A DNA stretch of 27,790 bases from a virus. The stretch spans positions 1 through 27,790 of the IMG/VR virus record IMGVR_UViG_3300031974_001918, one strand, 5' to 3'. The notes beneath the pieces were generated by a model, which worked only from the letters and a program-made list of their open reading frames with translations, was not told where the DNA came from and did no database searches. Positions 1 to 27,790 of the stretch are shown here, in pieces (the stretch's first letter is position 1; the number at the start of each line of letters is the position of its first letter). The position numbers and the translations under genes were made by a program.

Positions 1-1
1 A

Positions 2-688
2 ATATTTACAGATTTAATATGTGTTGAAAATATCGGACAAGTAAGTCCTGAAGAAGAGTTAAGATTAGCTGATACATTAGGTAAAGTTCATAAACCAAAC
101 CTTAATGATGAGAGACAATTAAAATTGCACAATCAATTATCTGGTGGTATACCAGGTATTCTTCACGTCACGGAGGGTGGACTATTTGGACATAAAAAAG
201 TTTTAGATTGGCACGCCAATAAACCAAGTGAGCCTAACAGATGTTCTATTGTTTGGATATATGCTGTAAAAGGAACAGAGGGTAGTGTGACAAGTTGGAT
301 TAATAATAAAAAAGCATATGAAGATTTATCAGACGAATATAAAGAGTGGTGTGGTAGAATAAAGTTTACCTGTGGATTTAAAAAAGGTGGGTACACAGAC
401 GACCCTACATTTAAAGAACATCACAATAAAGACAATGTTCATAATTTAGTTTATACAAACGAATACGGCCAAAAAGGATTATTCTTTCCATTTTTACAAA
501 TTATGGATGGCATACCAAAGACGTTATATGATTATTTAAAAGACCACATTTTACAAGATAAATATAGATACGACCATCATTGGAAAGATGGCGATTTAGT
601 GGTAAGCGAACAATGGCTTACAATACACAAAAGACACGCATTTGAAAAAATGAACGAAAGACTAATGCATAGAATAGCAATAAGATAA
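2..688 (+). CDS. TauD/TfdA-like 2-oxoglutarate/Fe(II) oxygenase, 5' end outside window
   Basis: The frame is open from base 2, so the real start lies upstream; 228 residues are visible. The family couples oxidative decarboxylation of 2-oxoglutarate to hydroxylation of a substrate, using a His-x-Asp/Glu...His iron site. Seen: a Gly-rich GGIPGILHVTEGGLFG stretch, then DWHANKPS at 206-229, the middle block GTEGSVTSWINN typical of the family, and a C-terminal GDLVVSEQWLTIHKRH with the likely distal His at 626-628. The usual HxD reads His-Ala-Asn here (Asn codon AAT at 218-220), so the iron site is not canonical. Its substrate cannot be read from sequence. The stop is two bases before the desaturase ATG, implying one operon. 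Family call is good; activity is uncertain because of the Asn. Confidence 0.78.
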   Translation: MFTDLICVENIGQVSPEEELRLADTLGKVHKPNLNDERQLKLHNQLSGGIPGILHVTEGGLFGHKKVLDWHANKPSEPNRCSIVWIYAVKGTEGSVTSWINNKKAYEDLSDEYKEWCGRIKFTCGFKKGGYTDDPTFKEHHNKDNVHNLVYTNEYGQKGLFFPFLQIMDGIPKTLYDYLKDHILQDKYRYDHHWKDGDLVVSEQWLTIHKRHAFEKMNERLMHRIAIR

Positions 689-690
689 CT

Positions 691-1395
691 ATGAAAACAA
701 CACATAAACTTTTACTTAATCATTTACTTTGCCATTTCGCATTGATACCTGGATTTATCTATGGTGATATGTGGATGTTTATTGCAGGATTTATTTGGTA
801 TTACATTATTACAATTTGTTCATCAAGCGCAGGTTATCATAGATACTATTCTCACCAGTCATTTAAAACAGGCAAATGGTTTGAATGGTACACAAATTTT
901 TTAAGTCTATTTGTAGGTTCAGGTCCTTATTTAACAAGAGCTGCTATTCATAGACAACATCACGCATATGCAGATACACCAAAAGACCCTAGTTGTCCTG
1001 TACATCACGGTTTCTGGAAAATATATTTTAATCTATGGGGATTAGACGGTAAAATAGAAAGAAGATTTTTTAAAGGACTAATTGACAACAAGATACTAAA
1101 ATTTTTTCACAATCATTACTGGAAATTGGTGTTTACAATTGTTATAAGTTTATTTTTAATTAACCCTTTGTTATTGATATTTGCTTATTGTGTGCCTTGC
1201 GTTTTAAGTTCACATTTATTTGGATTGTTTAATGCATATCTACACAAAGATGGTAAGGCAGCCAATAGTCATTGGTTAAATTTATTTACAGCAGGAGAAG
1301 GTTATCACAAAACACACCACGATAATTCTAAAAAATTAAGATTAGGATTAATTGACCCTACTTATTTTTTTATTCGTTTTATAAAATATGATTAA
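691..1395 (+). CDS. Membrane fatty acid desaturase (acyl-CoA/acyl-lipid, delta-9 type)
   Basis: 234 residues. The three histidine boxes of the di-iron desaturase family are all present: H50-RYYS-H55 (HX4H), H87-RQ-HH91 (HXXHH) and H206-KT-HH210 (HXXHH). Hydrophobic segments near residues 10-43 and 143-182 fit the membrane hairpins that hold the boxes on the cytoplasmic face. Family members use O2 and electrons from ferredoxin or cytochrome b5 to put a double bond in an acyl chain. The protein is somewhat shorter than typical bacterial homologues (about 270-300 residues), but the core looks complete. It sits between an oxygenase gene (2-base gap) and an unknown gene it overlaps by 8 bases, so all are probably co-expressed. 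Likely role, by inference: altering host membrane lipid unsaturation during infection. Positional specificity is not determined by these motifs. Confidence 0.88.
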   Translation: MKTTHKLLLNHLLCHFALIPGFIYGDMWMFIAGFIWYYIITICSSSAGYHRYYSHQSFKTGKWFEWYTNFLSLFVGSGPYLTRAAIHRQHHAYADTPKDPSCPVHHGFWKIYFNLWGLDGKIERRFFKGLIDNKILKFFHNHYWKLVFTIVISLFLINPLLLIFAYCVPCVLSSHLFGLFNAYLHKDGKAANSHWLNLFTAGEGYHKTHHDNSKKLRLGLIDPTYFFIRFIKYD

Positions 1396-1945
1396 GACAT
1401 TTGAGGTGGCACCACTTGATGTCCAAAAAGACATTGATTACATTTATGATATTGTAATTAAAAAAGGTGGCAAAAGAGCCAAAAACTATTTAAAAGAAAA
1501 TCTAACAGAACCTATAATAGGTGTTTCTATAAGATATAACAATCTTGGCAATCCTGTTTCAACAGCAAGAATGTTAAGTCGTTCTTGTTATAATAATGCA
1601 GTTAGAGTATTTGATAGATATGCTTTAATAGAGGGCAACACAGGATTATTACCATCAGACTATGATGGTCTTTTTAAAAAAACATCATCCGATTTACTAG
1701 AACAACAAACAGATTTTTGTAAAGAAAAGGGGTTTGATTGTATTTTTATATCAATGGAATTAGGTGCTAAAAGAACCTTACAAAAAGTTACCAAGGGTCA
1801 TAATAAATATTCTAAACACACTTGGACATTTACTGGTCCTGAATATGTGACTTATAATAAATCTGAAGGTGGATTACAATACTTAGCTTATACAGGAAGT
1901 GAATTTAGGAGGAATGATGGACTATCTTACGCAAGAATGGAATAA
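1388..1945 (+). CDS. Hypothetical protein, faintly acyltransferase-like
   Basis: 185 residues, not recognised with certainty. The ATG overlaps the desaturase end by 8 bases and the C-terminus overlaps the next gene by 29 bases. No signal peptide or membrane segment is visible. The pattern of a strand with GVSIRYN, a basic ARMLSRS segment, a VFDRYALIEG strand, a long helix (LLEQQTDFCKEKG) and an IFISME strand loosely recalls the GNAT N-acetyltransferase fold, but no convincing acetyl-CoA loop can be pointed to, so this is only a suggestion. It is sandwiched between a desaturase and a 2OG oxygenase, which hints at a shared small-molecule or lipid pathway. Base composition matches its neighbours. 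Confidence 0.7.
   Translation: MIKTFEVAPLDVQKDIDYIYDIVIKKGGKRAKNYLKENLTEPIIGVSIRYNNLGNPVSTARMLSRSCYNNAVRVFDRYALIEGNTGLLPSDYDGLFKKTSSDLLEQQTDFCKEKGFDCIFISMELGAKRTLQKVTKGHNKYSKHTWTFTGPEYVTYNKSEGGLQYLAYTGSEFRRNDGLSYARME
1907..1913 (+). promoter_or_regulatory. Shine-Dalgarno AGGAGGA that fixes the start of the second oxygenase
   Basis: A strong ribosome binding site lies inside the end of the preceding gene. Two adjacent ATGs follow at 1914 and 1917. Only the second has usable spacing (4 bases after AGGAGG), so 1917 is preferred over the in-frame GTG at 1899 and over ATG 1914. Confidence 0.7.
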
Positions 1946-2630
1946 TAGAGATTTAACACCTCTAGTAAATAACGATATAGATTTAATTGTTATTAAAAAT
2001 GCGCCAGCTTCACAATTAAAATTATTTAATTTTATAACTTCATATTACGAAATTGCGGCTCAAGACCCTATGGATAAAATCTTTATGGATATAACTTTGA
2101 CAGGTGTACACCACGAGTTATATGGTAATACAAATTTAGAATGGCATATTGACAAAGGCTACACACAACGACCAGTCAACGTGACAGGATTGTATGCTTT
2201 AGAAATAGAAGGAAATGTTGGTGATACACTATACGTTGATAATCGTATTGAATGTCCAATAGAAAATAAAAAAATTACGGTTGATATGGAAAGATTTACA
2301 AGTAATGAAAGATATGGTTATAAATTTAGAAGTGAAGTAGAACGAAGATGGTTTAGAAGAAAACATAGAAACATATGGCACGACTTAATACAAGAAGATA
2401 AAAAGGGCAAGTATGTTTATTATTGTGAGGCATATACTGAATTGCCTAAAGAAGAAAAAGACGCAATAGAAAAATTACTATATGACCCTAGTAGAATTTA
2501 TTATCATCAATGGGAAAAAGGAGATTTTGTAGTTGCAAATAATAAAGCAACTAATCACAAAAGAGAATCTACCTCATCTGGTAAAAGACACCTGTGGAAA
2601 ATAGAAGGTTTTGACAAACAATCTATATAG
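1917..2630 (+). CDS. 2-oxoglutarate/Fe(II)-dependent oxygenase (TauD-like)
   Basis: 237 residues from ATG 1917, chosen by the AGGAGG just upstream. The iron-site motif is intact: His77-Ile-Asp79 in LEWHIDKGY, with a distal His214 in NNKATNHKRES after the family-typical GDFVVANN. The middle shows a GLYALEIEGNVGDTLYVDN block, which is the strand and cross-over region of TauD-like folds. It therefore probably hydroxylates or otherwise oxidises a small substrate using O2 and 2-oxoglutarate; the substrate is unknown. It is only distantly like the oxygenase at the left edge of the window, so the two are not a recent duplication. The last 8 bases overlap the end of a convergent gene. Unlike the first oxygenase, it looks fully catalytic. 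Confidence 0.82.
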   Translation: MDYLTQEWNNRDLTPLVNNDIDLIVIKNAPASQLKLFNFITSYYEIAAQDPMDKIFMDITLTGVHHELYGNTNLEWHIDKGYTQRPVNVTGLYALEIEGNVGDTLYVDNRIECPIENKKITVDMERFTSNERYGYKFRSEVERRWFRRKHRNIWHDLIQEDKKGKYVYYCEAYTELPKEEKDAIEKLLYDPSRIYYHQWEKGDFVVANNKATNHKRESTSSGKRHLWKIEGFDKQSI

Positions 2631-2958
2631 TAGGTTCAGTTTCAGATGTCGTATATTCAGTCGTTAAATTATTATTAGTCACGAAATCACTCTTTAGGGT
2701 AGTAAATTCTTCTTGACCATCACAATAAGCTTTAAAGCTGTTATAGGTATCTTCACTATCAAAACCAATTTTGATTTTTTGAGTTAGAGTGTCTTCACTA
2801 TAATTGATAGAATAGTGTGTTATTTTACCACTATCTTCTAATTCAAGTATTTTAGAACCAATAACAGAGCTAGTTTTTAATTCAGCAGCTGTATATCTAA
2901 CGTAAAATTCTGTCTCTATATCTGGTCTTGTAGTTGTTGCTAATAACCAATATGCCAT
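2623..2958 (-). CDS. Small hypothetical protein, only minus-strand gene in the window
   Basis: 111 residues, family not recognised. The reading is supported by a good Shine-Dalgarno (AGGAGA, complement of 2965-2970) 6 bases from the ATG and by a T4-type late promoter on the same strand just beyond it. The protein begins MAYWLLATTTRP, is acidic overall and ends in a Thr/Ser-rich tail (NNNLTTEYTTSETEPTI). Several beta-type segments (FYVRYTA, THYSINYS, KIKIGFDS) suggest a small soluble domain. No signal peptide or membrane helix. Expression late in infection suggests a virion-related or host-takeover role, but no function can be assigned. It converges on the oxygenase gene with an 8-base overlap and no visible terminator between them. 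Confidence 0.75.
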   Translation of the reverse strand: MAYWLLATTTRPDIETEFYVRYTAAELKTSSVIGSKILELEDSGKITHYSINYSEDTLTQKIKIGFDSEDTYNSFKAYCDGQEEFTTLKSDFVTNNNLTTEYTTSETEPTI

Positions 2959-2979
2959 ATTTTTTCTCCTATACAGCTT

Positions 2980-2987
2980 TATTTATA
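2980..2987 (-). promoter_or_regulatory. T4-type late promoter, minus strand
   Basis: The complement of TATTTATA gives TATAAATA on the minus strand, the exact late promoter core used by T4-like phages (sigma factor gp55 with gp33 and the gp45 clamp). Transcription would begin about 6 bases past the box, shortly before the Shine-Dalgarno and ATG of the minus-strand gene. It abuts a plus-strand late promoter. Confidence 0.75.
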
Positions 2988-2988
2988 A

Positions 2989-2996
2989 TATAAATA
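2989..2996 (+). promoter_or_regulatory. T4-type late promoter, plus strand
   Basis: An exact TATAAATA lies 24 bases before the ATG at 3020, with AAGGAG at 3007-3012 between them. It probably starts the structural gene run to the right. It is one half of a divergent, nearly palindromic pair with the minus-strand box at 2980-2987. Confidence 0.8.
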
Positions 2997-3019
2997 ATAG
3001 TATAAGAAGGAGAATTGAA

Positions 3020-3214
3020 ATGATTACAATTGATGGTAAAGAATATGACGAGACTAAATTTAGTCCCGATTTACAGAATTGTTTGGTAGTAAGACAAGAA
3101 ATTCAAGTTAACAAGACTAGACACACACTAGAAATTGAAAAGATTGATGTACTAACTGACTATTACAATAAAAAAATCGTAGAATTACTTAAAAACGAGA
3201 CAGAGAAAAAATAG
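3020..3214 (+). CDS. Small conserved phage protein of unknown function
   Basis: 64 residues with a strong Shine-Dalgarno (AAGGAG, 3007-3012). It opens with MITIDGKEYDETKFSPD and has a central EIQVNKTRHTLEIEK strand-helix segment, then a helical C-terminus rich in Lys and Glu. Short proteins with this opening are recalled from the structural regions of marine T4-like phages, but their role is not established. First gene after a late promoter, and its stop directly abuts the ATG of the next gene, so it is part of the late structural operon. Confidence 0.78.
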   Translation: MITIDGKEYDETKFSPDLQNCLVVRQEIQVNKTRHTLEIEKIDVLTDYYNKKIVELLKNETEKK

Positions 3215-3550
3215 ATGGCGGCTATAGCTAATTTACAAATAGACCAAGGCGCTTCTTTTACTTCGGATGTGACGGTAAAAGACGCAAATGGTAACCCTTT
3301 TAATCTTACTGGTTATACAGCGAGAGCAAAATTAGCTAAAGGTTATGCCTCAACAAGAACGAGAACAGATTTTACTACTACTATTGCTTCAGACGCAGCT
3401 TCAGGAGTAGTGACCTTAACTCTATCTGCCACACAAACCTCAGCCCTTGAAGATACTAGGTATGTTTATGACCTAGAAATTCAAACCGGTGATGTCGTTA
3501 CCAGAGTAATTGAAGGCGTTATATCAGTTAGACCACAGGTCTCTCTATAA
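3215..3550 (+). CDS. Putative virion/baseplate-associated protein, BppU N-terminal-like
   Basis: 111 residues. The all-beta pattern (LQIDQGASFTSDVTVKDANG, FNLTGYTARAKL, GVVTLTLSATQTSAL, RYVYDLEIQTGD) resembles the small Ig-like or BppU N-terminal-type domain found next to fiber genes in many marine phages. That domain usually attaches receptor-binding or baseplate parts. The start directly follows the stop of the upstream gene. No catalytic motif. A virion role is inferred from family resemblance and from the run of fiber genes downstream. Confidence 0.7.
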   Translation: MAAIANLQIDQGASFTSDVTVKDANGNPFNLTGYTARAKLAKGYASTRTRTDFTTTIASDAASGVVTLTLSATQTSALEDTRYVYDLEIQTGDVVTRVIEGVISVRPQVSL

Positions 3551-3567
3551 TTCTAGCTAGTTTTTGT

Positions 3568-3575
3568 TATAAATA
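3568..3575 (+). promoter_or_regulatory. T4-type late promoter
   Basis: An exact TATAAATA (continuing TA) sits in the 45-base gap before the ATG at 3596, with a GAGAGGGAG Shine-Dalgarno in between. It would start a late transcript for the small virion protein and the first fiber gene. Confidence 0.8.
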
Positions 3576-3595
3576 TAGTAAAGAGAGGGAGATTA

Positions 3596-3844
3596 ATGCC
3601 TGATATAACAGCTAAAATTAATGTAAATACAAGTGCCGGTCCACAAAAAGTAGCAGTAACCTTACCCTCAGCTCAGGCAGCCGGGAACAGCACTTTACAA
3701 TTAAAATTATTAGGTGACGTTGATACAACTGAATTAGATGATGGCGCATTATTACAATACAGAGCTTCAGACGGTAAATTTGTAACCAGAACGGAGATAG
3801 TAACCACAACCGGAACGCTCTTATTCAATTGTGGTAACTTTTAG
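3596..3844 (+). CDS. Small putative virion structural protein
   Basis: 82 residues. The C-terminal part has the block LGDVDTTELDDGALLQYRAS followed by DGKFV, a motif common in fiber-associated proteins of marine T4-like phages, and ends LLFNCGNF. The N-terminus (ITAKINVNTSAGPQKVAVTLPS) looks like beta strands. No enzyme motif, signal peptide or membrane helix. It lies between a late promoter and a fiber gene that starts 9 bases after its stop, so a structural role is inferred from the motif and location. Confidence 0.72.
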   Translation: MPDITAKINVNTSAGPQKVAVTLPSAQAAGNSTLQLKLLGDVDTTELDDGALLQYRASDGKFVTRTEIVTTTGTLLFNCGNF

Positions 3845-3853
3845 GGATAAAAT

Positions 3854-5572
3854 ATGGCAACTATAATTCAGATAAAACGTAGTTCAGGTTCTTCATCACC
3901 AGCAACACTTAAACAAGGTGAAATGGGTCTCACATATGGTGCAGGTACTCAAGCAAATTTAGGTGATAGACTTTTCATAGGAACAGGTTCAGTAGATTCA
4001 AATGGTAACGCAACAAGTATTGACGTTATCGGTGGTAAATATTTTTCAGATTTAAATGACCACGTTCACGGCACATTAACTGCCAACTCAACAATCATTG
4101 TTGACTCAAACAAAGCAATAGACGAATTGATTGTAGGTAATTCTGCTACAACAGGTGGTGCAATTAAATTTAACGAAGGCACAAACAACGGTTCAAACTT
4201 TGTTGCCTTAAAAGCACCGAATAGTACAACAGCTTCAACAACATTTACATTACCTAACGGAGACGGTACAGCAGGTCAGTTTATGAAAACTGATGGTGCT
4301 GGTAACCTAGCATTTGAAACAATCTTTTCAAACATAGATTTAGCTGGTGATACAGGTACAGACATATACAATACAAATGAGACTTTGACATTTACAGGTG
4401 GTACTGGTATTGATTCAGCAATTACAAACAATCAGGTTACTTTTAATATATCAAATTCTGGTGTTGACACAATTCAAATAGCTGATGACGCAGTTACCAA
4501 TGCTAAATTATCTACAAATGGTGAAACTATTTTAGGTAATTCTACATTAACATTAGGTTCAACTACAACAGATATTGGTGGTTTGACTTCATTGCAGGTA
4601 GATGATATTATAATTAACGGCCAAACATTATCAACAGGTACAGCAAACAAAGATATTAATATCAATCCACACGGCACAGGTACGGTAAAAGTTCCTAGTG
4701 GTTATGAAGATAGAAGTGGTTTTGATAGTCAATCATTAGCAAACAAAGCTTATGTTGACCAAGTTGCTCAAGGTTTAGATACTAAACCATCTTGTAGAGC
4801 AGCTACAACTGCTGACTTATCAGCAACTTACAATAACGGAAGTTCAGGTGTAGGTGCAACATTAACAGCAGGCTCTAACGGTGCAATAACACTTGATGGT
4901 GTTTCTCCAGTTGTTGGTGATAGAATATTAGTTAAAAATCAATCAACTGCTTCTGAAAACGGTATCTACACGGTAACAACGCAAGGTGATGGCTCAACTG
5001 CTTTTGTATTAACAAGAGCAACTCCTGAAGACCAACCTAGTGAATTATCAGGTGGTGCTTTCGTATTCGTAGAAGAAGGTACTGCTAACGCAGATAACGG
5101 TTATGTGTTTACACACACAGGTGCTCCAACTTTCGGTACAACAAGTTTAGATGTAGCACAATTTTCTGGCGCAGGTCAAATTGACGCCGGTGCAGCTTTA
5201 AGTAAAACAGGTAATAGACTTGATGTTGAAGTAGATGACTCTTCAATAGAGGTTAACGTTGACGCATTAAGAGTTAAAGCTTTAGGTATTACCGACGCTA
5301 TGTTAGCAGGTAGTATCTCAACAAGTAAATTAAATAATCCAACGGTATACTTTACAGACGAATCTTCAACGCAAGGTCAAGTAGCATTAGAAGGTACTTT
5401 AGAGTTTTTAGCTGGTGAAGGAATAAACACAACTGCTTCAGGTGGCACACTAACAATTGCTGGTGAATTAGCAAGTAATTCAAATATTGGTGTTGCAAAA
5501 TTTAACGTAAATAATTTTGACGTGACTTCAGGTGATGTTGAAATTAGCACTATTGACGGAGGGTCTTTCTAG
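3854..5572 (+). CDS. Tail fiber-like structural protein with Mtd-like N-terminus
   Basis: 572 residues. Residues 1-45 (MATIIQIKRSSGSSSPATL, GEMGLTY, GDRLFIGTG) match the N-terminal attachment domain pattern of the major tropism determinant and many marine phage fibers. Residues about 60-280 are Thr/Gly/Asn-rich beta repeats. A second recognisable module around residues 295-430 has NKAYVDQVAQGLDTKPS, then GDRILVKNQS and ENGIYTV, a conserved fiber shaft or knob segment. The C-terminus (GTLTIAGELASNSNIGVAKF) is again repetitive beta. It probably forms a trimeric fiber or an adhesin on the baseplate. The stop TAG overlaps the GTG start of the next gene. Confidence 0.8.
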   Translation: MATIIQIKRSSGSSSPATLKQGEMGLTYGAGTQANLGDRLFIGTGSVDSNGNATSIDVIGGKYFSDLNDHVHGTLTANSTIIVDSNKAIDELIVGNSATTGGAIKFNEGTNNGSNFVALKAPNSTTASTTFTLPNGDGTAGQFMKTDGAGNLAFETIFSNIDLAGDTGTDIYNTNETLTFTGGTGIDSAITNNQVTFNISNSGVDTIQIADDAVTNAKLSTNGETILGNSTLTLGSTTTDIGGLTSLQVDDIIINGQTLSTGTANKDININPHGTGTVKVPSGYEDRSGFDSQSLANKAYVDQVAQGLDTKPSCRAATTADLSATYNNGSSGVGATLTAGSNGAITLDGVSPVVGDRILVKNQSTASENGIYTVTTQGDGSTAFVLTRATPEDQPSELSGGAFVFVEEGTANADNGYVFTHTGAPTFGTTSLDVAQFSGAGQIDAGAALSKTGNRLDVEVDDSSIEVNVDALRVKALGITDAMLAGSISTSKLNNPTVYFTDESSTQGQVALEGTLEFLAGEGINTTASGGTLTIAGELASNSNIGVAKFNVNNFDVTSGDVEISTIDGGSF

Positions 5573-5790
5573 TGTTTTCAATTATTAAAAAATGGTTTGA
5601 TGGTGTTGTAAAATCTTATGACGCAAAACCAGAGAAAAAAAGTGCAGTAATAAGAATAGGTGATTTACAATATAAAACTAAAAAAGAATTAGAAAATATC
5701 GGTAGAAAAATCGGTATAGAATTAGATAGAAGACTTACAAAACAAAAACTAATTAACAAAATTAAATTTAAAGTAAAGAATAAAAGATAA
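5572..5790 (+). CDS. Small basic protein with Rho-N/SAP-like helix-turn segment
   Basis: 72 residues, starting with GTG that shares one base with the preceding stop (TAGTG), with GGAGGG upstream as the ribosome site. The C-terminal half, IGDLQYKTKKELENIGRKIG then ELDRRLTKQKLINKIK, has the spacing of the small helical Rho N-terminal or SAP-type motif. The protein is strongly basic. Small proteins with this motif are found among structural genes of marine T4-like phages, with unproven roles (nucleic-acid or protein binding). It ends TAATG, overlapping the next start by one base, so translation is probably coupled. Confidence 0.72.
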   Translation: MFSIIKKWFDGVVKSYDAKPEKKSAVIRIGDLQYKTKKELENIGRKIGIELDRRLTKQKLINKIKFKVKNKR

Positions 5791-6221
5791 TGTCAACCGT
5801 AATTAAACCAAAACGTTCATTTACCCCATTAGCCATACCAGCTTCCAATGTAATGGAAGTCGGCGAATTGGCTATGAACGCCTCTGACGGTAAGTTTTAT
5901 ACTAAATTACAAAACGGTACGGTTAAAGAATTAGGTGGTGCAGGTTCAGTAATTTTACAAGACGTTACCACTAACGGTAATATTTCTACAAATGATATTA
6001 TTCTTAACGGTTCAAATCTAGTATTTGAAGGACTTTTAGAAAACGCTTTTGAAACAACTTTAAAAGTTGTAGAGCCAACAGCAGATAATATTGTTAGATT
6101 ACCTAACGTATCTGGTGATGTTATTACTACCGGAAACTTGACAAAAGACGGTACTACAACAGGTGACCCATTGACAGGTGAGGGTGACGCTATTGCTTTT
6201 GCAATTGCTTTAGGAGGATAA
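5790..6221 (+). CDS. Fiber-associated structural protein with Mtd-like N-terminus
   Basis: 143 residues. It opens MSTVIKPKRSFTPLAIPASN followed by VGELAMNASDGKFYTKLQNG, the same attachment-domain layout as the 572-residue fiber upstream (basic IKR/KPKR start, then GEL/GEMG, then DGKFY or DRLF). The remaining 90 residues are Thr/Asn/Gly-rich strands (TTNGNISTNDIILNGSN, IVRLPNVSGDVITTGN) ending AIALGG. It may be a short fiber, or a connector between baseplate and longer fibers. The start overlaps the previous stop (TAATG). The AGGAGG near its end serves the next gene. Confidence 0.74.
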   Translation: MSTVIKPKRSFTPLAIPASNVMEVGELAMNASDGKFYTKLQNGTVKELGGAGSVILQDVTTNGNISTNDIILNGSNLVFEGLLENAFETTLKVVEPTADNIVRLPNVSGDVITTGNLTKDGTTTGDPLTGEGDAIAFAIALGG

Positions 6222-6222
6222 T

Positions 6223-6552
6223 ATGGCTTCAGTATTTAAAAACGCAGGTGCTCAATGTGTATTAGTAGATGACGCAACTGCTGATATATACACAGCTCCA
6301 GCTTCTACTAGAGCCGTTCTTCACGCAATTATGGTATCAAATACAGCGGCTACGTCTGCTGAAAAAGTAACCATAAAGGTAACAATTGACGGTGGTACAA
6401 CTTTTAGAAGTGTAATCACAAATGGCGAAGTTCCGCCTGCTGATTCGCTTCAAATTGACAAGCCAATAAACCTTGAACCTGGTGACAAAATTAGAATATA
6501 TGGCTCAAACAATACTTTGGAATGTTTTTTGTCAATTTTAGAATTAACATAA
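6223..6552 (+). CDS. Small putative virion structural protein
   Basis: 109 residues, preceded by AGGAGG inside the end of the upstream gene. The sequence is a beta-rich single domain: AGAQCVLVDDATADIYTAPA, AVLHAIMVSN, VTIKVTIDGGTTFRS, INLEPGDKIRIYGSNN, CFLSILEL. Such proteins occur beside fiber genes in marine T4-like phages. No enzyme motif or membrane segment. It ends the promoter unit that began at 3568; the next gene has its own late promoter. The specific function is unknown. Confidence 0.72.
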   Translation: MASVFKNAGAQCVLVDDATADIYTAPASTRAVLHAIMVSNTAATSAEKVTIKVTIDGGTTFRSVITNGEVPPADSLQIDKPINLEPGDKIRIYGSNNTLECFLSILELT

Positions 6553-6560
6553 TAAACTTT

Positions 6561-6568
6561 TATAAATA
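6561..6568 (+). promoter_or_regulatory. T4-type late promoter
   Basis: An exact TATAAATA (continuing TA) sits in the 47-base gap before the ATG at 6600, with a TTAGGAGA ribosome site between. It is the nearest clear upstream promoter for the whole run of large fiber genes to 17613. Confidence 0.8.
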
Positions 6569-6599
6569 TACATAGGATTTAAGTTAGGAGAACATTAGA

Positions 6600-7046
6600 A
6601 TGTCTTTAGTCGTAAATAAACAATATGTTGCCAAAGACGCAAACGGCAAAACTATTACGGCTGATTATAGTTTTCACGCTCTAAACAGAGACGAGACAGG
6701 ACTTCTAACGTACACTAAAGTGAATTGGTTTGAAAGTAATACTATTCAAATGGATAATGGAGAGGGTTTAGCATATAGTTCAGTTGCAGACTTTCAAGTA
6801 AATGAATTGACAAAAGCGAGTGGTAGTTATGCAGTAGGTACTAATATTAACGAGATACCTAAAGCATATAGTTCTTCTACTGACCCGAGAGAACCAAACA
6901 CTAAATTTAGAAAGTATGAACAGCACGTTTTTGATGAAAATAATGCTACATACTTTATGGACGCAAATGGGAACATTGTGTTAAGAATTAATGACTCGTA
7001 CCAGTATGGTGCTTCGCAAGATGGCGAAACAAGAAACTGGCAGTAA
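6600..7046 (+). CDS. Hypothetical virion protein upstream of the large fiber
   Basis: 148 residues, family not firmly recognised. It has a soluble mixed beta pattern: SLVVNKQYVAKDANGKTITA, DETGLLTYTKVNWFES, SSVADFQVNELTK, then a charged segment (STDPREPNTKFRKYEQHVFD) and NGNIVLRINDSYQYG near the end. It follows a late promoter and lies 19 bases before the 1238-residue fiber gene, so a structural or fiber-attachment role is likely but inferred from position only. No signal peptide or membrane helix. Confidence 0.7.
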   Translation: MSLVVNKQYVAKDANGKTITADYSFHALNRDETGLLTYTKVNWFESNTIQMDNGEGLAYSSVADFQVNELTKASGSYAVGTNINEIPKAYSSSTDPREPNTKFRKYEQHVFDENNATYFMDANGNIVLRINDSYQYGASQDGETRNWQ

Positions 7047-7065
7047 AAAAATATAGGGAAGTAAA

Positions 7066-10000
7066 ATGGCAGATTTTATACTAGGTAGATTAAAGTTTCA
7101 CTTCAAAGGTGCTTGGACTACTTCAACAGCTTACATCAAAGATGATGTGATTACTTACGGAGGAAATTCATTCGTTTGTCTAGTAAACCACACAGCAAAT
7201 TCAGATTTCTATACAGATTTAAACCACGCAACAGCCAAATGGGAACAAATGGTTGGAGGTCTTGATTACAAAGGTAATTGGGCGGCTACAACACTTTACA
7301 AAGTTGATGACATTGTAACCTTTGGTGGTTCAACATACAGATGTATTACTGGACATACATCACAAGCAGATTTATATGACGATACTTCAAAATGGCAAGT
7401 ATTTGCCGGAGGTTTCGGTTGGAGAGGTGTTTGGGCAACAGCTACAGCATACAGAAATGATGACGTTGTAAAATACGGTGCAAGTTTATATGTTTGTACT
7501 ACACAACATACTTCTTCAGGTGCAACACTAGACGAATCTAAATTTAATTTATTCGTATCAGGTTTAGAATTTGAGGATAGTTGGGCAAGTTCAACACTTT
7601 ATCAATTAGGTGATATTGTAACCTACGGTGGTTATCAATATGTTGCTGAAAGAGCAAACAACAACGTTTTACCTTATAACAACTCTTCAGATTGGAAATT
7701 ATTATCAACAGGATTTAATAACACAGGTACTTGGTCAAATTCTACAGCATACAAAACTGGTGATACCGTTAACCACGGTGGTCATTATTATGTGGCTAAG
7801 ATTGACGGAACAGGAAATGAACCATCAGGTGCAACTAACTCATATTGGGATTTAGTTGTTGAAGGTATTTTCTGGAGAAGCAATTGGACAAGTGGCACAG
7901 CTTACAAAATTGGTGACGCAGTATCTCACGGCTCTTCTTCTTATAGAGCAATTACAAATCATACAGCGTCAGCGTCAAACAGACCAGATGTATCAGGTCA
8001 AACAGATTGGAACCTATTAGCTGAAGGTGATTCAAACGCAACACTAACTACAAGAGGCGATATTCTTACAAGAGACGCAACTCAACGAGTTAGATTGCCA
8101 ATTGGTTCAGCAGGTAGTTTCTTAAAATCAGATGGTACTGATTTAACTTGGTCTTATCCAAGTGTCGGTAACAAAGTTTATTATGTATCAACACTAGGTA
8201 CAGATAATACAGATACAGGCAGAGGTACAACTCCAGAATTACCTTGGAGAACAATCAAATATGCTTGTACTCAATTAGCTTCAGACACAACAAATTTTAA
8301 AACGGTTAAAATAGAAACAGGAACATATACAGAGCAATTGCCTATTAAAGTTCCGAGAAAAACTGCTCTTATCGGTGATAACTTACGAAGTGTTACCGTT
8401 TCTCCAGACACTACAACAAACAATGGTGCTGGTGCAGGTATTTCAAGTGATAACTCTACACCAAATAATAGACAAACAATGTTTTATCTAAATGACTCTT
8501 GTACTTTATCAGGTATGACATTTAGTGGTATGACAGGTCAATTAGCAAGTTCAGCTAGCTCAGATGGTCTAACAAGATTAACTGAAGGCACAGGTTCAAA
8601 TGCTTCAGGTTCAGTTTGTGCATTGGATCCAGGTACTGGTCCAACAGATACGTCTGTTCACATTATTTCTAGGTCACCATTCGTACAAAACTGCTCATCA
8701 ATTGGTTCAAGAGCAGTAGGTATTAAAATTGATGGTACTTTACACAACGGCGGTTTCAAATCAATTCTTGCAAATGACTTTACGCAAGTTCTTGATGGTG
8801 GTATCGGTGTTTGGGCAAAAGGTGGTGCAAAATCAGAATTAGTATCAGTATTTACTTATTACTGCCACGTAGGTTATCTATGTGATAGTGGTGCAGTTAT
8901 TCGTTCACTAAACTCTAACAACTCGTATGGTGAAAAAGGTTCAGTTGCTTCAGGTGTTGACGCAAACGAAACTCCTTTAACAGCAACGGTAACTAATAGA
9001 GACAATGAAGCAATCATTGGTAGAGCATTAGTATCAAACGCTGGTGTTTACAGATTAGAACAAGAATACGCAGGTGAAACTTATACATCTGCTACAGAAA
9101 CAATTTCAGGTTCAGGCGCAAATGCTAACTTTACTGCCGACTTTGCTGACGGTGCAGTAAAATATATTGATGTAGCAACTAACGGTGCAGGTCACTTTAC
9201 TACCGTTGGTGTTGCTCAAGGCGGAACAACAACATCAATTAGATTAGCTGCCTCTGATACTCAAGCAAACAACTTCTATAATGGTATGAGACTTACAATT
9301 ACAGATGGTACAGGCTCAGGTCAAACTGGTTACGTTGGAACATACACAGCGGCAACTAAAACTGCTACAATGTTTAAAGAAGACGGTAATCCAGGTTTTG
9401 ACGTATTTGGTCCAACAAGTGTTGCAGTTGCTCCTAACGCAACAGCAAGTTATGAAATTGAGCCAAGAGTTACCATTTCAGGTGGTGGTTCTCCAACAAG
9501 AAACGCATTAGCAAGAGTTGTAATTGAAAACCAAATTATTAAAAAATTCTTAATACTTGACGGTGGTGCAGGTTATTCATCAGCTCCTTCAATTACGGTA
9601 ACTGACCCTAACGCAACAACTTTAGGAACAGGTACTGCTACAATTGGAGATGGCGTAATTTCAAGATGGACTTATGCAGCTGCCGGTTCAGGTTACAAAC
9701 AAGAAAACACAACAGCAACCGTAAGTGGTGATGGTTATGCTGAAATATTACCTGTTGGTGCAACGGTAAAAACTTCAGGTTTATCAAGTCAACCAAAAGC
9801 AGGTTCAAGTATAGTATTTTCAAATGCTTCAAGTGTAAGTTATATTATTGTAACCGTATTATCACACGCAAACGGTGGTATAACAAGTTTAGAAGTATCG
9901 CCAAATATTTCAAAAGCAAATGCTCCAACACACGGAACAAATGCTACGGTTAGAGAAAAATATTCTAACATAAGATTAACAGGTCACGACTTCCTAGATA

Positions 10001-10782
10001 TTGGTACAGGTGGTATTTCAACTACAAATTATCCAGACTTAAATGGTTATACACAACAACCAGACCAAGGTGATGAAGTTGATGATTTAGATAGAGGTAG
10101 AGTATTCTATACTTCAACCGACCAAGATGGTAACTTTAGAGTTGGTGAATTGTTTAGAGTAGAACAATCAACAGGTAAGGCAACTTTGAACGCAGAAGCC
10201 TTTGACCTTTCTGGTTTGAGACAATTATCTCTAGGTTCAGTTGCATTAGGAAATTTTGGTGCAACAATTAATGAATTTTCAACTGACGGTACTATGGGTG
10301 ATAATTCTGATAGTGCTCTCGTTACCGAGAAAGCAATTAGAACATTTGTAGAAAATCAATTAGGTGGTGGTAATAACAACTTAACGGTTAACTCTGCTGT
10401 AATCGGTGAAATAACAATCGCAGGTTCAAACATTTCAGCTTCAACTGGAAACACGGTTAACTTTACAACTATACCAACAACTAGTATAACTCCGACAGCG
10501 AGTACACATATTGTTAACAAAGGTTATGTTGATGAAAATGTGACACCTAATTTACAGACTTTATCTTTTGATAGAGATACAGGTCAGTTAAACAGAAAAG
10601 TAATTACTAACTTTAATACAATAACTCAATACGAAGATACTTTATTTAATGGCGCTGAACAAAACGTTGGTTTTGAAGTTATAAATGGTAGTATGAGAAT
10701 TGAAATTGACAAAGCAGGTAATTTAGTTTATAGAACAACAGGAGATACAGAGGATGCCTCTGAAACTCCAAGTAACCAATAA
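7066..10782 (+). CDS. Large tail fiber with six CBM5/12-like repeats and a beta-helix domain
   Basis: 1238 residues. Residues about 14-322 hold six tandem 45-55 residue repeats with the chitin/carbohydrate-binding type 5/12 signature (W...TaY..gDdV.yggs.Y.c...ht...W). A linker with GDILTRDATQRVRLPIGSAG follows. From residue about 371 (VYYVSTLGTDNTDTGRGT, PWRTIKYAC) to about 630 the sequence looks like a right-handed beta-helix (pectin-lyase-like) domain, as found in depolymerases and adhesins. Near residue 1016 is the motif DQDGNFRVGELFRVEQSTG, recalled from marine T4-like fibers, and near the C-terminus NKGYVDENV. It probably binds, and possibly degrades, host surface glycans; no catalytic residues can be assigned. 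The ribosome site AGGGAAG precedes the ATG. Confidence 0.82.
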   Translation: MADFILGRLKFHFKGAWTTSTAYIKDDVITYGGNSFVCLVNHTANSDFYTDLNHATAKWEQMVGGLDYKGNWAATTLYKVDDIVTFGGSTYRCITGHTSQADLYDDTSKWQVFAGGFGWRGVWATATAYRNDDVVKYGASLYVCTTQHTSSGATLDESKFNLFVSGLEFEDSWASSTLYQLGDIVTYGGYQYVAERANNNVLPYNNSSDWKLLSTGFNNTGTWSNSTAYKTGDTVNHGGHYYVAKIDGTGNEPSGATNSYWDLVVEGIFWRSNWTSGTAYKIGDAVSHGSSSYRAITNHTASASNRPDVSGQTDWNLLAEGDSNATLTTRGDILTRDATQRVRLPIGSAGSFLKSDGTDLTWSYPSVGNKVYYVSTLGTDNTDTGRGTTPELPWRTIKYACTQLASDTTNFKTVKIETGTYTEQLPIKVPRKTALIGDNLRSVTVSPDTTTNNGAGAGISSDNSTPNNRQTMFYLNDSCTLSGMTFSGMTGQLASSASSDGLTRLTEGTGSNASGSVCALDPGTGPTDTSVHIISRSPFVQNCSSIGSRAVGIKIDGTLHNGGFKSILANDFTQVLDGGIGVWAKGGAKSELVSVFTYYCHVGYLCDSGAVIRSLNSNNSYGEKGSVASGVDANETPLTATVTNRDNEAIIGRALVSNAGVYRLEQEYAGETYTSATETISGSGANANFTADFADGAVKYIDVATNGAGHFTTVGVAQGGTTTSIRLAASDTQANNFYNGMRLTITDGTGSGQTGYVGTYTAATKTATMFKEDGNPGFDVFGPTSVAVAPNATASYEIEPRVTISGGGSPTRNALARVVIENQIIKKFLILDGGAGYSSAPSITVTDPNATTLGTGTATIGDGVISRWTYAAAGSGYKQENTTATVSGDGYAEILPVGATVKTSGLSSQPKAGSSIVFSNASSVSYIIVTVLSHANGGITSLEVSPNISKANAPTHGTNATVREKYSNIRLTGHDFLDIGTGGISTTNYPDLNGYTQQPDQGDEVDDLDRGRVFYTSTDQDGNFRVGELFRVEQSTGKATLNAEAFDLSGLRQLSLGSVALGNFGATINEFSTDGTMGDNSDSALVTEKAIRTFVENQLGGGNNNLTVNSAVIGEITIAGSNISASTGNTVNFTTIPTTSITPTASTHIVNKGYVDENVTPNLQTLSFDRDTGQLNRKVITNFNTITQYEDTLFNGAEQNVGFEVINGSMRIEIDKAGNLVYRTTGDTEDASETPSNQ
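7105..8030 (+). repeat. Six tandem CBM5/12-like protein repeats
   Basis: The unit is about 150 bases. Repeat openings read GAWTTSTAYIKDD, GNWAATTLYKVDD, GVWATATAYRNDD, DSWASSTLYQLGD, GTWSNSTAYKTGD and SNWTSGTAYKIGD. The aromatic Trp and Tyr positions are kept in all six; the Cys in the Y-x-C position is kept only in the first three. DNA identity between copies is low, so the duplications are old. Confidence 0.82.
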
Positions 10783-10787
10783 TGAGG

Positions 10788-10795
10788 CATAAATA
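10788..10795 (+). promoter_or_regulatory. Possible weak late promoter (CATAAATA)
   Basis: One mismatch from the TATAAATA core, in the 23-base gap before the ATG at 10806 with AGGA between. It is too close to the start to leave much leader. It could add transcription of the first RCC1-type fiber, or may be chance in AT-rich sequence. Confidence 0.25.
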
Positions 10796-10805
10796 GGATT
10801 AAACA

Positions 10806-13800
10806 ATGGCAATCACTAGAACAAAAATTGGAAATTTATGGTTTAATTATCGTGGCGAATACGATAGTTCAGCTACATATAAAAAAGACGATATTGTTAT
10901 CTGGAACAATACTGACTATTTAAATATTAGAGAGTCTAGTGTTAGTGGTAAACAACCAGAACAAAATACACAATATTATTACAACATACAAACAACAACT
11001 GACCCAAGCGACTCAACTACTAAATTCCAGATTGACGCAGATGAGACTTCAACTATTGAATGGGCACAAACTTTGTATGTTAGAAGAGGTGATAAAATTA
11101 TATTTCACCAAAATAATAATAATAATGATGACCAACCTTTGGCTATTGCTACATCAGCTACAAGTCAAACTTCAAACTATTTAACAACAGGTGTAACCTA
11201 TTATCATAACGAGGAAACGGTAACGCAAGCAGATTACGTAACCACTTCTAAATTTAATACTAAAACAAGTAGAAAAGTTGTAGTAGAATTTGATAAAGAT
11301 ACGCCTTCAGAAATTTGGTACTTTTCAGCAGGTACAGGTGGCGCAAACTATGGTGGTAAAATTGTAGTTGCAGATTGGGACACTTGGAGACCTTTAAGAA
11401 ACTCATTTAGTTGGAAAGGTTTACACGTAAATACAAACGGAACACAATATTACGAAAATGATGTTGTTCACGTTAGACACGGTATCAGTAATGATATGGG
11501 TACTGACCAAGAACCACAATCAAAGAAAGAAACACTATCTGCTTATATTTGTTTAAGAGCTCATACAACAGATGGTACAGAAAGATTTTTACCTTACAAC
11601 AGAAATATTGACACTAATGCAAATATGTATTGGATTAAAGCTGGTGCAGAATATGAATCAGATGATGAAAGATATGAAGATAACGGCGTAATTGCAAGTG
11701 TAAATAGTATTTCAGCTGCTGACGCTTCAAGATTAAGAGGTGTATATAGAAGTGTGACACCTAAATCTACATCAAACTCAGCTGCTAATGCACATCCAGG
11801 TGCTTTCAAAATTACCGTTCAAGGTGACGGAGATATTTTAGCAGTAGATAATTTTTCAGCTGCTGACGCTTCAAGAACAGCAGGTACTTACTCGGCTGTT
11901 GCTCAATCAGCAACAACAGGTGTAGGAACAGGTGCAAGTTTTAATATCACGGTAGACGGCACAGGTGCTGTAACCAAAGTTGAACAAGTTGCAGTAAGAA
12001 ATAAAAAAGTAGGCGCTACAGGTTATGTAGATAACGAAACAATTACAATTGCAGATGGTTCATTAGGTGGCGGTGGTGCTGCTGACTTTACAATGCAAGT
12101 AAATGGTGCCGGTGTTGCAGGTACAGCTACAATAGAAGTTGAAAGAGTTGAAACTTTTGATTCTAAAAGAAATCAAAGATGGTTTAATGATACAGGTATG
12201 TTATCAGGTGGTGAAAACAATGTTGTTGGCGACACACTAACTTTTGATGGAGATATTTTTGGTGGTGGTGCAGACTTAACTTGTCAAGTTGCTACAACTA
12301 TTAAACAAACTAGAGGTGCTACAAACATTTACACAGGTAATCCTCACGATTGTGTATCGTTAATTAATAACGGACCATTAGGTGATGATAACAAATATTA
12401 CAGACTATCAGGTCAAAGAACATCAAGACATTGTGTAAACTGGCCAGTATTCCACGGTGGTACAGGTAATGCTTGGACTTGGGGTTCAAACTCAAATGGT
12501 CAAAATGCATTTAACCACGACTTTATGACTGCTACTCAAATGTCATTTAACCACTATGATTGGTGGAGAAGTACAGATAACGGTGGTACAGGTGTTCACA
12601 CAACACCAGACGGAGAAGTTCCTAAAATAATTCAAATTGAAGGTGGTTACCAATCAGGTATGTGCTTGATGAATTCTGGTGAAGTTTATCATTGGGGTTA
12701 TGGTGGTCACGGACAAAACGGTGACGCTTCAACATCAAACAGAGACCACCCCGTAAGAGTTGGTGGTTCAAATCAAAACGTATTCCAAGCTACAAACACA
12801 TCAACACACGTTTGGAGAGATACAAGAATTAAAAGAATTTTCTTGTCTAACTGGCAAGGTTACAACACTAATACTCACTCTTGTTATGCAATTGATGAAG
12901 ATGGCCAATTATGGTCTTGGGGTTATAACGGTTATGGTCAATTAGGTACAGCCAATACAACTAACTATAACGTACCACAATTAATTTCAAAATCAACTTA
13001 CTTTAACAATAGTGAGATTGAGGCATTTTGGACAATTGGTGACTCTTATGCTTCAGCATATGCATATACTAAAGAGAAAAAATTATATGTTTGGGGAAGA
13101 AATGCAGATGGCCAATTAGGTATCGGTAATACAACTGACCAAAACACTCCTCAAGAGGTTACAACGGTAACTTTTGATGGCACAGGCGTTGGTGAAATTA
13201 AAAAATTCCAAGGTCTAAACCATTCAGATGACAATACGGTTGCAATCTTGACTGAAAGAGGAACAATTTATACAACAGGTTACAATAGCCAAGGTCATAT
13301 GGGTAATGGTAACACAACAGCATTAAACACTTGGACAATTTGTTCAAATGGTTGTGGTAATGCTTCAAATGCAGATTGTAATAATTTCTGGATGGGTGGT
13401 AATGGTGCTCACGCACAAATGTGGATAGAAGACTCATTAGGTAATATTCAATGTGCTGGTTACAATAACCACGGTTCATTAGGAAATGGTAATAATACTA
13501 CACAAAATAGTTTTGTCACACCTAAAGTTTACGTTGGCTCAAATACAACAAGAGATTTCCACAATGTAAAAATGGTTTCATTCTTCCCTCACGGAAATGA
13601 CTTAGCAACAAAAATTTTAACTTGGGACGGACACGTTTTCCAAACTGGTGATAATAGATATGGTCAATCTTCAAATGGTTGGTCATCAACTACCTCAACA
13701 AATGATAGAAACGCAGAGAACAACAAAGAACACTTCCAAGGTTACTACTTTAACCAAGTAAGATTTCCTACTTCTTTAACAGGTAATGTTGAAGATATGA

Positions 13801-13961
13801 GAGGTTGTGGTTACGGCGATAACTCTGACACGGTTTACGCTTTTTGGGAATATAAATCATTTGATAATAGATATTATCTAAACGGATATGGCGGAAGTTA
13901 TATGCAAGGTAATGCTGATGGTCAATATTATTGTACAGCTCACGTACCAATTTTAGGATAA
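10806..13961 (+). CDS. Large adhesin/fiber protein ending in an RCC1-like beta-propeller (first of three)
   Basis: 1051 residues. The N-terminus (YRGEYDSSATYKKDDIVIWN) is a single CBM5/12-like unit. Residues about 50-195 (YVRRGDKIIFHQ, QPLAIAT, IWYFSAGTGG) look like a cupredoxin-type beta-sandwich without metal ligands. Residues about 298-440 carry two copies of an SAADASR(L/T)xGxY module and Gly/Thr-rich strands. From about 546 to the end there are seven RCC1-type blades with W-G-x-N-x-x-G-Q-L-G cores (AWTWGSNSNGQ, VYHWGYGGHGQNG, LWSWGYNGYGQLG, LYVWGRNADGQLG, IYTTGYNSQGHMG, IQCAGYNNHGSLG, VFQTGDNRYGQ). A seven-bladed propeller is expected, probably as a receptor-binding head. Two downstream genes have the same layout. 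The virion role is inferred. Confidence 0.8.
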   Translation: MAITRTKIGNLWFNYRGEYDSSATYKKDDIVIWNNTDYLNIRESSVSGKQPEQNTQYYYNIQTTTDPSDSTTKFQIDADETSTIEWAQTLYVRRGDKIIFHQNNNNNDDQPLAIATSATSQTSNYLTTGVTYYHNEETVTQADYVTTSKFNTKTSRKVVVEFDKDTPSEIWYFSAGTGGANYGGKIVVADWDTWRPLRNSFSWKGLHVNTNGTQYYENDVVHVRHGISNDMGTDQEPQSKKETLSAYICLRAHTTDGTERFLPYNRNIDTNANMYWIKAGAEYESDDERYEDNGVIASVNSISAADASRLRGVYRSVTPKSTSNSAANAHPGAFKITVQGDGDILAVDNFSAADASRTAGTYSAVAQSATTGVGTGASFNITVDGTGAVTKVEQVAVRNKKVGATGYVDNETITIADGSLGGGGAADFTMQVNGAGVAGTATIEVERVETFDSKRNQRWFNDTGMLSGGENNVVGDTLTFDGDIFGGGADLTCQVATTIKQTRGATNIYTGNPHDCVSLINNGPLGDDNKYYRLSGQRTSRHCVNWPVFHGGTGNAWTWGSNSNGQNAFNHDFMTATQMSFNHYDWWRSTDNGGTGVHTTPDGEVPKIIQIEGGYQSGMCLMNSGEVYHWGYGGHGQNGDASTSNRDHPVRVGGSNQNVFQATNTSTHVWRDTRIKRIFLSNWQGYNTNTHSCYAIDEDGQLWSWGYNGYGQLGTANTTNYNVPQLISKSTYFNNSEIEAFWTIGDSYASAYAYTKEKKLYVWGRNADGQLGIGNTTDQNTPQEVTTVTFDGTGVGEIKKFQGLNHSDDNTVAILTERGTIYTTGYNSQGHMGNGNTTALNTWTICSNGCGNASNADCNNFWMGGNGAHAQMWIEDSLGNIQCAGYNNHGSLGNGNNTTQNSFVTPKVYVGSNTTRDFHNVKMVSFFPHGNDLATKILTWDGHVFQTGDNRYGQSSNGWSSTTSTNDRNAENNKEHFQGYYFNQVRFPTSLTGNVEDMRGCGYGDNSDTVYAFWEYKSFDNRYYLNGYGGSYMQGNADGQYYCTAHVPILG
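11710..11876 (+). repeat. Direct repeat within the first RCC1-type fiber gene
   Basis: An identical 23-base stretch (opening TTTCAGCTGCTGACG) occurs at 11710-11732 and 11854-11876, 144 bases apart. It encodes the repeated protein module beginning SAADASR. Because 144 is a multiple of three, the reading frame is kept, so this is an internal domain duplication and could be a site of in-frame recombination. Confidence 0.8.
12442..13700 (+). repeat. Seven RCC1-like propeller repeats, first copy
   Basis: The repeats encode a conserved G-x-(V/L)-(W/Y)-x-W/T-G-x-N-x-x-G-Q-L-G core at intervals of about 50-65 residues. Before the second blade lies a DWWRSTDN segment and TPDGEVPKIIQIEGG, which recur in recognisable form in the two other propeller genes. 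Confidence 0.8.
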
Positions 13962-13983
13962 ATAATAAGAGAGATTAAAAACT

Positions 13984-16900
13984 ATGGCAAAAATAAATTT
14001 AGGACGAGTAAAATTTAGTTTCCAAGGAGATTGGAATAACAATACTAACTATCGTAAAGATGACGTTTGTTGGTTTGACAACTCTCTATGGATTTGTACT
14101 AATCCGTACTTATCAAATGGTTATGACAACTATGCTCCAGGTGATAAAAACACAGGTTATTTTTGGACAAGAACATACTCTAACGACCCGAATTTTAGAA
14201 GAGGTTATCACGTATTAGATGATGACTTCCAAAGAAGTAATGAAACAGGTAATCCTATTATCAATACTTCAAGATATGGTTCAGATGAAAACACGCAAGA
14301 GTCAACTAGAAATGGTCAAAGATTTGGCCAAGCAAACTGGTTTTCAAATAATTCTGCTAATGGTGGTTACTTACTAGACTATCAAGCTCATTTACTAAAT
14401 GACCAAGAAGATTATGCTATGGGAGACAAAGGTAATTTCTTCGGTTATGGTGAGTTAAATACAAACAAAATTTCAATTTTTCAAAATTATGTACCAGTAG
14501 AAAACCAATTTAGAGTAGATGTTCAAACATCTCCTTCAAACAGATTTAAATTTGATAACAGATTACCTAGCACAGATTTAGGTAGAGAAAACTTTGGTGG
14601 TAATGGTGGTGGTTTTAGACACTTTACACACTTCAAAGAAGGATACAAATACAGATTTGACCAAAGAGACGAATCAAATAAAACTTTCCCATTAGGCTTT
14701 TCAACAACTGCTGATGGTATTCATAACTCAACACCAGGTACATCATTAGCCGCTGATGAAGACGGACCATATTTTGTAATTGGTGAAACTACAACAGGTG
14801 ATTCAGGTGTTTTCTATCCTTTATATCTATCAGCTGCAGGTGCAAATGCTGAAGATACTAGAATGGGTGGCGCAGGTTCAAGTGCTACAATTAATTTTTC
14901 TCAAATACAAAGAGGTCCTAATAACGAAACGGTAAGTAATGAAAGTTCTACAAACTTTTATTTACCTGATATGATTGACCCAACTGCTGTTGATGAAAGA
15001 ATTTTAGAGGTTGCTGTAGTTTCAGGTAACCCTACTAATCACCCTTACTATAACACAGGTTCAACAAACAAATATTCAATTAATGGTTCAACTGCTACAG
15101 GTGATGTTGCATTAAATTTAAGTGAAGGTAAAACTTACAGATTTGACCAATCAGACGCCTCAAATACAGGACACCCATTAAGATTTTCTACAACTGCTAA
15201 CGGAACACACGCTTCAGGTTCAGAATACACAACTGGCGTAACCGTTGTAGGTACACCTGGTAAAAAAGGTGCATACACAGAAATTAAAATTAGAAAAGGT
15301 ATTGATAAACTTTACTACTATTGCACACAACACTCTGGAATGGGTTGGTCAGCAGACACAATAACTCCTAATTCAAGAGCAAGAGCATATGCTCCTTCAA
15401 ACATTCCTATGTACAGAGGTGCTAACAAAAATGGTATTGTAAGATACTTCTTAAACAATAAACAGGTTACAGAAGCTCAATACAAAACAACTTTTACAGA
15501 TACTATATCAAATGATGGTTCATCTTACACAGGTGATATGCCAGCATACACAACTGAAAATGGTTTAACAAGAGGTGGTCAACAATACTCTTGGAAGAAA
15601 AATCAAGACAGACACGTAGAAATTTATATACCAATCGGCTTCTTTAAAATGAGAAGTCAACAGATTTATCCTTTCTGTTTAGCAGCTTCAAAAAATGATA
15701 TGTACCAAGATTTAGGTTGGAACGTTGAAGAAACTTGGAGAGGTTACAAACATTGGGACAGGATGCAAACAGGTATCAGATTTAGAGGTGAGTACGACCC
15801 TCATACTCATTACAAATACAATGATGTTGTAATTTATAGAAAAAGAAAAAGAAGAGCAGACGGTACAAAGGCTGAATTTCAACCTATGTCGCCAACTGGT
15901 ATGTATAGATGTATAAGAGATTCAAAAGGTAGACCTCCTCATTATGGTCCTCAAAATATGACTACTTCTCCTTTGATGACAAAATCTACAACAACAAGTG
16001 GTAAACTAATTAAAGAAACATATCAAGAATATCCTGCTCACATACGTTCATACTGGAACGATTGGGAAGACTTTGGACAACAAACAAATACTAATAATGA
16101 ACAACACGCTTGGTATCCTAACAAAGGTCCAATTGCTTGGCCTTATAAACACTCTACACAGACGGTTTTACACACAGATAGCCAGTACAGACATATTGAC
16201 AAAAATGGTGTTGCTTGGGGTATTAACTATCCTAGAACAGGTTTCCAAACATACGGTTCTTATTATTCTTCATACTATCACGAAATTAATTTTAGATGGA
16301 GAGACTGGTGGAGAAGTGAAGACTTAAACTACACAGGCTACAATGAAAATAGAGGTAGAAATAGAAGTACGGTAAGAAAACCATTACACACTCCTAGATG
16401 TATTCAAATTGCAGACGGTCGTGATAGATGTTATTGGTTAATGGATAACGGAGAATTATATGTAAATGGTGAATCATCAAACGGTGAAATGGGTATCGGT
16501 ACTGAGCAAGGCGATAGAAATGGTACTTTTAGAGTTCACGGTTTAGAAGATGTAAAAATTATTAAAGTAGCTATGGATCCTTGGGGCGATAATACAAATC
16601 ATACTTTAGCACTTGACGATAAAGGTACGGTATGGTCTTGGGGTTATAACGACCAAGGTCAATTAGGTGATGGTAGAACACAAAACAAAACAGCACCTTA
16701 CAGAATACCTAACAAATATTTTGACAACGAAAAAATTATTGATATTGCTACAACAAATAGAAGTTCATACGTTAGAACAGCTAGCGACCACATTTACGCT
16801 TTCGGTAATAACGGTATCGGCCAATTAGGTGATACAACTACAACTGACAAATACAGACCTACAAAAATGCAAGGTTGGGATCCTGTTGCTAACAACGGTA

Positions 16901-17613
16901 TCGCAGTATGGCAAATTCAAGGTAACGGTGATGATGGTTGGGTAACCTTACTAGATGGTAATGGCTACTTATGGAATTGTGGTGAAAATAACTATGGTAA
17001 CTTTGGCGATGGTACAACAAATAACAACACGCAGTTAACAAAAACTGAAGTTGCACCAGGTGGTGACATTGTTGATATTTGGGTTATGTACTGGAACGGT
17101 TACAAAACAATGTATATGAGAACAAAAGATGGTACTTGTTATCACGTAGGTTCTTCACAATCTTATTACATAGGTGGTACTGGTACTAATGGTTCATATA
17201 GTACACCTCAAACTATGCAGAAAGTAACCAATATTAAAGAAGCTTATGTTTCAGGTAACTATTCAGACCAAGGTAAAGCATTTTGGATAACTGATAGTGG
17301 TGAAAGTTATTGTTATGGTTATGACTCAAGAAATTCTATGTTGCAACCACAGGCGGGTACAAACTGGACTGGTGAAGACGGTAATTACTATCCTTTCCAT
17401 TGGGTGACACCTGCTGGTGCTAGAGTAATAACTATGCATATTACAACAGATGACCAAGGTTCTTCTGAATATGCTGGTGGTTACAGATACACAGATGAAC
17501 ACGGAAAAATTTATCATTGGGGAAGAAATAACTGGTTGACAGGACACAACTGGTGGACACACGGTTGGACTTCAACAAATGGTCAGGCTTATAATCAAGG
17601 CCACGGAAGATAA
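13984..17613 (+). CDS. Large adhesin/fiber protein with cupredoxin-like domain and RCC1-like propeller (second of three)
   Basis: 1209 residues. The N-terminus FQGDWNNNTNYRKDDVCWFD is a CBM5/12-like unit. Residues about 217-285 are a degenerate cupredoxin-like copy (YRFDQRDESNKTFPLGFSTT) lacking the metal His. Residues about 380-455 are a better copy: His397 in GHPLRFSTT and Cys447-x2-His450-x2-Met453 in YYYCTQHSGMG, close to the plastocyanin copper-site order. A second CBM5/12-like unit lies at about 598-655 (FRGEYDPHTHYKYNDVVIY). From about 814 to the end are seven RCC1-type blades (LYVNGESSNGEMG, VWSWGYNDQGQLG, IYAFGNNGIGQLG, LWNCGENNYGNFG, CYHVGSSQSYYIG, SYCYGYDSRN, IYHWGRNNW). It is probably a receptor-binding virion protein. 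Metal binding is unproven. Confidence 0.8.
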   Translation: MAKINLGRVKFSFQGDWNNNTNYRKDDVCWFDNSLWICTNPYLSNGYDNYAPGDKNTGYFWTRTYSNDPNFRRGYHVLDDDFQRSNETGNPIINTSRYGSDENTQESTRNGQRFGQANWFSNNSANGGYLLDYQAHLLNDQEDYAMGDKGNFFGYGELNTNKISIFQNYVPVENQFRVDVQTSPSNRFKFDNRLPSTDLGRENFGGNGGGFRHFTHFKEGYKYRFDQRDESNKTFPLGFSTTADGIHNSTPGTSLAADEDGPYFVIGETTTGDSGVFYPLYLSAAGANAEDTRMGGAGSSATINFSQIQRGPNNETVSNESSTNFYLPDMIDPTAVDERILEVAVVSGNPTNHPYYNTGSTNKYSINGSTATGDVALNLSEGKTYRFDQSDASNTGHPLRFSTTANGTHASGSEYTTGVTVVGTPGKKGAYTEIKIRKGIDKLYYYCTQHSGMGWSADTITPNSRARAYAPSNIPMYRGANKNGIVRYFLNNKQVTEAQYKTTFTDTISNDGSSYTGDMPAYTTENGLTRGGQQYSWKKNQDRHVEIYIPIGFFKMRSQQIYPFCLAASKNDMYQDLGWNVEETWRGYKHWDRMQTGIRFRGEYDPHTHYKYNDVVIYRKRKRRADGTKAEFQPMSPTGMYRCIRDSKGRPPHYGPQNMTTSPLMTKSTTTSGKLIKETYQEYPAHIRSYWNDWEDFGQQTNTNNEQHAWYPNKGPIAWPYKHSTQTVLHTDSQYRHIDKNGVAWGINYPRTGFQTYGSYYSSYYHEINFRWRDWWRSEDLNYTGYNENRGRNRSTVRKPLHTPRCIQIADGRDRCYWLMDNGELYVNGESSNGEMGIGTEQGDRNGTFRVHGLEDVKIIKVAMDPWGDNTNHTLALDDKGTVWSWGYNDQGQLGDGRTQNKTAPYRIPNKYFDNEKIIDIATTNRSSYVRTASDHIYAFGNNGIGQLGDTTTTDKYRPTKMQGWDPVANNGIAVWQIQGNGDDGWVTLLDGNGYLWNCGENNYGNFGDGTTNNNTQLTKTEVAPGGDIVDIWVMYWNGYKTMYMRTKDGTCYHVGSSQSYYIGGTGTNGSYSTPQTMQKVTNIKEAYVSGNYSDQGKAFWITDSGESYCYGYDSRNSMLQPQAGTNWTGEDGNYYPFHWVTPAGARVITMHITTDDQGSSEYAGGYRYTDEHGKIYHWGRNNWLTGHNWWTHGWTSTNGQAYNQGHGR
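15121..15351 (+). other. Encoded cupredoxin-like domain with Cys-x2-His-x2-Met
   Basis: The encoded domain has a beta-strand pattern with GKTYRFDQSDASNTGHPLRF at its start and YYYCTQHSGMGW at its end. In type-1 copper proteins the ligands are an early His and a C-terminal Cys...His...Met loop. Here His397, Cys447, His450 and Met453 fall in the same order, with a shorter His-Met spacing than plastocyanin. Confidence 0.6.
16423..17580 (+). repeat. Seven RCC1-like propeller repeats, second copy
   Basis: Blade cores are G-x-(V/L/I)-(W/Y)-x-x-G-x-N-x-x-G-x-(L/F)-G, best preserved in VWSWGYNDQGQLGDG. Upstream, DWWRSED and PRCIQIADG match the equivalent segments of the first and third propeller genes, supporting common ancestry. 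Confidence 0.78.
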
Positions 17614-17622
17614 AAATTATAT

Positions 17623-17630
17623 TATAAATA
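17623..17630 (+). promoter_or_regulatory. T4-type late promoter
   Basis: An exact TATAAATA sits in the 41-base gap between fiber genes, followed by AAAGGAG and the ATG at 17655. It gives the 139-residue protein and the third propeller fiber their own late transcript. Confidence 0.8.
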
Positions 17631-17654
17631 ATAATACTAAAGGAGAAAACTAAA

Positions 17655-18074
17655 ATGGCAAAAAAAGTATTCAGAGTAAAAGAAATAGCTCTTGAAGATG
17701 ATTACGTACATCCTGCTGTATCAAGTGGAGAAGGCCCCGTAGCGTTGATGACGATAGACGGATATGGTTATTCTTACTATGATGACGGCGAGGTAACAAT
17801 TACAACAGACGGTGCTAACGCAAGTAAGTATGGTGTAAAAGTTATGGATGCTACAGACGCAGATGATTTAGTGGTTCTTAAAAAATTAAGAATGACACCA
17901 TCATTAATGTTAGAAAGAAGTACATTACAAGAAACTTTTGATAACGCACATTCAAAAGTAGAAGTATATGACGCATTAATTAATGATGTAACCGCTGTAA
18001 AAACTGCTCATAATCAATTAAAGAGTGATATAAATGCTGTATATACCGACAAAGGTTTACCAGCACTTATATAA
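17655..18074 (+). CDS. Hypothetical protein between propeller fibers
   Basis: 139 residues, family not recognised. It has a strong ribosome site (AAGGAG) and its own late promoter. The N-terminal half is beta-rich and acidic (VFRVKEIALEDDYVHPAVSS, GYGYSYYDDGEVTITTDGAN). The C-terminal half is a long helical stretch (SLMLERSTLQETFDNAHSKV, ALINDVTAVKTAHNQLKSDI) that could form a coiled coil. The position between two adhesin genes suggests a virion component or a fiber assembly factor; this is inference from context only. Confidence 0.75.
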   Translation: MAKKVFRVKEIALEDDYVHPAVSSGEGPVALMTIDGYGYSYYDDGEVTITTDGANASKYGVKVMDATDADDLVVLKKLRMTPSLMLERSTLQETFDNAHSKVEVYDALINDVTAVKTAHNQLKSDINAVYTDKGLPALI

Positions 18075-18095
18075 TAAAATTAAAAAGGTAAAAAA

Positions 18096-20336
18096 ATGGC
18101 TTTTGAATTAGAACAATTTAAACTAACTTGGCAAGGTCCTTGGAGAGATAGAACAGCTTACTCCAAAAATGATATTGTCGCTTGGAAATGTAAATCTTAT
18201 AGATGTATAAGAGATTGCCCTATTGCATATACATTATCAGGTGATTGGATGGTTAACACAGCTAACTATTCAATGGATCCTCAAAGATTAGTTCAAAAGT
18301 CTTTTAGACCAGACAACGCAAAATACTGGCAATTATTCTTACGTTCAACAGATGACGTTGGTGAGTGGGAATTTTACAGACAATATGAGCCAGGAGAAAT
18401 GTGTTCAGTTGGTAGAAAAATTTACCAATGTATAAAAAGAACAAGACGTTATAACACTTGGGTTGTTGAACACGATGGAACAACAAGTGAATATTGGGTG
18501 AAAATTTACGAATCACCTTACAAACATCCAGATAGAAATAAAATTGTATCTTTCACTAATAGAGCTCCTTTAGGGTGGAAGTACAATATGGGTAGAAATT
18601 CAAGAGAACAACAACACAACTATACACTTGGTTGTATTCATTCAGACGGTGATTTTTATGGTCACGGCGGTAATAACAACAATGGTCAATTTGGTATGGG
18701 TGATGGTCAATCAGGTAATGCAAGACGTGGTTCTCCTAAAAACGTAGGTTTTACCTTTGTTGATTGGATGACTTCAACTGATAATAAAGACCTAGTAAAA
18801 GGTCACGAATACACAGGAAATATGGTGACACCAGATGGTGAAGCACCTAAATGTATTCAACACGTATCATCAAGCAATACATCTTGGTGGTTGTTTAATA
18901 ACGGAGAAGTTTATTCTGCTGGTTATAACTCACACTATCAATTAGGTTATAACGAAGGTGGTAATACAAATACTACCGATAGAAATTACACAAACAGAGT
19001 ATCAGCTAGTGATACCGTTGACTGGTTAGGTGAAACAATACGTTCATTTAACGAAACTAAAATTGTAAAAATTGGTTCTTCAGGTCAAGGTCAAAACAAC
19101 TCTGCTTGTATGCAGTTTGCATTAGGCGAAGACGGTTCAGTATGGATGTGGGGTCATAACAACCAAGCTCAGTTTGGTGGTGGTAACCCTAGTATCAATA
19201 ACTCAACTGATACAAACGCAGGTTCGCCTTACTCATTTTCTTTCTATTCAGTTAACGTAAAAAGACCTATTAAAATTCCTCAAGAATTTTTTAATGGTAA
19301 AAGAATTGTTGATATGTGGGCAAACGGTAATGAAGAAATGTTTTTCCACGCTCTTGACGAAGACGGATACTTATGGTTCTGGGGACAAAACATTCACGGC
19401 TGTGGTGGTACAGGTGAAGGCTCACACACTTCTCAAGGTGTAAAATATTATTACATTCCAAGAAGAGTAGAAGTAAACTGGAATTTATACGGTGGTATGA
19501 AACTATTACAACATTGGTCATACTCTTCACAATCACACGCAGGTACTTGGGTACTTGATGGTGAGGGTTATATGTGGTACACAGGTTACTTAACAAACGG
19601 TCAAGTTCCTGGTATGTACGGTTTAGGTGATAACTCAACTAGATATATTTCACAATTTCAAAGAACAGACTTCCATTTAAACGGCGACATTGATGAATTT
19701 TGGTGTGGTGGTGACGAACACAAATGGATGTATATGAGACAAAAATCAACTGGTATGTTATGGGTAAATGATGGTAATTACGGAACATACGGCGGTAGAG
19801 GTACACGTTCACAAAACGGATACTGGTACAATTCAGGTGGTATTCACGGAATGATGTCTCATTTAAGAGGACCAAAATACGTAAGATACGTTGCAGGTAT
19901 GAACGAAAACAGAGGTGATGGTTCTTATATTTACGAATTCCCTCTAATACTTGATGAATCAGGTGAAGTATGGTACGGTGGTTATGCTCAAGGTTTCTAT
20001 CCTTCAGGTACTAATGCGGATCCGTCAAATGATTCAGATGGTTGGGAACATATGCCAGAGCAAGCGTTTGAAGGTAACTCTGAAAACAGACATAGAAAAA
20101 GAAGAGGTACCGTTCCTAATAATATGAAACTTGTTGACTTACATTGCTACGGTTATCCAACTGCTCAAAACTTTGCAGCTAGAGATTCACACGGTAAATT
20201 GTTAACTTGTGGTTACGCAGGTAATAACCAAACGTATCTATATGACATTATGCCTTACAGATACTATACTCAAACGATTTCATCTTGGGGTAGTAATAAC
20301 TACCGAACCCATTGGGCTTCATCTCCAGGTGATTAA
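18096..20336 (+). CDS. Adhesin/fiber protein with RCC1-like propeller (third of three)
   Basis: 746 residues, the shortest of the propeller set. It has two N-terminal CBM5/12-like units, WQGPWRDRTAYSKNDIVAWK (about residues 10-60) and GEWEFYRQYEPGEMCSVGRK (about 89-140). RCC1-type blades follow from about residue 182: FYGHGGNNNNGQFG, VYSAGYNSHYQLG, VWMWGHNNQAQFG, LWFWGQNIHGCGG, MWYTGYLTNGQ, LWVNDGNYGTYGG, VWYGGYAQGF and LLTCGYAGNNQ, so seven or eight blades. The segment DWMTSTDN and TPDGEAPKCIQH match the first two propeller proteins, showing they are paralogues. It lacks the long middle modules of the others. A receptor-binding or decoration role is inferred. Confidence 0.8.
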   Translation: MAFELEQFKLTWQGPWRDRTAYSKNDIVAWKCKSYRCIRDCPIAYTLSGDWMVNTANYSMDPQRLVQKSFRPDNAKYWQLFLRSTDDVGEWEFYRQYEPGEMCSVGRKIYQCIKRTRRYNTWVVEHDGTTSEYWVKIYESPYKHPDRNKIVSFTNRAPLGWKYNMGRNSREQQHNYTLGCIHSDGDFYGHGGNNNNGQFGMGDGQSGNARRGSPKNVGFTFVDWMTSTDNKDLVKGHEYTGNMVTPDGEAPKCIQHVSSSNTSWWLFNNGEVYSAGYNSHYQLGYNEGGNTNTTDRNYTNRVSASDTVDWLGETIRSFNETKIVKIGSSGQGQNNSACMQFALGEDGSVWMWGHNNQAQFGGGNPSINNSTDTNAGSPYSFSFYSVNVKRPIKIPQEFFNGKRIVDMWANGNEEMFFHALDEDGYLWFWGQNIHGCGGTGEGSHTSQGVKYYYIPRRVEVNWNLYGGMKLLQHWSYSSQSHAGTWVLDGEGYMWYTGYLTNGQVPGMYGLGDNSTRYISQFQRTDFHLNGDIDEFWCGGDEHKWMYMRQKSTGMLWVNDGNYGTYGGRGTRSQNGYWYNSGGIHGMMSHLRGPKYVRYVAGMNENRGDGSYIYEFPLILDESGEVWYGGYAQGFYPSGTNADPSNDSDGWEHMPEQAFEGNSENRHRKRRGTVPNNMKLVDLHCYGYPTAQNFAARDSHGKLLTCGYAGNNQTYLYDIMPYRYYTQTISSWGSNNYRTHWASSPGD
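18640..20260 (+). repeat. RCC1-like propeller repeats, third copy
   Basis: Seven or eight blades with G-x-(V/L)-W-x-x-G cores spaced about 50-80 residues apart. They are more divergent than the first copy, with longer loops, especially around the MWYTG and LWVND blades. Confidence 0.72.
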
Positions 20337-20337
20337 T

Positions 20338-20362
20338 AAATAGTTTTTGACTAACTATTTTT
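20338..20362 (+). terminator. Possible weak hairpin terminator after the fiber block
   Basis: AAATAGTT pairs with AACTATTT across a 7-base loop, followed by TTATTAT. It sits right after the last propeller gene and before the pigment operon. The stem has a single G-C pair and the T-run is short, so termination would be inefficient. Confidence 0.35.
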
Positions 20363-20378
20363 ATTATGAAGGAATATA

Positions 20379-21143
20379 ATGTATAAAACGAAACAAAACT
20401 ATTTAAGATTCAAAACACACGAAATCTTTTCAGATAAGTTTAAACAATATCCTAAAGAGCAACAAGCTGCTTACTGGTATCAAATTTGGTTTCTCATTAA
20501 TAGTGTAGAATTATTAATGAAAGATTGGGACTTTGATACTCACGAAGTCGCAAAAGATTTTACTCATAAATGGCTAGAATTATGGCCGTTTCCCTTAAAC
20601 AATACAATCGGTGGAGCACCTGCTCATCAAAAAGTACCAACTTTAGTTGAAGGCACAGATTATCTTTGTGAAAAATATAATCTAATCGGTACTTGGACAA
20701 CTGATTATAAAACACCAATTAATAGATTTTCTGTTCAAGTTGTTTATGGTGTATTAGTAGATTTATTTAAAGATATATTAAAAGTTGAACAAGAACAAGT
20801 AAACGCCTTTTTATTACCATTAAAAGATTATGATAAAAAAAGATTTACAATAACAAGACAAGATACTATCAAAGCAATTGTTGGTATGTCTGACTTCTTT
20901 ATCAATACAAAAGAAGTATGGGAAGAAACTAAAATGTTTGGTGATTGGAGAGAAATGGATGCCAAGAGACAAATTGAAGAAGTAAAACAAGGCTTTATTG
21001 ACCATAAAACACCTGAAGATTATCCTTTAGATAAAAGTAAAATTATTGACCATAGAAAAGGTGTTGAAGATAAACAATTTGTAAGAGAAAAGCCGTTTTT
21101 AGAAGAAAGTGATAGAGATTATGGACAACGAGAAGAAGTATAG
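20379..21143 (+). CDS. Hypothetical protein heading the bilin operon
   Basis: 254 residues, family not recognised. It has a GAAGGA ribosome site. The protein is soluble, rich in aromatic residues and largely helical (EQQAAYWYQIWFLINSVELL, FSVQVVYGVLVDLFKDIL), with a charged C-terminus (DRKGVEDKQF-type, then EESDRDYGQREEV). Notable segments are WPFPLNNTIGGAPAHQKVP and TITRQDTIKAIVGMSDFF. No signal peptide or clear membrane helix. The heme oxygenase gene starts inside its last 23 bases, so translation is probably coupled and a linked role is possible, but nothing in the sequence names it. No late promoter lies directly in front. Confidence 0.75.
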   Translation: MYKTKQNYLRFKTHEIFSDKFKQYPKEQQAAYWYQIWFLINSVELLMKDWDFDTHEVAKDFTHKWLELWPFPLNNTIGGAPAHQKVPTLVEGTDYLCEKYNLIGTWTTDYKTPINRFSVQVVYGVLVDLFKDILKVEQEQVNAFLLPLKDYDKKRFTITRQDTIKAIVGMSDFFINTKEVWEETKMFGDWREMDAKRQIEEVKQGFIDHKTPEDYPLDKSKIIDHRKGVEDKQFVREKPFLEESDRDYGQREEV

Positions 21144-21720
21144 AATAAAAGATTTAACTTGGGAATATCATAAAAACGCAGAGAGACAAGACTTTGTTAA
21201 ACTTTTATTATCAGGTACTATTGATGAAAAATTATATGCAACCTACTTATATAATCAATTAATTTGTTATGGAAAACTAGAAGAGTATTGTTTAGAAAGT
21301 TCTTTATTTCACGACACATTAAATCTACCAAGAGCGCCACATATTTTTTATGATTACAGAGCATTATGGGGAGATATAGGCAGTCCTCCTGTTCAAACTG
21401 AAAGTACAAAAGCTTACGTTGAACATTTAGAAACTATTAGAGGTGAGAATGAAAAATTATATGCTCACGTTTATGTAAGACATTTAGGTGATTTATCAGG
21501 TGGTCAAATGATAATGAGAAAAACGCCTGGACCTAATAGATACTATATATTTAAACACGGTGAGGCAAAAGAATATAAGAGAATTGTAAAAGAACGAGTT
21601 GAAAGTTATTTAAATTTATATGAGGTAAATGTGTTGCCAGAAGCAATATTTTGTTTTGAAAGTGCAACAAAACTATTTAAGGAAATGTATGATTTGGGAC
21701 AGACTAATAAAGTGGAGTAA
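21121..21720 (+). CDS. ho1: Heme oxygenase
   Basis: 199 residues from ATG 21121; an in-frame GTG at 21109 is possible but has no better ribosome site. The family signature is clear: AHVYVRHLGDLSGGQ at residues 115-129, the distal-helix Gly motif of heme oxygenases. Near the N-terminus TWEYHKNAERQDFVKLLLSG places a proximal heme-ligand His at residue 17, followed by YATYLYNQLICYGKLEE as in bacterial and cyanobacterial HO1. The enzyme opens heme with O2 and reductant (ferredoxin in phototroph and phage systems) to biliverdin IX-alpha, Fe(II) and CO. The length fits compact bacterial forms. It overlaps the upstream unknown gene by 23 bases and the downstream bilin reductase by 32 bases, so the two enzymes form a coupled pathway. 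Confidence 0.92.
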   Translation: MDNEKKYRIKDLTWEYHKNAERQDFVKLLLSGTIDEKLYATYLYNQLICYGKLEEYCLESSLFHDTLNLPRAPHIFYDYRALWGDIGSPPVQTESTKAYVEHLETIRGENEKLYAHVYVRHLGDLSGGQMIMRKTPGPNRYYIFKHGEAKEYKRIVKERVESYLNLYEVNVLPEAIFCFESATKLFKEMYDLGQTNKVE

Positions 21721-22393
21721 TGAGACTATTGAAGTCTTAAATAAAAATCTGGTTGAATATAAAGAACCAGGTATGGAAAGATTCAATAACGAAAAATTAG
21801 GCTGGGTAAATAGAACCTGGAATAATAGATATATTAGACGTGCTCATTTAGATGTGGTTGATGTTAGAGAATCAAAAGGTCTCTGGATGGCTCATCTATG
21901 TTTATTTCCTATGTTAACAAATGGTGGACCAATTTATGGTTTTGATGTTATTGCAGGTGAAAAAAAGGTAACAGGCGCTTTTCACGATTTTAGTCCTTTA
22001 CTACAAAAAGACCACCCATTAACAAAATGGTTTATAGAAGAAAACAAATCATTTAAACCGAGCAAAGAGAGAGAGTTACCAGATTGGGCAAAGGCTATCT
22101 TCTCGGGAGGTATGATAGCCGCTGGTAATATAAGAGAAGAAGAAGAATTAAATAAAATTTGTACAATGGCCGTTTCTAATTTAAATAATTATATTGACAA
22201 AATTAGAAATCACGAAGGCGAAGCTGATATGAAAGATGTAATTAAAGCACAAAATTACTACTCTGAACATCAACAAAAGAATCCACATACACCTAGAGTT
22301 ATGCAATCACTTGGTTTACCTGAAGAAGATATCAAATTATTCTGTTCGGACAACTTGTTTCCGTTTGTTTCAGAAAACCAACCCTACTTGTAA
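21689..22393 (+). CDS. pcyX: Ferredoxin-dependent bilin reductase, PcyX type
   Basis: 234 residues from ATG 21689, which has AAGGA at 21679-21683; upstream in-frame starts would extend it into the heme oxygenase gene without support. Family features: AHLCLFP, then GPIYGFDVIAG, VTGAFHDFSP, ELPDWAKAIFS, and QNYYSEHQQKNPHTPRVM near the C-terminus. By hand alignment to PcyA, His69 matches His88 and Asp86 matches Asp105 (same 17-residue spacing). Asp55 in AHLDVVD aligns with PcyA Glu76 if two residues are inserted. An Asp in that place with the His-Asp pair kept is the published PcyX pattern, which reduces biliverdin to phycoerythrobilin with four electrons from ferredoxin. PebS and PcyA are the alternatives. 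The subfamily call is less certain than the family. Confidence 0.85.
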   Translation: MIWDRLIKWSNETIEVLNKNLVEYKEPGMERFNNEKLGWVNRTWNNRYIRRAHLDVVDVRESKGLWMAHLCLFPMLTNGGPIYGFDVIAGEKKVTGAFHDFSPLLQKDHPLTKWFIEENKSFKPSKERELPDWAKAIFSGGMIAAGNIREEEELNKICTMAVSNLNNYIDKIRNHEGEADMKDVIKAQNYYSEHQQKNPHTPRVMQSLGLPEEDIKLFCSDNLFPFVSENQPYL

Positions 22394-22400
22394 TAACTAT

Positions 22401-22408
22401 TATAAATA
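22401..22408 (+). promoter_or_regulatory. T4-type late promoter before the neck genes
   Basis: An exact TATAAATA (continuing TA) lies in the 36-base gap between the bilin reductase stop and the gp13 ATG. It separates the pigment operon from the late morphogenesis run gp13-gp17. Confidence 0.82.
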
Positions 22409-22429
22409 TACCAGAATAGGGTATAACAA

Positions 22430-23236
22430 ATGGCAGAACCAGCAACTAGAGAAAATTTAAAACAATATGCTTTAAGAGCATTAGGTAAGCCTGTAATTGA
22501 AATCAATGTTGATGACGACCAACTTGAAGATAGAATTGATGAGGCTATACAATACTTTGCTCAATACCATTATGATGGTGTTAAAAGAACATATTTAAAA
22601 TACCAATACACAGCAGCTGATAAAGCTAGAATGACAGCAGACGCTTCAGAAACGGCAACTATTGGTTCTGATACAACTACTTGGAAAGAAGGACAGAATT
22701 GGTTAGCTATACCATCTTCTATTCTTTCTGTAATTAATATATTTCCCTTTTCTTCTAAAGGTAGTCTAAACTTATTTGATGTAAGATACCAATTAAGATT
22801 AAATGACCTTTACGACTTCTCATCTACAAGTGTTGTTAACTATGATGTTGTATTAAGACATTTAGATTTTTTAGACCACATATTAGTTGGTGAAAAACCT
22901 ATGAGATTTAATCAACACGAAAATAAACTTTATATAGATATGGACTGGAAAAATGATTTAGCAGTTGATGAATATTTGGTAATTGAATGTTATAGAAAAT
23001 TAGACCCAGCAACTAATACGGATGTTTACAATGATATTTTTTTAAAAAGATATGTAACCGCTTTATTTAAAAGACAATGGGGTGCTAACTTATCAAAATT
23101 TGGTGGTGTTCAAATGATAGGTGGTGTAACCTTAAATGGTCAAGAAATATTTTCACAAGCATTAGCAGATATTGATAAACTAGAACAAGATATAAGAAGC
23201 TCATATGAATTAAATCCAGCAATGATGATAGGGTAA
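22430..23236 (+). CDS. 13: Neck protein gp13
   Basis: 268 residues. The N-terminus MAEPATRENLKQYALRALG followed by PVIEINVDDDQLEDRIDEAI and QYFAQYHYDG is the strongly conserved start of T4-like gp13. The remainder is mixed (WLAIPSSILSVINIFPFSS, FDVRYQLRLNDLYDFSS, YLVIECYRKLDP) and ends in a helical DIDKLEQDIRSSYELNPAMM. In T4, gp13 with gp14 closes the filled head and forms the neck to which tails join. The next genes are gp14, gp15, gp16 and gp17, the T4 order, which confirms the call. A late promoter sits 22 bases upstream of the ATG. Confidence 0.9.
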   Translation: MAEPATRENLKQYALRALGKPVIEINVDDDQLEDRIDEAIQYFAQYHYDGVKRTYLKYQYTAADKARMTADASETATIGSDTTTWKEGQNWLAIPSSILSVINIFPFSSKGSLNLFDVRYQLRLNDLYDFSSTSVVNYDVVLRHLDFLDHILVGEKPMRFNQHENKLYIDMDWKNDLAVDEYLVIECYRKLDPATNTDVYNDIFLKRYVTALFKRQWGANLSKFGGVQMIGGVTLNGQEIFSQALADIDKLEQDIRSSYELNPAMMIG

Positions 23237-23241
23237 AATGT

Positions 23242-24063
23242 ATGGCAATCAATCACTACTTTCAAGGTGGACGAGGCATTGGTAATAACGCCGAACAGAG
23301 ATTGCACGAAGACCTAATCATTGAAGGATTAAAAATCTACGGACAAGACGTTTATTACCTACCACGAACATTAGTTAACAGAGATTTAGTATTAGGCGAA
23401 GATACTACAAGTCGTTTTGACGACTCGTATATGATTGAAATGTATTTTGAAACGCAAGAAGGCTTTGCTGGCGAACAAGAATTAATTAACAAATTTGGTT
23501 TAGAGATTAGAGAAGATACAACACTTGTTGTTTCTAAACGTAGGTTTGAGGAACACGTAGCAAGTAAAGCTAATTTAATTGCAGTAGGCAGACCAAACGA
23601 GGGAGATATAATTTATCTACCTTTAATGAATTCATTTTTTGAAATTCAGTTTGTTGAAGACCAAGAGCCATTCTTTCAATTAGGAAATTTACCTGTTTAT
23701 AAATTAAGAGTGACTAGATTTGAATATGCAAATGAAGAGATTAATACAGGTCAAGAAATACTTGACCAAGCTGAAGATAAGTATTCATTAAATACATTAA
23801 ATCATAAAGTTGGTTTAGAATCTGGTCAAGTTGCATTGACAGGTGATGGTTCAATTGAATTAGAAGATTACTTTGATTATTCAACAGGTCAAAAAGCATT
23901 ATTAATGTTAGAAACTTTTGACGGTACAGATACAATAGCCGTACAATCTAATTATGCAAGTAATTTAGATATGAACGCCTCTGCTGGTTATGATACGGTA
24001 TCAACAGCAGATGATATATTAGATTTTACAGAAAGAAATCCTTTCGGAGAGGTTGACGAATAA
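23242..24063 (+). CDS. 14: Neck protein gp14
   Basis: 273 residues. Typical gp14 features are NHYFQGGRGIGNNAEQRLHE near the start, then LIIEGLKIYGQDVYYLPRT, DTTSRFDDSYMIEMYFE, and a middle section with FFEIQFVEDQEPFFQLG and YKLRVTRFEYANEEINTG. It partners gp13 in the head completion and neck complex. The stop overlaps the gp15 start by one base (TAATG), which suggests coupled translation. The ribosome site is weak (GGGTAAAATGT), so expression may depend on gp13 translation. C-terminal residues are acidic. Confidence 0.9.
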   Translation: MAINHYFQGGRGIGNNAEQRLHEDLIIEGLKIYGQDVYYLPRTLVNRDLVLGEDTTSRFDDSYMIEMYFETQEGFAGEQELINKFGLEIREDTTLVVSKRRFEEHVASKANLIAVGRPNEGDIIYLPLMNSFFEIQFVEDQEPFFQLGNLPVYKLRVTRFEYANEEINTGQEILDQAEDKYSLNTLNHKVGLESGQVALTGDGSIELEDYFDYSTGQKALLMLETFDGTDTIAVQSNYASNLDMNASAGYDTVSTADDILDFTERNPFGEVDE

Positions 24064-24869
24064 TGTTTGGACAACACTTTTACAATGAGGGTATTAGAAG
24101 ATTAACAATTGGTTTTGGTCAATTGTTTAACAATGTTATTGTTCAAAATAAATCTTCTACTGGCGCAGTAACCAAAAGATATAGAGTGCCTTTAGCATAT
24201 GCACCTAAAGAAAAATTTTTAGTTAGATTAGATGAACAAGCTAATTTAGATAATAGAGAGTTTGCAATAACTTTACCTAGAATGGGTTTTGAAATGACAG
24301 GTCTATCATATGACTCTACTAGAAAGTTAAACAAAATGCAAAAATTCAAACAAGTTAAGACCGGTGAAGATGGTAAAGTTATGGATTATAATTATACTCC
24401 TGTTCCGTACAATGTCAATTATACCCTTAATATATTTACGGCAACTGCTGAAAACGGACTAATAATTGTAGAACAGATTTTACCATTCTTCCAACCTGAT
24501 TACACGGTAACCGTTAATATGGTTCCTGATTTAAATATAAAAAGAGACGTACCAATTGTATTGAATAGTGTAAATTATGAAGATAGTTATGACGGTACTT
24601 TTACTAATAGAAGAGCTGTAATTTATACTTTACAATTTACGGCAAAGACATATCTATTTGGACCTATGGCAAATGCTAAAGTTATCAAAGAAGTACAAGA
24701 CGATTTATATACTAATACGAATAAACCACCAGCAACAAGAGAGGAGAGGATTATTATAACTCCGAATCCAGCAAATGCTAATGCAGATGATGACTTTGGA
24801 TTTACTACACAAATTTTAAATTTTAGTGATGGTAAAAATTATAATCCTTCTAATGATACAGATGAGTAA
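24063..24869 (+). CDS. 15: Tail sheath stabiliser/tail completion protein gp15
   Basis: 268 residues. MFGQHFYNEGIRRLTIGFGQ followed by LFNNVIVQN, YRVPLAYAPKEKFLVRLDEQ and LPRMGFEMTGLSYD match the conserved N-terminal half of T4 gp15. The middle reads VPYNVNYTLNIFTATAENGL and ILPFFQPDYTVTVNM, also typical. Gp15 caps the tail tube and sheath and is the joint to the neck. The C-terminus is longer and more disordered (Asn/Asp-rich) than the core. It starts within the gp14 stop and its last bases overlap the gp16 start. Confidence 0.9.
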   Translation: MFGQHFYNEGIRRLTIGFGQLFNNVIVQNKSSTGAVTKRYRVPLAYAPKEKFLVRLDEQANLDNREFAITLPRMGFEMTGLSYDSTRKLNKMQKFKQVKTGEDGKVMDYNYTPVPYNVNYTLNIFTATAENGLIIVEQILPFFQPDYTVTVNMVPDLNIKRDVPIVLNSVNYEDSYDGTFTNRRAVIYTLQFTAKTYLFGPMANAKVIKEVQDDLYTNTNKPPATREERIIITPNPANANADDDFGFTTQILNFSDGKNYNPSNDTDE

Positions 24870-25329
24870 ACTTGAAGATAGTGTAAATGAAATTTTAGGT
24901 ATAGAAAAGAAAAGTGAGGTTGTAGTAAAAGACTTTGAACAACCAGCTCCTGTTCCTAGAAAAATTGATGAAACAAAAGATGATGTTGATAATGATTATG
25001 CTCATAGTAGAGATAATTATTATAATCTTATTGACAAAGGTAATGAGGCAATTGAAGGTATATTAGATATTGCAAAAGAAGGCCAACACCCTAGAGCATA
25101 TGAAGTTGCAGGTCAATTAATAGGTCAAGTAGCTCAGACGGTAGATAAATTACAAGACTTACAAAAGAAACTAAAAGATTTAAAAGAAGTACCTAATAAA
25201 ACAAGTGCTAATATTAAAAATGCATTGTTCGTAGGTTCTACAAAAGAATTACAACAAATGCTAAATCGGAAAAAAGAAGATGAAATTATTGAAGGCAAAA
25301 TTGACAAACCCGAAAAAGATAATACTTGA
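24862..25329 (+). CDS. 16: Small terminase subunit gp16
   Basis: 155 residues from ATG 24862, which overlaps the gp15 stop (ATGAGTAA). An in-frame ATG at 24826 would add 12 unconserved residues inside gp15 and is not preferred. The protein starts MSKLEDSVNEILGIEKK, has an acidic linker, then a helical core (NYYNLIDKGNEAIEGILDIA, YEVAGQLIGQVAQTVDKLQD, LQKKLKDLKEV) expected to form the coiled-coil ring that recognises phage DNA and regulates the gp17 motor. NIKNALFVGSTKELQQML before a charged tail is typical of T4-like gp16. Its last 50 bases overlap the next gene. No strong ribosome site is visible, consistent with coupling. Confidence 0.85.
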   Translation: MSKLEDSVNEILGIEKKSEVVVKDFEQPAPVPRKIDETKDDVDNDYAHSRDNYYNLIDKGNEAIEGILDIAKEGQHPRAYEVAGQLIGQVAQTVDKLQDLQKKLKDLKEVPNKTSANIKNALFVGSTKELQQMLNRKKEDEIIEGKIDKPEKDNT

Positions 25330-25567
25330 TTTAAGTAAGTTGCAATTTATCAAGTCTATGACACCACTAAAACAATTGTTAGATGGTGAAGAATTAATAA
25401 ATCCAATAGAAGTATTAAAACACGAAGTTAGTTTGACACCAAGAAAAGGTGTTAACGGTGTAGAATATACCGAAAAAGAATATTCTGTGTGGCGTGGCTC
25501 GCAAAGGGTACAGGCTGCCAGACAATTGGGTTATACACATATAGAGGGAATAGTTATAAATGTCTGA
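25280..25567 (+). CDS. Small ParB-like domain protein between terminase genes
   Basis: 95 residues from ATG 25280; a later ATG at 25358 is also possible, since the first start overlaps gp16 by 50 bases. The central and C-terminal part, LLDGEELINPIEVLKHEVS, then EYSVWRGSQRVQAARQLGYT and HIEGIVI, has the ParB/sulfiredoxin-like pattern (a strand ending in a G-x-x-R-x-x-A-A-x-x-L-G motif followed by a strand). In phages this fold serves as nuclease, CTP-binding or adaptor domains. A role in packaging or genome handling is guessed from its position. It overlaps the terL start by 8 bases, so all three packaging genes are translationally linked. Confidence 0.7.
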   Translation: MKLLKAKLTNPKKIILDLSKLQFIKSMTPLKQLLDGEELINPIEVLKHEVSLTPRKGVNGVEYTEKEYSVWRGSQRVQAARQLGYTHIEGIVINV

Positions 25568-27188
25568 CGCATATCTAGGTAATCCGAATCTAAAGAAAGT
25601 AAATACACCTGTTGAATTTACAAAAGAACAAATTGTAGAATATCAAAAGTGTGCTAATGACCCTATTTACTTTATGCAAAATTATATTCAAATTGTATCT
25701 CTTGATGATGGTCTAGTGCCTTTTAAAATGTATGGTTTTCAAGAAAAAATTGTTAACACTATGCATAACAATAGATTTACAATTTGTAAATTACCAAGAC
25801 AATCAGGTAAATCAACAACCGTTATTTCTTATTTACTTCATTATGCATTGTTTAATCCTAATTCAAACATTGCTTTACTTGCCAATAAATCTTCAACTGC
25901 TAGAGATATTTTAAGTAGATTACAACTTGCATATGAAAACTTACCAAAGTGGATGCAACAAGGAGTTATAAACTGGAACAAAGGTAATATTGAATTAGAA
26001 AATAAATCAACTATTGTAGCGGCTGCAACTTCTTCAAGTGCAATCCGAGGTGGTTCTTATAATATTATTTTCCTAGATGAGTACGCTTTCGTACCTGCTA
26101 ATATTGCCGAAATGTTTTTTAGCTCTGTTTATCCTACAATCTCCTCTGGTCAAAAAACAAAAATGATTATTGTATCAACACCTTACGGTATGAATCAGTT
26201 TTACAAATTATGGACAGACGCAGAGAATGGTAGAAATGATTATGTGCCTATTGAAGTACATTGGTCGGAAGTGCCTGGTCGTGACGAAGACTGGAAAGAA
26301 AGAACAATTAGAAACACCTCACCTGAGCAGTTTCAACAAGAGTTTGAGTGTGAGTTTTTAGGTTCTGTAAATACACTAATTAGTCCAGCAAAAATTAAAC
26401 AAATGGCCTTTCAAACTCCTCTTCAATCAAGTGGTGGTTTAGATGTATATGAACAACCTATAAAAGGTAATACATATGTTTGTACCGTTGACGTAGCAAG
26501 AGGTGTACAAAAAGATTACTCGGCTTTTGTGATGTTAGACGTTAGTAAAATGCCATATAAAATTGTGGCCAAATATAGAAACAATGATATTAAACCTTTA
26601 CTATTTCCCCATACAATTGATAAAGTTGCAAAGGCTTATAATCACGCACACATAATGGTAGAGACAAATGATTTAGGTCAACAAATTGCAGAGGCATTAC
26701 AATTTGAATTAGAGTATGATAATCTATTGATGACGACACAAAGAGGCCGTGCTGGCCAAATACTAGGTGCCGGATTTAGTGGTAGAGGTTCTGGTTTTGG
26801 TGTTAAAATGACTAAACAAATTAAAAAGATTGGTTGTTCTAATATTAAGACGTTAGTTGAGAGTGATAAAATACTAATTAATGATTTTAACATCATTGAA
26901 GAAATGTCAACCTTTATCAGAAAAGGTCAATCTTGGCAGGCTGAAGAGGGTAATACAGACGATTTAATGATGTGTCTAGTCATCTTTGGTTGGTTGTCTA
27001 ATCAACCATTTTTCAAAGAAATGACTGATACTAACGCAAGGCAAATGCTATATGAAGAACAACAAAACCTAATTGAGCAAGATATGTCGCCTTTTGGCTT
27101 CGTAGATGATGGTACTCCAGAGAACGAAAAGGTAGAAGTTGATGAATATGGTACGGTATGGCATCCAGTTGTACGTAAGGGTCTCTAG
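25560..27188 (+). CDS. 17: Large terminase subunit gp17 (TerL)
   Basis: 542 residues. The ATPase domain shows the Walker A-like LPRQSGKST (Lys84), Walker B IIFLDEYAF (Asp173, Glu174) and the coupling motif IIVSTPYGMN at about 204-212. The RNase H-like nuclease domain follows, with Asp311 in CTVDVARGVQKDYSAF, Glu368 in IMVETNDLG, and a late acidic pair in NTDDLMMCLVIFGW; these fit the T4 gp17 acidic triad. It packages DNA into the prohead and cuts concatemers at headful. Length is slightly below T4 gp17 (610). It lies directly after gp16 and the small ParB-like gene, in the T4 order apart from that insertion. Intact. Confidence 0.96.
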   Translation: MSDAYLGNPNLKKVNTPVEFTKEQIVEYQKCANDPIYFMQNYIQIVSLDDGLVPFKMYGFQEKIVNTMHNNRFTICKLPRQSGKSTTVISYLLHYALFNPNSNIALLANKSSTARDILSRLQLAYENLPKWMQQGVINWNKGNIELENKSTIVAAATSSSAIRGGSYNIIFLDEYAFVPANIAEMFFSSVYPTISSGQKTKMIIVSTPYGMNQFYKLWTDAENGRNDYVPIEVHWSEVPGRDEDWKERTIRNTSPEQFQQEFECEFLGSVNTLISPAKIKQMAFQTPLQSSGGLDVYEQPIKGNTYVCTVDVARGVQKDYSAFVMLDVSKMPYKIVAKYRNNDIKPLLFPHTIDKVAKAYNHAHIMVETNDLGQQIAEALQFELEYDNLLMTTQRGRAGQILGAGFSGRGSGFGVKMTKQIKKIGCSNIKTLVESDKILINDFNIIEEMSTFIRKGQSWQAEEGNTDDLMMCLVIFGWLSNQPFFKEMTDTNARQMLYEEQQNLIEQDMSPFGFVDDGTPENEKVEVDEYGTVWHPVVRKGL

Positions 27189-27199
27189 TTGCTGGGTAT

Positions 27200-27207
27200 T
27201 ATAAATA
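27200..27207 (+). promoter_or_regulatory. T4-type late promoter before the tail sheath gene
   Basis: An exact TATAAATA (then TC) lies just after the terL stop. Transcription would leave a leader of about 90 bases before the gp18 ATG at 27305, longer than at the other late promoters here (about 10-20 bases). A strong AAGGAG (27291-27296) precedes the ATG. Confidence 0.82.
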
Positions 27208-27235
27208 TCAGTAGAGTATGACTTTTGACTATGGG

Positions 27236-27250
27236 CGTATGAATAATACG
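27236..27250 (+). other. Possible small hairpin in the tail sheath leader
   Basis: CGTAT and ATACG can pair around a five-base loop (GAATA). It lies within the predicted 5' leader of the tail sheath transcript. The stem is only five pairs long and may be chance. Confidence 0.25.
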
Positions 27251-27304
27251 AGTGTTGAAGTAAATGAATAAAAATAATTTGCAAATTAAGAAGGAGAAAC
27301 CCTA

Positions 27305-27790
27305 ATGGCATTTCAAGTATCACCAGGTGTTCTCGTACAGGAAAAAGACTTAACAAGAATTATACCTGCTGTATCTACATCAATAGGAGCCTTTGCTGGA
27401 ACTTTCACGCAAGGTCCTTTAGATGAAGTGGTAAGTATTTCTAGTGAGCAAGAACTTGTATCTACGTTCGGTAAGCCTAATAATTCTAACTTTGAAGACT
27501 TTTTTAGCGCTGCCAACTTTTTACAATATTCTAATGCTTTGAGAGTAGTCCGTGTACAGAATTCATCTGTATCAAACGCAACCGAAAGTGGTTCAGCGTT
27601 TATAATAAAGAATACTACTGACTATACAAATAACTATGCTGACGGTTCTGCTTCTGTTGGAATGTGGGCTGCTAGAACACCAGGCGCTTTCGGAAACTCT
27701 TTACAGATTTCTCAATGTGCCTCTGCTACAGCTTATGAAGAAGTAAACAAAACTACCGTTGCTGACGCCGCTATGGCTGTCGGTGATACG
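27305..27790 (+). CDS. 18: Tail sheath protein gp18, 3' end outside window
   Basis: 162 residues are visible and the frame stays open to the window edge. The start MAFQVSPGVLVQEKDLTRII followed by STSIGAFAGTFTQGPLDE is the classic N-terminus of T4-like contractile tail sheath proteins. The segments VSISSEQELVSTFGKPN, FFSAANFLQYSNALRVVRV and SVGMWAARTPGAFGNSLQIS also fit the conserved sheath fold. Gp18 polymerises around the tail tube and contracts to drive DNA injection. It is transcribed from a late promoter about 100 bases upstream, with AAGGAG as ribosome site. Position after gp17 is as in T4. Confidence 0.93.
   Translation, partial: MAFQVSPGVLVQEKDLTRIIPAVSTSIGAFAGTFTQGPLDEVVSISSEQELVSTFGKPNNSNFEDFFSAANFLQYSNALRVVRVQNSSVSNATESGSAFIIKNTTDYTNNYADGSASVGMWAARTPGAFGNSLQISQCASATAYEEVNKTTVADAAMAVGDT

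Follow-up and report, generated by a model that had tools for sequence, protein, structure and literature searches.

The DNA analysed here in full is a 27,790-base IMG/VR virus record (the window, a fragment of 27.8 kb) carrying overlapping genes for a heme oxygenase and a bilin reductase, which raises the question of what a phage would do with the pigment that such a pair is expected to produce. Taken as a whole, with a probability of about 0.8, the locus is a hemO-pcyX heme-to-bilin cassette of a T4-like phage infecting SAR11 (Pelagibacterales). Few bacterial lineages of the ocean are as abundant as SAR11, and a full set of genes for converting heme into a bilin is present in some SAR11 phages.

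The heme oxygenase and the bilin reductase

The first gene, hemO (positions 21121 to 21720, plus strand), encodes 199 amino acids from the ATG at 21121, or 203 from a GTG at 21109, and its frame contains the heme oxygenase (HO) signature HVYVRHLGDLSGGQ. This signature had been pointed out in an earlier note on the same DNA, and family searches agree with it: PF01126 (Heme_oxygenase) was matched with E=1.8e-17 and 64.3 bits against a cut-off of 23, and a PDB search returned 30 distinct sequences at E<=0.001, all heme oxygenases or HO fusions by name, the best with E=7.1e-13. His17, Gly123, Asp124, Gly127 and Gly128 are all present in the window protein, and we take them to represent the proximal His and the GDLSGGQ motif of the distal helix. 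Counting only those distinct HO frames of the alignment that have a residue at the respective position, His17 is kept in 87 of 88, Gly123 in 93 of 94 and Gly127 in 94 of 95.

The second gene, pcyX (21689 to 22393, plus strand), encodes a ferredoxin-dependent bilin reductase (FDBR) of the phycoerythrobilin synthase type with 234 amino acids. The program-made open reading frame extends from 21629 to 22393, in a frame different from that of hemO; the inner ATG at 21689 is probably the start, since this methionine is aligned in all 82 rows of the alignment of the window with its relatives and the PcyX-specific aspartate then becomes residue 55, in line with the name Asp55 given to this catalytic residue in an excerpt of PMC11480375. 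The two genes overlap by 32 nt (21689 to 21720), and an AAGGA is located a few nucleotides 5' of the pcyX ATG, an arrangement that suggests translational coupling.

The earlier note had also described a complete bilin reductase in the overlapping frame and had proposed placing both proteins in HO and FDBR trees. By Pfam both fall inside the HO and FDBR families, PF05996 (Fe_bilin_red) matching the reductase with E=4.8e-16 and 59.5 bits (cut-off 31), and the reductase is of the PcyX type. Its best PDB match, 5owg_A (PcyX_EBK42635, E=1.1e-157), differs at 13 of 235 aligned residues, corresponding to about 95% identity, whereas the best PcyA entry, 2d1e_A, is matched with E=3.8e-14. His53, Asp55, His69 and Asp86 are invariant in the 82 aligned rows; in a wider set of distinct PcyX sequences with a residue at the position, Asp55 is found in 91 of 92, His53 and His69 in 92 of 92 each, and Asp86 in 92 of 93. 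The identities of the two enzymes are hardly in doubt. Phycoerythrobilin is the predicted product because of the approximately 95% identity to PcyX_EBK42635 and the PcyX-specific Asp55; PcyX is reported to make this pigment in the available passages of PMC11480375 and PMC6755814, and is called phycoerythrobilin synthase in those of PMC13197396. Phage PcyX has been grouped with alphaproteobacterial PcyA (PMC10151467, excerpt). Bacterial relatives of PcyX were absent from 120 pattern stretches obtained by a genome-contig scan with two stringent patterns, a result that does not imply their absence in general.

HemO would thus be expected to open heme to biliverdin IX-alpha, with release of CO and Fe(II), and PcyX to convert biliverdin via 15,16-dihydrobiliverdin to phycoerythrobilin in a four-electron reduction. 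A 2Fe-2S ferredoxin of the host would most likely be the electron donor.

A T4-like phage and its probable host

Pfam and PHROG matches downstream of the cassette reveal genes of the gp13, gp14, gp15, small terminase and large terminase types in the order characteristic of a T4-like phage. The first of them (22430 to 23236, plus strand) encodes a gp13-type neck protein (phrog_211, head-tail adaptor, E=2.4e-44), the usual 3' neighbour of pcyX. No tRNA was found in the 27,790-base window. PcyX was matched in 17 phage records, and the only one with more than 60% identity to the window protein belongs to Pelagibacter phage Mosig EXVC030M (MT647606), the host of which is Pelagibacter ubique HTCC1062. 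In Mosig, as in the window, hemO overlaps pcyX and the two, in this order, immediately precede gp13; within the aligned part, identity to the window is 83.6% for PcyX and 64.9% for HO.

The window has both the gp13-gp14-gp15-terminase order and the similarity to a SAR11 isolate that were used here to recognise pelagimyophages. Since Mosig, the nearest isolate, infects HTCC1062 and shares the cassette slot before gp13, the window phage very probably infects SAR11 as well, as judged from this one isolate and from synteny. The cassette is situated at the edge of the hypervariable host recognition region of pelagimyophages, a cluster with the VrlC gene on one side and gp14 on the other according to excerpts of PMC7029224, which also mention heme biosynthesis genes in one deep-water group of these phages.

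In order to search for the pathway and for receivers of the bilin on the host side, up to 297 genomes of the family of the Pelagibacteraceae genome G035, which was reached via locus L103, were searched; their completeness is unstated, and named control genomes were matched in each family search. HO and FDBR were found in none of the 297 sampled Pelagibacteraceae genomes, FDBR also being absent from the 12 Pelagibacterales genomes searched first; the phytochrome PHY domain was likewise found in 0 of 297 and the phycobilisome family in 0 of 294 sampled genomes. Fer2 ferredoxin was present in 143 of 147. Because of these absences and the frequency of Fer2, the sampled hosts probably neither make nor bind phycobilins by known means, yet can probably supply electrons. 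The phage route is therefore encoded by none of the sampled host genomes. On the phage side, 39 records, mostly fragments, were available (38 from IMG/VR and Mosig, the record of which is given as 75.73% complete; PMC7892664). In a receiver search that covered the Phycobilisome, CpeT lyase and PHY families, each was absent from these 39 mostly fragmentary records; a Fer2 protein was found in Mosig only, among 36 records.

These surveys bear on two possible destinations of the pigment. In the first, which has been proposed for the bilin genes of cyanophages, the host would be a cyanobacterium and its phycobilisomes would be supplied with phycoerythrobilin. According to excerpts of PMC11480375, the belief had been that the marine cassette serves to maintain the light reactions of photosynthesis, and excerpts of PMC13197396 speak of PebS and PcyX as coming from lineages that infect cyanobacteria, which also counts against a SAR11 host. 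Such a supply is nevertheless highly improbable here, given a nearest isolate that infects SAR11 and the lack of the phycobilisome family in the 294 host genomes and 39 phage records. The FDBRs of cyanophages P-RSM4 and P-SSM4 (annotated pcyA) belong to the same reductase family as the window PcyX, but the two are just 24-25% identical to it, have Glu at position 55 and come from phages of other hosts. What the earlier note had put as a condition, that the host is not a cyanobacterium, is very probably the case, with Mosig infecting HTCC1062 and the sampled Pelagibacteraceae giving no phycobilisome, phytochrome, HO or FDBR match.

The second is light sensing, in which the bilin would be the chromophore of a phytochrome-type protein or a bilin-binding globin of the host or the phage. 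In Bradyrhizobium ORS278 hemO, pcyA and alaS have a phytochrome gene next to them (PMC11480375, excerpt), and bilin-binding globins co-occur with related reductases (PMC10151467, excerpt). Against these examples stand the same absences, of PHY from hosts and phages, of phycobilisome proteins from both, and of CpeT from the mostly fragmentary phage records, and a sensory chromophore is accordingly an improbable use in this system.

Arrangement, constraint and transcription of the cassette

A scan of IMG/VR yielded 328 relatives of PcyX, the best 80 of which were kept and made up, along with Mosig and the window, a set of 82 loci. HO is located beside PcyX in all 82, and the genes overlap by 14-35 nt in 81; the exception is L063, where a 2OG-Fe(II) oxygenase gene (PF13759, E=2.8e-11) lies between them. 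The gp13 gene is found 31-37 nt 3' of pcyX in 73 of the 82 loci, is undetected in four and is separated by other genes in five. A second scan with the L063 PcyX as query provided 20 further, more divergent loci, both sets being the closest relatives of their queries. Both genes are present in 19 of the 20, overlapping by 1-29 nt in 16 and standing about 600 nt apart in three; in the remaining locus a mere 26 nt separate the PcyX start from the end of the contig.

A scan based on gp13 gave a different starting point. The best 80 loci among the matches listed included 73 new ones, which were analysed: 15 contain both genes, six PcyX only, none HO only and 42 neither, and ten have less than 800 bases upstream. 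HO without PcyX thus occurs in 0 of the 63 informative gp13 loci among those listed. HO adjoins PcyX in 15 of the 21 listed gp13-derived loci with PcyX; in the other six the PcyX match begins at most 141 nt from the contig start, so that HO could not be judged there, and all seven loci without visible HO (one L063-derived and six gp13-derived) have PcyX at a contig end. An overlap of 1-44 nt is seen in 14 of the 15 gp13-derived loci with both genes, the exception, L319, having a 5-nt gap. Since gp13 loci occur both with and without hemO-pcyX, the cassette is an insert that phages may have or lack, always at one site.

The median pairwise dN/dS is 0.118 for PcyX, 0.137 for gp13, 0.215 for HO and 0.498 for the family of the gene that precedes hemO in the window (20379-type, described below). 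Constraint on PcyX is about equal to that on gp13 and stronger than that on HO. Together with the E-values and the pairing in 82 of 82 loci, the dN/dS values of HO and PcyX exclude a chance occurrence. The pairwise distances of HO agree with those of PcyX (Mantel r 0.779) no better than with those of gp13 (0.848); both genes therefore follow the phage backbone, and the distances give no support to their inheritance as a unit beyond that backbone.

A link at the level of function is suggested by L319, the only sequence with the HO replacements His17Tyr, Gly123Arg and Gly127Glu and also the only one with Asp55Glu (D55E) and Asp86Val (D86V) in PcyX. Both of its frames are open and the family matches are still present. 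The simplest reading of this one contig is that the two activities would form one unit, lost or repurposed together.

Transcription was approached through the motif TATAAATA, which we take to be the late promoter motif of the T4 type. One plus-strand copy lies between pcyX and gp13 (22401 to 22408), before gp13, and the nearest plus-strand copy upstream of the cassette is at 17623 to 17630, before the ATG at 17655. All six plus-strand sites of the window are located 18-39 nt before an ATG, a frequent triplet, and the total of seven sites against 4.33 expected is no excess, since 15 of 100 shuffles reach seven. Where PcyX is present, all of the 60 distinct sequences upstream of gp13 have the motif at most 44 nt before the gene; where PcyX is absent, 34 of 43 have it before gp13; in the interval from -60 to +20 the motif was found for 0 of 75 distinct PcyX sequences, 0 of 17 of the 20379-type gene and 3 of 82 of HO. 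The motifs flank the window cassette and none lies inside it, and it is this position, not their count, that suggests late expression by read-through together with the tail genes, probably from the motif at 17623. Near the cassette, neither host sigma-70-type promoters (17 sites, shuffle mean 21.8) nor terminator-like sites (2, compared with 1.6 in shuffles) were in clear excess. The pair would consequently be read late in infection, from a late promoter among tail genes.

Possible uses, the upstream gene and related systems

Liberation of iron could be the purpose of such late expression: HO would free the iron of host heme for iron-dependent enzymes of the phage, the nearby 2OG-Fe(II) oxygenases being an example, or for the virion, and PcyX would clear the biliverdin. 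An iron supply role is mentioned for the cassette in excerpts of PMC11480375, and 2OG-Fe(II) oxygenases are frequent neighbours, with four annotated close to hemO in Mosig, the insert of L063 and two of the TauD type in the window (125 to 688 and 1899 to 2630). However, HO alone would suffice for this purpose, yet it never occurs without PcyX at the informative gp13 loci listed, and of the two genes it is pcyX that is under stronger constraint. Moreover, in L326 hemO and pcyX are followed by a gene for 5-aminolevulinate synthase (AlaS; TIGR01821, E=6.6e-172), which favours bilin over iron because heme that is newly made and then broken would yield no net iron. Iron mining is on balance a rather unlikely purpose.

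The constant company and the stronger constraint of PcyX instead point to the reduced bilin as the selected product, with PcyX in addition drawing biliverdin away and so driving HO turnover. Consumption of host heme would most likely serve to provide a reduced bilin with a redox or photoprotective role, or one as ligand of an unrecognised protein, iron being a by-product. This preference is a tentative one, because the known receivers were found in neither the host nor the phage samples and the bilin thus has no positive partner. The purpose of the pigment, left open in the earlier note, is also discussed as an open question in PMC11480375 (excerpts). The lack of a known receiver in the sampled genomes, the joint enzyme loss and the layout suggestive of late expression make the purpose of the bilin testable on an isolated phage and its host, Mosig and HTCC1062.

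Among the Mosig genes, Mosig_00059 is annotated as ferrochelatase, an activity that would have closed a heme cycle. This assignment was rejected: the protein has no Pfam match, an alignment of 15 IMG/VR relatives contains invariant H116-x-D118-R119 and H167-x-R169, and the model of a relative best matches prolyl-hydroxylase folds (E=5.7e-9; 548 matches at E<=0.001). From these sequence and model comparisons, phrog_2954, the 'ferrochelatase' family of pelagiphages, resembles 2OG-Fe(II) oxygenases. When 30 phage records were searched for AlaS by means of its aminotransferase family, partial matches above the cut-off were obtained in G006 and Mosig.

A candidate partner of the bilin is encoded just upstream of the pair. 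The gene at 20379 to 21143 (plus strand; 254 amino acids) extends into the first part of hemO, and 30 of the 74 distinct genes found upstream of hemO are members of its family. Sequence searches with its product gave no family match, no Pfam entry, Heme_oxygenase included, being obtained at E<=1; tblastn against the phage records gave nothing at E<=1, and direct profile comparison of the family with HO a probability of 0.2%. The AlphaFold model (pLDDT 76, pTM 0.69) is nearly all helical. When VIA was used to align it with 468 chains preselected by Foldseek, all 50 listed entries, led by THI20 and HO-1, were HO/TenA-like folds to judge by their names, with Z of 8.7-11.2; the best (11.2) covers 162 residues at an rmsd of 3.3, a Z that helical models can reach by chance. 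Foldseek itself gave no significant match (best E 0.73), and a search of viral predicted structures 0 matches at E<=0.001.

At the same place L326 has a gene related to HO at the sequence level (HMM 38.7 bits; BLASTP E=7e-9 against the neighbouring HO), to which Pfam gave no HO assignment. It has Arg opposite the proximal His and lacks GDLSGGQ at the corresponding place, with an LNDMSGG stretch further on. Its profile match to the 20379-type family is weak (probability 5.8%, E=0.0065), and among 601 sequences it ranked first after 26 family members (25.6, compared with 23.9 for the next).

To judge from the model, the 20379-21143 protein quite likely shares the HO-like fold, as a candidate without the heme ligand, and it may be a worn-out HO relative. 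That it is an HO paralog which lost this ligand, kept a tetrapyrrole-sized pocket and acts as the missing bilin receiver, or delivers heme to HemO, is doubtful. If so, the cassette would be a three-gene heme/bilin unit with a phage protein binding biliverdin or phycoerythrobilin although no bilin protein is known from the host, and the candidate HO-like third gene of the window's clade offers a concrete protein to examine as a bilin or heme partner. A role in host recognition or as a tail-fibre accessory, with no heme-related function, has nearly even odds and is favoured by the fast evolution of the gene (median dN/dS 0.498) and its tail-gene neighbourhood, where it comes after RCC1-type tail-region proteins, features that would also suit a role in assembly; its slot adjoins the hypervariable host recognition cluster of pelagimyophages (PMC7029224, excerpts), and in Mosig hemO is preceded by a gene of another type. 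The VIA matches to heme-oxygenase-like folds and the HO relative at the same place in L326 speak against such a role.

The window thus adds one more example to a type of locus already in print. The hemO-pcyX cassette of marine phages is reportedly the subject of Ledermann 2016. Novelty of the gene pair is not supported, since the available passages of PMC11480375 (Wegner 2024) already describe the cassette and its similarity to that of Mosig, and also a tree of gp13 and a three-gene cassette with alaS, and call the co-occurrence of these genes enigmatic; the core finding is already known. In the accessible passages of the literature cited, the double loss in L319, the host-receiver survey, the promoter layout and the HO-like neighbour were not met with; within the same limits no phage heme-oxygenase pseudoenzymes were found, and PcyX was associated with SAR11 in PMC11480375 only.

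Compared with known systems, the three-gene hemO-pcyA/X-alaS cassette (PMC11480375, excerpt) resembles the window in the adjacency of hemO and a bilin reductase gene, but the window has no alaS beside the pair, unlike L326. Mosig differs from the window by a shorter hemO/pcyX overlap (14 instead of 32 nt) and by a 2OG-oxygenase gene upstream of hemO in place of the 20379-type gene. The published marine-phage cassette of PcyX_EBK42635 (5owg) has, like the window, both genes, Asp55 and the context of a T4-like marine phage; the two enzymes show no essential difference, and what sets the window apart is the upstream 20379-type gene, which is unnamed in the available text of PMC11480375.

Variation in the hemO-pcyX cassette

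In the phage locus L319, the frames of hemO (3387-3956) and pcyX (3962-4645) are still open, and in this one phage both genes lack catalytic residues. Among the 15 pairs found by starting from gp13, the neck protein gene, it is also the only one in which the two frames do not overlap. In another phage locus, L326, a heme oxygenase-like gene is followed by hemO-pcyX-alaS, and the gene for 5-aminolevulinate synthase (5589-6785), with the ATG at 5589 as its start, would share a single nucleotide with the 3' end of pcyX. Two further loci carry a gene for a 353-aa protein between pcyX and gp13 (L069:8706-9767 and L072:1262-2323). This protein has a signal-peptide-like N-terminal start and is perhaps an outer-membrane barrel; the sole match of the L069 copy, a weak one, is to YfaZ (E=0.02).

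Left end and tail region of the window

The left end of the window encodes a fatty acid desaturase (691-1395) and two TauD-type dioxygenases (125-688 and 1899-2630), which tblastn against 83 loci, most of them shorter and possibly stopping short of this region, found in the window only. The window also encodes a protein with four CBM_5_12 carbohydrate-binding stretches (7066-10782), for which a role in host-surface recognition is plausible. The tail region encodes three large proteins that match RCC1-repeat families PF00415 and PF25390 (10806-13961, 13984-17613 and 18096-20336), with homologs in 28, 28 and 34 of the 83 loci, respectively.

The pelagiphage 'ferrochelatase' family

Mosig_00059 of Pelagibacter phage Mosig (L082:11357-12127) belongs to the 'ferrochelatase' family phrog_2954. 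Its alignment with 15 IMG/VR relatives revealed an HxDR...H-x-R pattern in this pelagiphage family, and the structure predicted for one of these relatives, L253:3231-3869, resembles prolyl hydroxylases in fold, the top PDB match being 4j25 (E=5.7e-9). By motif and modelled fold, phrog_2954 is probably a 2OG-Fe(II) oxygenase family. Ferrochelatases are counted in pelagiphages by papers such as PMC11561400, and such an assignment, if correct, would bear on those counts.
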